This document shows positions 1 through 54,422 of a stretch of 54,422 nt of DNA, in pieces (the first letter of the stretch is position 1; each line of letters starts with the position of its first letter). This DNA is from Clostridia bacterium (GTDB taxonomy: Bacteria > Bacillota > Clostridia > Christensenellales > Aristaeellaceae). The translations under genes were made by a program, and so were the position numbers. The notes under the pieces were generated by a model. The model did no database searches. It was not told the DNA's origin and saw only the letters and a program-made list of their open reading frames with translations. The stretch covers positions 1 through 54,422 of the forward strand of contig JAFZPV010000027.1 in the NCBI GenBank assembly GCA_017552535.1, in the 5' to 3' direction.

Positions 1-37
1 ACGGCCCGGGAGATCAGGACGCCGCCGGATCCCAAAG

Positions 38-60
38 CCTGAAAGGTAACCCCTTTCAGG
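38..60. other. Perfect hairpin upstream of tRNA-Asn
   Basis: A 9-bp perfect inverted repeat, CCTGAAAGG (38-46) and CCTTTCAGG (52-60), has a 5-base loop. It is not followed by a T-tract, so it is not a typical intrinsic terminator. It could be the end of an upstream transcript or a processing signal in a longer tRNA precursor. Bases 1-69 show no other recognisable feature. Confidence 0.4.
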
Positions 61-69
61 CGTCCGTAT

Positions 70-141
<72 letters not shown>

Positions 142-147
142 CGTACG

Positions 148-185
148 AAACCCTGCCGACTGAGATCGGCAGGGTTTTATTTTTG
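148..185 (+). terminator. Intrinsic terminator after tRNA-Asn
   Basis: A 12-bp stem AAACCCTGCCGA (148-159) / TCGGCAGGGTTT (166-177) with a 6-base loop is followed by TTTTATTTTT. It ends the tRNA transcript. In the opposite direction the stem is followed by a short T-run, so it may also serve the convergent gene ending at 207. Confidence 0.85.
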
Positions 186-206
186 CGCTTAGCCGTTTTC
201 GTCTGC

Positions 207-1010
207 TTATCCTTCGTTTTCGTCCGGCATCGCATCAGCGCTGGGGTGTTTGAGCTTGTCCATCACGCGGACGAAGCAGCCGGTGCTGATGCAGATGTCG
301 GTGAGTTCCTTGAGACGCTCCTTCGACGCCGTGGGAAGGGCGATGATGATGTCGGTGATGGCTTCGCTCTCGGCTAGGCGGGCGATATCGTCGGTGCTGC
401 CCGCTACGGGAACGTCGCCGATCAGGTAGCCCCGCTTCATGGGGTCGTCGTCCACGATCACGTCCACCGTGCCCATATCGTCGGCGGATTTGTTGAACAC
501 CTCCACCAGGTGGCTGCCGGCGTCTCCCGCGCCCACCACCATGATGCGCCGCGCGCTGCCAAGCGTGGGGCGCTCGGCGTGCAGGCGATACTGCTTTAAA
601 AGCTTGATGCAGAGCCGGAACCCGCACACCGCCGTCATCACGAACATGCACAGGATGATGAGAAAGTTGTTGCTCAGCGCCTGCGAGCCTCTGGCGCGTT
701 CGTAGACGAAATTCACGCCGAAGGTCACGCCGAAGGCCACGATCACCGCCAGGCCCTGCTTGAACAGCTGGAAGGAGTCGGCGTATTTCCAAAGGACCCG
801 GTACATGCGGAACACCGCGAACACCGCGATATAGCAAAGCGTAAGCCACGGAAGCCACCGCAGCACGGCTTCGACGTCTTCCGGGCTGATGATGGGCGCG
901 AATTTGGTGAGCAGAGACGCGAACGCGCACACGATCACGAGAATCGCGTCGCAAGCGATCAACCCCAGCACCCGCGCCTTCTTGGTAAAAAACGCTTCAC
1001 TGCGCTTCAT
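207..1010 (-). CDS. CapD/WbpM-like protein, N-terminal half only
   Basis: A 267-residue membrane protein resembling the first half of CapD/WbpM/FlaA1-type nucleotide-sugar dehydratases. Hydrophobic segments lie at about 13-36, 52-68, 84-103 and 113-133. A Rossmann nucleotide-binding domain follows, with GAGDAG at 160-165 and an acidic VIVDDDP stretch at 184-190. Family members usually run to about 600 residues and carry a second SDR catalytic domain (TGxxGxxG, SxxxYxxxK). Here the frame stops after the first Rossmann domain, and the next sequence downstream is the tRNA terminator, so the catalytic half is absent. It may be a sensor or scaffold, or a decayed gene; the intact frame and promoter favour a working short protein. 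The ATG at 1010 is chosen by frame; a weak AAGGGA lies upstream. Confidence 0.75.
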   Translation of the reverse strand: MKRSEAFFTKKARVLGLIACDAILVIVCAFASLLTKFAPIISPEDVEAVLRWLPWLTLCYIAVFAVFRMYRVLWKYADSFQLFKQGLAVIVAFGVTFGVNFVYERARGSQALSNNFLIILCMFVMTAVCGFRLCIKLLKQYRLHAERPTLGSARRIMVVGAGDAGSHLVEVFNKSADDMGTVDVIVDDDPMKRGYLIGDVPVAGSTDDIARLAESEAITDIIIALPTASKERLKELTDICISTGCFVRVMDKLKHPSADAMPDENEG

Positions 1011-1043
1011 AAACCAGTTTTTCCCTTCATACTATTTGAAATT

Positions 1044-1072
1044 ATTATACAGGAATCGCCGCCTGATTGCAA
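1044..1072 (-). promoter_or_regulatory. Sigma-A-type promoter for the CapD-like gene
   Basis: On the - strand, TTGCAA (1072-1067), a 17-bp spacer and TATAAT (1049-1044) precede the ATG at 1010 with a leader of about 25 bases. It is divergent from, and about 25 bp away from, the frr promoter. Confidence 0.7.
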
Positions 1073-1096
1073 GGGGCAGATTTGACCATAATGCAC

Positions 1097-1125
1097 TTGA
1101 CAGCGCAGAGGAAATTTTATACAAT
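1097..1125 (+). promoter_or_regulatory. Sigma-A-type promoter for the frr-polC operon
   Basis: TTGACA (1097-1102), a 17-bp spacer and TACAAT (1120-1125) give a near-consensus promoter about 36 bp before the frr start codon. It means frr is not obligately co-transcribed with pyrH/tsf as in many bacteria. Confidence 0.8.
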
Positions 1126-1160
1126 ATCCCCACAGAAAACCGATTGAGGAGGAAGCAGAC

Positions 1161-1718
1161 ATGTATAAGGCCAAGATCGAAGAAGCCAAATCCAAAATGG
1201 AAAAAACACTGGTGGCGCTGAAAAAGGATTACTCCACGCTGCGTGCGGGCCGCGCCAATCCCCAGATCCTGGATAAGATCACCGTAGACTATTACGGAAC
1301 GCCCACCCCGCTCAGCGGCGTAGCCAACATCTCGTCTCCCGAACCGCGCATGCTGATCATCGCGCCCTGGGAAGCCAAGATGATCACGCCCATCGAGAAG
1401 GAGATCCAGAAATCCGACCTGGGCATCAATCCCTCCAACGACGGCCGCGTGATCCGCCTGATCGTGCCCGAGCTGAACGAGGAGAGGCGCAAGGAGCTGT
1501 GCAAGCAGGTGAAGAAGGCCGCGGAAGACAGCAAGGTGGCCATGCGCAACATCCGCCGCGACGCGATGGAAGCCTTCAAGAAGATGAAGAAGGATTCCGT
1601 CATCACCGAGGACGACCAGAAGACCGCCGAGACCCAGCTGCAGAAGGCCGTGGACGAATACATCAAGGATGTGGACAAGACCGCTGCCGACAAGGAAAAA
1701 GAGATCATGTCCGTATGA
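1161..1718 (+). CDS. frr: Ribosome recycling factor
   Basis: RRF splits post-termination 70S ribosomes together with EF-G. The 185-residue product has the family's standard length and its recognisable core: RAGRANPQILDKI near residue 28, the YYGTPTPL loop, and the C-terminal helical stretch with RRDAMEAFKKMKKD. The start ATG follows GAGGAGGAAG at a good distance. It is the first gene of a long + strand operon, and its stop overlaps the next start as ATGA (1715-1718), suggesting translational coupling. The usual upstream partners pyrH, tsf and rpsB are not present here. Confidence 0.97.
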   Translation: MYKAKIEEAKSKMEKTLVALKKDYSTLRAGRANPQILDKITVDYYGTPTPLSGVANISSPEPRMLIIAPWEAKMITPIEKEIQKSDLGINPSNDGRVIRLIVPELNEERRKELCKQVKKAAEDSKVAMRNIRRDAMEAFKKMKKDSVITEDDQKTAETQLQKAVDEYIKDVDKTAADKEKEIMSV

Positions 1719-1966
1719 CGTCTCTTCTCGGACTGCCGCTGGACCAGGCGCTGGATGCGCTCAAAAAAAGCGGCGTGACAGACGTAAAGATCGAACGTTA
1801 CTTTGCGCCGCGGGGTGAACATACCCGCGGCACTTTACGCGTGGTGCGCGTAAGGGACGCGGGGCGCACCCTCACCGTGTGCGCATTCCGCGACGAAGCC
1901 ATCCCTTTGGCGGAGGAAGAAAATGAAGTTCAACCTGCCGGCACTTTTGAGACCCAGGGCGAGTGA
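1715..1966 (+). CDS. Small PASTA-like hypothetical protein
   Basis: This 83-residue ORF begins with an ATGA overlap with frr and ends 44 bases inside uppS, in another frame. The N-terminal stretch (GLPLDQALDALKKSGV) resembles the first helix of a PASTA module, followed by basic beta-like sequence and an acidic tail. No signal peptide or membrane segment is visible. The coupling to frr and the in-operon position argue that it is translated. I do not recognise a known function, and one PASTA-like repeat is too short to infer muropeptide binding. The overlap with uppS is forced, because uppS has its own GGAGG just before its ATG at 1923. Confidence 0.6.
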   Translation: MTSLLGLPLDQALDALKKSGVTDVKIERYFAPRGEHTRGTLRVVRVRDAGRTLTVCAFRDEAIPLAEEENEVQPAGTFETQGE

Positions 1967-2693
1967 AGCCTCAGGCTGCCCGCCTAAGGAAAAGCTGCCC
2001 CGTCACATCGCCTTCATCATGGACGGCAACGGCCGATGGGCGAAAAGGCGCGGCCTTCCCCGCAGCGCAGGCCACGCCGCCGGAACGGAGGCGCTCAGGG
2101 AGATCATCCGCACTTGCTCGGACATCGGCATAGAGTGCATGAGCATTTACGCCTTTTCCACCGAGAACTGGGAACGCCCACAGGACGAGGTGGAGGCGCT
2201 GATGAAGCTCATCAGCCGGTATTTTCTGAGCGAGATCGACGAGCTGATCGAAAAAAACGTGCATATCACGATCCTGGGCGACCTTACGCGCTTCCCCCAG
2301 GAGCAGAAAAACGCGCTCACGGAGGCCATGCGCCGCACGAAGGCCAACACGGGGCTGAAACTCAACATCGCCCTCAACTACGGCGGTCGGGCCGAGATCC
2401 TGAAGGCCGTGCGCGAGATCGCTGCGGACTGCGCGAGCGGCGCGCAGAAGCCGGAGGAGATCGGCTTCGATACCGTATCCGCCCACATGTACACCTGCGG
2501 CCAGCCGGACGTAGACCTGCTGGTGCGCACGGGCGGGGACGAGAGGATATCCAACTTCCTTTTGTGGCAGACCTGGTACGCTGAACTGATCTTTGAGCCC
2601 GTGTACTGGCCGGACTACAACAAGCAGAAGCTGTTTGAAAACCTGAACGAGTTTGCCCGCCGGGACAGGCGCTTCGGAAAGGTAAAACCATGA
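1923..2693 (+). CDS. uppS: Isoprenyl (undecaprenyl diphosphate) synthase
   Basis: A cis-prenyltransferase that condenses isopentenyl diphosphate onto farnesyl diphosphate to make the C55 lipid carrier for peptidoglycan. The signature MDGNGRW is at residues 33-39, with Asp34 as the expected catalytic/Mg-binding residue. The later conserved block, about 200-225, reads LLVRTGGDERISNFLLWQ, close to the family's RTSGEQRLSNFLLWQ. Length 256 fits. The start is chosen for GGCGGAGGAAGAAA just upstream. The stop overlaps dxr (ATGA at 2690-2693). In most relatives cdsA sits between uppS and dxr; here it is missing from that spot and found at 44.9 kb. Confidence 0.95.
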   Translation: MKFNLPALLRPRASEASGCPPKEKLPRHIAFIMDGNGRWAKRRGLPRSAGHAAGTEALREIIRTCSDIGIECMSIYAFSTENWERPQDEVEALMKLISRYFLSEIDELIEKNVHITILGDLTRFPQEQKNALTEAMRRTKANTGLKLNIALNYGGRAEILKAVREIAADCASGAQKPEEIGFDTVSAHMYTCGQPDVDLLVRTGGDERISNFLLWQTWYAELIFEPVYWPDYNKQKLFENLNEFARRDRRFGKVKP

Positions 2694-3826
2694 GAAAGAT
2701 CGCCGTCCTGGGCGCCACGGGCTCCATCGGGACCCAGACGCTGGACATCATCGGGCAGTATCCCGACCGCTTCCGCGCCTGCGCCCTGGCGGCGCACTCC
2801 GACGCGGAGGGGCTGTTCCGCCTGGCCCGCAGTTTCAGGCCGGACTGCTGCGCTCTGGTAAACGGAGTGCCTGTGCCGGACGACCTGAAGCACATCTCCT
2901 GGTTTTTCGGCCCGGACTCCGCCCGGCGCATGACAGCCGCCTGCGGGGCTGACGACGCGCTGTGTGCGGTGGTGGGCATTGCGGGTCTTGACGCGGTGAT
3001 GACCGCGCTGGAAACCTGCGAAAGGGTGCTTCTGGCCAACAAGGAAGCCCTGGTCACCGGCGGCGGGCTGGTGACGGAAAAGGCCCGCAGGCTGGGCCGC
3101 GAGCTTTTGCCCGTGGACAGCGAGCATTCGGCCATATTCCAGTGTCTGAAGGCTGCCCAGGGCAACCCGGTGAGGCGCGTCATTCTCACCTGCTCCGGCG
3201 GCGCGCTGCGCAGCTGGGACAAAAACGCCATCGAAAACGCCCGTGTGGAGGACGTGCTCAAGCATCCCACCTGGCGCATGGGCAGCAAGATCACCGTGGA
3301 CTGTGCGAGCCTCATGAACAAAGGCCTCGAGGTGATCGAGGCGCATTACCTTTTCGATATGCCGCCGGAGAAGATCGACGTGGTGGTGCATCCCCAGAGC
3401 GTGATCCACTCCATGGTGGAATTTGAAGACGGCGCGGTGCTGGCGCAATTGGGAACCCCTGACATGCGCGGCCCCATCAGCTACGCCATGGGGCATCCCG
3501 GCCGCATAGATTACGGCGCGAAGAGACTGGACTTCGCCTCCCTGGGTGCCCTCAGTTTTGAAAAACCGGACGAAGAGCGTTTTCCCTGCCTGGCATACGC
3601 CAGGGAAGCGCTTACGCTGGGCGGCGCCTGGCCCGTGATCCTGAACGGCGCCAACGAGGAGGCCGTGGCGGCCTTCCTCAGGGGAGAGGCCCGATTCGGG
3701 CAGATCGCGTCCACAGTGCGCCGCGTACTGGACGAAAGCGCTTTTGAGCCCGTCCGGGACGTTTCGGACGTGTACCGTGCAGACGCCCTGGCCCGCGAAA
3801 AGGCGCGCGCCGTACTGGGGCGATAA
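2690..3826 (+). CDS. dxr: 1-deoxy-D-xylulose-5-phosphate reductoisomerase
   Basis: Dxr makes 2-C-methyl-D-erythritol 4-phosphate from DXP with NADPH, the committed step of the MEP isoprenoid pathway. The NADPH loop GATGSIG is at residues 8-14. LANKEALV, PVDSEHSAIFQ and the flexible-loop region with PTWRMGSKITVD, followed by MNKGLEVIEAH, match the metal/substrate site. Length 378 is standard. It is translationally coupled to uppS by a 4-base overlap and followed by rseP after an 18-base gap with GGAGGAAAC. Together with ispG it gives two MEP-pathway enzymes in one operon. Confidence 0.96.
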   Translation: MRKIAVLGATGSIGTQTLDIIGQYPDRFRACALAAHSDAEGLFRLARSFRPDCCALVNGVPVPDDLKHISWFFGPDSARRMTAACGADDALCAVVGIAGLDAVMTALETCERVLLANKEALVTGGGLVTEKARRLGRELLPVDSEHSAIFQCLKAAQGNPVRRVILTCSGGALRSWDKNAIENARVEDVLKHPTWRMGSKITVDCASLMNKGLEVIEAHYLFDMPPEKIDVVVHPQSVIHSMVEFEDGAVLAQLGTPDMRGPISYAMGHPGRIDYGAKRLDFASLGALSFEKPDEERFPCLAYAREALTLGGAWPVILNGANEEAVAAFLRGEARFGQIASTVRRVLDESAFEPVRDVSDVYRADALAREKARAVLGR

Positions 3827-3844
3827 ACCGCATCTGGAGGAAAC

Positions 3845-5032
3845 ATGAGCATCTTTTATATTTTTCTGGCGCTCGTCATGCTCGGCGTCATCATCTTTTT
3901 GCACGAATTCGGCCATTATATCGCCGGGCGGCTGCTGGGCATCGGCATCGTGGAGTTCGCCATCGGCATGGGCCCGAAGCTCTTCGGCTGGAAAAGGACC
4001 CACCGGGTGAAGGGAACCCGGGAAGAAGAAACGATACAGTACTCCCTGCGCCTGCTGCCGCTTGGCGGCTACTGCGCTTTCCTGGGGGAGGACGCTTCCG
4101 ACGCCGCGCCCCGGGCCATGAACAACCAGCCGGCCTGGAAGCGCATCCTCACCGTGGCGGCGGGCCCCGTGATGAATTTCGTGGTGGCTTTCGTGCTGTC
4201 CGTGGGCCTCATCGCCTCCGGACAGATCAGCGATCCCTACCGGACGGAGACCCTGCCCATCGTTACCGGCGTCATCGAGGGCATGCCCGCTGAGCAGGCG
4301 GGCTTTGAACCCCTGGACGTGATAACGGGCCTGGACGGCATTCCGATCACCCCGGACGGCGCCGGCGCGGGCGAGCTCAAACAGTATCTGAGCGGGATAA
4401 AAGACGGGCAAAGCGTAGAAGTCACGGTAAGGCGGGCAAGTGAAAGCGCGCGCGCCCTCTGGCCCGAGGAAGGCCCCTCACTGGAGACGCTTTTATCCGA
4501 TGCGCAGGACAGCGTAGTGCTTACCCTCGTGCCCGTGCGCCAGCAGGACGGCTCCGTGCTGCTGGGCGTATACCTGTCCTCCCGCTACGCATCCTACGAC
4601 TGCGGATTTTTCGGGGCCATCCCGGAATCGCTGAAGTTCATGTGGAACACCGCCAAAGCGACCTACGAAATGCTGGGCACGCTGGTCAAGAACCTTATTA
4701 CCGGCGGAGATATCCCCGAAGGCAGCGTAAGCGGCGTGGTGGGCATCGTGGCGGGCGTGAGCGACGGGCTGAAGACCGGCTTCGGCCATGCGTTTGCCGA
4801 GGGCGTGCTCAACATCCTGTTCTACATCATGGCCATATCCCTGAGCCTGGGCATCATGAACCTGCTGCCCCTGCCCGCCCTGGACGGCGGACGGCTGGTG
4901 CTGCTCTTTATCGAGTGGATCACCGGCAAGCACTTCAGCCGCAAAACGGAAGGATACATCAATATTATCGGACTTATGCTGCTTCTTGCCATCATGCTGG
5001 TGGTAACGTATTTCGATATCCGCTCCCTGTAA
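3845..5032 (+). CDS. rseP: Site-2 zinc metalloprotease RseP
   Basis: An intramembrane zinc protease that cleaves membrane-bound regulators and remnant signal peptides. The HExxH motif HEFGH is at residues 20-24 in the first membrane segment. A PDZ-like region lies around residues 135-230. The second zinc-ligand motif, LDGG, is at about 346-349 in a C-terminal membrane segment. The 395-residue length is typical. Its place between dxr and ispG is the classic Firmicutes order, interrupted here by a PHP gene. The substrate is unknown; anti-sigma factors are the best-known targets. Confidence 0.95.
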   Translation: MSIFYIFLALVMLGVIIFLHEFGHYIAGRLLGIGIVEFAIGMGPKLFGWKRTHRVKGTREEETIQYSLRLLPLGGYCAFLGEDASDAAPRAMNNQPAWKRILTVAAGPVMNFVVAFVLSVGLIASGQISDPYRTETLPIVTGVIEGMPAEQAGFEPLDVITGLDGIPITPDGAGAGELKQYLSGIKDGQSVEVTVRRASESARALWPEEGPSLETLLSDAQDSVVLTLVPVRQQDGSVLLGVYLSSRYASYDCGFFGAIPESLKFMWNTAKATYEMLGTLVKNLITGGDIPEGSVSGVVGIVAGVSDGLKTGFGHAFAEGVLNILFYIMAISLSLGIMNLLPLPALDGGRLVLLFIEWITGKHFSRKTEGYINIIGLMLLLAIMLVVTYFDIRSL

Positions 5033-5050
5033 AGGGACCAAGGAGAAAGC

Positions 5051-5836
5051 ATGTTTACAAAGTCATTCCATACCCACACCACCCGCTGCCGCCATGCGGA
5101 AGGCAAGGACAGGGAGTACGTACTGGAAGCTGTGAAAAGCGGCATGACGGTGCTGGGATTTTCAGATCACAGCCCCTATGTGTTCGAGGGCGACTACTAT
5201 TCCGGTTTCCGCATGCGTCCGGAGGAGGCGGAGGGCTACTTTGCTTCCATACAGGCGCTGAAGCAGGAGTTCGCGGGGCAGATCGAGATCCACACGGGCT
5301 TTGAGGCGGAGTATTATCCCCGGTTCTTCCCGGCGTACGAAAAGCTTTTGAGCCGCCTGCCGGCGGAGTATCTGCTTCTGGGCCAGCACTTTCTGTTCGA
5401 CGAGATCGAAAAGATACCCAGCGGCCGGGAAACGGACGACGAAACGCTTTTGAAGCAGTATGTGAACCAGGTCTCTGACGCTATGAAGACCGGCATGTTC
5501 GCCTGCGTGGCGCACCCGGACTGCTTCCGCTTTGCCGGTTCTGAGGCCGCGTACGAGCGGGAGATGACGCGCCTGTGCGAAAACGCGCTTTTGTGCGGCG
5601 TGCCGCTGGAAATCAACCTGCTGGGCATCCGCACGAACCGCCATTATCCCAATCCCGCCTTCTGGCGCATAGCCGGCCGGGTGGGGAACACCGTGGTGTG
5701 CGGCTCTGACGCCCATGCCCCGAAGGACGTGTGCGACACGGCTTCCTACGAAAAAGCCCTTGCCATGGCGGCGGAATACGGGCTTAAGCTCTGTGAAGCC
5801 GACGTGATCCTGAAGGGAGGACACACGCTGAGATGA
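5051..5836 (+). CDS. PHP-domain phosphatase, HisK family
   Basis: A 261-residue PHP-fold metallophosphatase of the histidinol-phosphatase (HisK) type. Metal-binding motifs are in family order: HTH at 7-9, SDH at 38-40, AHPD near 155, and GSDAH near 222. There is no signal peptide, so it should be cytoplasmic. No other histidine-biosynthesis gene is near, so a histidinol-phosphate role is not supported by context; it could act on another small phosphoester. GGAGAAAGC precedes the ATG. It is coupled to ispG by an ATGA overlap (5833-5836), so it belongs to the isoprenoid operon. Confidence 0.85.
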   Translation: MFTKSFHTHTTRCRHAEGKDREYVLEAVKSGMTVLGFSDHSPYVFEGDYYSGFRMRPEEAEGYFASIQALKQEFAGQIEIHTGFEAEYYPRFFPAYEKLLSRLPAEYLLLGQHFLFDEIEKIPSGRETDDETLLKQYVNQVSDAMKTGMFACVAHPDCFRFAGSEAAYEREMTRLCENALLCGVPLEINLLGIRTNRHYPNPAFWRIAGRVGNTVVCGSDAHAPKDVCDTASYEKALAMAAEYGLKLCEADVILKGGHTLR

Positions 5837-6879
5837 CAAAGCAGGTCTTTGCGGGCAGCGTACCCATCGGCGGCGGCGCGCCCGTATCCATACAGTCCAT
5901 GACCAACACGGACACCCGCGACGCAGAAAAGACGCTTGCCCAGATCCGCGCCCTCGCCTCGGCGGGCTGCGAGATCGTGCGGGTGAGCGTGTACGACGAT
6001 CTGTGCGCGGACAGCGTGCGCACCCTGGTGGACCAAAGCCCCGTCCCGCTGGTGGCGGACATCCATTTTGACCACCGCCTGGCGATACGCTCCATCGAAA
6101 ACGGCATCGCCAAGGTGCGCATCAACCCCGGCAATATCGGCGGGGAGGAGCGCGTAAAGGAGCTTGCGGACTGCCTGAAGATGCACCGCGTTCCCGTGCG
6201 CATCGGCGTGAACAGCGGCTCCCTCGAAAAGGACCTGCTGGACAGATACGGAGGCCCCGTGCCCCGGGCGCTTGTGGAAAGCGCACTGGGCCACGCGAGG
6301 CTCCTGGAGAAATCCGGCTTTGACGACCTGGTGCTGTCCATGAAAGCTTCCAACGTGCGCGACACCGTGGAGGCCGCGCGCCTGGCGTCCAGCATGTGCT
6401 CGTATCCCCTGCACATCGGCGTTACCGAAGCGGGCACGCCGGGTATGGGCAGCGTGAAAAGCGCCATCGGCATCGGGGCGCTGCTTCTGGACGGCATCGG
6501 CGACACTGTGCGCGTCTCCCTCACGGGAGACCCGGTAAACGAGGTATACGCTGCCAAGGATATCTTAAAGGCGGTGGGCCTCAGAAACGAAGGCATCGAC
6601 ATCATTTCCTGCCCCACCTGCGGGCGCACCTGCATCCCGGTGGGGGACATCGCGGATAAAGTGCGCGCGGCGACCCTGAACATCAAAAAGCCCCTCACCG
6701 TGGCGGTGATGGGCTGCGTGGTGAACGGCATCGGCGAGGGCAGACACGCGGATATCGGCATCGCCGGCGGAAAGGACGGCGGCGTGCTGTTCGCAAAGGG
6801 GCGTCCGCCCCGGAAGGTCGCGGGCGACCTGGCGGAAGAGCTGATACGGGAGATTCGCATTTTTGCGGGAGAAGCATAA
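5833..6879 (+). CDS. ispG: 4-hydroxy-3-methylbut-2-enyl diphosphate synthase
   Basis: IspG reduces the cyclic diphosphate MEcPP to HMBPP using a [4Fe-4S] cluster. The cluster ligands are visible as SCPTCGRTC around residues 259-267 and GCVVNGIGE around 294-302 (third Cys plus conserved Glu). The N-terminal TIM-barrel block reads VSIQSMTNTDT. Length 348 is normal for bacterial IspG. It overlaps the PHP gene by 4 bases and polC by 1 base (TAATG). IspH, the next enzyme, is not in the window. Confidence 0.96.
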   Translation: MTKQVFAGSVPIGGGAPVSIQSMTNTDTRDAEKTLAQIRALASAGCEIVRVSVYDDLCADSVRTLVDQSPVPLVADIHFDHRLAIRSIENGIAKVRINPGNIGGEERVKELADCLKMHRVPVRIGVNSGSLEKDLLDRYGGPVPRALVESALGHARLLEKSGFDDLVLSMKASNVRDTVEAARLASSMCSYPLHIGVTEAGTPGMGSVKSAIGIGALLLDGIGDTVRVSLTGDPVNEVYAAKDILKAVGLRNEGIDIISCPTCGRTCIPVGDIADKVRAATLNIKKPLTVAVMGCVVNGIGEGRHADIGIAGGKDGGVLFAKGRPPRKVAGDLAEELIREIRIFAGEA

Positions 6880-9800
6880 TGAGCGAAATGTGGACGCGGC
6901 TGTTTTCGGGCAGCGATGAAAAGCTGGTGCAGCTTCTGCAGCTGGCTCTGGTTCGCACGTCCCGGGTGACGGGCGACCTGAACGTAATATTCGACGCAGC
7001 GCGCATCCTCACCCGCCGGGAGGTCGATCTGATCCGCGGAGCGATGCAGCGCGGCTTTCCCAACGTGAACGTGAGCGTCACCGTGAACTATCCGGACTTA
7101 AAGTCCGACGTGGAACAGAACATCGACGCCTACAAAGCGGTCATCATCGAGCGCCTGAGCGAAGCCAGCCCCGCGTGCGCGCCGTTTCTGCAGCTGACCA
7201 ATTCCGTGTGGCGCACGGAGGACGGCGTGCTTACGATCGATCTGGCTTCCGGCTCCGGCGTATCGTTTTTGAAGCTGCGCAAGGCGGACGAGATCATACG
7301 CGATATATTGAAAGACACCTTCGGCATCAGCATGCGCGTGGTGCTCAATAACGCGGGCGACGAGCAGGAGCTGATCAGGCGCATCGGCGAAAAGCGCCGG
7401 GAGGAAGCCGGCGAGTTCGCGCGCGTGATGGCGATGAACATGCAGGAAGCCGCGGAAAAGCCCAACGTGACCGGCGACGCCGTGCTGGGCATGCCCATCA
7501 AAGGCGAAGCCGTGAGTATGGCGGACATCGGCGAAGTGGCCGGCAAGGTGATCGTGATGGGCGAAGTGATCTCCTCCCAGCTGAAGGACACCAAAAAGGA
7601 CGACTGCAAGATCCTGTCCCTGAGCCTTACCGACTATACATCCACCATGCTGTGCAAGGCGTTCCTGCGCCCGCGGCGCGGCAAAAAGCAGCTCTCCTAC
7701 GAGCAGCAGCTGGAAAACGCCGAAAAGTTCATCAAGCCCGGCAGCTGGCTGAAAATACAGGGCGATTACCGTTACGACGAGTACGATCACCGGTTTCAGA
7801 TCATGATCAGCGACATTGAGCCTGCCTCAAAGCCCGAACGGCGGGACAAAGCCCGGGACAAGCGCGTGGAACTGCACATGCACACCACCATGAGCGCCAT
7901 GGACGCCGTGTCCACGCCCACGGACCTCATCAAACAGGCGGCGGCCTGGGGCCACAAGGCCGTGGCGATCACGGACCACGGCGTGGTGCAGGCGTTTCCG
8001 GAGGCTTTCGATGCAGCGAAGAAGGCGGGCATCAAGCTGATCCCCGGCTGCGAGGCCTACATGATCGAAGACAGCCCCCAGGTGGTGGCCCGGGCGGACG
8101 GGCGCAGCCTGAAAGATACGGCCTTTGTGGTGCTGGACGTGGAGACCACGGGCCTCAATACCTTTACCGACAAGATCATAGAGATCGGCGCCGTGCGCCT
8201 GGAGGGCGGCCGGGAGGTAAAGGAATTCTCCATGCTCATCGACCCGGAGCGTCCTGTGCCCCAGAAGGTCACGGAGCTCACGGGCATAACCAACGGCATG
8301 CTCAGGGACCAGAAGCGCATCGGCGAGGTGATCGGCGATTTTGCGAAGTTTTGCGAAGGGGCGGTGCTGGTAGCGCATAACGCCGGCTTTGATACGGCTT
8401 TCTTCAGGCGCGCCTTCGAGGCAGCCGGCCTTCCATTCGATCATCCGGTGCTGGACACCCTGGCGCTCAGCCGGAATCTTTTTACCTCCCTCAAAAGCCA
8501 CAAGCTGGGCGTGATCTGCAAGGAGCTGGACGTATCCCTGGAAAACGCCCACCGCGCCGTGCACGACGCCCGCGCCACCGGCGAAGTGCTTTTGAAGATG
8601 CTTGAGCGCATGCGGCACTTAAAGCCGCTGGACACGCTGGACGAGCTCAACCGCTGGTTCGGCGCGGACGCGGGCGGCGACAGCTGGCACGTCATCCTTC
8701 TGGCCACCGACCGGGAGGGCATGACGGATCTGAACCGCATGATCTCCGACGCGCACCTGAAATACTTCCACCGCACGCCCCGCATGCCCCGCGGGCTCAT
8801 TCAGAAGTACCGCTCCCACATCCTGGTGGGCAGCGCCTGCGAGGCGGGCGAGCTGTTCCGCGCCGTGGCGGCGGGAAAGAGCGACGAAGAGCTGGAGAGG
8901 ATCGCGTCCTTCTACGATTATCTGGAGATACAGCCCATCGCCAACAACGCCTTCATGCTTCGGGAGGGCAGCGCCCGGGACGAGGAAGAACTGCGGGACT
9001 TCAACCGCCGCATCCTGGACCTGGGCCGCAGGCTGGGCAAGCCCGTGGTGGCCACGGGCGACGTGCATTTCAAGGACCCCAAGGACCAGATCTACCGCGC
9101 CATCATCATGGCGGCCAAGGGCTTTGAGGACGTGGACAAGCAGGCGCCGCTCTACTTCCGCACCACGGACGACATGCTCAGCGAGTTCAGCTACCTGGGC
9201 AGGGAAGACGCCCACTACGTGGTGGTGGACGCCCCCAACGAGATCGCCGACCGCGTGGAGCACATACCGGACCTGTTCATGAAGGCGCCCGACGGCGGCG
9301 CGACCTTCCAGCCCTTCTGGGAGGACGCGGAACAGAACCTGAAGGACCTGTGCGAAAACCGCGCCCGGGAGATCTTCGGCTCGCCCCTTCCGGACATCGT
9401 TCGCGCGCGTTTGGACAAGGAACTGGGCTCCATCTGTGGATACGGCTTTTCCACCCTGTATATGATCGCGGTGAAGCTGGTTCAGAAATCCCTTTCGGAC
9501 GGCTACATCGTGGGCTCCAGAGGCTCCGTGGGCTCGTCCTTCGTGGCGAAGCTCTCGGGCATCACCGAGGTGGACGCGCTGCCGCCCTACTACGTGTGCC
9601 CCAAATGCAAGCACTGCGAGTTCGACGTGCCCAAGCAGTACACCTGCGGCCTCGACCTGCCCGCGAAAAACTGCCCCGAGTGCGGCGAACCCATGAACAA
9701 GGACGGCTTCAACATTCCCTTCGAGGTCTTCCTGGGCTTCAAGGGAGACAAGGTGCCGGATATCGACCTGAACTTCTCCGGCGTGTACCAGCCCGTGGCG

Positions 9801-11234
9801 CACCAGTACGTCAAGGAGCTGTTCGGCGCGGAAAACGTTTTCCGTGCGGGCACCATGAGCACCGTGGCTGAAAAAACGGCTTTCGGCTACGTGCTGAAAT
9901 ACGCCGAGGAGCGCAACCTGAACATCTCGCAGGCCGAAAAGGAGCGCCTGGCGGCGGGTATCACCGGCGTAAAGCGCACTACGGGCCAGCATCCCGCGGG
10001 CATGGTGGTTCTGCCCAAGGGTTACGAGATCTATCAGTTCACCGCCGTACAGCACCCGGCGGACGATACGGACAGCGACACCGTTACCACCCATTTCGAC
10101 TTTACCTCCATGCACGACGTGCTGGTCAAGCTGGACATCCTGGGCCACGACGATCCCACGATGCTGAGAAACCTGCAGGATCTGACGGGCATCCGTCCGC
10201 AGGACGTGCCGCTCCACGATCCCGAGGTGTTCGGCAAGATCATATCCCTGTTCCGGGGCCCGGAGGCGCTGGGGGTCACCAGCGAAAAGCTGGGCGTGCA
10301 GACCGGCACGCTGGGCATACCCGAGTTCGGCACCCCCTTCGTGCAGGGCATGCTCACAGAGACCAGGCCCACCTCTATGGAGGAACTGATCCGCATCTCC
10401 GGCCTGTCCCACGGCACGGCGGTGTGGCTGGGCAACATACAGGACATCCTGCGCGCGGGCAAGACGGACTTAAAGCACGCCATCTGCACCCGCGACGACA
10501 TCATGAACCAGCTGATCGAATACGGCGTCGAGCCCAAAATGGCTTTTAACATCATGGAGTTCGTGCGCAAGGGCAAAGCCGCCAAGGGAAAGGGCGGAGA
10601 CCTGAAACCCGATATGCTGGAGGCCATGCAGGCGGCCAATACCCCGGAATGGTTCATCGAGGCCTGCCGGAAGATCGAATACATGTTCCCGAAGGCCCAC
10701 GCCGTGGCCTACGTCACGATGGCGCTGCGCATCGCGTATTTCAAGATCTTCTATCCCACGGCATACTACGCCTGCTTCCTGCACCGTAACGCGGAGAGCT
10801 TTGACGGCAGCACCATGGTGTGCTCCCTGGAGGCGATGAGGGCGCAGATCGACGCCATCGACGCCATGACCAAGGAGGAAAGGGAGCGCAATGACGACAA
10901 GGTTTCGCTTCTGATGAGCCTGATCGAAATGAGCCTGCGGGGCATTTCGCTTTTGCCCGTGGACCTGTACGCCTCCGATCCCGAGCGCTTCCTGGTCAAG
11001 GATGAAACCCACATCCTGCCGCCTTTGTCTTCACTGCCGGGCCTTGGCCTGAGCGCGGCGCAGAACCTTGCCGCCGTACGGGCAAAGGGCCGCTTTATTT
11101 CCCGCGACGACATGGTGCGGCGCAAGGTGGGCAAATCGGTGGTGGAGATCCTGGCAAATGCCGGCTGCCTCAAAGACCTTCCGCGCACCAGCCAGGTGAA
11201 CATTTTTGAAATGGACTTGAACGATGATACCTAA
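6879..11234 (+). CDS. polC: DNA polymerase III PolC-type alpha subunit
   Basis: The Gram-positive replicative polymerase, with 3'-5' exonuclease inside the chain. Domain order in the 1451 residues: N-terminal domain and OB fold (about 1-325); PHP with LHMHTT at about 330 and AITDHG at about 365; inserted DEDD exonuclease starting LDVETTGLN at about 415, with AHNAGFD; then the polymerase core, with GSRGSVGSS around 880, a four-Cys zinc site (CPKCKHC ... CPECG) around 907-940, and the catalytic DIDLNFSG around 963. It follows ispG with a TAATG overlap, the usual Firmicutes neighbourhood. The last 11 bases overlap the next gene. Confidence 0.98.
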   Translation: MSEMWTRLFSGSDEKLVQLLQLALVRTSRVTGDLNVIFDAARILTRREVDLIRGAMQRGFPNVNVSVTVNYPDLKSDVEQNIDAYKAVIIERLSEASPACAPFLQLTNSVWRTEDGVLTIDLASGSGVSFLKLRKADEIIRDILKDTFGISMRVVLNNAGDEQELIRRIGEKRREEAGEFARVMAMNMQEAAEKPNVTGDAVLGMPIKGEAVSMADIGEVAGKVIVMGEVISSQLKDTKKDDCKILSLSLTDYTSTMLCKAFLRPRRGKKQLSYEQQLENAEKFIKPGSWLKIQGDYRYDEYDHRFQIMISDIEPASKPERRDKARDKRVELHMHTTMSAMDAVSTPTDLIKQAAAWGHKAVAITDHGVVQAFPEAFDAAKKAGIKLIPGCEAYMIEDSPQVVARADGRSLKDTAFVVLDVETTGLNTFTDKIIEIGAVRLEGGREVKEFSMLIDPERPVPQKVTELTGITNGMLRDQKRIGEVIGDFAKFCEGAVLVAHNAGFDTAFFRRAFEAAGLPFDHPVLDTLALSRNLFTSLKSHKLGVICKELDVSLENAHRAVHDARATGEVLLKMLERMRHLKPLDTLDELNRWFGADAGGDSWHVILLATDREGMTDLNRMISDAHLKYFHRTPRMPRGLIQKYRSHILVGSACEAGELFRAVAAGKSDEELERIASFYDYLEIQPIANNAFMLREGSARDEEELRDFNRRILDLGRRLGKPVVATGDVHFKDPKDQIYRAIIMAAKGFEDVDKQAPLYFRTTDDMLSEFSYLGREDAHYVVVDAPNEIADRVEHIPDLFMKAPDGGATFQPFWEDAEQNLKDLCENRAREIFGSPLPDIVRARLDKELGSICGYGFSTLYMIAVKLVQKSLSDGYIVGSRGSVGSSFVAKLSGITEVDALPPYYVCPKCKHCEFDVPKQYTCGLDLPAKNCPECGEPMNKDGFNIPFEVFLGFKGDKVPDIDLNFSGVYQPVAHQYVKELFGAENVFRAGTMSTVAEKTAFGYVLKYAEERNLNISQAEKERLAAGITGVKRTTGQHPAGMVVLPKGYEIYQFTAVQHPADDTDSDTVTTHFDFTSMHDVLVKLDILGHDDPTMLRNLQDLTGIRPQDVPLHDPEVFGKIISLFRGPEALGVTSEKLGVQTGTLGIPEFGTPFVQGMLTETRPTSMEELIRISGLSHGTAVWLGNIQDILRAGKTDLKHAICTRDDIMNQLIEYGVEPKMAFNIMEFVRKGKAAKGKGGDLKPDMLEAMQAANTPEWFIEACRKIEYMFPKAHAVAYVTMALRIAYFKIFYPTAYYACFLHRNAESFDGSTMVCSLEAMRAQIDAIDAMTKEERERNDDKVSLLMSLIEMSLRGISLLPVDLYASDPERFLVKDETHILPPLSSLPGLGLSAAQNLAAVRAKGRFISRDDMVRRKVGKSVVEILANAGCLKDLPRTSQVNIFEMDLNDDT

Positions 11235-12462
11235 ACGCCTTCCGGTTCTTCTCGCTCTTTTGTGCCTTTGGCTTGCCGGGGCGATGGCAGCCACACCCGT
11301 CGATCTGGACGGGTGCGCGCTGCTTTTGGACGAAGACGGCTTGCCCCTCGTGCAGGCGGGAGAATATTCCGAGATCCTCATGGGTCCGGAGGGATTCCTG
11401 ACCGCCCGGCGCGCGTCGGACGGCAAATGGACGGCGCTTGACGAAAGCGGGATCGCGCAGGCGGAGGAAGGGTACGACCTGATCCGTGCGGCGGGCGGTC
11501 GGCTGATCCTGAAGAAGGGCGGGCTGTACACCCTGGCAGAAATGGACTTCACGCCCCTCACGCCCTGGGAATACAGCCTGATCCTGCCGGCGGGGGAGGG
11601 CTTTTTCGCTTTCCGGACGAATCTGTTTGACGACCGGGCGGACATCCTGTATATCCTGGACCGGGACGGCGAAGCCAGGCCCACGTCCCGGCGGCTGGCT
11701 TATGTGCCGGAAGAGATGGCCTTTGGGCGCAGCAAAGCCATGAGCGCCGACAGCGGCCTGTACGGCTACCTGAACGAAAGGGGAGAGTGGGCGGTGGCGC
11801 CCGCCTTTTCGGCCTGCTCGGCGTTTACGGACGGCGTGGCCGCCGCCCGCGTCAAAAGCGGCATCGGCGCGATAGACGAAAGCGGCGCGTGGCTGCTGAG
11901 CCCTCTGTACAGCACCATGACGGTGGGGGAAAACGCGATCCTGTGTCGGGAGAACGAAACGCTGTATTTGTACCGCCGGGACGACGAAGGCCTGATCATG
12001 GTGCTGCAGTACGAAGACGCCCACGGCGCCCTGTGCGGGGAATTTGCGGCAGTTTATACCGAGGAGTACGCTTATCTATACGACCTGTACGGAACGGTCG
12101 CTGCCACCTTTTCGGCGGAAACGCTGCTGCTTCCGGGGCTGGGCGGTCAGGTGATCGCGGCGGACGAAAACGGCATGTACGTATACGATGTCGCGTCCCG
12201 CCGGGTGTTTGGGTTTTACGATGACTTAAGACCCATGCCGGACGCGGGCGCCTACCGCGCGGCGTGGCTGGGAGAAGCGCCGGCGGGCTATTCCTTCGGC
12301 GCGCTGGGCGCGGACGGCAGCGAGATCCTGCCGATCCGCTATTCATGCGTCGCGGCGGCGGGCGAAAACCTGCTGGCCGCAAAAGACGAAGGCGCGGCAT
12401 ACGTGTTCAAAACCGGCGAAGGCAAAGCCGAACTTTTGCACGAAATACCCCTGTCCGAATGA
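11224..12462 (+). CDS. Secreted WG-repeat-like protein
   Basis: A 412-residue exported protein. Residues 1-22 form a clear signal peptide (basic start, long hydrophobic core, AMA-like cleavage site). The mature part contains repeated short blocks of the WG type, best seen as GLYGYLNERGEWAVAPAF and GIGAIDESGAWLLSPLY about 45 residues apart, with several degenerate copies. Such repeats form beta-propeller-like folds of unknown role. It overlaps the polC end by 11 bases, so it is the last gene of the operon, and a strong terminator follows. Pairing with polC is probably only transcriptional. Confidence 0.75.
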   Translation: MIPKRLPVLLALLCLWLAGAMAATPVDLDGCALLLDEDGLPLVQAGEYSEILMGPEGFLTARRASDGKWTALDESGIAQAEEGYDLIRAAGGRLILKKGGLYTLAEMDFTPLTPWEYSLILPAGEGFFAFRTNLFDDRADILYILDRDGEARPTSRRLAYVPEEMAFGRSKAMSADSGLYGYLNERGEWAVAPAFSACSAFTDGVAAARVKSGIGAIDESGAWLLSPLYSTMTVGENAILCRENETLYLYRRDDEGLIMVLQYEDAHGALCGEFAAVYTEEYAYLYDLYGTVAATFSAETLLLPGLGGQVIAADENGMYVYDVASRRVFGFYDDLRPMPDAGAYRAAWLGEAPAGYSFGALGADGSEILPIRYSCVAAAGENLLAAKDEGAAYVFKTGEGKAELLHEIPLSE

Positions 12463-12499
12463 ATGAAGCTTCTGCAAAAAAACGATATAAGCCATGTGA

Positions 12500-12549
12500 T
12501 TTGGAGGGGTTTGCCCCTCCATTTTTGATCCGCAGGGCCGGCTTTGCCG
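12500..12549 (+). repeat. 50-bp dispersed repeat A, copy 1 (contains a terminator)
   Basis: This 50-bp stretch matches 46055-46104 on the opposite strand at 47 of 50 positions (three G/A differences). It contains two adjacent hairpins: TGGAGGGG-TTTG-CCCCTCCA followed by TTTTT, and the start of a GGGCCGGC-TTT-GCC stem. Both copies lie downstream of a gene for an exported protein and read in that gene's direction, so the unit seems to travel as a terminator-containing intergenic repeat. Confidence 0.75.
12502..12526 (+). terminator. Intrinsic terminator of the frr-polC operon
   Basis: A perfect 8-bp stem TGGAGGGG (12502-12509) / CCCCTCCA (12514-12521) with loop TTTG is followed by five T. It lies 40 bp after the stop of the WG-repeat gene. 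Confidence 0.85.
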
Positions 12550-12660
12550 CCGGAAAAGCCTTCCCCTGGAGGAGAAGGCGGCTGAGCGAAGATAGGCCGG
12601 ATGAGGCGGAAACGCCGGTAAACGGTGACGTTTCGGCAAAAAGGATTCAAATACAAAGCT
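12550..12660. repeat. Degenerate palindromic intergenic sequence
   Basis: The sequence holds CCTTCCCC...GGAGAAGG followed by GGCTGAGCGAAG and GGATGAGGCGGA. I recall similar CCTTCCCC/GGGGAAGG and GGATGAGG blocks as frequent intergenic palindromic repeats in GC-rich Clostridia, but I could not check this. No gene is supported here. Confidence 0.4.
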
Positions 12661-12700
12661 CGCCTGGAATGAAATGGTATTTCATTCCAGGCGATTTTTT
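12661..12700 (+). terminator. Strong hairpin terminator, family B copy 1
   Basis: A perfect 15-bp stem CGCCTGGAATGAAAT (12661-12675) / ATTTCATTCCAGGCG (12679-12693) with loop GGT is followed by ATTTTTT. It reads in the + direction and lies just before the 3' end of the convergent FAD gene. Its loop-proximal core TGAAATGGTATTTCA recurs in the cdsA terminator at 45758 with one base changed. Confidence 0.85.
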
Positions 12701-12707
12701 AGAGCTC

Positions 12708-14078
12708 TCAGATACTGGCGCAGATGTCGCGGGCCACGAACACGCCGCTGGCGGAGGCGTGGGACAGCGAATGGGTGATGCCGCTGCCGTCGCCGATCAC
12801 GTACAGGCCGGGAAGGCGCGTTTCCAATCGCTCGTTCACTGCCACTTCCATGTTGTAGAACTTTACCTCCACGCCGTACAGGAGCGTGTCGTCGTTGGCG
12901 GTGCCGGGCGCGATCTTGTCCAGGGCGTAGATCATTTCGATGATGCCGTCCAGGATGCGCTTGGGCAGTACCAGGCTCAAATCGCCGGGCGTGGCCTTCA
13001 GCGTGGGCACGGTGAAGGACTCCTCGATGCGGCGGGGCGTGCTTCTTTGGCCCCGGATCAAGTCGCCGAAGCGCTGTACCATCACGCCGCCGCCCAGCAT
13101 GTTGCTCAGCCGCGCGATGCTTTCGCCGTAGCCGTTGGAATCGCGGAAGGGCTCTGAAAAGTGCTTGGATACCAGCAGGGCAAAGTTGGTGTTCTCGGTC
13201 TGACGGGCGGGGTCCTCGTAGCTGTGGCCGTTCACCGTCACGATGCCGTTGGTGTTTTCATTCACCACCGCGCCGCGGGGGTTCATGCAGAAGGTGCGCA
13301 CCATGTCGCCGTACTTCTGGGTGCGGTACACGATCTTGCTTTCGTACAGTTCGTCCGTGAGGTGGCTGAACACCTCCGCGGGCAGTTCCACCCTTACGCC
13401 CAGGTCCACGCGGTTGGAGCGGGTCTCTATGCCGTTTTCGCGGCACACGGCCTCCATCCACTTGCTGCCGCTGCGGCCAACGGACGCCACGCAGCGCCGG
13501 CAGCTGTAGGCGTTCTGCCCGCACACCACCTCAAAGCCTTCGTCCGCCGCCTTCACGCTGTCCACATGGCTGTCGAAGAAGAACGTCACCTTGTCCTTCA
13601 GGTACGTAAACAGGTTTCCCAGCACCACGTAATTCACGTCGGTGCCCAGATGGCGCACGGAAGCCTCCAGCAGGTGCAGGTCGTTCTGGATGCACAGCTT
13701 CTTGAACTTCGTGCCTGCGGTGGAATACAGGCGGGTGTTTTCCCCGCCGAAGCGCAGGTTGATATCATCCACGTAGCGCATGAGGGCCAGGGCCTCGCGC
13801 TTGCCGATATATTCGTGCAGCGTGCCGCCGAAATCGTTGGTGATGTTGTACTTTCCGTCCGAGAACGCCCCGGCGCCGCCGAACCCGCTCATGATGGAAC
13901 AGTGTTTGCAGCCAATACAGGCGGTGATCTTTTCGCCGTCGATGGGGCAATGGCGCTTTTCCAGCGGCTGCCCGGCCTCGAACACGGCGATCCTGAGTTC
14001 GGGCCTTTTCTGCACGAGTTCGTATGCGGCAAAGATGCCGCCCGGGCCCGCGCCGATGATGATCACGTCAAAATCCAT
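12708..14078 (-). CDS. FAD-dependent dehydrogenase, COG2509-like
   Basis: A 456-residue flavoprotein. The dinucleotide fold GAGPGG is at residues 9-14, then ELVQKRPELRIAVFEAG forms the second strand with its acidic end. The block CIGCKHCSIMSGFGGAGAF around 56-74, including two close cysteines, and the C-terminal GLYVIGDGSGITHSLSHA block (flavin-binding end) match the uncharacterised FAD-dependent dehydrogenase family; the substrate is unknown. An ATG 27 codons further upstream is in frame, but the ATG at 14078 directly before the Rossmann fold follows CGGAGGAAAAA and is chosen. It is single-gene, convergent with the polC operon. Confidence 0.85.
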   Translation of the reverse strand: MDFDVIIIGAGPGGIFAAYELVQKRPELRIAVFEAGQPLEKRHCPIDGEKITACIGCKHCSIMSGFGGAGAFSDGKYNITNDFGGTLHEYIGKREALALMRYVDDINLRFGGENTRLYSTAGTKFKKLCIQNDLHLLEASVRHLGTDVNYVVLGNLFTYLKDKVTFFFDSHVDSVKAADEGFEVVCGQNAYSCRRCVASVGRSGSKWMEAVCRENGIETRSNRVDLGVRVELPAEVFSHLTDELYESKIVYRTQKYGDMVRTFCMNPRGAVVNENTNGIVTVNGHSYEDPARQTENTNFALLVSKHFSEPFRDSNGYGESIARLSNMLGGGVMVQRFGDLIRGQRSTPRRIEESFTVPTLKATPGDLSLVLPKRILDGIIEMIYALDKIAPGTANDDTLLYGVEVKFYNMEVAVNERLETRLPGLYVIGDGSGITHSLSHASASGVFVARDICASI

Positions 14079-14126
14079 TTTTTCCTCCGTACCCGCCGCT
14101 TCAGCGCCGGGCTTTTGTGCGCATCC

Positions 14127-14155
14127 ATCATAACACGATCTGCGGGCGGAAACAA
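14127..14155 (-). promoter_or_regulatory. Promoter for the FAD dehydrogenase
   Basis: On the - strand, TTGTTT (14155-14150), 17 bp, then TATGAT (14132-14127) lie about 50 bp before the ATG at 14078. This supports the shorter gene model, because the upstream in-frame ATG at 14159 would precede the promoter. Confidence 0.6.
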
Positions 14156-14241
14156 GCAAGATACCGTTAGGAATGCGCCATTTGCCCTGATCAGGCTTCT
14201 GATCCGGCGGGCCCCTTCAGAATGATTCATATTCAGGCGGG

Positions 14242-14270
14242 TTGACTCTTAACCTGTTTGCCTCTATAAT
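14242..14270 (+). promoter_or_regulatory. Consensus promoter for the gtrA-moxR operon
   Basis: TTGACT (14242-14247), 17 bp, TATAAT (14265-14270). The predicted transcript start near 14277 leaves about 50 bases of leader before the ATG at 14329. Confidence 0.8.
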
Positions 14271-14328
14271 GAACTTTGCGGCGCCTCGTCCGTCTGACAG
14301 GATGGCGGACATGCACCGGGAGAGATTT

Positions 14329-14760
14329 ATGAAAAAGCTTTGGGAAAAATACGGCAGCCAGTTTATACGCTTCGGCTGCGTAGGCGCGGTGAACACGCTG
14401 GTGGACATGCTGGTCTACTGGCTCACCTTGCTTTTGCTGGGCAACGGCGCGCCGCTGGGCGAACACAATTATCTGCTGGCCCAGCTGCTGGGCTTTGTGG
14501 CCGGCACGCTGAACGCCTACTTCATGAACGGCAAATTCGTGTTTGCCGGGGCGGACGGAAAGCGCAAAAAAGACCTTAAGCGCCTGGTGCGCACTTTCAT
14601 AGGCTACGGCTTCACCTTCGCGTTGTCGGAGCTGCTTTTGTGGGTATGGATCGACTGCGCGGGCATACCGAAGCTGCCGGCCAAGCTCATCAACCTGTGC
14701 GTCACCGTGCCGCTCAATTTCATCATTAACCGATTCTGGACGTTTCGGGAGACCGAATAG
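14329..14760 (+). CDS. GtrA-family membrane protein
   Basis: A 143-residue, four-helix membrane protein of the GtrA/DPMS family, linked in other bacteria to flipping or supplying polyprenyl-phosphate sugars for surface glycans. The start of the family block, FIRFGCVGAVNTLVDMLVYW, and the end, NFIINRFWTF, are both present. The ATG at 14329 is chosen because it follows CGGGAGAG at a good distance; codons further upstream fall inside the promoter. It leads an operon with moxR, DUF58 and a transglutaminase, an unusual partner for GtrA. Confidence 0.85.
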   Translation: MKKLWEKYGSQFIRFGCVGAVNTLVDMLVYWLTLLLLGNGAPLGEHNYLLAQLLGFVAGTLNAYFMNGKFVFAGADGKRKKDLKRLVRTFIGYGFTFALSELLLWVWIDCAGIPKLPAKLINLCVTVPLNFIINRFWTFRETE

Positions 14761-14778
14761 ACCTGCAGGGAGGAACAT

Positions 14779-15732
14779 ATGCAGCCCGCACAAAGACTGA
14801 AACAGCTTCTGGAACAGAATATCGCAAAGGCGGTCGTGGGAAAAAGCGACGCCGTTGAACTGATCTTAAACGCCATCCTCTGCGGCGGACACGTGCTGAT
14901 CGAGGACGTACCGGGCGTGGGAAAGACCACGCTGGCCGGGGCGTTCGCCCGCTCGCTGGCGCTGTCCTTCAAGCGCATCCAGTTTACGCCGGACGTGACG
15001 CCCAGCGACGTGACCGGCTATACCAGCATAGACTTCAAGACCGGCGAGATGCGGTTTCGGGAAGGCGCGGTATTCGCCCAGCTTATCCTGGCGGACGAGA
15101 TCAACCGTACTTCCCCCAAGACCCAGTCGAGCCTTCTGGAAGTGATGCAGGAGCACCAGGTGACCATCGACGGCCAGACCCACGCGCTGCCGGAGCCCTT
15201 CATGGTGCTGGCCACCCAGAATCCCGTGGATTTCGTGGGCACCTATCCGCTGCCGGAGGCGCAGCTGGACAGGTTCTTCATGCGTGTGTCCATCGGCTAT
15301 CCCTCCCCGGAAGAAGAGATCGGCATGCTCAACATGTACATGGAGCGAGACCGGCTGGTGGACGAGCTGGAGCCTGTATGCACCTGCGAGGACCTGATCC
15401 GGCTGCAGGGCAAGGTGGGCGAGGTTCGCGTTTCCCGCGAGATGCGCTCCTATATCGTATCCATCGCCCAGGCCTCCCGGCAGGGCAAGGTGTTCGAGCG
15501 CGGCATATCCCCCCGCGGCGCCATCGCGCTGATGCGCTCCGCCCAGGCCGCGGCGCTGCTGGACGGCCGCGAATACGTGATGCCGGAAGACGTGCGCAAA
15601 ATGGCAGCCCCGGTGCTTTCCCACCGCGTGGTGCTGTCTCCCGAGTTCCGCCTTGGCCCCAAGGCCATTACGCCTGAAAAGGCGCTGGCGCGGCTGATCG
15701 CCGCCGTGCAGGTGCCGGTGCGCGTAAAGTGA
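14779..15732 (+). CDS. MoxR-type AAA+ ATPase
   Basis: A 317-residue AAA+ ATPase thought to act as a chaperone for assembly of exported or membrane-bound partners. Walker A is DVPGVGKT (43-50). The Walker B/sensor region ADEINRTSPKTQSSLLEVMQEHQ lies around 110-135, and LATQNPVDFVGTYPLPEAQLDRF follows. RBS GGGAGG is upstream. It overlaps the DUF58 gene by four bases (GTGA, 15729-15732). MoxR-DUF58-transglutaminase is a well-known conserved trio. Confidence 0.92.
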   Translation: MQPAQRLKQLLEQNIAKAVVGKSDAVELILNAILCGGHVLIEDVPGVGKTTLAGAFARSLALSFKRIQFTPDVTPSDVTGYTSIDFKTGEMRFREGAVFAQLILADEINRTSPKTQSSLLEVMQEHQVTIDGQTHALPEPFMVLATQNPVDFVGTYPLPEAQLDRFFMRVSIGYPSPEEEIGMLNMYMERDRLVDELEPVCTCEDLIRLQGKVGEVRVSREMRSYIVSIAQASRQGKVFERGISPRGAIALMRSAQAAALLDGREYVMPEDVRKMAAPVLSHRVVLSPEFRLGPKAITPEKALARLIAAVQVPVRVK

Positions 15733-16892
15733 GAACCAGAACGCTCAATTTCATATTCGCCATGCTTACGCTGGGCGCCATCGCGCTCACCATGGGCAGT
15801 GCGCTTTTGCTGCGCATTGCGGTGTGCATGCTGGTGATGCTTGCCTGCGCCTTCATCACCGCATTTACCGCCTTTCTGACCGTGGACGTGCGGGTGCGCG
15901 CGTCCGGGAGAACGGTCCAAAAAGGCGACAGCCTGAACGCGGGCGTGAGCATACGCTTTTTTTCTCCGCTCCCCCTGGGCCAGGCCGCGTTCGTTTCCGA
16001 TTCCGGCCAGACCGTGCGCAGCGGCGGCATGCCCTTCGTGCGCTACGAGAGCACCGTGCGCGTGGACTGCCCGCATGTGGGCGCCGTTTCTCCGGGCGGC
16101 GGGACCGTTTTCGTGACGGATATGTTCAACCTGTTCGTGTTTTCCCGAAAGGTGCCAGATCCGGGCACGCAGATCCTGGTGCTGCCCAAAACCTATCCCA
16201 CTGATGCCCCGAAGCCGGAGACCCGCCTGGCGGGCAACGGCGAGGTGCGCCTGCAGGACGACGCTTCCGAGCCCGCTGATGTGCGGGAGTGGACCGAGGG
16301 AGACCCCTTGAAGCGCCTGCACTGGAAGCTTACCCTGAAGAGCCTCGATCCTTCCAAGCTGAACGTAAAGCCCTTCGTGAAGATCTATGAGGAAGCCGCG
16401 CGCCCTGACGTGCTGGTGATCCCGGATCTGTCCCAGCCCGATACTGCGGACGAACGCGCCGCCTTTCTGCGCGACGGCGTGTGCGAAAGCGCCCTGAGCG
16501 TGTGCAGGGCCGCCCTGGAGGAAGGCCTGCCCTTCCGGCTGATCCTGTGCGAGGACGGCATACGGGAAGAAAGCGCGGAGAACGTCCAGAACCTGCAGGC
16601 GGTAGCCGAGGACCTGGCAAAAGCCCGCTTCGACGCCTTCGTGCCCTTCGAGGTCCTGGCTGCCCAGGCCATGCGGCGCGTGGGCACCGCCGGCGCGGCG
16701 GTGTTCGTAACGCCTTCCCTGAACCCGCGGGACGCCGAGGCGCTTTCGCGCCTGAAGACGTTTTGCGGCATGACCGTATCGGTGCGTCTGGTGGCCTCCA
16801 AAGGCTCCTTCCAGGCGCAGATGGCGCGGCTGGAAGCCGCCGGGGTGGACGCTCAGGCGTACGACCCCTGGGGGAAGGGGGCCGCGGTATGA
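15729..16892 (+). CDS. DUF58 domain protein
   Basis: A 387-residue protein with two hydrophobic segments at the N-terminus (about 5-50), then a soluble part containing the DUF58 signature around residues 183-199 (EWTEGDPLKRLHWK, like the family's GD-RRIHWKATAR). DUF58 proteins usually accompany MoxR ATPases and may have a vWA-like fold. The start is GTG inside the moxR stop (GTGA). The stop overlaps the following ATG (ATGA, 16889-16892), so the three genes are coupled. Confidence 0.88.
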   Translation: MRTRTLNFIFAMLTLGAIALTMGSALLLRIAVCMLVMLACAFITAFTAFLTVDVRVRASGRTVQKGDSLNAGVSIRFFSPLPLGQAAFVSDSGQTVRSGGMPFVRYESTVRVDCPHVGAVSPGGGTVFVTDMFNLFVFSRKVPDPGTQILVLPKTYPTDAPKPETRLAGNGEVRLQDDASEPADVREWTEGDPLKRLHWKLTLKSLDPSKLNVKPFVKIYEEAARPDVLVIPDLSQPDTADERAAFLRDGVCESALSVCRAALEEGLPFRLILCEDGIREESAENVQNLQAVAEDLAKARFDAFVPFEVLAAQAMRRVGTAGAAVFVTPSLNPRDAEALSRLKTFCGMTVSVRLVASKGSFQAQMARLEAAGVDAQAYDPWGKGAAV

Positions 16893-19285
16893 ACAGGGAT
16901 AAAGTGTTTAACGCCCTGGGCGGCCTCATCATCGCCATGCTGTTTACCCACAGTGCGGTCATGATGTTCCTGTCTGTCCGCCTCGAGGAGACGGTGGACG
17001 TGAATATGACCCGATACCTGTGGACTGGGCTGGCTGTTTCGGCCCTGTGCCTGATGGCGCTGTCCGTCTCCCCGCGCGTTACCTGGTTCGTGCTGATCGC
17101 CGCGCTGGCCGTAGGCGTGCAGTTTGTGGTGTTTTTCGGCTGGAGGCCGGTCACGGCGCTGGTGGGTCTGGTCCGGGGCATCGTGGGCAGGGACCCGGAT
17201 TATCCCGTGGAGCGGGAGATACTGTGCTATGCCATCCTGGTGATGATATACGCGTATACGTGCTGCGGGGAACCTTTCGGCATCAAGGTGCTCCTGGTGA
17301 TGACCGGCACGTTTGCGGTGGTCTGGTGGTTTAGGGGCGAAGAGCTGAACGTAAAGTATTCGTTCGGGCTGCTGCTTGCCGTGTCCGCCATGTACGCGGT
17401 GAACGGGCGGCTGCACCAGACCAGCCTGAAGGCGCTTCTGTCCGCGTCTCTGATCGCGGCGCTGGTGGCGGTGAGCGCCGTGCCCGAACAGGGCGTCACC
17501 GTGCCCGCGATGCGGCAGGCAGGCCTCAAAGTGATGCGTTTTCTGACGGATACCTTCAACCTGGACCGCAACGATACCGAGCAGAGGCGCCCCTTCAACA
17601 TCGGCTCTTACGGCTGGCGCACCAGCAGCGACAGCTTCGGCGGCCCCGTGTATCCCCAAAGCGGCGTGGACGTATTGCGCGTGGAGGCGGACGAGACCCT
17701 GTACCTGCGCGGCGCGATCCGCTATACCTACAATCTGCGGGCGTGGGTGGACGAAAGCAACGACGAAAAGGCGGGCAAGATCAAGCGCTATATGCTGGGC
17801 GGCATCGAGGGGCTTTTGTACCGCAGCGAGTTCGAGCTCGCCCAGGACCTGACCAAGGAAAGGCTGCTCAGAGCGGATTTTGCGCTGAAGACCGCACGGG
17901 TCGAGGTGCTCGACGAGCATCCCTACTGGTCCATGTATTCGCCGGGCCGCACCCGCTCCGTAAAGGCTGTAAGCGACTTCCGCGTGCTGTACAACAACAT
18001 CGGCGAGGTGTTTTCCTCCCGCAGGCTGAAGGCTGGGGACATTTACGAGCTGGAATACTATTCCTTTGCCGGCAGCGACGAAGATATGAGAAACGCCGTC
18101 ATCAGCGCTGCAAACAGCGATGACGACGCCTACGCGGCGGCGCTTCTGCTCAACCGGGACATTCCCAAAAGCGTGGACAGCCGGCTGTTCCGCCTGGTGT
18201 ACGAGATCACCGACGGCCTCACCGAGCCCTACGACGCCGCCTGCGCGATACGCGATTATCTGCGCAGCGCCGGCACGTATACCCTTACGCCGCCGTATCC
18301 GCCCCTGGATATGGATTTCGTCAGCTACTTCGTGCTGGAGAATCCCAGGGGCTATTGCGTGTACTTCGCTTCCGCCATGACCCTCATGGCCCGCATCGCG
18401 GGCCTGCCCGCCCGTTATGTGGAGGGCTACCTGGCTGAGCCCGGCCCGGACGGCACCTGCGTCGTCACGGGAGCGAGCGCCCATGCCTGGTCGGAGGTAT
18501 ATTTCCCGGGCTTCGGTTGGGTGACCTTCGAGGCCACGGCGTCGAATGACGACGGGAACGAAAACGGGAACGACGGCTGGAACGGCGGCAATGCGCCGGA
18601 TACGACGCCTTCTCCCGCACCCACACCAACGCCTGCGCCAACTCCGACGCCCGAACCCACGCCCGCCGAAACGCCGACGCCTTCTCCGGATGATACCCAG
18701 ACTCCGGACGACTCCGGGGACGCGGCTGAGCCTGAACAGACTCCGGGGCCCGATCTTGGCGGCGAAAGCACGCCGGAACCGACCCTCCCGCCGCAGACAG
18801 ACGACGGCAGCAACTGGGAAGACGATGCGTCCGACAAGCGGGGAAACGGCACCGGCATCTGGCTGGTTCTCCTCACACTGCTTTTGCTTCTGGCTTTGGC
18901 GGCGCTGATCGCCCGGCGTCTGCATTTGAGCCGTCCGGACATCGCGGAGAAGCGTTTTTCCGACCGCACGGACAAACTCATGCTGTGGTACCGGGCCTGC
19001 CTGCTGGCGCTGGAGTGCGCGTTTTTGCGCTACGGCGAGGGCTACACGCCGTCCTCCTACGCGGAAAAAGCGGCGCAGATGGGCCTGGCGGACGAAGACT
19101 TCCGGGTTTTCAGCGACCTGGTGAGCCGCCAAAGCTACTCCGGACGCGAGCTCAAAACGCCCTGGCGGGAGCTGGCGGAAAAGAGCTACCGGGGCATCGT
19201 GGGCCGCATGAGCCTGCGCACAAAGCTGATGTGGCTGGTCAAACGCGTGAAAAATCAGCTGGGCAGCGTGGAACAGGTGCCGTAA
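16889..19285 (+). CDS. Membrane-anchored transglutaminase-like protein
   Basis: A 798-residue TgpA-like protein. About six hydrophobic segments occupy residues 5-200. An extracytoplasmic region leads to the transglutaminase core: the catalytic Cys is in [12 protein letters not shown] (Cys near 490) and the His is in [12 protein letters not shown] (near 532), followed by GWVTFEAT. A proline/threonine-rich linker (about 570-650) precedes one more membrane segment (about 655-675) and a cytoplasmic tail. The gene starts with an ATGA overlap with DUF58. A longer in-frame extension to 16481 lies inside DUF58 and is rejected. It probably works in the cell envelope with the MoxR/DUF58 pair; the substrate is unknown. 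Confidence 0.9.
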
Positions 19286-19288
19286 CGC

Positions 19289-19317
19289 TTGCGCGAAAGT
19301 GCGAAAAATGGTATACT
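19289..19317 (+). promoter_or_regulatory. Promoter for the secA operon
   Basis: TTGCGC (19289-19294), 17 bp, TATACT (19312-19317), starting right after the transglutaminase stop. The -35 has the same TTGCGC form as the dnaD promoter. Confidence 0.6.
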
Positions 19318-19346
19318 ATACGCCGATTCTCCACAGGAGCATATAT

Positions 19347-22048
<2,702 letters not shown>

Positions 22049-22052
<4 letters not shown>

Positions 22053-22351
22053 CCCGTACAAAAACAGCCAGAGCACTGAGCATTGCAGAAAACGTCTTCG
22101 TGACTATTTCGGCGCTGTCGACCGTGACGTCCCTGGCGGGCGCCGCGCTTCAGGCGCTCAAGGACAGCATTAGCCCCGATATGGGCGCAGGGGCGTTCGA
22201 CCGCATCATGAACGCATATTATTTTGGCACCGCGGTCAAAAAGTGGGGCAGTCTCGCTGCGGCCGGATCGCTCATCCTGTGGGCGGTTCTGTGTCTGGCG
22301 GATGTAATATACCAAAAACACCGGACCCGCGCGTCCGGCCGGTCAGTTTAG
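22049..22351 (+). CDS. Small two-helix membrane protein
   Basis: A 100-residue protein of unknown function starting in the secA stop (ATGA, 22049-22052). Two hydrophobic stretches are visible: about 14-33 (moderate) and 69-88 (strong). The tail is basic, ending [10 protein letters not shown] recognise no family. Coupling to secA suggests co-expression with the export machinery. An ATG at 22031 is in frame but inside secA and less likely. Confidence 0.6.
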
Positions 22352-22363
22352 GAGGTTTATATC

Positions 22364-23461
22364 ATGTACGAATCCGAGGTTTTTCGCCAGGAGATCACGG
22401 CGCTCAAGGATATGCTCAGGGACACGGAAAAGTCGCTGAACATCGAGGGCCTCAAGGAGCAGCTGGTGGAGTATCAGGAGGATATGGCCTCCGAGGGCTT
22501 CTGGGACGACGTGGAGCGCGCGCAGAAGGTGAACAAGCAGATGCGCTCCTGCGAAAACCGCATCAACCATTACAAGTCCCTGTGCTCGCGCCTGGACGAC
22601 GCCGAGGTCATGCTGGAGCTCAGCGAGGAAGAGGGCGGCGACGAGATGGCCGGCGAGATCGGCCAGGAGCTCAAAAAGCTGCGGGAAGAAATGGAGTCCT
22701 TAAAGCTCACCACGCTTCTGACAGGGCAGTACGACAACTGCGACTGCATCCTGTCCCTGCACGCCGGCGCGGGCGGAACGGAGGCCCAGGACTGGACGCA
22801 GATGCTCTACCGCATGTACACGCGCTTCGGCGAGCGCATGGGCTTTACCGTGCGGGAGCTGGACATGCTGGACGGCGACGAGGCCGGCGTAAAGAGCGTC
22901 ACCTGGGAAGTGTCCGGCGACTACGCCTACGGCTTTATGAAGAGCGAAAGGGGCGTGCACCGGCTGGTGCGCATCTCTCCCTTTGACGCAGCCGCGAGAA
23001 GGCACACCTCCTTCGCGTCCCTGGACGTGGCTCCGGTCATAGAAGACGAGGGCGAGATCCCCATCGAGCCGGACGATCTGCGCATCGACACCTACCGCGC
23101 CTCCGGCAAGGGCGGCCAGCACGTAAACCGCACGGACTCCGCCGTGCGCATCACCCACCTGCCTACGGGCATCGTGGTGCAGTGCCAGAACGAGCGCAGC
23201 CAGATCCAGAACAAGGAGACCTGCTTCCGCATGCTGCGCGCCCGCCTGGCCGAACTGCAGGAACAGAAGCGCCAGGAGCTGATGGGCGAGGTGAAGGGCG
23301 AGCTCAAAAAGATCGAATGGGGCAGCCAGATCCGCTCCTACGTTTTCCAGCCCTACACCATGGTGAAGGATCATCGCACGGGCTACGAGATGGGCAACAT
23401 CGACGACGTGATGGACGGCGACCTGGAAGGCTTCGTTACGGCCTACCTGCAAAAGCTGTAA
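22364..23461 (+). CDS. prfB: Peptide chain release factor 2
   Basis: RF2 terminates translation at UGA and UAA. It carries the SPF anticodon-like tripeptide in [17 protein letters not shown] (near 205) and the catalytic GGQ in [10 protein letters not shown] (248-250 region). Length 365 is standard. GGAGG precedes the ATG. The frame is continuous from the first codon through the N-terminal helix, so the widespread programmed +1 frameshift at an early UGA is absent here. It is followed by tsaD after 3 bases. Confidence 0.96.
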
Positions 23462-23464
23462 GGC

Positions 23465-24532
23465 ATGATGACGTATTTGGAACGCGCGCGCGAGAAAGCG
23501 CGCGCTTTGATCGAAAAAGGCAGCGCAACCCTGCTGGCCGTGGAATCCAGCTGCGACGAGACCGCCGTGGCCGTGGTAAAAGATGGCCGCCAGGTGCTGG
23601 CAAACGAGATATCCTCCCAGGTGGACATCCACGCCCTGTACGGCGGCGTGGTACCGGAGATCGCCTCCCGCATGCACGTGGAGGCGCTGTCGCCCCTGTA
23701 CGAGCGGGCGCTGGCGGCGTCCGGCCTCGGGGCGCGGGATATCGACGCCGTGGCGGTCACCTTCGGCCCGGGCCTGGTGGGCGCGCTGCTCACGGGCGTG
23801 AGCTTCGCCAAGGCGCTGGCCTACGGGCTGGATGTTCCGCTGGTGGCGGTCAACCACATCGAAGGCCACGTGAGCGCGAACTTTATCGCGGCCCCTTCGC
23901 TTGAGCCGCCCTTCGTGTGCCTTGTGGCGTCCGGCGGCCACAGCCACATCGTGAACGTCACCCGCTACGGCTGTTACGAGCTTCTGGGCCGCACCGCGGA
24001 CGACGCCGCGGGGGAAGCCTTCGACAAGGTGGCCCGCGTGCTGGAGATACCCTATCCCGGCGGCCCGCTGCTGGACAAGCTGGCGGAGACGGGGGACGAA
24101 AAGCGCTACCGCTTCCCGCGCATGCACACGGAGGGCAAGTACGATTATTCCTTCAGCGGCCTGAAGACCGCCGTGATCAACCAGGCCCACACCATACGCC
24201 AGAACGGCGGCGAGATCGAGGCGGCTGACTGGGCGGCTTCCTTCCGCCGCGCTGTGGTGGACGCGCTTCTGGACAAGGCGCTGCTTGCCGCGCGGGATAC
24301 GGGCGCGGAGCGCTTCGCCCTGGCGGGCGGCGTGGCGTCCAACCGGCTGCTCCGGCGGGAGACCCTGCGCCGGGGAACGGAAATGGGCCTAAAGGTATTC
24401 ATGCCGCCTGCGTCCCTATGCACGGACAACGCCGCCATGATCGGCGCCGCAGGCTTTTACCGCCTGATGAACGGCGAACTGGCGGGCCTGGACCTGAACG
24501 CCCAGCCCTCGGTGAGACTGATAGAAGAGTAG
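23465..24532 (+). CDS. tsaD: tRNA threonylcarbamoyladenosine synthase TsaD
   Basis: The ASKHA-fold subunit that transfers threonylcarbamoyl to A37 of ANN-decoding tRNAs (including tRNA-Asn, at the start of this window). The family start LAVESSCDETAVAVV is preceded by a 23-residue helical extension. The metal-binding HxxxH is NHIEGH near 128-133. SGGHSHIV, and ALAGGVASNRLLR with the later DNAAMIG block, are present. 355 residues. Adjacent ATGs at 23465 and 23468 are both possible starts. The extension encodes a long CG-alternating hairpin (23484-23505). The partners TsaB and TsaE are not in the window. Confidence 0.95.
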   Translation: MMTYLERAREKARALIEKGSATLLAVESSCDETAVAVVKDGRQVLANEISSQVDIHALYGGVVPEIASRMHVEALSPLYERALAASGLGARDIDAVAVTFGPGLVGALLTGVSFAKALAYGLDVPLVAVNHIEGHVSANFIAAPSLEPPFVCLVASGGHSHIVNVTRYGCYELLGRTADDAAGEAFDKVARVLEIPYPGGPLLDKLAETGDEKRYRFPRMHTEGKYDYSFSGLKTAVINQAHTIRQNGGEIEAADWAASFRRAVVDALLDKALLAARDTGAERFALAGGVASNRLLRRETLRRGTEMGLKVFMPPASLCTDNAAMIGAAGFYRLMNGELAGLDLNAQPSVRLIEE

Positions 24533-24572
24533 AGCGGTTCCTGTAAGCTGCGCCTGATGCATCCAAAGAGAA

Positions 24573-24600
24573 AGCCGGAGAGGTTGAAGCCCCTCCGGCT
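24573..24600 (+). terminator. Hairpin after tsaD
   Basis: An 11-bp stem with one mismatch, AGCCGGAGAGG (24573-24583) / CCCCTCCGGCT (24590-24600), has a 6-base loop and lies 40 bp past the tsaD stop. No T-tract follows, so termination may be factor-dependent. Confidence 0.5.
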
Positions 24601-24774
24601 CTCCGTGTAGAGCCAAGTTGTTTCGCAAAGCCTGAACTTTCCGCGTTTTTTTGATGAAGCGACTGTGTCTGTTGTGCGACTTTACGGAAGCAACAAACCA
24701 CTGTCTGTAATACTTTTGTAATGATCAAGTCATCGTCTGTGTTTGTGCGAAAAAACCGACTGTGTTTTGAAAAT
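24601..24774. other. AT-richer non-coding stretch with short direct repeats
   Basis: This is clearly less GC-rich than the rest of the window. CGACTGTGT occurs at 24660-24668 and 24757-24765, and related blocks TCTGTTGTGCGA (24668-24679) and GTTTGTGCGA (24741-24750) lie between. No convincing ORF is present. It immediately precedes the DnaA boxes and could be an unwinding or regulatory region. Confidence 0.5.
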
Positions 24775-24867
24775 TGTGGATATGTTGACAAGTTATCCAC
24801 AATTCTGTGGATAAACCCGGCTGATACGGTGTATAAGCCGAACTGGCGCGCTTGAACTTGTGGATAA
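24775..24867. promoter_or_regulatory. DnaA-box cluster (four boxes)
   Basis: Three perfect matches to the DnaA box TTATCCACA were found: 24793-24801 (+), 24806-24814 (-) and 24859-24867 (-). A fourth site with one mismatch is at 24775-24783 (-, ATATCCACA). The two central boxes face each other with a 4-base gap. The site sits beside an AT-rich stretch, but no dnaA or dnaN is near and gene direction does not change across it. That fits a DnaA-binding regulatory or titration cluster better than oriC, though an origin cannot be excluded from sequence alone. Confidence 0.75.
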
Positions 24868-24906
24868 CTTTTTGCACAGGAAAAGGCAGCGCCGGATTAA
24901 AAAAGC

Positions 24907-25011
24907 ACCCGTGTTACGGGTCTGAAATCTTTGTTGCAGAACTGCAACGAACCGCTTCCGCCGGCCTGCCGGGACGGATTGCAAACGAAGGGTATATATT
25001 GTATGAACAAT
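24907..25011. promoter_or_regulatory. Three short palindromes upstream of rhaB
   Basis: Three perfect inverted repeats occur in series: ACCCGT-GTT-ACGGGT (24907-24921), GTTGCAG-AA-CTGCAAC (24933-24948) and ATTGT-ATGA-ACAAT (24998-25011). The spacing and lack of T-tracts suggest protein-binding sites rather than terminators. No bound regulator can be named. Confidence 0.45.
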
Positions 25012-25023
25012 TGCCTTTCGCGC

Positions 25024-25052
25024 TTGCAAAATGGCCGGATTCGGATTACAAT
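25024..25052 (+). promoter_or_regulatory. Promoter for rhaB
   Basis: TTGCAA (25024-25029), 17 bp, TACAAT (25047-25052). The predicted start near 25059 leaves about 40 bases of leader, most of it occupied by a palindrome. Confidence 0.65.
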
Positions 25053-25076
25053 GTATGCAGGAGACCCCTGCATACA
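25052..25076. promoter_or_regulatory. Palindromic operator at the rhaB start site
   Basis: A perfect 10-bp inverted repeat TGTATGCAGG (25052-25061) / CCTGCATACA (25067-25076) has a 5-base centre. It begins at the last base of the -10 element and covers the expected transcript start, the classic position of a repressor operator. It could also form an RNA hairpin at the 5' end of the mRNA. Confidence 0.6.
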
Positions 25077-25098
25077 ATCTGATCTCGGAGGGATGTAC

Positions 25099-26625
25099 AT
25101 GGCACAAAACGTTCGCTGCTATCTGGGTTTTGACTTCGGCGCTTCCAGCGGCCGCGCGATCCTGGGCCGTCTGTCCACGGACGGGAAGAAGGTACTTGAA
25201 ATAGAGGAGATCCACCGCTTCCCCAACGAAGCCGTGCACACGGGCCGCTTCCTGCAGTGGGAGACAGAGCGGCTGTTCGGCGAAATGAAGACCGCCATCT
25301 GCAAGGCGGCCGATATGGGCGTGCACATCGATTCCATCGGCATAGACACCTGGGGCGTGGATTTCGGCATCGTGGACGGGCAGGGCAAACTTGTGTACCG
25401 CCCCGTGGCCTACCGCGACGAGCGCACCAACGGCCTCATGGAGGAAGCCTTCAAGGTGATGCCCAAGGAGGAGATCTTCCGCAACACGGGCCTGGCCTTC
25501 ATGCAGTTCAATACCCTGTACCAGCTGATCGCCATGCAGCGCGACCCCGAGGCCGCCGCGTTTTTGAAGGAAGGCAACACGCTTCTGTTCATGCCCGACC
25601 TGTTCGAGCACTACCTGACGGGCGAGGTGGGCACGGAGTACACCATCGCCTCCACCAGCCAGCTGATCGATCCCCATACCCGTACCTGGGCAAAGCCCGT
25701 GCTGGACGCCTTCGGCATACCGGAAACGCTGTTTGCCCCGCTTCAGCAGCCCGGCACGCGTCGCGGCCTGCTCAGGCGCGACATCTGCCCAAGCCTGGAT
25801 TACGACATCCCGGTCATCGCCGTGGCGTCCCACGACACGGCATCCGCCGTGGCCGCTGTGCCCGCGCGCAGGGGAGAGAGCTTCGCCTACATTTCCAGCG
25901 GCACCTGGTCGCTGATGGGCGTGGGGACCCTGGACCCCGTGTGCACCAAAGCGGTGATGGACGCCAACTTTACCAACGAGGGCGGCCTGGACGGCACCAC
26001 GCGCATGCTCAAAAACATCATGGGCCTGTGGATCATACAGGAATGCCGCAAGCAGTTCAACGAGGAGCGCGCCGGCAAGGGCCTGGAGCCTTTGTCCTTC
26101 GCGGATATCGTGAATGAAGTGCAGGCGGTAAAGCAGCCTGCACCCGACGTGATCGACGTGGACGACGACCTTTTCTTCGCGCCCGACGGCATGGTGGACC
26201 GCATCTGCGCCTACGTGAAGGCGCACGGCGGCGACATATCCGAGGAAGACCGCGTGGGCAAGGTGGCGGATGTAGTGTACCGTTCCCTGGCCCTCAAATA
26301 CCGCTGGGCCGTGGAGTGCATAGAGGAGATCACCGGCAAAAAGATAGACGTACTGTACATTGTGGGCGGCGGCGGCAAAAACGAGCTGCTCAACCGCTAT
26401 ACCGCGCAGGCCCTCAGGCGCCCCGTGCGCATAGGAGCTGGCGAGGGCACGGTGATCGGAAACCTCCTGGTACAGGCGATGAGCCTGGGCGACGTGAAGG
26501 ACCTGTGGGAGCTCAGGGGCATCGTGCGCGATTCCTTCGGTGACAGGGAATATGGATGGGACCCCGCCCAGGACGATAAATGGGAAAAGGACTATCAGAA
26601 GCTCAGGGAGCTCATGAAGGCATGA
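25099..26625 (+). CDS. rhaB: Rhamnulokinase
   Basis: A FGGY-family sugar kinase, most like RhaB, which phosphorylates L-rhamnulose. The N-terminal phosphate loop DFGASSGRAI (about 10-19) is the RhaB form. Further matches are DTWGVDFGIVD (about 84), ASHDTASAVAAVP (catalytic region, near 245), SSGTWSLMG and the C-terminal VGGGGKNELLNR. 508 residues. The ATG at 25099 is chosen for GGAGGG 6 bases upstream; an ATG at 25093 abuts the RBS. No rhamnose isomerase, aldolase or transporter is near, and a related ketose or fuculose substrate remains possible. The stop overlaps mrnC (ATGA). Confidence 0.88.
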   Translation: MAQNVRCYLGFDFGASSGRAILGRLSTDGKKVLEIEEIHRFPNEAVHTGRFLQWETERLFGEMKTAICKAADMGVHIDSIGIDTWGVDFGIVDGQGKLVYRPVAYRDERTNGLMEEAFKVMPKEEIFRNTGLAFMQFNTLYQLIAMQRDPEAAAFLKEGNTLLFMPDLFEHYLTGEVGTEYTIASTSQLIDPHTRTWAKPVLDAFGIPETLFAPLQQPGTRRGLLRRDICPSLDYDIPVIAVASHDTASAVAAVPARRGESFAYISSGTWSLMGVGTLDPVCTKAVMDANFTNEGGLDGTTRMLKNIMGLWIIQECRKQFNEERAGKGLEPLSFADIVNEVQAVKQPAPDVIDVDDDLFFAPDGMVDRICAYVKAHGGDISEEDRVGKVADVVYRSLALKYRWAVECIEEITGKKIDVLYIVGGGGKNELLNRYTAQALRRPVRIGAGEGTVIGNLLVQAMSLGDVKDLWELRGIVRDSFGDREYGWDPAQDDKWEKDYQKLRELMKA

Positions 26626-27026
26626 CGGACGCACCCGCAAGCAGCGTTTTTCCCCATGGGCAGATGCCGGGTTCCCTGGAACTGGCCTTTGTGGGGGACA
26701 GCGTGTACGATCTGTACGTGCGCTCCAGGCTGGTAAGAAAGGGCGGCAGGGTGAACGCGCTCAACCGCGCCGCGGTGGCGCTGGTAAACGCCCACGCCCA
26801 GTGCGAGAGCTTAAAGCGCATCATGCCCGAACTCACGCCGGAGGAAGCGGCTGTGGTGAAGCGTGCCCGCAACGCGAAGCAGACCGCCACCAAAAACGCC
26901 GATCCCGCCGAATATCCTTACGCCACCGCCCTGGAGGCGCTGGTCGGCTGGCTGTACCTTACAAAACAACTGGAGCGCATGGAGCGCCTTCTGGCCCTTG
27001 CGACTGAGATGGAAGGAATGAACTGA
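26622..27026 (+). CDS. mrnC: Mini-ribonuclease 3
   Basis: Mini-III is an RNase III-like dimer without the double-strand-binding domain that matures 23S rRNA ends. The catalytic block LAFVGDSVYDLYVR lies near 21-34, with ARNAKQTATKNADPAEYPYATALEALVGWLYL in family order. 134 residues is standard. It starts within the rhaB stop (ATGA) and its stop overlaps rlmB (TGATG). mrnC-rlmB-sigH is a conserved Clostridia order; the sugar kinase in front is the odd member. Confidence 0.92.
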   Translation: MTDAPASSVFPHGQMPGSLELAFVGDSVYDLYVRSRLVRKGGRVNALNRAAVALVNAHAQCESLKRIMPELTPEEAAVVKRARNAKQTATKNADPAEYPYATALEALVGWLYLTKQLERMERLLALATEMEGMN

Positions 27027-27919
27027 TGCCTTTCGACGATACGCCCAAAATGCCGTACCACGGCAATCATAACGGCAAGCGCCCGGACAGCTGGACGGGC
27101 ACGAACCAGCGCAACTACAAGGACCCCAAGCGCCGGGCGGACATGGCCCGCCGCGAAAGGGCGCCGCTTCCGTATACCGACCAGCCCCGGGAACTGCCCG
27201 AAAACCTGCTGGTGGGCCGCAACCCCATCCGCGAGGCCCTGCGGGCGGGCCGCCCCATGGAAAAGCTGCTGGCGATGAAGGGCGATCTGTCCTCCAGCGC
27301 CCGGGAGATCATCCGCATGGCGCGGGACGCGGGCGTGGTGGTGCAGGAGGTGGACAAAAGCCGCCTGGACCAGGTGTACCCCAACCACCAGGGCCTGCTC
27401 GCCTACGTGTCCAGCGCCGAATACGCCTCGGTGGACGATATCTTCGCCTGCGCCGGGGAAAGGGGCGAAGACCCGTTCATCGTAGTGCTGGACGGCGTCA
27501 CCGATCCCCACAACCTGGGCGCCATTATCCGCAGCGCGGATTGCGCGGGCGCCCACGGCGTGATCATTCCCGAACGCCGCAGCGCCGGGCTCAACCCCGC
27601 CTGCGTGAAGGCGGCCGCCGGCGCGGTGGAGTACATGCGCGTGGCGCGGGTCACCAACCTGCCAAGGACCCTGGACGAACTGAAGGAAAAAGGCGTGTGG
27701 CTGTACGCCTCCGATATGGACGGCGAGAGCGTGTACGAGGCGGACAAATCAGGCCCTGCTGCCATCGTGATCGGCGCGGAGGGCGAGGGCGTGAGCCGCC
27801 TGGTGCTGGAAAAGTGCGACAAGACCCTGTCGATCCCCATGCGGGGGCACGTGGGTTCGCTGAACGCGTCCGTGGCGGCGGGCATCATGCTGTTCGAGTT
27901 CGCCCGGGCCAGGCGCTGA
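27026..27919 (+). CDS. rlmB: 23S rRNA 2'-O-methyltransferase RlmB
   Basis: A SPOUT-class TrmH/SpoU methyltransferase, expected to methylate G2251 of 23S rRNA. Residues 1-60 are a basic, low-complexity extension. An L30e-like substrate-binding domain (about 63-140) follows. The knot domain shows motif 1 NLGAIIRSADCAGAHGVI, motif 2 IGAEGEGVS and motif 3 IPMRGHVGSLNASVAAGI. 297 residues. The start overlaps mrnC by one base. Confidence 0.93.
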   Translation: MPFDDTPKMPYHGNHNGKRPDSWTGTNQRNYKDPKRRADMARRERAPLPYTDQPRELPENLLVGRNPIREALRAGRPMEKLLAMKGDLSSSAREIIRMARDAGVVVQEVDKSRLDQVYPNHQGLLAYVSSAEYASVDDIFACAGERGEDPFIVVLDGVTDPHNLGAIIRSADCAGAHGVIIPERRSAGLNPACVKAAAGAVEYMRVARVTNLPRTLDELKEKGVWLYASDMDGESVYEADKSGPAAIVIGAEGEGVSRLVLEKCDKTLSIPMRGHVGSLNASVAAGIMLFEFARARR

Positions 27920-27928
27920 GGCAGAGCG

Positions 27929-28543
27929 ATGGAGAGATTCGAGCTTTATACCGACGAGGCCATCGTGGCCGAAGCCCAGGGCGGAGACAGCGACGCCATG
28001 GACTATATCCTCGTCAAATTCAAAAACCTCGTACGGGCGCGGGCGCACAGCTATTTCCTCGTGGGCGCTGACCACGAGGACATCGTGCAGGAAGGCATGA
28101 TCGGCCTGTACAAGGCGGTCCGGGACTACCGTGCCGACCGCAACGCCTCCTTCAAGGCCTTCGCGGACCTGTGCGTCACCCGGCAGATCATCACCGCCGT
28201 AAAGACTGCCACGCGCCAGAAGCATATCCCGCTCAACTACTACATCTCCCTGAACCGCCCCGCCTACGACGGCGACAGCGACCGCACCCTCATGGAGGCG
28301 CTTAAGGAAGACGACCGCTCCAACCCCGAGGCGCTTCTGATCACCCGGGAGGACATCAGCGCCGTAAAGGAGCGCATGGACACACTGCTTTCGCCCCTGG
28401 AGATGGACGCGCTCACAGGATATCTGCAGGGCAAGAGCTATCAGGAGATCAGCGACAAGTACGGCCACCATGTGAAGAGCATCGACAATGCCCTGCAGAG
28501 GGTAAAGAAAAAGCTGATGAAATACATGGAGAGCCGAAAGTGA
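27929..28543 (+). CDS. sigH: RNA polymerase sigma-H factor
   Basis: A sigma-70 family factor of the SigH/Spo0H type, which turns on early sporulation and post-exponential genes. Region 2 reads DHEDIVQEGMIGLYKAVRDY (about 50-70), and region 4 has the helix-turn-helix SYQEISDKYGHHVKSIDNALQR (about 170-190). 204 residues. It lies 9 bases after rlmB, the usual Clostridia position. Its presence is the best single indication that the organism belongs to an endospore-forming lineage, though the ability to sporulate is not shown. Confidence 0.93.
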   Translation: MERFELYTDEAIVAEAQGGDSDAMDYILVKFKNLVRARAHSYFLVGADHEDIVQEGMIGLYKAVRDYRADRNASFKAFADLCVTRQIITAVKTATRQKHIPLNYYISLNRPAYDGDSDRTLMEALKEDDRSNPEALLITREDISAVKERMDTLLSPLEMDALTGYLQGKSYQEISDKYGHHVKSIDNALQRVKKKLMKYMESRK

Positions 28544-28563
28544 CGGGCGCCGGCGCATTTTAC

Positions 28564-28592
28564 TTGCGCGCCGACCTGTGCTGTGCTATCAT
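28564..28592 (+). promoter_or_regulatory. Promoter for the dnaD-trkH operon
   Basis: TTGCGC (28564-28569), 17 bp, TATCAT (28587-28592), about 35 bp before the dnaD start. Confidence 0.6.
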
Positions 28593-28627
28593 ACACGCAT
28601 ACCGATAAGAAACGGAGAATCGCGAAC

Positions 28628-30061
28628 ATGCCGTTTTGCGCATACGCCGAAGGCAGCGCCATGATGGGCGCCACCGCGGTGAGCAACCTGTTCATGCTGG
28701 AGTATATGCCGTCCGCCCCGGGCGACTATGTGAAGGTATACTTATACGCGCTTTTGCTGTGCCGCTGCCCGGAGCTGTGTTCCGGCGTGGACGCGATGGC
28801 GGAGGCCCTCAACCTGGACGCGGAGACCGTGCTGAGCGCCTTCAGCTACTGGGAGCGCGAGGGCATCGCTGAGCGCCTGAGCGACAATCCCCCCACCTAC
28901 AGCATCCTGCCCGTGCAGGGCGCGCTGCCCGCCAGGCAGGAGGATGACGACGTCTACACGAACCGCAGCTACAACAAGCAGCTGCAGGCGCTGATGCCCC
29001 GCACGGTGCTGGAAGGGCACGAACTGGCCATGGCCAGCGACTGGCTGGACGTAATGCATCTCGCCCCGGAGACTGTACTGTTCATGGTCAAGCGGGACGT
29101 GGAAAAGCGGGGCGGCAAGCTGCCCACCGCGCGCACCATGTTCAAGCACTTGAACGAGACCGCCCTGGAATGGGCCGGGGCCGGCGTAACGGACCTGAAA
29201 AGCGCCGAAGCGTATCTGGCGCGCACCGGCGTATACAGCCAGACCGCCCAGGCCATCGTAAAGCGCTTCGGCCTGAGAAGGGCGCCCAGCCTGGACGAGA
29301 TCGAACTGGTCAAAAAGTGGATCGACGAGTGGAAGCTGGACGAAGGCGCCGTGATGGCGGCCTGCGCCGAGACCGTGAAGGGCACGAACCCCTCCTTCGG
29401 CTATCTGGACAGCGTGCTTTCTTCCCGCGTGAACGAGACGGACGAGCCCTTCCGGCGGGTAAAAACGCTGCTGGAGCACCTGGGCGTATCCGCCCGGCCT
29501 ACGCCGGAGCAGATCGAGTCCCTGGGACGTTTTCTGGACATGGGCTTTGAGTTCGGCGCCATCGAGCAGGCAGCCATCCAGTGCGGCGAAAACAACCAGC
29601 GCCGCTTTGAGGACGTGGAAAAGCGCCTGGCCAAATGGAAAGAGGCGGGCGCCTTCACCCTGGAGGAAGTTCAGGAGCAGCGGCGCCAGCAAAAGTATTA
29701 TTCCGGCATCGTGACGGAGCTGTTTGAGCTGGCGGGCGTGGAGAAGCGCGTCACGGCCAGCGACATCCGCTTCGCCAAAGTGTGGACCGCGCTGATCGAG
29801 CTGGACGCCGTGCGCTTTGCCGCGGAGTGCGCCCGGGGCAGCGACAACCCCGTAAAGTACATAAACCGCCTTGTGCAGATCTGGAGCGCCCAGGGGATCA
29901 CCACCCAGGAAAAGGCCAGGGAGGCCCACGCGGCCTTCGAGGCCGCCGTGCGCAAGGGCGGGAAGGACAAAAAGCCGATGGACGAACGCGTCCTGACGGA
30001 AGAGGATTTCGAGACCGGATACTATGCGGATATCATGAACCGCAAAAGGGCGGGTGAGTAA
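28628..30061 (+). CDS. DnaD-domain replication initiation protein
   Basis: A 477-residue DnaD/DnaB-like primosome protein. An N-terminal winged-helix-like part (about 1-110) is followed by what look like three tandem DnaD-type helical modules, at about 130-190, 215-275 and 290-355, and a fourth weaker one near 370-425. Most DnaD proteins have one such module, so this is long. It probably loads the replicative helicase at origins and stalled forks. The ATG at 28628 follows the promoter and a GGAG; an in-frame upstream start at 28583 would overlap the promoter. The helicase loader gene begins at the next base after its stop. Confidence 0.85.
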   Translation: MPFCAYAEGSAMMGATAVSNLFMLEYMPSAPGDYVKVYLYALLLCRCPELCSGVDAMAEALNLDAETVLSAFSYWEREGIAERLSDNPPTYSILPVQGALPARQEDDDVYTNRSYNKQLQALMPRTVLEGHELAMASDWLDVMHLAPETVLFMVKRDVEKRGGKLPTARTMFKHLNETALEWAGAGVTDLKSAEAYLARTGVYSQTAQAIVKRFGLRRAPSLDEIELVKKWIDEWKLDEGAVMAACAETVKGTNPSFGYLDSVLSSRVNETDEPFRRVKTLLEHLGVSARPTPEQIESLGRFLDMGFEFGAIEQAAIQCGENNQRRFEDVEKRLAKWKEAGAFTLEEVQEQRRQQKYYSGIVTELFELAGVEKRVTASDIRFAKVWTALIELDAVRFAAECARGSDNPVKYINRLVQIWSAQGITTQEKAREAHAAFEAAVRKGGKDKKPMDERVLTEEDFETGYYADIMNRKRAGE

Positions 30062-31045
30062 ATGACGCGCGCGGAAGCGATCGCCAGGGCGAATGAATAC
30101 TACGCCCGCAGGCAAAGCGAGATCAACGACGAACTGAGCCGCCGGGAACGGGAGATACGCGACGCCCTGCCCGAGGTCAGGCAGCTGATGGACGAGCGCG
30201 CGGAGCTGCCGGTAAAAAGCATGCGCCTGGCCATGGCGGACCGGCCCAACGCGGCGGCGGTCGCGGCGGAGATGCGCCGGCGGGGGCTGGAACTGAACGC
30301 CGCCATCCGGAAGGCGCTGGCGGAAAAGGGCTACGGGGAAGACTACCTCTCTCCCCGCTATGAATGCGCCGCCTGCCGGGATACCGGATACCTGTCCGGC
30401 CAGGTGCCGGCCCGTATGTGCGCCTGCATGGAAAGGCGTATTTCCGCTCTCATGAGCGAACGCGGGCAGGAAGGCGCTTTCGGGGCGAGCTTTCATATGT
30501 TCGACGAAAGCCGCGTGCCGGACGAACCTGTTCTGGAAGGGCTCACCCAGCGCGCGCTCACGGTGCGCATCCGCCAGGCCTGCGAGGACTACGTGAACAG
30601 CTATCCCGGCACCATCTTGCCCGGGCTGATCCTGAGCGGCCAGCCGGGCCTGGGCAAAACGTTTCTGATGGGCTGTATCCGCACGGGCCTTGAAGAAAAG
30701 GGCGTGTGCGCCGTGTCGCTTGGCTCCTACAAGCTGCTTCAGCGCCTGCGGGCCGTGCATTTTCACGAAGAGGGGGCGGAGGAAGCCTTCGATGAGCTCA
30801 TCCGCTGCCCCGTACTGCTGATCGACGATCTGGGAAGCGAGCCTGTGCTCAAGAACGTGTCGGAAGAATACCTGTGCGTGCTGCTGGACGAGCGCATGCG
30901 GGCGGGGCGGCACACGGTGATCACCACCAACCTGACGCCCCCGCAGATGAAGGAGATCTACTCCGAGCGCGTGGCTTCCCGCCTGTCGGACGTGCGCTTC
31001 TGGGATCATCTGCGCCTGCTGGGAAAGGACCTGCGCCGCACATGA
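30062..31045 (+). CDS. dnaI: DnaI/DnaC-type helicase loader ATPase
   Basis: A 327-residue AAA+ ATPase that delivers the replicative helicase to DNA. The N-terminal half is helical and charged; a Cys cluster follows at 102, 105, 120 and 122 (CAAC...CAC), a likely zinc site. Walker A is GQPGLGKT (about 194-201). Walker B is VLLIDDLGSE (about 257-266), and the sensor region ends HTVITTNLTP. It starts immediately after the dnaD stop, forming the classic Clostridia dnaD-loader pair, and overlaps the next gene (ATGA, 31042-31045). Confidence 0.9.
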   Translation: MTRAEAIARANEYYARRQSEINDELSRREREIRDALPEVRQLMDERAELPVKSMRLAMADRPNAAAVAAEMRRRGLELNAAIRKALAEKGYGEDYLSPRYECAACRDTGYLSGQVPARMCACMERRISALMSERGQEGAFGASFHMFDESRVPDEPVLEGLTQRALTVRIRQACEDYVNSYPGTILPGLILSGQPGLGKTFLMGCIRTGLEEKGVCAVSLGSYKLLQRLRAVHFHEEGAEEAFDELIRCPVLLIDDLGSEPVLKNVSEEYLCVLLDERMRAGRHTVITTNLTPPQMKEIYSERVASRLSDVRFWDHLRLLGKDLRRT

Positions 31046-31548
31046 GCCGCGCCGGCGAATGCCTGGCACGCCTGGACGCGCTGGGCATCGAATACGAGCT
31101 TACGCGCCACGAGGCGCTGGACACGATGGAAAAGTGCCGCCGGGCGGAAAAGACCATCGGCGCGCCCGTGCCCCGCAACATCTTTCTGTGCCCCCGGAAC
31201 CAGAGCGTTTTCGCGCTGTACACGCTTGCTTCGGACGCGCCCTTCCGCACCTCGCAGGTGAGCCGGCAGGCGGGTTTGTCCCGCTTGAGCTTCGCGCCGG
31301 AGGACAAGCTGGGCGAACTGATGGGAACGTATCCCGGCGCGGTCAGCCCGCTGGGGCTTTTGTTCGATACGGGCATGCGCGTGCGCTTTCTGCTGGAAGA
31401 GGCGCTTTTGCGCTGCGAATACCTGGCGTTTCATCCGGTGGACGATACGCTGGCGGTCAAAATGAAAACGAAGGCACTCCTGGAGGTGTTCCTGCCCGCC
31501 TGCGGTCACGGGTATACGCTGATCACAACGAACCATGAACAGGGATAA
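31042..31548 (+). CDS. YbaK/PrdX-like aminoacyl-tRNA deacylase
   Basis: A 168-residue protein of the YbaK/ProX fold, which hydrolyses wrongly charged tRNA in trans. It is closest to PrdX/ProXp-ala proteins: HEALDTMEKCRRAEKTIGAP, then RNIFLC, then SRLSFAPEDKLGELMGTYPGAVSPLGLLFD. In the family the position before NIFL is often Lys; here it is Arg. Specificity (Ala-tRNA-Pro or other) cannot be read. It begins in the stop of the loader gene (ATGA) and overlaps the next ORF by 14 bases. Confidence 0.82.
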   Translation: MSRAGECLARLDALGIEYELTRHEALDTMEKCRRAEKTIGAPVPRNIFLCPRNQSVFALYTLASDAPFRTSQVSRQAGLSRLSFAPEDKLGELMGTYPGAVSPLGLLFDTGMRVRFLLEEALLRCEYLAFHPVDDTLAVKMKTKALLEVFLPACGHGYTLITTNHEQG

Positions 31549-32182
31549 GAAGAAATACATCCGCAAAAAACTGAAGAAATACGCCCCCTGGGGATGCGAA
31601 TGGGTGCTGTGCGGCTCGCTGATCCTGCTCATATGGGCGCTGGGGGAGTTCATCACCCGCTGGGACGCGGCGGACGGACTGCTGAAGGTGATCGTGAACT
31701 GGGTGCGGCAGGGCAAACTGACGGTGCTTGAGGCGCTGGGAGACATCATGGACGAACCCGAAGCCCGCAAGGACCTTCTGACCCTCGGCTTTCTGGGGCT
31801 CGGTGCGCTCATGGGTCTTTTTGGCATCGTCACCCACCGGCTTCGGACAGGCATTGTCACCCTGCTGATCGGCATTGCTGCCGCGCTGTACGACCCCTAC
31901 GGCGCCTTCTGGAAGCGTGTGCTTTCCTACGGCCTGATCCTGAAGATGGCCGGCGCGCTTTTCATGATCGCGGGAAGCGTGCTCAAGCTGGGTTCCACCC
32001 TGTCGGCAAAACACCGGCTGGGCCTGAAATACGATAAGAAATACGCACTCAAAACCCCGCGCAGGGTGCCGCTGGACGCTCACGGGAACGCAAGGACGCT
32101 GATCCCGGAGCGCGCCTCCCGAACGGAAAGCGTGCCTGCGCGGCATAAGAAGCCTGAAAAAAAGGAGCTTGCACGAAGATGA
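31535..32182 (+). CDS. Four-helix membrane protein of unknown function
   Basis: A 215-residue protein with a very basic N-terminus (KKKYIRKKLKKY), hydrophobic segments near 24-42, 80-100, 104-120 and 130-150, and a long basic cytoplasmic tail. I recognise no family. It overlaps the deacylase gene by 14 bases and is coupled to trkA by ATGA (32179-32182). The position suggests a link to the Trk system, but this is inference only. No strong RBS is visible, which fits translational coupling. Confidence 0.6.
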   Translation: MNRDKKKYIRKKLKKYAPWGCEWVLCGSLILLIWALGEFITRWDAADGLLKVIVNWVRQGKLTVLEALGDIMDEPEARKDLLTLGFLGLGALMGLFGIVTHRLRTGIVTLLIGIAAALYDPYGAFWKRVLSYGLILKMAGALFMIAGSVLKLGSTLSAKHRLGLKYDKKYALKTPRRVPLDAHGNARTLIPERASRTESVPARHKKPEKKELARR

Positions 32183-33543
32183 GGATCGTCATTGCCGGCT
32201 GCGGAAAGCTGGGCACCATGCTCGCCCGCACCCTCGTGGCCGAGTATCACGACATCACGGTGATCGACCTGGACGACGAAGCCCTGCAGCGGGTGGAGGA
32301 GCTGGACACGCTGCCCGTTCAGGGCAACGCCGTGAGCATCAACACGCTGGAGGAAGCCGGCGTCAAGCACGCCGACATCCTGATCGCCACCATGCGCGGG
32401 GACGAAAGCAACATGCTGTGCTGCATCGCCGGAAAGAAGCTGGGCGCCAAATACACCATCGCCCGCATCCGCGACCCGGAGTACTTAAAGAACATGAGCT
32501 TCGTCACCCAGGAGCTGGACATCAACTATGTGGCCAATCCCGAGCGCGCTACGGCGCGGGAGATCAGCCGCATGATCCGCCTGCCCTTCGCGGCGTCGGG
32601 CGTGGAGACTTTCGCCCGGGGCCTGGTGGAAATGGTGGAGCTGCGCGTGCAGGGCGACGAGCCCTTCGTGGGCGTACCGCTGAGCGACATATACCAGCGC
32701 AGCAAATCCATTCCCCGGGTGCTGTTCTGCGGCGTTCAGCGCGGGGACGAATCCATCATCCCCAAGGGCGATTTCGTGATCCGCGCGGGGGACAGCGTGT
32801 TCGTCACGGCGGACTACGCCACCATCACGGCCTTCCTGCGCCAGTCGGGCAAGGACAGCAAAACGGCCAGGGACGCCATCATCATCGGCGGCAGCCGCAT
32901 CGCCTTCTATCTGGCGGGGCTGCTGGACGAAGCAGGCGTGAAGACCAAGCTGATCGAGCTGGACGAAGACAAGGCGCGCCGCCTGGACGAGCTGCTGGAC
33001 AACACCGACGTGGTGTACGGCGACGGCACGGACCAGGACCTGCTTTTAAGCGAGGGCCTCAAAAACACCGACGCCTTCATCGCTCTCACCGACCGGGATG
33101 AGGAAAACCTCATGGCGGGCCTGTACGCCACCCGCGTATGCAAGGGCCGCGTGATCGTAAAAAACAACCGCATCAGCTATTCGCAGCTTCTGGGCGAGAT
33201 GGGGCTGGACACCATCGTGAGCCCTTCCCAGATCGCCTGCAACATCATGCTGCGCGCGGTCAGGGCGCGCAGCGCGGGCGAGGACAGCGGCGTGGAGCGC
33301 ATGTACCGCATCATGAACGGGCAGGCGGAAGCCCTGGAGCTCATCGCCCCAGCCGGCGCCGGATACCTGGGCAAGCCGCTTTCCTCCCTCACGGTAGACA
33401 AAAACTCCCTGGTGGCTGTGATCGTCAGGGGCAACAAGGTGATCGTGCCCTTCGGTTCCGATACCATCGAGGCGGGGGACCATGTGGTGGTGATGACCAA
33501 GCGCTCCGGCATCGTGACCCTGGACGACATACTGAAAGACTGA
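32179..33543 (+). CDS. trkA: Trk potassium uptake regulator TrkA
   Basis: The 454-residue cytoplasmic NAD-binding subunit of a K+ channel. It has two RCK units. The first Rossmann domain starts IVIAGCGKLG (about 2-11) with a following VIDLDDE acidic strand; the second starts AIIIGGSRIA (about 235-244) with LIELDED. Each is followed by a TrkA_C-like regulatory domain. The second glycine motif is degenerate, as often seen. It is 6 bases upstream of trkH, so the pair forms a complete gate-plus-pore system. Confidence 0.94.
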   Translation: MRIVIAGCGKLGTMLARTLVAEYHDITVIDLDDEALQRVEELDTLPVQGNAVSINTLEEAGVKHADILIATMRGDESNMLCCIAGKKLGAKYTIARIRDPEYLKNMSFVTQELDINYVANPERATAREISRMIRLPFAASGVETFARGLVEMVELRVQGDEPFVGVPLSDIYQRSKSIPRVLFCGVQRGDESIIPKGDFVIRAGDSVFVTADYATITAFLRQSGKDSKTARDAIIIGGSRIAFYLAGLLDEAGVKTKLIELDEDKARRLDELLDNTDVVYGDGTDQDLLLSEGLKNTDAFIALTDRDEENLMAGLYATRVCKGRVIVKNNRISYSQLLGEMGLDTIVSPSQIACNIMLRAVRARSAGEDSGVERMYRIMNGQAEALELIAPAGAGYLGKPLSSLTVDKNSLVAVIVRGNKVIVPFGSDTIEAGDHVVVMTKRSGIVTLDDILKD

Positions 33544-33549
33544 CGAAGC

Positions 33550-34989
33550 ATGAACAAAAAACTCGTTTTTCATACCATCGGAAAGCTCATGCTCATGGAG
33601 GCGGCGCTCATGCTGCCGTCCCTGGCCGTGAGCCTGATCGAACGGGACGGCTATGCCTGGGCCTTCCTGGCCGCGCTGGGGGCGATCCTGCTGGTGTCGG
33701 TACCGCAGGTCATTCTGATCAAGCCGGAAGACAGGACCATGTACACCCGAGACGGCATGGCTATCGCCGGCATCAGCTGGGTGTGCATGTCGGTGATGGG
33801 ATGCCTGCCGCTGGTATTCGCGGGCATCTGCGGCTTCGCGGACGCCTTCTTCGAGATCGCCAGCGGGTTCACTACCACAGGAGCGTCGGTGCTTTCCAAC
33901 ATGGAGAGCCTGCCGCGCTCCATCGCGTTTTTGCGTTCTTTCACCCACTGGGTGGGCGGCATGGGCGTATTGGTGCTGACCACGGCGGTGCTGCCCGGTG
34001 CGAGCGGCGGCGGATCGCTGGCACGGGCGGAGAGTTCGGGTCCTTCCTTCTCCAAGCTCATGCCCAAGGTGGGCGACAGCTCCAAGATGCTGTACTTTAT
34101 CTACACTGCCCTGACGGCGCTTCTTTTCCTGGCGCTGCTGCTGTGCGGAATGGACGGCTTCGACAGCCTCCTGCACGCGATGTCCACGGCGGGTACGGGC
34201 GGCTTTTCCAATAAATCCCTCAGTATAGGCTACTACGACAGCGTGAGCGTGGATATTGTGATCAGCGTGTTCATGCTTATGTTCGGCGTATGTTTCGTCG
34301 TGTATTTCAAGCTGATCAGCCGCGACGTGAAGGGCGCTTTCAAAAGCCAGGAGCTGTGGGCGTACCTGGGCGTGAGCGTGCTGTGCACGGTGCTGATCGC
34401 AGCCAACATATCCTCCATATACGGAGGTTTCGCCGGCGGACTCAGGTATTCGTTCTTTCAGGTGTCTTCCATCGTGTCCACCACGGGCTTTTCCACCGCG
34501 GATTTCGATCTGTGGCCGGCCTTTTCCAAGGCATTACTGCTGCTTTTGATGCTGATGGGCTCCTGCGCGGGTTCCACGGCGGGCGGTCTGAAAATGATCC
34601 GCGTGATCCTGCTGGTGAAGCTTGCGGGCCGCGAAGTGACGCGTGCCTTCAAGCCCCGTTCCGTAAAGGTGATCAAGCTGGACGGAAAGAGCGTGCCGGA
34701 GGACATGCTCGGCCACATCGCGGTGTTCTTCTTCGTGTACGCCCTGATCATCGTGGCGGGCATGATCTCGCTTGCACTGAGCGGCTGCGATCTGCTGGAA
34801 TCCATATCCGGCTCCGTGGCCTGCATTTCCAACATCGGCCCCGCCTTCGGCAGGTTCGGTCCGATGGGCGGCTTCGGCTTCCTGCCGCCGGTGACGAAGA
34901 TCATCCTGGCCTTGATCATGCTGGCGGGCAGATTGGAACTGTATCCGCTGCTGATACTCTTCTTCCCCTCCGCCTGGCGCAAAAACTGA
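33550..34989 (+). CDS. trkH: Trk/Ktr-type potassium channel subunit TrkH
   Basis: A 479-residue membrane pore protein with four pore-loop repeats. The filter-like segments can be read as SGFTTTGAS (about 107), STAGTGGFS (about 215), VSTTGFST (about 315) and ISNIGPAFG (about 430). Multiple membrane segments fit the M1-P-M2 pattern. It is co-transcribed with trkA. Ion specificity is inferred from the glycine in each loop. Confidence 0.95.
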   Translation: MNKKLVFHTIGKLMLMEAALMLPSLAVSLIERDGYAWAFLAALGAILLVSVPQVILIKPEDRTMYTRDGMAIAGISWVCMSVMGCLPLVFAGICGFADAFFEIASGFTTTGASVLSNMESLPRSIAFLRSFTHWVGGMGVLVLTTAVLPGASGGGSLARAESSGPSFSKLMPKVGDSSKMLYFIYTALTALLFLALLLCGMDGFDSLLHAMSTAGTGGFSNKSLSIGYYDSVSVDIVISVFMLMFGVCFVVYFKLISRDVKGAFKSQELWAYLGVSVLCTVLIAANISSIYGGFAGGLRYSFFQVSSIVSTTGFSTADFDLWPAFSKALLLLLMLMGSCAGSTAGGLKMIRVILLVKLAGREVTRAFKPRSVKVIKLDGKSVPEDMLGHIAVFFFVYALIIVAGMISLALSGCDLLESISGSVACISNIGPAFGRFGPMGGFGFLPPVTKIILALIMLAGRLELYPLLILFFPSAWRKN

Positions 34990-34990
34990 T

Positions 34991-36142
34991 ATGTCCTCAA
35001 GGCTGCTGAAAAAACTGAGCCTGCTGAACAGCGACGCGCCAAAGCCCGCGCCGGCGTCCGCCGGGGTAAAGATTTACGAGTGGTTCTGCCCGGCGGACGA
35101 AAGGCTGTACCGCCTGAACCGGGACGCGCTCATGCTCATGGGCTATACGGGCGGCGCATTCGATATCGAACGGGCCGCCTTCATCGACACCGAGACCACA
35201 GGCCTTAGCGGCGGCGCGGGCACGGTGGCGTTCCTGGTGGGCATGGGCCGGGTGAAGGACGGGCGATTTTACGTAAAGCAGTACCTGATGCCCGATTACG
35301 GCGCGGAAGCGGAAATGCTTGAGGCGCTTTCGGAAGATATGCGCTTTTCCGATGCCGTGGTGCACTTTAACGGGCGCAGGTTCGATATGCCGCTTCTCAG
35401 GGACAGGTGCGTCATGAAGCGCCTGCCGGACCTGGGGGAGGGCAAGGCGCAGCTGGACCTGCTCTATCCCGCCCGGAGCGTGTGGAAACTGCGCCTGGGC
35501 AGCTGCCGTTTAAGCTTTCTGGAAAGCGCCGTGCTGGGCATGCCCGAGCGCGACGACATTCCCGGCAGCGAGATCCCCGGGCGCTACTTCGAGAGCGTAC
35601 GCACGGGGAACGTAAGTCTTCTGGAAGACGTGGTCAGACACAACCGGCAGGACATCGTCACCCTGGGCACGCTCCTGTGCGAGCTGGAAGCCCTCTATAC
35701 CAGGCCGGAGGAAGCCGAGGAGCAGCTTGACCTGTTCTCTCTGGGCAGGACCTTTGAGCGGCAGGGTGAATACCGCGTGGCCCGGGGCCTGTACCTCAAG
35801 GCGTCGCGTCCGAGGCCTGTGCGTACGGTGCAGGACCTCCGGGCGGAAAAATACGCGGGGGAGGCCAACCTGCGCCTGTACCTTCTGCAGCGGCGGCGAG
35901 CCGACTACGAAGCCTGCCTGGGAACGCTTCAGAATATGATCAAGCGCGGCCAGATGGGCGATGTGCCAAAGCTCGAACTGTGCAAGCTTATGGAGCACCG
36001 CCTGCACCGCTATTCCGATGCGCTTAGAATCGCTGATGGGCTGCTGGCTTCCGCTTTGCCGGAAGACAGGGAAGCCCTCACGAAGCGGCGTGACCGGATC
36101 ATGGCTAAGCTCATCAAATACGGAGGAAACGAACATGTTTGA
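34991..36142 (+). CDS. YprB-like RNase H-fold exonuclease with TPRs
   Basis: A 383-residue protein. Residues about 60-230 form an RNase_H_2/DnaQ-like nuclease domain with DTETTGLSGG (first acidic motif), VHFNGRRFDMPLL (second) and RHNRQDIVTL (third, H-x4-D). The C-terminal part looks like TPR helices. The family (B. subtilis YprB) has no firm role and often neighbours the YprA helicase, which is not here. It begins 1 base after the trkH stop. The last 8 bases overlap the next gene, whose RBS lies inside this one. Confidence 0.8.
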   Translation: MSSRLLKKLSLLNSDAPKPAPASAGVKIYEWFCPADERLYRLNRDALMLMGYTGGAFDIERAAFIDTETTGLSGGAGTVAFLVGMGRVKDGRFYVKQYLMPDYGAEAEMLEALSEDMRFSDAVVHFNGRRFDMPLLRDRCVMKRLPDLGEGKAQLDLLYPARSVWKLRLGSCRLSFLESAVLGMPERDDIPGSEIPGRYFESVRTGNVSLLEDVVRHNRQDIVTLGTLLCELEALYTRPEEAEEQLDLFSLGRTFERQGEYRVARGLYLKASRPRPVRTVQDLRAEKYAGEANLRLYLLQRRRADYEACLGTLQNMIKRGQMGDVPKLELCKLMEHRLHRYSDALRIADGLLASALPEDREALTKRRDRIMAKLIKYGGNEHV

Positions 36143-36896
36143 CAACCTCAAATGGCGCCTCGTGGCGCGCAAGGGATATTCCTGCCACGTGCAGGGCAAC
36201 CAGATGATCGACAAGGGCGACGTGGCCGGGGCGAAGGAAAAGCACGACGAGGCCCTGAAGCTCTACACCCAGGCCTATGAAGCGGGATACCGCTCCGATG
36301 TGCAGGTCATGCTGGCCTACGCGGTGCTTCTGATGCGCTACGGCAGATGCCAGGAGGCGAAGGACCTGCTTCTGATGTGCGAAAAGCAGCCGGGGCTCGA
36401 CAACAAGACGCGCAAGCAGCTGCGCGTGAACTACGCCGTCTGCCAGTGGAAGCTGGGCGAGCTGGACAAGGCCATCGAGAACATGGAGATCGCCGCCTCC
36501 AACGGCGCCACGTCCATGATCTATACTTCGCTGGGATATTTCTACATCGAAAAAGGCCGCGAGACCGGCGATTTTTCCAAGGCGGTGGAATATAATAACG
36601 AAGCCATGGAATACGACGATGAGGACGCGGGCATCCTGGACAACATGGGCCAGCTGAACTACTTTATGGGCGACCACGACAAGGCGTACGAATATTTCGC
36701 CAAGGCCTACAACGCAAAGTCCAACCAGGCGGCGACCCTGTACTACATCGCCGCCATCAATCTGGAGCGTGGCAACCTGGAAAAAGCCCAGGCCTTCGCC
36801 GAAAGATGCGTGGAGGGCAATTTCTCCGCCCTGGCCACGATCACCAAACCCCAGGCGGAAGCGCTGCTTGAGGAGATCCGCAAGGCAAAGGGCTGA
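36135..36896 (+). CDS. Tetratricopeptide-repeat protein
   Basis: A 253-residue soluble protein built almost entirely of TPR-like helix pairs (about six), for example at 115-150, 165-205 and 200-235. There is no signal peptide or membrane segment. The ATG at 36135 follows GGAGGAAAC; earlier in-frame codons lie inside the YprB-like gene. It is likely a scaffold; partners are unknown. Confidence 0.8.
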   Translation: MFDNLKWRLVARKGYSCHVQGNQMIDKGDVAGAKEKHDEALKLYTQAYEAGYRSDVQVMLAYAVLLMRYGRCQEAKDLLLMCEKQPGLDNKTRKQLRVNYAVCQWKLGELDKAIENMEIAASNGATSMIYTSLGYFYIEKGRETGDFSKAVEYNNEAMEYDDEDAGILDNMGQLNYFMGDHDKAYEYFAKAYNAKSNQAATLYYIAAINLERGNLEKAQAFAERCVEGNFSALATITKPQAEALLEEIRKAKG

Positions 36897-36924
36897 TCGG
36901 GCCAAAGCGTTTACACGGCCCGTC

Positions 36925-36952
36925 TTGACAAAAGCGTTCGCGTGCGTACAAT
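36925..36952 (+). promoter_or_regulatory. Promoter for the CARD-like exported protein gene
   Basis: TTGACA (36925-36930), 16 bp, TACAAT (36947-36952), about 35 bp before the GTG at 36988. Confidence 0.7.
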
Positions 36953-36987
36953 ACATAATCGGAAATATATGCGGATGGGGGCCTGGC

Positions 36988-38439
36988 GTGAACAGGAAAT
37001 GGCGCTTTTTTACGGCAATGCTCACGGCAGCTGTGCTGTGGGCGCTGTATGCGTGCGCCCCGGCTGAAGTCAGGCTGTTGGCCGATCTGGATAAAGACGG
37101 CTTTCATGCTGCCGGCAGCACCGCCGTGCACGTCACGGTGACTAACAGTAACCCTGAATCCGTAGAAAACCTGATCCTGATCATTCCGGGTCAGCCGGAC
37201 GCCCTGCTGGCTGAAACGCTCGGCGCGGGCGAGAGCATTGAGTTTACCGGCCCGGTGCGCGTAAGCGCCGACGCCCTGTCGCTGGGCTTCGTGAGCGTGA
37301 CCCTAAAGTACGAATCGAAGGGCCTGGACAGCCTCGAGCAAACCCTGTGCAGCGTGCGCAAACTGGAAGACAAGGTGGAAGCCCGCCTCGTGTGCGCCCT
37401 GCCGGACAGGCCGCTTTCGGAGGGCGAAAGCGTAAAAGTAAGCTATACGCTGGTCAATACCGGCGAGACCGGCATATCGGAGGCCGTGATCACCTGCCTG
37501 CCGGACGGTTTCGTGTTTGGGCCAAACGACGTGCCCGTTGGGGAGTGCATCCGCGTGGAGCGTGCGGTGCCGTATGAAGCCCTTTCCCAGGTGAGCGCGC
37601 GGGCGGACTGCAAAAGCCAGGTGTCCGGCACGCCCTATACCTTCGAAGCTGTGATCGGCCAGTGGACGGTGCTGAATGAAGACGTGCGCCTGACCGTGGT
37701 GCGGGACGAGAGCGTCAAAGCGGGGCAGTGCGCGCACCTGACGCTGCAGATCGAAAACCTCGGCACCTGCTCGTATACCGGCCTAAACGCCTTCGCGGAA
37801 GGCGCAGGGCGGTTCCGCGGCCTGCCGGGCCTTCTGGCGCCGGGGGGCTTCGTGGCGTCCAGCCTCGTGACGAACGCGCTCGAGGCGGACACCGCCTTTA
37901 CGGTGACGCTCACCGCCCTCAGGGAGGACGGCGCACAGGTGAGCTTTGCGGCGCCTGAGGTCACGGTGAAGGTGCTGCCCGCGGAAACGGGCGAAGGCCT
38001 GTCCGTCGAAGCGAAGGCGGAGGACGGAAAGATCCTGGTCACGGTACGGAGCGGAGACAAAAGGCTGGAAAACCTGCGCGTGGGCACCGAAAAAACGGGC
38101 GACATCCGGGTGCTGGCGGCGCTTGAGGCAAACTGTGAAGCGTCTTTCGTCTGGGAGCCGGACGAAGCGGGAGAATACATCCTGTACGCCCGCAGCGAAG
38201 GACAGGAAGCGTTTTCTGAACCAGCGCATGCGTCCGGCAGGCAGGCGGAGGACGGCGAGGGGGCCGCGGAAAAGCTTTTGTACGGCCTGATCGGCGTAAA
38301 GCGTCTGCCCCTGATGCTGTTTGGCGCCTTTTCGCTGGCGGGCGCGCTGATGCTTGCCCTGCTGCTTCGAAAAAGCGAAAAGAACGCCGGACAAAAACCG
38401 AGGCGCGGCAAACGGGCCGGAAAGGCGAAAAAGGCATAG
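36988..38439 (+). CDS. Exported CARDB-like cell-surface protein
   Basis: A 483-residue surface protein. A signal sequence occupies residues 1-25. The body contains several Ig-like beta modules of about 100 residues with the recurring pattern VTVTN..PE / VSYTLVNTGETG / LTLQIENLGTCSY, typical of CARDB or DUF11-type adhesion modules. A membrane segment near 442-462 and a lysine/arginine-rich tail anchor it. The start is GTG, because it is the only in-frame start after the promoter and follows GGGGG; longer in-frame versions run into the TPR gene. Function is unknown. Confidence 0.75.
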   Translation: MNRKWRFFTAMLTAAVLWALYACAPAEVRLLADLDKDGFHAAGSTAVHVTVTNSNPESVENLILIIPGQPDALLAETLGAGESIEFTGPVRVSADALSLGFVSVTLKYESKGLDSLEQTLCSVRKLEDKVEARLVCALPDRPLSEGESVKVSYTLVNTGETGISEAVITCLPDGFVFGPNDVPVGECIRVERAVPYEALSQVSARADCKSQVSGTPYTFEAVIGQWTVLNEDVRLTVVRDESVKAGQCAHLTLQIENLGTCSYTGLNAFAEGAGRFRGLPGLLAPGGFVASSLVTNALEADTAFTVTLTALREDGAQVSFAAPEVTVKVLPAETGEGLSVEAKAEDGKILVTVRSGDKRLENLRVGTEKTGDIRVLAALEANCEASFVWEPDEAGEYILYARSEGQEAFSEPAHASGRQAEDGEGAAEKLLYGLIGVKRLPLMLFGAFSLAGALMLALLLRKSEKNAGQKPRRGKRAGKAKKA

Positions 38440-38441
38440 CG

Positions 38442-39110
38442 ATGTTTACAGGCTTTACCCGGGAGACGCTGGAGTTTTTCATGGCGATCCGCTTCAACAA
38501 CAACCGGGAGTTCTTCAACGAAAACCACGACTGGTACCTGCGCGCCGTGCGCAAACCGCTTCTGGACCTGGCAGCCGAGCTTTCGGAAGCGGTCGGCCAG
38601 ATCGATCCTGAGCTGGAACGCAGGCCGGAGCGCGCGGTGTCTCGCATCAACCGGGACATCCGCTTTTCCCGGGACAAGAGCCCTTACCGGGACTGGATGT
38701 GGATCGGCTTTCACCGCCGGGAAAACAAGGGCGGCACGCCGGGCTACTTCGTGGACATCTCGGACGACCACCTGGGCTGGGGCATGGGCTTCTGGGAAGA
38801 CAACCGGCCCCTGATGCGCGCGCACCGGCTGATGCTGGAAAAGGCGCCCCAGGAGTTTTGCGAGGCGCTGAAGTCCAGCGCCGGAGGCCTTGAGGTCAGC
38901 GTGCGCGCCTACAAGCGCATGGCGGTGCCCGAGCAGCTGAGCGACGAAATAAAAAGCTGGTATCCGCTGCGCAGCTTTTACCTTTACGGCGAACGAAAGG
39001 ACGAAGCGGGAATGCTCGATTCGAAGCTCGCCGGTTTCCTGCAGGGCGAGTTTAAGAGGATGGCCCCGCTGTATCAGTATTTTGCCGGCCTGACGCCGGT
39101 GGAAGAATAA
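38442..39110 (+). CDS. DUF2461 family protein
   Basis: A 222-residue cytoplasmic protein of the DUF2461 (TIGR02453) family. The start matches the family's opening F...TLEFF..L..NN...WF..N...Y pattern (FTRETLEFFMAIRFNNNREFFNENHDWY in pieces), then RINRDIRFSRDKSPYRDW. The function is unknown across bacteria and eukaryotes. It lies 2 bases after the previous gene and is probably co-transcribed. Confidence 0.85.
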   Translation: MFTGFTRETLEFFMAIRFNNNREFFNENHDWYLRAVRKPLLDLAAELSEAVGQIDPELERRPERAVSRINRDIRFSRDKSPYRDWMWIGFHRRENKGGTPGYFVDISDDHLGWGMGFWEDNRPLMRAHRLMLEKAPQEFCEALKSSAGGLEVSVRAYKRMAVPEQLSDEIKSWYPLRSFYLYGERKDEAGMLDSKLAGFLQGEFKRMAPLYQYFAGLTPVEE

Positions 39111-39131
39111 GAAACAGGCCCGTCAGGGCAG

Positions 39132-39209
39132 ACCGGGGACGCGTAAGCGGGATATTATTCCCGGCGCGTCCGGCCGCCGCCGAGCGGCAGGGAAGGAGGC
39201 ATCCTTCCC
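39132..39209. repeat. Palindromic intergenic sequence before the phosphohexomutase
   Basis: Two inverted repeats are visible: GGACGCG (39137-39143) / CGCGTCC (39165-39171), and GGGAAGGA (39190-39197) / TCCTTCCC (39202-39209) with loop GGCA. No T-tract or promoter is clear. The second resembles the GGAAGG palindrome at 12.56 kb, so it may belong to a dispersed repeat class. Confidence 0.45.
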
Positions 39210-39247
39210 GTAGGCGACCGGTTTTCATGCGACCGAAAGGAGTTTTT

Positions 39248-40747
39248 ATGGTCAGTAACCGAAACAGTTTTCTCAGAGGCACGGTGATACGCGCGCGCGA
39301 AGAGCTGCTCACCGATGATTTCTGCCGGCGCCTGGGCTACGTGTTCGCCCTGTGGCTGGCGGAAAAGATGAACGTCACCCCCGACGCGGTGGCCGTTGCG
39401 ATCGGCTGCGACAGCCGCTCCTCGGGCCCCAGGCTCATGCGGGCCTTCGCGGACGGGCTTACCGCCGCGGACAGCGACGTGTTCGACTGCGGCCTGGCGA
39501 CCACTCCGGCCATGCAGATGAGCATGGAACTGGAAGACGCCGATATCCACGGCGCGGTGATGGTCACCGCCAGCACTTCTCCGGAGGACATGAACGGCTT
39601 TAAATTCTATTCCCGCGAAGGCGCGCTCACGGCGGAGGATGTCTGGCAGCTGCTGGTGCGGGCGGAGAGCGCTGTGGTGCCGCGCCGGCTGGTGAGAAAA
39701 CTGTCTCTTATTGACGAATACAAGCAAAGGCTCACCAGACAGGTGAGGGAGTTCATGGACGAGGACGTGGCCCTGCCCCTGCTGGGACTGCACGTGGTGG
39801 TGGACGCCTCCAACGGCAGCGGCGGCTTTTACGCGGATATGCTCTCGTCCCTGGGCGCGGACATCACGGGCAGCTTCGGCCTGGAGCCCACGGGGCGCTT
39901 TAACGCCCATTCCCCCAACCCGGAATCCCCGGAAGCCCTCGACAAGCTCAGCGCCGCCGTGGTGGAAAATGAGGCCGATATCGGCGTGATGCTGGACGTG
40001 GACGCAGACCGCGTGGCCATCGTGGACAGCCGCGGCAAGGCCATCAACCGCAACCGCCTGATCGCGCTGATCGCGGCGATCCTGCTGGAGGACGAGCCGG
40101 GCCTCACCTTCGTGACGGATTCCGTCACCTCATCGGGCCTGAGCCGCTTCATCACCGAGTGGGGCGGCACCCATTACCGCTTCCGCCGCGGATACCGCAA
40201 CGTGATCGACGAGGCCAAACGCCTGCAGGCCGAGGGCATAAACGTGCCCGTGGCCATCGAGACCAGCGGACACGCAGCCATGGCGGAAAACTATTTTATC
40301 GACGACGGCATGTACCTGGCCACCAAGGTGGTGTGCGAGGCCATGTGGAGGAAGCGCGACGGTCTGTCGCTGTCCTCGCTGATCGACGAACTCCAGGAAC
40401 CCGTGGAAACGCTGGAGGCGCGCCTGCCCATCGTGCAGGACGACTACCGCACGGCGGCGGGCTACGTGATCGAAGCGGTGCTTTCCAACACGCTTTCCAA
40501 TCCTGCCTGGAGGCTCGCACCGGACAACCGAGAGGGCGTGCGCATCCTGTTTTCCCTGGACGGCGGCGTGGACAACGCATGGTTCATGCTCAGGCTTTCC
40601 GTGCACGATCCCGTGATGGTGCTCTCCGCCGAGAGCGAAGTAAAGGGCGGTCTGAAGCGCATGATGGACGAACTCTACGTGATCCTGGCCCGGGACAACG
40701 AAGAACTGGATCTCAGCCCGCTGGAAGCGGAAATGAAGAAGTTATAA
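39248..40747 (+). CDS. Phosphohexomutase (phosphomannomutase-like)
   Basis: A 499-residue alpha-D-phosphohexomutase superfamily enzyme, expected to interconvert hexose 1- and 6-phosphates for nucleotide-sugar synthesis. The metal loop DVDADR is near 250-255, and the sugar-binding loop ETSGHAA is near 338. The phosphoserine loop reads TASTSP (107-112) instead of the usual TASHNP: Ser109 is kept but the His and Asn next to it are changed, so specificity or rate may differ. The ATG at 39248 follows GAAAGGAG. It precedes transketolase by 23 bases. Confidence 0.85.
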   Translation: MVSNRNSFLRGTVIRAREELLTDDFCRRLGYVFALWLAEKMNVTPDAVAVAIGCDSRSSGPRLMRAFADGLTAADSDVFDCGLATTPAMQMSMELEDADIHGAVMVTASTSPEDMNGFKFYSREGALTAEDVWQLLVRAESAVVPRRLVRKLSLIDEYKQRLTRQVREFMDEDVALPLLGLHVVVDASNGSGGFYADMLSSLGADITGSFGLEPTGRFNAHSPNPESPEALDKLSAAVVENEADIGVMLDVDADRVAIVDSRGKAINRNRLIALIAAILLEDEPGLTFVTDSVTSSGLSRFITEWGGTHYRFRRGYRNVIDEAKRLQAEGINVPVAIETSGHAAMAENYFIDDGMYLATKVVCEAMWRKRDGLSLSSLIDELQEPVETLEARLPIVQDDYRTAAGYVIEAVLSNTLSNPAWRLAPDNREGVRILFSLDGGVDNAWFMLRLSVHDPVMVLSAESEVKGGLKRMMDELYVILARDNEELDLSPLEAEMKKL

Positions 40748-40770
40748 AACTTGAATAGGAGTGAACTGCC

Positions 40771-42750
40771 ATGAATGAAACCAAAGTTGTAAACGCGATC
40801 CGCATTCTGTCCGCCGAAGCGGTGCAGAAGGCCAAGAGCGGCCATCCCGGCATGCCCATGGGCTCCGCCGCCATGGCGTACGCCGTATGGGGCAGGGAAA
40901 TGAAGCACAATCCCGCCGACGACAAGTGGCCGGACCGCGACCGCTTCGTGCTGTCTTCCGGACACGGCTCCATGCTTCTGTACAGCCTGCTGCATCTGTT
41001 CGGATACGGGCTGACCATCGAGGATCTCAAGCAGTTCAGGCAGTTTGGCTCCCTTACGCCGGGCCATCCCGAGTACGGCCACACCCGCGGCGTGGAGACC
41101 TCCACCGGCCCGCTGGGCATGGGCATTTCCAACGCTGTGGGCATGGCGCTGGCGGAGAGCTTCCTGGCGAACAAGTTCAACCGCAAGGGCTATCCGGTGG
41201 TGGACCACAACACCTACGTGATACTGGGCGACGGCTGCATGATGGAAGGCCTGAGCCACGAAGCCTGCTCCCTGGCGGGCACCTTAAAGCTCAACAAGCT
41301 CATCGCCCTGTACGACGACAACGAGATCTCCATCGAAGGCAGCACGGACATCGCCTTCCGCGAGAACGTGCCCGAGCGCTTCCGTGCCTACGGCTGGAAC
41401 GTGATCGACGTGGCGGACGCCAACGTGTTCGAAAACGTGGAGGCCGCCATCAAGCTGGCCAAGATCAGCGACAAGCCCAACCTCATCGTGTGCCACACCC
41501 AGATCGGCTTCGGCTCTCCCAAGCAGGGCATGGCCTCCGCCCATGGCGAGCCTCTGGGCGAAGACAACATCGCGGCCCTCAAGAAGAACCTCAAGTGGAT
41601 CGACCGGGAGCCCATGAGCTTCGCGGTGCCGGAAGAGGTATACAAGATCACCGCCAAGGTGGCCGAAAAGGGCGCCAAGGCCGAGGAAGAGTGGAAGAAA
41701 CTCTTTGACAAGTGGAGCGAAAAGTATCCCGAGCTGCGCAAGGAGTGGGACGTGTGGCACAGCGAAGAGCTGCCCGTGGACCTGCTCAAGGACGAAGCCT
41801 ACTGGGCCTTTGAAGGCAAGGCCGCTACCCGCAACTCCTCCGGCACGGTGGTGAACCGCCTGGCCGAGCGCATTCCCAACCTGATCGGCGGCAGCGCAGA
41901 CCTGGCGCCCTCCAACAAGACCTACATGAAGGGCCAGGGCGACTTCAGCGCTGAGGACCGCAGCGGACGCAACCTGCACTTCGGCGTGCGCGAGCACGCG
42001 ATGGCCTGCATCTGCGCGGGTATGAAGCTGCACGGCGGCCTCAGGCCCTACTGCGGCACCTTCTTCGTGTTCTCCGATTACATGAAGAACGCCATGCGCG
42101 TGGCCGCCATCATGAAGCTGCCCGTGACCTACGTTCTCACGCACGACTCCATCGGCGTGGGCGAAGACGGCCCCACCCATCAGCCCGTGGAGCAGCTGGC
42201 GGGCCTCAGGGCCATCCCCGGCCTGGTAGTGTTCCGCCCCTGCGACAGCAAGGAAGTCGCCGCCGGCTGGTACGCCGCCATGACCCAGAAGCGTCCCGTG
42301 GCGCTGATCCTCTCCCGTCAGGACTGCCAGCTCAACGAGAAGAGCGGCCCCGATGCGCTGAAGGGCGGCTACATCATCGCCGACAGCAAAAAGAAGAATC
42401 CCGACTGTATCCTTTTGGCTTCCGGCAGCGAAGTCGAGGTCTGCGTGGCCGCCAAGGCCCTGCTGGCTGAGGAAGGCATCGACGCCCGCGTGGTCTCCAT
42501 GCCCAGCTTCGAGCTGTTCGACGAGCAGAGCGACGAATACAAAGAGAAGGTGCTGCCCTCCAAGGTGCGCGCCCGCGTGGCCGTGGAAGCCGCCGCTACC
42601 CTGGGCTGGCACAAGTACGTGGGCCTGGATGGCCAGGTGCTGGGCATCGACCGCTTCGGCCAGAGCGCGCCCTACAAGTTCCTGTTCAAGGAGTACGGCT
42701 TTACCGCCGAGCACGTGGCGGAGCTCGCCAAAAAGACCCTCAAGAAGTAA
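40771..42750 (+). CDS. tkt: Transketolase
   Basis: A thiamine-diphosphate enzyme of the pentose phosphate pathway moving two-carbon units between sugar phosphates. It is full length in one polypeptide (659 residues). Recognisable parts: GHPGMPMGSAAM near 27, the substrate His in SSGHGSMLLYS near 63-73, the ThDP motif GDGCMMEG...DDNEIS (152-190), and the pyrimidine-domain block GVREHAM (near 405) with EDGPTHQPVEQL. RBS AGGAG is upstream. A large hairpin follows its stop. Confidence 0.95.
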   Translation: MNETKVVNAIRILSAEAVQKAKSGHPGMPMGSAAMAYAVWGREMKHNPADDKWPDRDRFVLSSGHGSMLLYSLLHLFGYGLTIEDLKQFRQFGSLTPGHPEYGHTRGVETSTGPLGMGISNAVGMALAESFLANKFNRKGYPVVDHNTYVILGDGCMMEGLSHEACSLAGTLKLNKLIALYDDNEISIEGSTDIAFRENVPERFRAYGWNVIDVADANVFENVEAAIKLAKISDKPNLIVCHTQIGFGSPKQGMASAHGEPLGEDNIAALKKNLKWIDREPMSFAVPEEVYKITAKVAEKGAKAEEEWKKLFDKWSEKYPELRKEWDVWHSEELPVDLLKDEAYWAFEGKAATRNSSGTVVNRLAERIPNLIGGSADLAPSNKTYMKGQGDFSAEDRSGRNLHFGVREHAMACICAGMKLHGGLRPYCGTFFVFSDYMKNAMRVAAIMKLPVTYVLTHDSIGVGEDGPTHQPVEQLAGLRAIPGLVVFRPCDSKEVAAGWYAAMTQKRPVALILSRQDCQLNEKSGPDALKGGYIIADSKKKNPDCILLASGSEVEVCVAAKALLAEEGIDARVVSMPSFELFDEQSDEYKEKVLPSKVRARVAVEAAATLGWHKYVGLDGQVLGIDRFGQSAPYKFLFKEYGFTAEHVAELAKKTLKK

Positions 42751-42758
42751 GACTGCAG

Positions 42759-42794
42759 CCGCGCCTGGAGGGCAAGTGTGCCTTCCGGGCGCGG
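42759..42794 (+). other. Long hairpin between tkt and the cysteine desulfurase
   Basis: A 16-bp stem, 42759-42774 paired with 42779-42794 around loop AGTG, has no mismatches if two G-U wobbles are allowed. No T-tract follows, so it is not a standard terminator. It lies just before the RBS (42805-42809) of the next gene and could be an mRNA processing, stability or partial-termination element. Confidence 0.6.
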
Positions 42795-42816
42795 TATGTG
42801 TATCGGAGGCCGCAGC

Positions 42817-43968
42817 TTGATCTACATGGATAACGCCGCCACCACCCGCGTGACGGAAGAAGTATTCGAGGCGATGAAGCCGTATTTCTGTCAGGTGTAC
42901 GGAAATCCCTCCTCCGTGCACTGGGCGGGGCGCGAGGCCCGAAAGGCCGTGGAACGCGCCCGCCGGCAGGTGGCCTGTGCCCTGGGCGCGGACGCCCGTG
43001 AGATCTATTTTACCTCCGGCGGCAGCGAGGCGGACAGCTGGGCGCTTCTGGGAGCGGCCATGGCCGGCGGGCAGAGCAGGCGCACGCTCGTCACCACAAA
43101 GATCGAGCACAAGGCTGTTCTGAATGCGGCTGCGCGTCTGGAAAAGACGGGATTCACGGTGAAATACGCTTCCCCCGGCCCGGACGGATGCATTTTCCCG
43201 GAGGAGGCGGAGCGCCTGGCGGACGGGGACACTTTTATGGTCTCCACTATGGCCGCCAACAACGAGACCGGCGCCGTGCAGGACACAGCCGCCTTCGCGG
43301 ACATCGCCCATAAAAACGGCGCGCTGTTCCACACCGACGCGGTGCAGGCCTTTTCCTGCGGGGAGTGGAACGTTCACGCCCGGAACATCGATCTGCTCTC
43401 CCTGAGCGGCCACAAGCTGCACGCCCCCAAGGGCGTGGGCGCGCTGTATGTAAGGGAAGGGGTCTTACTTTCACCGCTGATCTTCGGCGGCGCGCAGGAG
43501 AGGGGCAGGCGCGGCGGCACGGAAAACCTGGCAGCCATCGTGGGCCTGGGCTGCGCGGCGGAGCTGGCGGTCAGGCGGCGCGAGGAGACGTGCCGCGTCA
43601 AGGCGCTTCTGCTTAACAGGCTGGAAAAGGGCATCCTGAACAGCGTGCAGCGCTGCACTGTAAATGGGAACGGCCCCCTCGGACGCGTGCCCGGCATCAC
43701 CAACATCACCTTCGAGGACGTGGACGGCGAAGCCCTGCTGCTCAACCTGGACCTCAAACACATCGCAGTCTCTGCGGGATCGGCCTGCACCAGCGGCTCT
43801 GTAGACCCCTCCCATGTGCTTCTCGCCATGGGGCGCACGCGGGAGCAGGCGCTTTCCTCCGTGCGGTTCTCGCTGAGTGAAGAAAACACTGAGCAGGAAG
43901 TGGACGAAGTGATCTCGGCGGTCAAAGCCATCGTGGAAAAACTCCGCAGTATGAAAACGGGAAGGTAA
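42817..43968 (+). CDS. Cysteine desulfurase, NifS/IscS class
   Basis: A PLP enzyme that takes sulfur from cysteine for Fe-S clusters and tRNA thiolation. The start DNAATT, the PLP-binding Lys200 in SGHKLHAPKG and the catalytic Cys324 in SAGSACTSGS are all present. The length of 383 fits. A TTG start at 42817 is chosen: it lies 7 bases from GGAGG (42805-42809) and gives MIYMDNAATT, the usual NifS beginning; GTG at 42778 would lie within the hairpin. No IscU, NifU or MnmA gene is next to it. psuG follows after 6 bases. Confidence 0.92.
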   Translation: MIYMDNAATTRVTEEVFEAMKPYFCQVYGNPSSVHWAGREARKAVERARRQVACALGADAREIYFTSGGSEADSWALLGAAMAGGQSRRTLVTTKIEHKAVLNAAARLEKTGFTVKYASPGPDGCIFPEEAERLADGDTFMVSTMAANNETGAVQDTAAFADIAHKNGALFHTDAVQAFSCGEWNVHARNIDLLSLSGHKLHAPKGVGALYVREGVLLSPLIFGGAQERGRRGGTENLAAIVGLGCAAELAVRRREETCRVKALLLNRLEKGILNSVQRCTVNGNGPLGRVPGITNITFEDVDGEALLLNLDLKHIAVSAGSACTSGSVDPSHVLLAMGRTREQALSSVRFSLSEENTEQEVDEVISAVKAIVEKLRSMKTGR

Positions 43969-43974
43969 GCTTAC

Positions 43975-44889
43975 ATGAACGGTATCAAACAGTTTCTCTC
44001 CGTATCCGACGAGGTGCGCGCGGCGGTCGAAGCGGGCAAGCCCGTGGTGGCCCTGGAAAGCACCATCATCTCCCACGGTATGCCCTATCCCAAAAACGTG
44101 GAAACGGCACTGAACGTGGAAAACATCGTACGCGAAAACGGCGCGGTTCCCGCCACCGTATGCATCCTGGGCGGAAAGCTCCGGGTGGGGGCGAGCCGCG
44201 ATGACATAGAATATCTGGGCAAAACGGGCCTGAACGTGCCCAAGGCGTCCCGGCGGGACCTGCCTGTGCTGCTTTCCAAAGGCATGGACGGCGCCACCAC
44301 CGTGACCACCACCATGATCGGCGCCGCGCTGGCGGGCATCAAGGTGTTCGCTACCGGCGGCGTGGGCGGCGTGCATCGTGGCGCGGAGGTCACCATGGAC
44401 ATTTCCGCCGACCTGGAGGAGCTGGCGCAGACGGACGTGATGGTGGTGTGCGCGGGCTGCAAATCCATTCTGGACCTGAAGCTCACTCTCGAATACCTGG
44501 AGACCAAGGGCGTGCCGGTGATCGGCTACGGCACCGAGGAACTGCCCGCGTTTTACACGGACAGAAGCGGCCTGAAGGTGGACTACCGCCTGGACACCCC
44601 CGAAGAGGTGGCTGCCGCCTTCCGTGCCAAGCTGGCGCTGGGCCTGAAGGGCGGCATGCTGGTCACGAACCCCATTCCCAAACAGTACGCCATGGACCCG
44701 GACGAGATCAATGCCACCATCGAGCAGGCCGTGAAGGACGCGGACAGCCTGGGCATCCGGGGCAAAGCGCTCACGCCGTACCTGCTGGACCACATCCAGA
44801 AGATGACAGGCGGGAGGAGCCTGGAAAGCAATATACGCCTGGTATACAACAACGCTGCGCTGGCTGCGAAGATCGCCTGCGCCCTGTAA
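43975..44889 (+). CDS. psuG: Pseudouridine-5'-phosphate glycosidase
   Basis: PsuG splits pseudouridine 5'-phosphate into uracil and ribose 5-phosphate in pseudouridine salvage. The 304-residue product starts with the family block VVALESTIISHGMPYPKN (about 22-39) and keeps TTVTTTMIGAALAGI, the FATGGVGGVHRGA loop and the NPIPKQYAMD segment. The partner kinase PsuK and a transporter are not in the window. It shares a transcript with the cysteine desulfurase and cdsA, an unexpected grouping. Confidence 0.93.
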   Translation: MNGIKQFLSVSDEVRAAVEAGKPVVALESTIISHGMPYPKNVETALNVENIVRENGAVPATVCILGGKLRVGASRDDIEYLGKTGLNVPKASRRDLPVLLSKGMDGATTVTTTMIGAALAGIKVFATGGVGGVHRGAEVTMDISADLEELAQTDVMVVCAGCKSILDLKLTLEYLETKGVPVIGYGTEELPAFYTDRSGLKVDYRLDTPEEVAAAFRAKLALGLKGGMLVTNPIPKQYAMDPDEINATIEQAVKDADSLGIRGKALTPYLLDHIQKMTGGRSLESNIRLVYNNAALAAKIACAL

Positions 44890-44902
44890 AAGAGGCTGTA
44901 CT

Positions 44903-45736
44903 ATGAAGCAAAGGGTTATTTCTGCGGCTGTGATGATCGTTCTGCTGGTGGGCTGTCTGCTGATCAGCGACGTAAGCCGCGTGCTTTTGTTCATGGCGGT
45001 CACGATCCTGGCCTGCCACGAGATGAAAAACGCCCTCGCCAAGCTGGACCGGAACGTGCGCGTTTGGAGCGCGTACCTCATCGTGCTGGGCGCGGGCGCG
45101 GCGGTGTGGATCGGCCTGAACCGGATCGGCGGATATGTGTTTCCCGCGTTCATGATTGTGATGCTGGGCATATTCAGCGAGATGGTCATCACCCAGAAGT
45201 TCACCGTGCAGGACGTGTTCGCCACCTTCGGCGTGTATGCCTATCCGCTGGCGCCGCTGATGCTGGTGATGTACATCAGCATCGCCACGCGCCCCACGGC
45301 GGACGGGGGAAGCGTGTACATCTGGCCCGCGATCTTCATAAACAGCATCCTGCCCTGCGTGGTCAGCGATACCTTCGCCCTGTTCGGCGGCAAGGCCTTC
45401 GGCAAGCACAAGCTGGCGCCCGCCATCAGCCCCAAAAAGACGGTGGAGGGCCTGATCTGCGGCCTGGCCATGGGCACGCTTTCGGGCTTTCTGGCGCAGC
45501 TGATCCTGGTAAAGACCGGGCTGGACCTTATCCCCATGTGGGCGGTCATCGTGGCGGCGTTCATCGCTTCGGTTTCCGGCGCCATCGGAGACCTGGCGGC
45601 CTCCAGCGTAAAGCGCGCCGCGGGCATCAAGGATTATTCCAACCTCATTCCCGGCCACGGCGGCATCATGGACAGGATCGATTCTGAGCTGTTCGCTATC
45701 CCGATCGTGTATATGATTTATGCCATGTTTATCTAA
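44903..45736 (+). CDS. cdsA: Phosphatidate cytidylyltransferase
   Basis: CdsA makes CDP-diacylglycerol from phosphatidate and CTP, the entry point for membrane phospholipids. About seven to eight hydrophobic segments span the 277 residues. The C-terminal signature SSVKRAAGIKDYSNL...PGHGGIMDRID is complete. A mid-protein DTFALFGGKAFGKHKLAP block also matches. The gene normally sits between uppS and dxr; here those two overlap directly 42 kb away, so cdsA has moved. It is 13 bases after psuG and is followed by a strong terminator. Confidence 0.95.
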   Translation: MKQRVISAAVMIVLLVGCLLISDVSRVLLFMAVTILACHEMKNALAKLDRNVRVWSAYLIVLGAGAAVWIGLNRIGGYVFPAFMIVMLGIFSEMVITQKFTVQDVFATFGVYAYPLAPLMLVMYISIATRPTADGGSVYIWPAIFINSILPCVVSDTFALFGGKAFGKHKLAPAISPKKTVEGLICGLAMGTLSGFLAQLILVKTGLDLIPMWAVIVAAFIASVSGAIGDLAASSVKRAAGIKDYSNLIPGHGGIMDRIDSELFAIPIVYMIYAMFI

Positions 45737-45757
45737 CCGCGCTGCGGGGCAGCGCTT

Positions 45758-45804
45758 CGCCGGAAATGAAATGGCATTTCATTTCCGGCGGTTTGGTTTT
45801 TTGG
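45758..45804 (+). terminator. cdsA terminator, family B copy 2
   Basis: A perfect 15-bp stem CGCCGGAAATGAAAT (45758-45772) / ATTTCATTTCCGGCG (45776-45790) with loop GGC is followed by GTTTGGTTTTTT. It shares the loop-proximal core TGAAATGGYATTTCA with the terminator at 12661-12700. Confidence 0.9.
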
Positions 45805-45862
45805 AGCCTTATGTCCGATTCATAACCGAAACGCCTAATGATTTCCGGCCTCAGCAATAAGC

Positions 45863-46069
45863 TTCAGTTTTTTCTGAAATGCCTGCGGGCATTTCCGGGC
45901 GAAAGGCGCGCTGCTTCAAATCTTTGATTTGAACCAGTGCGTCCCGCACTCTGTGCGGGATTGACTTGCCCATGGCAAGTCAACCTCAAACTGCAAAGAT
46001 GGAAAAATCACTCCCGGGCGGCAAGCTGCCCTTCGTGATTTTTCCTCCTCGGGCCGGCAAAGCTGGCCC
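45863..46069. repeat. Array of short perfect hairpins
   Basis: Non-coding. In order: TTCAG/CTGAA (45863-45878); GAAATGCC/GGCATTTC (45876-45895, 4-base loop); TTCAAATC/GATTTGAA (45915-45933, loop TTT); TCCCGCAC/GTGCGGGA (45942-45960, loop TCT); TTGACTTGCC/GGCAAGTCAA (45961-45983, loop CAT); GGAAAAATCAC/GTGATTTTTCC (46001-46045, with a nested GGCA-AGC-TGCC); GGGCCGGC/GCTGGCCC (46051-46069, one G-T pair, loop AAA). The stems differ in sequence but share form: 8-11 bp with mostly three-base loops. No ORF is supported. Confidence 0.7.
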
Positions 46070-46104
46070 TGCGGATTAAAAATGGAGGGGTAAACCCCTC
46101 CAAA
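46055..46104 (-). repeat. 50-bp dispersed repeat A, copy 2 (terminator of the M6 operon)
   Basis: Read on the - strand, this matches 12500-12549 at 47 of 50 bases. It includes the stem TGGAGGGG-TTTA-CCCCTCCA (46102-46083) followed by TTTTT, a good intrinsic terminator about 40 bp after the M6 protease stop. Confidence 0.78.
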
Positions 46105-46144
46105 CCACCCGCGGATTTTTCTTATTCTGCAACGGACACTTTGT

Positions 46145-47950
46145 TTATTTGATCCGGCTTTGATACACGTACCCGGTGCTGCCGTCGGGCAGGATCACGC
46201 GGTACCAGCCGTTTTCGATATCGGTGTATTCCAGCTGCGTGTCCTGGGCCAGGTAGCCCGCCTGGGGGCTCGAGGCGTCGGGAGACTGCCTTACGTATGT
46301 GCCGCCCGCCACCGTGACCGTGCTGCCGGCAGTGCTCTGGGCGGGCGTGCCGCTGATGCGCTTTACGGTGACGATCGCTTCCATCGTTTCGGGATCGTAG
46401 GCGTTCACGGTGATCCGGTAATCGAAGGTGCCGTAGTTGTTCATGTACGGCGCGTTGGCAAAGGCCGATGCGTGGGTCTCCATGGAAAAACTCGTGCCGG
46501 GGATGAACAGATCGCTGGCGATAAAGTCGTAATAGCCCCTGCCGCCAAGTCTGTTTTTGAACAGCGGGTCTTCGCCCGTGCGCGTCATGCTGTGAAGCAG
46601 GAAATAGAATGCGTTGTTCGGGTCGGGGGAGTACCAGGTCGCATCTCCGATCCCCATGGAGTTGACCATGGTCGGCCACTTCACATTGAGCGCGCCCCGG
46701 TTGGTGATGGCTTTTTTATCGTAGCCGGAAGCCCTGGACGGATCGAACCATTTCGCGTCGTGGGTGTATTTGCCGTACGGCGGATAGGCCATCCTCGTGT
46801 CCACGTGCAGTATGCGTACGCCGCCGTCCTTTGCCGCGTCGTACCGGGCCTCAGGCCAGGACACCATTTCATCATCCCAGTGGTACTGATTGTTGGCCAC
46901 ACCGGCCAGCACGTCGACCAGCATGAATTCGTCAAAGGGCGTGCCGTTCCAGCCCTTCGAAGTGGGGATGAGGATGCAGTCGGGGTAGAGGGCGCTTGGG
47001 CGCAGCCGGAGGGTGACTTCTTCGATGTCGGGCGTGATCACATACGGGTCGAGCCAGCCGTAGCTGATCTTTGTCCATGGGTTCAGATCGCCGCTCTCCG
47101 TATCGTGCATGTCGAAGCCGAGGGGCGTATGGGGATCATATTCATCGATGTCGTTCCAGTTGTACAGATCGCATATGCCGAACATATGTCCGATCTCATG
47201 GATCAGCACCATGTATCTGAAAGGCTCGTCGCCTTCCCAGCGCCAGCTTTCGCCCTTGCCGTCGTCGGGCATCATCTGATACTTTTCCACGCATACGAAG
47301 TGGTTGCAGGACGGATAGCTGTGATCGGCGTTGTTTGCGCAGCGGTTATATTTCATGGAAGCGACCTTGCCGCCGTACAGCGTGCCGCACCTGTCGTCAC
47401 CGCTCACGGAGGGATCATCGAATACCATGATCACCATGTCCGCGTAGCCGTCGTTGTCGGTATCGAATTTGCTCAGGTCTCCGGTGTATTTCGCTCGCGT
47501 GCCGTCGTAGATCTGCCAGTAGTGTTCGCCGTACCAGTAGTAATCGCCGGTGGAATTCCATTTGGCTTCCATGTCCCAGGAACTTATGCCCACATCGTAG
47601 ACGGGCATGATCTCGTACTGCAGATCGATCTTTCCGTAAGAGGCGTTCAGGTAGTACTGGCGGGCGGAGTATACTTCCGTTCCGTTCATGGTCTTCTCCA
47701 CCTGGGAAACGAAGAAGTCGTCAAAGCCGTAGCCGTCGGTGAAGTGCACGGGAATGATCATGCAGTTGATGGTGCGCGCCTCGCCGGAGGTGTTCCAGAA
47801 GGAATAGTCGGAGTACAGAAAGTTCACCTTCGTGGTGGGATAGTCTTCCGTTACAACGGGTATGCCCGGGGCCGCCGCAAAGGCGCGGAGCCATGCGGGG
47901 CACGCCAGCGCGAGGATCAGGGCGATGCATGCGGCAAAACGCGTTTTCAT
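46145..47950 (-). CDS. Secreted M6-like metalloprotease with C-terminal SH3 domain
   Basis: A 601-residue exported zinc protease. A signal peptide covers about 1-27. The extended zinc motif HEIGHMFGICD (HEIGH at 251-255) matches the metzincin-like M6 (immune inhibitor A) family, and SKFDTDNDGYADMVIMVFDD upstream is the usual M6 calcium/strand region. The last 60 residues form a bacterial SH3-like module (GGTYVRQSPD... NGWYRVILPDGSTGYVYQS), which probably binds cell wall. The ATG at 47950 follows AAAGGAGGTTGC. It is the last gene of a three-gene - strand operon, and copy 2 of repeat A ends the transcript. A long + strand ORF covers the same stretch but lacks any family motif. Confidence 0.88.
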   Translation of the reverse strand: MKTRFAACIALILALACPAWLRAFAAAPGIPVVTEDYPTTKVNFLYSDYSFWNTSGEARTINCMIIPVHFTDGYGFDDFFVSQVEKTMNGTEVYSARQYYLNASYGKIDLQYEIMPVYDVGISSWDMEAKWNSTGDYYWYGEHYWQIYDGTRAKYTGDLSKFDTDNDGYADMVIMVFDDPSVSGDDRCGTLYGGKVASMKYNRCANNADHSYPSCNHFVCVEKYQMMPDDGKGESWRWEGDEPFRYMVLIHEIGHMFGICDLYNWNDIDEYDPHTPLGFDMHDTESGDLNPWTKISYGWLDPYVITPDIEEVTLRLRPSALYPDCILIPTSKGWNGTPFDEFMLVDVLAGVANNQYHWDDEMVSWPEARYDAAKDGGVRILHVDTRMAYPPYGKYTHDAKWFDPSRASGYDKKAITNRGALNVKWPTMVNSMGIGDATWYSPDPNNAFYFLLHSMTRTGEDPLFKNRLGGRGYYDFIASDLFIPGTSFSMETHASAFANAPYMNNYGTFDYRITVNAYDPETMEAIVTVKRISGTPAQSTAGSTVTVAGGTYVRQSPDASSPQAGYLAQDTQLEYTDIENGWYRVILPDGSTGYVYQSRIK

Positions 47951-48009
47951 AAAGCAACCTCCTTTATGTGTTAGCGGCAATCTCCGCTTTCGTCGGGCCT
48001 GCGGGGACT

Positions 48010-49071
48010 TCAGCGGGCAAGGAACGCCCGCGCCGCGTCCATGGCCTTTTCGGCCGCCGCCGGGCTTTCCGCCTCAAGATTGACGATGGTCTTTTTGTCC
48101 TTCAGAAATTCCAGGTTTTCCGTGAGCTGTTCGGGCGTCATGTCCAGAAGCACCGTGCGGCCCGCTAATACGTCCGCGTATTCCCTGTATACGTCTATGG
48201 CGTCCGGCTGATTGGGGTCGCCGCTCAGCTGGAAGGTGCCGATCTTTTTCATTCCGGCGATCAGCGGGATGCAGGCTCTGCCCAGAGAATGCACGTGCAT
48301 CATCGCATAGCCGTAGTTTTCCAGCAGCTTTGAGGTGTACGGCAGGCCGAACTCCCGGTACATGGCGGGGGAGCACAGGCAGGACGCGTCCTCGGACAGG
48401 TGGCCGATGGAATTCATAGGCATCCAGGTTGTCATGCCGCTGATGTAGCCGCCGTTTACCTCGGAGGCCAGGGGATACTGGTTCGAAAACGTCCAGGCGG
48501 CAGCTTCGGTGCAGAGCTCCATCAGCTCCTTCACGGCTTCGGGCTCGTCGTAAAAATCGTACAGCAGGTCGTTTCCGCGCACCGCGTTGGCGATGTCCAT
48601 GGGCCCGTCTCCGCCTCTGAGCGCCGAATAAAAGCCGCAATGCGTGCTTTTTTCCTTCAGGATGGCCATGCCCCTGAGCAGCGCCTGGTAATGGGGGGTA
48701 TTTATGTCAAGGCGCAGCGTTTTCCAGTCCAGGATGTCGTCTATCGCGGGATGATGGTAGCTGGTGTTGCCGCCGTAGGTCACGCTGCCGCCCAGAAAGC
48801 AGCTGTGCTCGGCGATGCCCAGATACGGCTTGAGGCACGGTATCCAGTCGTCGTCGAAACGGTCGTGGGCGTCGCGGAAGCGCAAAAACCGCTCGATGAT
48901 CTGATCGCAGTACCGGTCTATCTGGCTGGGCAGGTCAAAGGATTCCAGCGGGTCGACCGCCGGAAGGTCGACGGGGCCGAAGCCGGTCACCCGTATCAGG
49001 ATGCCCGTCTTTTTTTCGTCCAGGATGAAATCGGCGTTTCGCTTCATCGCCTGCTCGCGGTCGTAAGGCAT
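48010..49071 (-). CDS. Uroporphyrinogen decarboxylase-fold protein
   Basis: A 353-residue protein of the URO-D/methyltransferase superfamily. Many such stand-alone gut-bacterial members act in corrinoid-dependent methyl transfer rather than haem synthesis. Visible family features: NDLLYDFYDEPEAVKELMELCTEA near 165-190, DASCLCSPAMYREFGLPYTSKLLENYG near 230-255, and HVHSLG near 260. No haem genes or corrinoid protein are close, so HemE activity is unlikely. The RBS GGAGGTGAC is a perfect anti-Shine-Dalgarno match. It lies 66 bases after the MBL gene and 59 before the protease in one operon. Confidence 0.78.
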   Translation of the reverse strand: MPYDREQAMKRNADFILDEKKTGILIRVTGFGPVDLPAVDPLESFDLPSQIDRYCDQIIERFLRFRDAHDRFDDDWIPCLKPYLGIAEHSCFLGGSVTYGGNTSYHHPAIDDILDWKTLRLDINTPHYQALLRGMAILKEKSTHCGFYSALRGGDGPMDIANAVRGNDLLYDFYDEPEAVKELMELCTEAAAWTFSNQYPLASEVNGGYISGMTTWMPMNSIGHLSEDASCLCSPAMYREFGLPYTSKLLENYGYAMMHVHSLGRACIPLIAGMKKIGTFQLSGDPNQPDAIDVYREYADVLAGRTVLLDMTPEQLTENLEFLKDKKTIVNLEAESPAAAEKAMDAARAFLAR

Positions 49072-49137
49072 CGTGTCACCTCCGGATTATTCTGCCTCGC
49101 GGCGCGCCGAAGGCAGAAAACCTGCTTTTATGGTTTT

Positions 49138-49869
49138 TTACAGCCGTATCTCCAGGCCGTCCGTGGCCAGCAGGGTGGGGATGTCTGGCTCCACCGTGCT
49201 CTTTAAGCGGCAGCAGCTCTCCAGGTAACGGCGGCTGTAGTGATTGATGCAGAGTCTTTTCGGCGGATGCGCCCGGAGCGGCTCTAAGTACTGCATGGCG
49301 TCGAAATGCGCGCATTCGGCTACTGCCAGATCGATGCCGTCTTCGGTCACGAAGCGCGCAAAATCCGCGGTCGGACCGTCGCCGCCCTTCATGTCTCCCG
49401 TGAAGAGCACGCGCTTGCCTTCCGCCCGGATCATATACGCGTAGGCGTTTTCCGTGTGCCGGGTGGCAAGCGCCGTCACCTGCACCGTGCCGTCGTCGTA
49501 CAGGGCGCCTTCATGCACCTCCCGGAACCGCAGCGATTCCCTTAGCCCGCCGCAGGTGATCTTTGTCCAGCTTTTGAGGGCGTCGACGATCCTGAGCTCC
49601 GGAACGAAGATCAGCGGGTCGGCTTCCTTAAAGTACCAGGAGCAGATGTCCGCGAAGGGCACGAGCCCGTTGGTGTGGTCCCCGTGGGCGTGGGTGATGA
49701 ATACCGCCGTGATGTCCTTTGGCGTCATGCCGCGCCGGATGAGTTCGGGCACGGGGTCCATGCCGATGTCGATCAGGTATTTGCGCTCGGACACCTCCAG
49801 CAGGGCGCACGAGCAGCTGCGGTTCGGCTCGGGCACGCCGTGGCTGGAGCCGAAAAAGGTGATCTTCAT
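49138..49869 (-). CDS. MBL-fold metallo-hydrolase
   Basis: A 243-residue metallo-beta-lactamase-fold hydrolase. The zinc motif THAHGDHTNG is near 59-68. Other ligand regions are ATRHTENAY (near 133), FTGDMKGGDG (near 155) and the C-terminal CINHYSRR (near 211). There is no signal peptide. The form resembles RNase Z/PhnP-type hydrolases; the substrate is unknown. It is the first gene of the - strand operon with the UroD-family and M6 genes, with GGGAGGAAGC before the ATG. Confidence 0.85.
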   Translation of the reverse strand: MKITFFGSSHGVPEPNRSCSCALLEVSERKYLIDIGMDPVPELIRRGMTPKDITAVFITHAHGDHTNGLVPFADICSWYFKEADPLIFVPELRIVDALKSWTKITCGGLRESLRFREVHEGALYDDGTVQVTALATRHTENAYAYMIRAEGKRVLFTGDMKGGDGPTADFARFVTEDGIDLAVAECAHFDAMQYLEPLRAHPPKRLCINHYSRRYLESCCRLKSTVEPDIPTLLATDGLEIRL

Positions 49870-49923
49870 ATCCGCTTCCTCCCGGTCCTATTTTTTTGCG
49901 GTAACATTCATTCTTCTATGCTT

Positions 49924-49952
49924 ATTATACAGGATATGTGCGCTTCCTGCAA
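49924..49952 (-). promoter_or_regulatory. Promoter for the MBL-UroD-M6 operon
   Basis: On the - strand, TTGCAG (49952-49947), 17 bp, TATAAT (49929-49924), about 55 bp before the MBL start. It is divergent from the HAD gene promoter. Confidence 0.65.
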
Positions 49953-50050
49953 TGCATCCGGGCAAAAAACGTCGTCCGGGTGCATGCCCATTGAAAAAAA
50001 CGAAGAAACGGTTTTATAACATACGTGCTCTGTACGGCGCGGGCGGATTC

Positions 50051-50059
50051 TGCTATAAT
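50051..50059 (+). promoter_or_regulatory. Extended -10 promoter for the HAD gene
   Basis: TGCTATAAT is a perfect extended -10 (TGnTATAAT). No good -35 is seen at the right distance. The predicted start near 50066 supports the ATG at 50134 and leaves a leader of about 68 bases. Confidence 0.6.
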
Positions 50060-50133
50060 ACCTCTGTGACCGGCAGATGAAACAGCTTCTCCCGGAGAAC
50101 GATACGCATAAGCAAGAAAGAAGGACCATCGCC

Positions 50134-51204
50134 ATGAAGTTCAAAGCATTGCGGACCATCCTGTGCCTGGCACTGTGCCTGACGCTTGCCCTCGGCGTTG
50201 CGAGCGCCGCCGAAACGGCTGCAAGCGAGGAGCCGCTGTCCCTCTGGACGACAGACTCCGTCGCGAAAGAGATGCTCGTCACCTATATCCAGGCTGTTAC
50301 CGAAGAGGGCGGCGAAGATTACATCCCGCCCATCGACAGGATAGCCGTGTTCGATCTGGACGGAACGCTCTTCTGTGAGACCGATCCCAACTACTTCGAT
50401 TACACCCTGCTTGTCTATCGGGTGCTGGAAGACCCGGATTACAAGGACAAGGCCAGCGATTTTGAGCGGGAAACGGCCCTCAAGATCGTGGGGCAGAATA
50501 ATTACGGCCTGTCCTTCTCCGGCCTGGAGGTAGATCATGGCAAGTGCATCGCTTCCGCCTTCGCGGGCATGACCATAGACGAGTTCAACGCCTATATCCA
50601 GGAGTTCAAAAAGCTGCCCATGCCCGGCTATGACGGGATGAACCGGGGCGGCGGCTGGTATCTGCCCATGCTGCAGGTGGTGGACTACCTGAAGGACAAC
50701 GGCTTTACCGTATATGTGGTCAGCGGCACCGACCGCTTCATCGTGCGCGGCATCGCGTACGATTCCCCGCTGGGCATCCCGCCGCGCCAGATCATCGGCT
50801 CTGACGAAACGGTCGTTGCCAGCAAACAGGGCGACACGAACGGCCTGAACTACGTGTTCGTGGAGGACGACGTGCTGATCCTGGGCGGCGAGTTCGTGGT
50901 GAAGAACCTCAAGATGAACAAGGTGTCCGTCATCATTCAGGAGATCGGTCAGCGGCCCGTTCTCTCCTTCGGCAACAGCACGGGCGATGCCAGCATGGCG
51001 GAGTACGTCACCAGCAATAACCCCTACGCCAGCATGGCCTTCATGCTGTGCTGCGACGATACCGTGCGCGAAAACGGAAACCAGGACAAGGCGGACAAGA
51101 TGTTTACCCTGTGCGAGACCTTCGGCTGGGTGCCGATATCCATGCGGGACGACTGGACGACCATCTATGGGGATGGCGTGACCCGCAAGGCCGCGGCGGA
51201 CTGA
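50134..51204 (+). CDS. Secreted HAD-family phosphatase
   Basis: A 356-residue haloacid-dehalogenase-type phosphatase with a clear signal peptide (residues 1-25, cleavage after VASA). Motif I is DLDGT (74-78) with both catalytic aspartates. Motif II is in VVSGTDRF (near 213). Motif IV is GNSTGD (280-285) with the metal-binding Asp. HAD enzymes are usually cytoplasmic, so an exported form suggests phosphate or nucleotide scavenging outside the membrane. The ATG at 50134 (AAGGA upstream) is chosen over an in-frame ATG at 50077 because only the shorter form starts with the signal peptide. Confidence 0.83.
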   Translation: MKFKALRTILCLALCLTLALGVASAAETAASEEPLSLWTTDSVAKEMLVTYIQAVTEEGGEDYIPPIDRIAVFDLDGTLFCETDPNYFDYTLLVYRVLEDPDYKDKASDFERETALKIVGQNNYGLSFSGLEVDHGKCIASAFAGMTIDEFNAYIQEFKKLPMPGYDGMNRGGGWYLPMLQVVDYLKDNGFTVYVVSGTDRFIVRGIAYDSPLGIPPRQIIGSDETVVASKQGDTNGLNYVFVEDDVLILGGEFVVKNLKMNKVSVIIQEIGQRPVLSFGNSTGDASMAEYVTSNNPYASMAFMLCCDDTVRENGNQDKADKMFTLCETFGWVPISMRDDWTTIYGDGVTRKAAAD

Positions 51205-51224
51205 GCGGCGCGGGGCGGGGAAAC

Positions 51225-51268
51225 GTAAAGCGGCAGGCTGTTCCGGCTGAAACTTTACAATTATTTTC
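51225..51268 (+). terminator. Possible terminator after the HAD gene
   Basis: GTAAAG (51225-51230) pairs with CTTTAC (51253-51258) around a GC-rich loop, followed by AATTATTTT. The stem is short and the interior pairing unclear. Confidence 0.35.
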
Positions 51269-51274
51269 CTTGCC

Positions 51275-51302
51275 TTGACGGGTGCTTCTGTGGTATTATA
51301 TT
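51275..51302 (+). promoter_or_regulatory. Promoter for rplS
   Basis: TTGACG (51275-51280), 16 bp, TATATT (51297-51302). The transcript start is expected near 51309, giving a leader of about 70 bases. Confidence 0.6.
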
Positions 51303-51308
51303 GAACGA

Positions 51309-51377
51309 TATCGGGCGGTCCTCTGGCGCAAAGTCATCGCTTACGAACGCCCTTGTGAGGAAAGGAGGATATCGCGT
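51309..51377 (+). promoter_or_regulatory. Possible structured rplS leader (L19 leader-like)
   Basis: The leader contains GGGCG (51313-51317) that can pair with CGCCC (51348-51352), a smaller inner GCG/CGC pairing, and CCTC (51320-51323) able to pair with GAGG (51357-51360). Known Firmicutes rplS leaders are autoregulatory; similarity here is by position and general form only. Confidence 0.4.
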
Positions 51378-51719
51378 ATGAACGAGATTATCCGTTCCAT
51401 CGAAGAAGCCCAGCTCAAGAAGAGCGTGCCTTCCTTCCGCATTGGCGATACCGTTAAGGTTGAGGTCAAGGTCGTCGAAGGTACCCGTGAGCGTCTGCAG
51501 GCTTATGAAGGCGTTGTCATCGCGCGCCGCAACGGTTCCTGCCGTGAGACTTTCACCGTTCGCCGCACTTCCTACGGCGTAGGCGTAGAGCGCACGTTCC
51601 CGCTGCATTCCCCGCGCGTGGATTCCATCACCGTTACCCGCAAGGGTAAGGTACGCCGCGCCAAGCTGTATTATCTGCGTGAGCGCAGCGGCAAGGCCGC
51701 AAAGGTCAAGGAAGCCTGA
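51378..51719 (+). CDS. rplS: 50S ribosomal protein L19
   Basis: L19 sits at the 30S-50S interface. The 113-residue product is standard and contains [31 protein letters not shown] and the [15 protein letters not shown] block. The RBS AAAGGAGGAT is near ideal. Codon use is more biased (many CGT, GTT, GCC) than the neighbours, as expected for a highly expressed gene. A strong terminator follows, so it is mostly transcribed alone although ylqF is next. Confidence 0.98.
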
Positions 51720-51731
51720 AACAACCCAAAC

Positions 51732-51768
51732 GGCGGGGGGAGCATTCCCCCCGCCTGCCTTTATTTTG
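51732..51768 (+). terminator. rplS terminator
   Basis: A perfect 10-bp stem GGCGGGGGGA (51732-51741) / TCCCCCCGCC (51746-51755) with loop GCAT is followed by TGCCTTTATTTT. Confidence 0.88.
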
Positions 51769-51778
51769 GTGATATCGA

Positions 51779-52636
51779 ATGTCTGAGATCAACTGGTACC
51801 CGGGGCATATGGCCAAGACCCGCCGCGAGCTGGAGAAGCAGCTGAAGGCGGTGGACGCGGTGATCGAGCTGTGCGACGCCCGCGCGCCCTACGCCACCCG
51901 CAATCCCGACTTACAGCGCATGGCGGGAAACAAGCAGCATATCCTGATCCTCAACAAAAGCGACCTGGCGGACGAAAGCGTCACCGGCAGCTGGGTGCGC
52001 CATTATAAAAGCCAGGGGCTCACGGCGATCCCCTTCAGGTCCACGGGCGGAAAGGCGAAAGACATCTTCCGCCTGATCGAGGACGCCTGTGCCGAGCGCG
52101 TGGAGCGCATGAAGGCGCGGGGCGTGAACAAGACCGTGCGCGTCATGGTGGTGGGCATCCCGAACGTGGGCAAGTCCACCTTCATCAACCGCTTGAAAGG
52201 CCAGGCGGTGGCCAAAGCCGCCGACCGGCCCGGCGTGACCCGCTCCAACCAGTGGGTGAAGATCAACCCGTATCTGGAATTGCTGGATACGCCTGGCATG
52301 CTCTGGCCGAAGCTGGACGACGAGCAGGCGGCGCTGCGTCTGGCGTTTCTGGGCAGCATCCCGGACGACATCATGGATAACGAAAGCCTGGCGGCGGAGC
52401 TGGTCAGCCAGCTTCTGGTCATCCAGCCGGAGGCGGTTATGAGCCGCTGGAAGCTGGACGAGAGCGTGAAGACCTGCCCAAAGGACGCGCTTCTGGAAGC
52501 GTGCTGCCGCGGCAGGGGGCTTCTGCTTTCCGGCGGCAGGTACGATACGCTCAGGTGCGCACATCTGGTGCTGGACGAGTTCCGGGGCGGCAAAATGGGC
52601 CGCATCACGCTGGAAAGGATCGGCGCGGAAGCATGA
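51779..52636 (+). CDS. ylqF: Ribosome biogenesis GTPase YlqF/RbgA
   Basis: A circularly permuted GTPase required for late 50S assembly. The G motifs come in permuted order: G4 LNKSDLA (about 58-64), then G1 GIPNVGKSTFINR (about 126-138) and G3 DTPGMLWP (near 172). The N-terminal WYPGHMAKTRR block (5-15) is characteristic of the family. 285 residues. GGTGAT precedes the ATG. It is coupled to rnhB by ATGA (52633-52636). Confidence 0.95.
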   Translation: MSEINWYPGHMAKTRRELEKQLKAVDAVIELCDARAPYATRNPDLQRMAGNKQHILILNKSDLADESVTGSWVRHYKSQGLTAIPFRSTGGKAKDIFRLIEDACAERVERMKARGVNKTVRVMVVGIPNVGKSTFINRLKGQAVAKAADRPGVTRSNQWVKINPYLELLDTPGMLWPKLDDEQAALRLAFLGSIPDDIMDNESLAAELVSQLLVIQPEAVMSRWKLDESVKTCPKDALLEACCRGRGLLLSGGRYDTLRCAHLVLDEFRGGKMGRITLERIGAEA

Positions 52637-53268
52637 GGGAGAGCGATCAGCAAAAGCTGGAAAGGCTTGCGGCCACAGAGAATGCGCTTTGCCGGGAAGC
52701 GGGGCGCAGGCTTCTGATCGCCGGCATGGACGAGGTGGGCCGCGGTCCCCTGGCGGGTCCTGTGGTCACGGCCTGCGTTTGCCTGGACCTTGACAATCTG
52801 GTGCCGGGAGTGGACGATTCCAAGAAGCTCAGCGAGAAAAAGCGCGAGGCGCTGTATCCGATTCTGATGGAAAAGGCCGTGTACGCGCGCACCGCGTGGG
52901 TGTGGCAGGACGAGATCGACCGGGTGAACATCCTTGACGCCACCAAAATGGCTATGCGGCAGTGCGCGGAAGGCTTTCGGGGCGACCTCATCCTGGTGGA
53001 CGCCGTGGAGGGCCTTGCCCTGCCCTGCCCGTCCAGGAGCCTGATCCACGGGGACGCGCTGAGCTATATGATCGCAGCGGCCTCCGTGATCGCCAAGGTG
53101 GAGCGGGACCGGTACATGATCCGGGCGGACGAACTCTATCCCGGCTACGGCTTTAAGGATAACAAGGGTTACGGCACCAAAGAGCACATCCAGGCGATAC
53201 GCGAAAAGGGACCCTGCCCGCTGCACCGGCGCTCCTTTATAGGGCATTTCATCGGAGAAAACGCATGA
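52633..53268 (+). CDS. rnhB: Ribonuclease HII
   Basis: RNase HII removes RNA from DNA hybrids, including single misinserted ribonucleotides. The catalytic motif DEVGRG is at 33-38, with further conserved DSKKLS (near 61) and the Asp in LILVDAVEG. 211 residues is standard for the type. It starts in the ylqF stop and overlaps yraN by four bases, the conserved Firmicutes arrangement. Confidence 0.95.
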   Translation: MRESDQQKLERLAATENALCREAGRRLLIAGMDEVGRGPLAGPVVTACVCLDLDNLVPGVDDSKKLSEKKREALYPILMEKAVYARTAWVWQDEIDRVNILDATKMAMRQCAEGFRGDLILVDAVEGLALPCPSRSLIHGDALSYMIAAASVIAKVERDRYMIRADELYPGYGFKDNKGYGTKEHIQAIREKGPCPLHRRSFIGHFIGENA

Positions 53269-53624
53269 ACAGCCGCATGATCGGTTCGGGCGCGGAAACG
53301 CTCGCGGCGGCTTACATCGAAGAAAACGGCATGAAGCTGCTGGCCAGAAACTTCCATTTCGGCAGGGAAGAGATCGACCTGATCGCCCGGGACGGCGGCA
53401 CGCTGGTGTTTATCGAGGTCAAATACCGCTTCGATACCCGCCGGGGCCTGCCCGCGGAAGCGGTGAACAAAACCAAGCAACGCTCCATCGCGAGGGCTGC
53501 CGTATACTATATGAAAACGAACGGGCTTTTGAACAGCCGCGTGCGCTTCGACGTGGCGGCGGTGCTGGGCGACGAGATCACATACATCAAAAACGCCTTC
53601 GATACCACGTCCATGCGCCTGTGA
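53265..53624 (+). CDS. yraN: YraN family (UPF0102) endonuclease-like protein
   Basis: A 119-residue protein with a restriction-endonuclease-like core: GAETLAAAYIEENG, then EEIDLIARDGGTLVFIEVKYR, where D, E-x-K form the typical PD-(D/E)xK set. The biological role is not established. It is coupled to rnhB by ATGA (53265-53268). Confidence 0.92.
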   Translation: MNSRMIGSGAETLAAAYIEENGMKLLARNFHFGREEIDLIARDGGTLVFIEVKYRFDTRRGLPAEAVNKTKQRSIARAAVYYMKTNGLLNSRVRFDVAAVLGDEITYIKNAFDTTSMRL

Positions 53625-53638
53625 CCCGGAGGATGCGG

Positions 53639-54422
53639 ATGAAACGGATACTTGCGATTCTGGCGGCTGTGTGCTGCCTCGCCTTCACATATGTTCCGGC
53701 GGAGAGCGAAAACCTGATTTACAACGGCGCCTTCGACATGGAAGAAGGCGGCAGATACCCCGAAGGCTGGTACACATCCGGCTGGAACAGCGCCAACAGT
53801 TTTTACGAAGTAACGGAAGAGGACGGCTGGCGCTGCCTGTATATCGATTCCTACGAGAACAACGACGCGCGGTGGGTGCAGGACGTGATCGTCACGCCCG
53901 GCGAAAGCTACCGCGTGTCCTGCTATGTCAAGGCGGAAGACTGTTCCGACGACGGGCGCGGCGCCAACATCAGCATCCTGGACACATCGGTGTATTCGGA
54001 ATCCGTGTACGACACCGAAGGGGAATGGGTGCTTCTGGAGCTGTACGGAAAAGCCGCGAAAAAGCAGGACGTGATCACCGTGGCCCTGCGCATCGGCGGC
54101 TACAGCGGCGACTGCACGGGCAAGGCCTGGTTCAGGGACGTGCGGGTGGAGGCCTCTGAAATACCGGACGGCTTTGCTGCCGAGAGCTTCGCCACCTTTG
54201 AGCCCTACGTGCCCTCCGCACAAAATGAAACGCTTTCCTCCCTGCCGCAGCGCCAGACGCCCAAGTGGGCGCTGGTGAGCTTCGTCACCGTGCTGGCGTT
54301 CGTGTTTTTATCCGTTCGCCTGGGCCGCCGAAGCCCGAAGGATGCCGCACCGAAACCTGCATGGGAATATCTGTCCCTGGGCTGCGTGACGGCTCTTGCG
54401 CTCGCGCTGCGCATATACTACG
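53639..54422 (+). CDS. Exported carbohydrate-binding/membrane protein, partial (runs off the window)
   Basis: Open to the window edge (261 codons visible). A signal peptide covers about 1-22. Next is a jelly-roll module typical of CBM4/9-like sugar-binding domains: NLIYNGAFDMEEGGRYPEGWY, WVQDVIVTPGESYRVSCYV, and a final KAWFRDVRVEA (about 22-180). A membrane segment lies near 213-229, and another hydrophobic run (LALALRIYY) starts at the edge. The last part resembles the beginning of a polytopic glycosyltransferase of the GT39/PMT type, but too little is visible. The ATG at 53639 is chosen for GGAGG six bases upstream. Confidence 0.7.
   Translation, partial: MKRILAILAAVCCLAFTYVPAESENLIYNGAFDMEEGGRYPEGWYTSGWNSANSFYEVTEEDGWRCLYIDSYENNDARWVQDVIVTPGESYRVSCYVKAEDCSDDGRGANISILDTSVYSESVYDTEGEWVLLELYGKAAKKQDVITVALRIGGYSGDCTGKAWFRDVRVEASEIPDGFAAESFATFEPYVPSAQNETLSSLPQRQTPKWALVSFVTVLAFVFLSVRLGRRSPKDAAPKPAWEYLSLGCVTALALALRIYY

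Follow-up and report, generated by a model that had tools for sequence, protein, structure and literature searches.

Why does a tight group of DnaA boxes stand directly behind tsaD, with no dnaA nearby? The question is raised by the window (the whole 54,422-nucleotide stretch of DNA analysed here), in which three perfect TTATCCACA boxes and a fourth with one mismatch occupy 93 bp of the 566-bp gap 3' of tsaD (Table 1). Our preferred answer, held with a probability of about 0.65, is that this is an extra-oriC DnaA-binding array of the DnaA-box-cluster (DBC) kind known from Bacillus subtilis and that, by analogy with those clusters, it would act as a DnaA-sequestering, initiation-timing site.

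A cluster of DnaA boxes between tsaD and a kinase gene

The motif scan reproduced the coordinates, strands and perfect or single-mismatch status of all four boxes described in the first-pass annotation. No other perfect boxes occur in the 54-kb window, and the genome-wide scan that the annotation had called for found 14 in the 2.39-Mb assembly (62 contigs, estimated completeness 76.7%): 3 in the array, 5 around dnaA on contig C44 and 6 standing singly. The judgement that three perfect boxes are unlikely to fall here by chance is borne out by Markov simulation of positions 24533-25099 (model trained on that 567-bp stretch itself, boxes included), in which one perfect box appeared in 63 of 10,000 simulated stretches and two in none. 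The array is thus a cluster in the sense that several DnaA boxes lie close together, outside oriC and above chance.

The gap is bounded by tsaD, presumably the gene also called gcp, and by a rhaB-like gene that starts at 25099 or 25093, behind which stand genes that we take to be mrnC, rlmB and sigH. As first proposed, gene direction does not switch across the site, and a DnaD-like gene and a helicase-loader-like gene lie 4-6 kb downstream. Rfam matched the window at one place only, a tRNA at 70-141, and not at the array. Terminator-like sites in the gap stretch number 2 against a shuffle mean of 0.9, which is not clearly above chance, and the one promoter-like match, weak and 3' of the boxes, is not clearly above shuffles.

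Table 1. Features of the array and its surroundings in the window.
Feature	Position	Strand	Evidence and remarks
prfB (release-factor domains)	22364..23461	+	PF03462, PF00472; belongs to conserved block
tsaD (gcp)	23465..24532	+	PF00814, E 1.9e-89; conserved neighbour 5' of array
Intergenic region containing array	24533..25098	.	Between tsaD and FGGY kinase gene
Terminator-like hairpin, weak	24597..24614	+	Sequence scan; between tsaD and array
Conserved flank AAACCGACT (consensus AAACMGACT)	24753..24761	+	13 bp before box 1; alignments of 6 genus arrays
DnaA box 1	24775..24783	-	ATATCCACA, 1 mismatch; equivalent place kept in congener arrays
DnaA box 2	24793..24801	+	TTATCCACA, perfect
DnaA box 3	24806..24814	-	Perfect; 31 bp (3 helical turns) from box 1
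DnaA box 4	24859..24867	-	Perfect; 84 bp (8 helical turns) from box 1
FGGY carbohydrate kinase, rhaB-like	25099..26625	+	PF02782, PF00370; first gene 3' of array
mrnC (mini-RNase III type)	26580..27026	+	PF00636
rlmB-type SpoU methylase	27026..27919	+	PF00588
Sigma factor, sigma-70 family (sigH-like)	27929..28543	+	PF04542, PF08281
DnaD-like gene (DnaB_2 domain)	28583-30061		Pfam
Helicase-loader-like AAA gene	30062-31045		Pfam

The array lies apart from the chromosomal origin

The array shares its 9-mer and its genome with an origin that is found elsewhere: dnaA and dnaN lie together on contig C44 with two box clusters of their own, in keeping with the claim that no dnaA is near the array. GC skew is positive in all 26 profile rows of the window, with no switch. 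Runs resembling TAGTAGTAG (DnaA-trio-like) are present in the dnaA-dnaN gap, whereas a search of the tsaD gap found none, and they stand beside only 1 of the 79 arrays called after tsaD (see below). None of the three features sought, a skew switch, a DnaA-trio and linked dnaA and dnaN, was found at the array; oriC identity was rejected, and the earlier argument against a simple chromosomal origin holds. The lowest G+C content over 40 bp in the array stretch is 27.5%, at 24765, and the dnaA-dnaN gap has an equal value. In genome G031, a distance of about 1.15 Mb separates tsaD from dnaA, assuming that the 3.97-Mb contig carrying both is circular. Genome G058 carries two dnaA genes (C14 and C234), and a mixture or a duplication is possible there.

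Recurrence of arrays downstream of tsaD

Arrays were called at tsaD where at least 3 boxes (at most 1 mismatch) fell within 800 bp after the stop codon. They follow tsaD at 18/69 loci of the family, 1/27 of the order, 20/61 of the class and 40/59 of the phylum, that is, at 79/216 loci against 1/216 for the reversed motif (0 loci in the family, 1 in the class), and they occur in every G+C band. The loci were chosen automatically by best TsaD scores, with the remainder added by hand, from mostly fragmentary genomes, and 6 of the 216 scanned stretches are shorter than 800 bp. The sample comprises 69 of the 70 family genomes over the cut-off (window genome included, G005 excluded), 27 of 54 order genomes outside the family, 61 of 80 class genomes outside the order and 59 of 60 phylum loci (one of which, G237, belongs to the class); the class and phylum draws are samples of 89 and 61 genomes, respectively.

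Counted as perfect boxes in the 800 bp after tsaD, the family has 41 (69 loci), the class 40 (61 loci) and the phylum 90 (59 loci); 60 letter-permuted 9-mers averaged 0.18, 0.58 and 0.32, respectively, and reached at most 3 in the class, 2 in the phylum and 3 across family, class and phylum. The order outside the family (27 loci) has 2 perfect boxes against a permuted mean of 0.12 and, at the single-mismatch level, 10 boxes against 8 for the control. At the 60 loci with an upstream flank, the 800 bp downstream of tsaD hold 80 perfect boxes and 35 clusters, and the 800 bp upstream hold 1 perfect box and no cluster. Relative to tsaD, 369 of 437 boxes face one way.

These counts suggest that much of the phylum uses a DBC-type site 3' of tsaD. 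The proposal that the tsaD position is conserved in distant Firmicutes stands for families, class and phylum, which lie far above all three controls, but does not extend to the congeners of the window genome (0/5). At least 3 boxes within 800 bp are missing at 51/69 family and 26/27 order loci, a few of which are cut by contig ends; an array at tsaD is therefore not needed everywhere, and since only 1 of 27 order loci has one, the order has largely lost the array at tsaD or never had it. Among the papers listed in literature searches, no title or abstract opening reports phylum-wide conservation or helical phasing of such arrays; the primary B. subtilis papers may remark on conservation.

Arrays away from tsaD in the genus

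Absence of boxes in close relatives had been named in the first-pass annotation as grounds for giving up its proposal, and at tsaD this is literally what the genus displays: a cluster lies in the 1.5 kb after tsaD in 0 of the 5 congeners with that gene, and conservation directly at tsaD within the genus was rejected. G004 has a lone perfect box 756 bp after tsaD, inside an open frame, and G005 a single-mismatch box at 1124; in G002 no true tsaD was found. Elsewhere, when the 6 congeners were scanned for perfect boxes and their clusters inspected, 5 proved to have a related array, which in 4 of them keeps the box spacing of the window, so that in this genus the array looks relocated rather than lost. 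In those four (G001, G002, G003 and G006) boxes fall at 0(-), 18(+), then 31(-) and/or 84-85(-), as in the window; G003 has no box at 31 within one mismatch, and three of the four carry an additional box at 101. The G005 array fits at 18 and 85, its box 1 being degenerate, with a perfect box overlapping at 8, and in G004 (75% complete) other boxes are present and the related array was not found. Over the genus, box 2 starts 18 bp after box 1 in 5/6 arrays, and the AAACMGACT flank precedes box 1 in 6/6.

The neighbours of these arrays differ. The array stands upstream of rhaB-mrnC-rlmB-sigH in G003 and G005 (inverted relative to rhaB in G005) and after sigH in G002, and G001 and G006 have the rhaB-mrnC-rlmB-sigH block without the array, which lies elsewhere. 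The geometry is thus preserved despite changing neighbours. A 141-position sequence model (R1) matches the window genome and four congeners strongly (E at most 8.1e-26), with further matches in G082 (2.9e-11), the congener G005 (2.1e-10), G055 (1.4e-7) and G007 (1.9e-6); 67 of 150 genomes have a match at E at most 0.1, many of them weak. DnaA boxes also occur just upstream of the MraZ gene (PF02381), the start of the division and cell-wall cluster in many bacteria, in G004 (L050:2598-2825) and G002 (L057:3211-3230).

Pattern scans made without reference to tsaD

Two boxes 41-43 bp apart were found in 23 of 80 family genomes (34 sites), and the backward pattern gave 0. In 13 of the 23 the pattern lies at most 1.7 kb after tsaD (the tsaD of G067:C138 being a C-terminal piece), and in 6 more (G009, G058, G051, G033, G021 and G064) on the rhaB or cwlD side of the same interval, with cwlD identified by its Amidase_3 domain (Pfam) and tsaD 3.6 kb from the pattern site in G009. 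One site of G072 is at dnaA; no placement was obtained for its second site, for the sites of G054, G047 and G008, or for the second sites of G031 and G064. The common order is secA-prfB-tsaD, the array, then rhaB or cwlD-mrnC-rlmB-sigH.

Across the class the pattern is present in 87 of 391 genomes; among 30 pattern loci examined, 6 are beside tsaD (families f73, f38 and f68) and 4 beside mrnC (f57), and in the 18 genomes with both a pattern site and a placed tsaD the two are adjacent in 6. In four f57 genomes of one genus (L201-L204), boxes with a 41-bp spacing immediately precede mrnC-rlmB. A three-box pattern gave 95 stretches in a collection of named genomes, 80 of them readable, with dnaA or dnaN in 25 and tsaD alongside in 7 (examples are Candidatus Onthenecus intestinigallinarum, Firmicutes bacterium UBA5500 and Eubacteriales OttesenSCG-928-N13). 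Helix-spaced boxes are therefore also present at the origins of other bacteria, and among the genes asked for, tsaD stands out as the next most frequent neighbour after dnaA/dnaN.

Further sites came to light in other settings. In two Bacilli, Cytobacillus massiliigabonensis (L247:4706-4924) and Bacillaceae bacterium Marseille-Q3522 (L283:7681-7774), a 42-bp-phased array follows secA-prfB, the pair that stands ahead of tsaD in the window. The 4.4-kb plasmid pSOE2 of Candidatus Pantoea edessiphila (L244) has DnaA-like 9-mers every 21 bp, perhaps an origin, and in the Tannerellaceae isolate Ncb351_bin13 three contigs (L234, L260 and L310) carry runs of such 9-mers with a 41-bp period.

Helical phasing of the boxes

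Same-strand spacings in the family are mostly 21, 32, 42, 53-54, 63, 74, 84 and 95-96 bp. At a period of 10.5 bp, Rayleigh R is 0.774 over 111 same-strand pairs from 22 arrays (2 outside the family), 0.769 for the family alone (107 pairs) and 0.765 for its - strand boxes (102 pairs, 20 loci), values that draw on non-independent box pairs and on several arrays from one genus (20 family arrays, 16 genera); when the - strand boxes are jittered by up to 5 bp (2000 trials) the mean R is 0.088 and the largest 0.269. Little phasing is seen between boxes on opposite strands (R 0.247, 52 pairs). Boxes flanking dnaA in 30 family genomes give R 0.361 (41 pairs) against 0.77 in the arrays; strong phasing thus marks the array, not family DnaA boxes generally. 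Beyond the family, phasing at 10.5 bp is weaker (class R 0.575, phylum R 0.336). Head-to-tail triples at 0, 12, 21 occur at 12 class and 7 phylum loci, and at 0, 9, 21 at 1 class and 11 phylum loci.

Proposed function of the array

If the array is a DBC-type site, DnaA, probably in its ATP form, would bind the same-facing boxes on one side of the helix and assemble there cooperatively, and the bound protein would be withdrawn from the pool available to oriC, such that loss of the array should lead to earlier initiation. The array is copied part-way through replication, which would tie this DnaA sink to the replication cycle. We infer titration and initiation timing from B. subtilis. That arrays recur after tsaD phylum-wide, and that their spacing is kept away from tsaD and among changing neighbours, argue that the array itself is under selection. 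Points against the DBC reading are that many genomes, the congeners among them, lack the array at tsaD, that the scan of G004 found it nowhere, and that phasing is weaker in class and phylum than in the family; the 2017 review cited below also counts against it.

An alternative interpretation is that the array is a catalytic site acting on the DnaA nucleotide, like datA (ATP hydrolysis) or DARS (ADP release), and not a passive sink. A defined complex is suggested by the conserved spacing and orientation; in B. subtilis, the gcp/ydiF region has a preference for ATP-DnaA (PMC4447404), which would also be expected of a datA-like site; and the face-to-face pair formed by boxes 2 and 3 is spaced by 13 bp, close to the 14 bp found in the DARS core. 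We nevertheless consider this unlikely, because the core spacing of DARS was recovered in 0/82 arrays, and because a 2026 review gives IHF, datA and DARS as absent from B. subtilis (PMC13220808). The DARS core has three boxes, with box I opposite II and III (reviewed in PMC5742627), spaced +0, -14, -26 in both DARS1 and DARS2 of Escherichia coli (read from MG1655); this spacing is not in the window, and a looser TTWTNCACA motif with one mismatch, which does recover DARS1 and DARS2, also gave 0. DARS geometry was accordingly rejected for the array.

DnaA might instead regulate the transcription of a neighbouring gene here, either tsaD or one on the rhaB/cwlD-mrnC-rlmB-sigH side. DnaA regulates genes at other sites, and the array precedes a rhaB-like or cwlD gene in the window, G003, G005 and several family members, with mrnC, rlmB and sigH behind rhaB/cwlD where seen. 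We regard this as rather improbable: in 5 of 6 congeners the array is not beside tsaD, in 4 with the same spacing, which makes a promoter role unlikely, and the G001 and G006 blocks stand without the array, and the array of G002 follows sigH. In class and phylum, the next open frames vary, with 40 on the tsaD strand and 20 opposite (n = 60; picked mechanically, so that some may not be genes), and six of them encode by Pfam LGT, a 2Fe-2S thioredoxin-like protein, 5-FTHF cyclo-ligase, a Mur ligase, BioY and an acyl-carrier protein. Such differences in kind and direction disfavour a promoter role, as does the single weak promoter-like match on the 3' side of the boxes. A promoter element for a fixed gene was rejected on these varying neighbours and on the congener arrays elsewhere.

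By way of DnaA or proteins that work with it, the array might also help to fold or segregate the chromosome or act in a replication-stress checkpoint. A geometry conserved independently of neighbours would suit such a role, but nothing examined points to segregation proteins, and we hold this to be highly improbable. Least credible of all is a reading in which the array would belong to a second origin of replication or to a former one. Although a box cluster with an AT-rich stretch and with helicase-loading genes 4-6 kb away would fit one, the skew without a switch, the trio-like runs that are present in the dnaA-dnaN gap but not in the tsaD gap and at so few arrays, and the location of dnaA and its clusters on another contig all speak against it; a secondary origin was rejected on the skew and the trio-like runs.

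Returning to the DBC reading, we put forward tentatively, as a bolder form that we think somewhat less probable than its negation, that the site 3' of tsaD is an ancestral locus for the control of DnaA throughout the phylum and the Firmicute functional counterpart of datA, in which head-to-tail boxes on one face would build an ATP-DnaA complex that lowers free ATP-DnaA after fork passage. If this is true, it would be the first conserved cis-acting initiation control site outside oriC in the phylum, kept under selection even when rearrangement parts the array from tsaD. Firmicutes time replication without datA, DARS, Hda and SeqA, and a DnaA array that recurs at the same address in dozens of families offers a defined locus for manipulation; its geometry predicts that half-turn insertions would be harmful and full-turn insertions tolerated.

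Comparison with known systems

Within the window genome, the nearest comparison is oriC itself, which has the same 9-mer; the array differs from it in lacking the skew switch and DnaA-trio-like run and, at the level of the family, in its stronger phasing. With E. coli DARS1 and DARS2 the array shares a non-coding, extra-oriC position, conserved spacing and a face-to-face box pair, and with E. coli datA it would share, by analogy, the role of an extra-oriC box cluster that lowers active DnaA. datA needs IHF, whose site lies between its essential boxes, whereas B. subtilis is without IHF according to the 2026 review (PMC13220808).

The closest likeness is to B. subtilis. The region downstream of gcp and ydiF ranks fourth among the top 20 regions bound by DnaA in vitro, with 10 sites, apparent Kd values of 0.15 µM for ATP-DnaA and 0.33 µM for ADP-DnaA, and 16-fold more DNA recovered with ATP- than with ADP-DnaA at 55 nM (PMC4447404), which confirms the cluster beside gcp that the first-pass annotation had named. 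Reviews state that removal of six B. subtilis clusters together causes early initiation (PMC5295017, PMC13220808); in the 2017 review, clusters with significant initiation roles are described as not identified (PMC5295017), and in that of 2026 it is given as unknown whether B. subtilis has regulators balancing ATP- and ADP-DnaA (PMC13220808). The gcp/ydiF cluster likewise lies outside oriC and has several boxes, which fall after tsaD ends and before the following gene (PMC4447404). The two differ in site number (10 in B. subtilis, 4 in the window array) and in the next gene (ydiF and the rhaB-like gene, respectively), and phasing and one-sided orientation were measured in genomes other than that of B. 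subtilis. If the tsaD site is indeed ancestral, the B. subtilis gcp cluster would be seen no longer as one scattered site among six but as a representative of an old element that is widespread.
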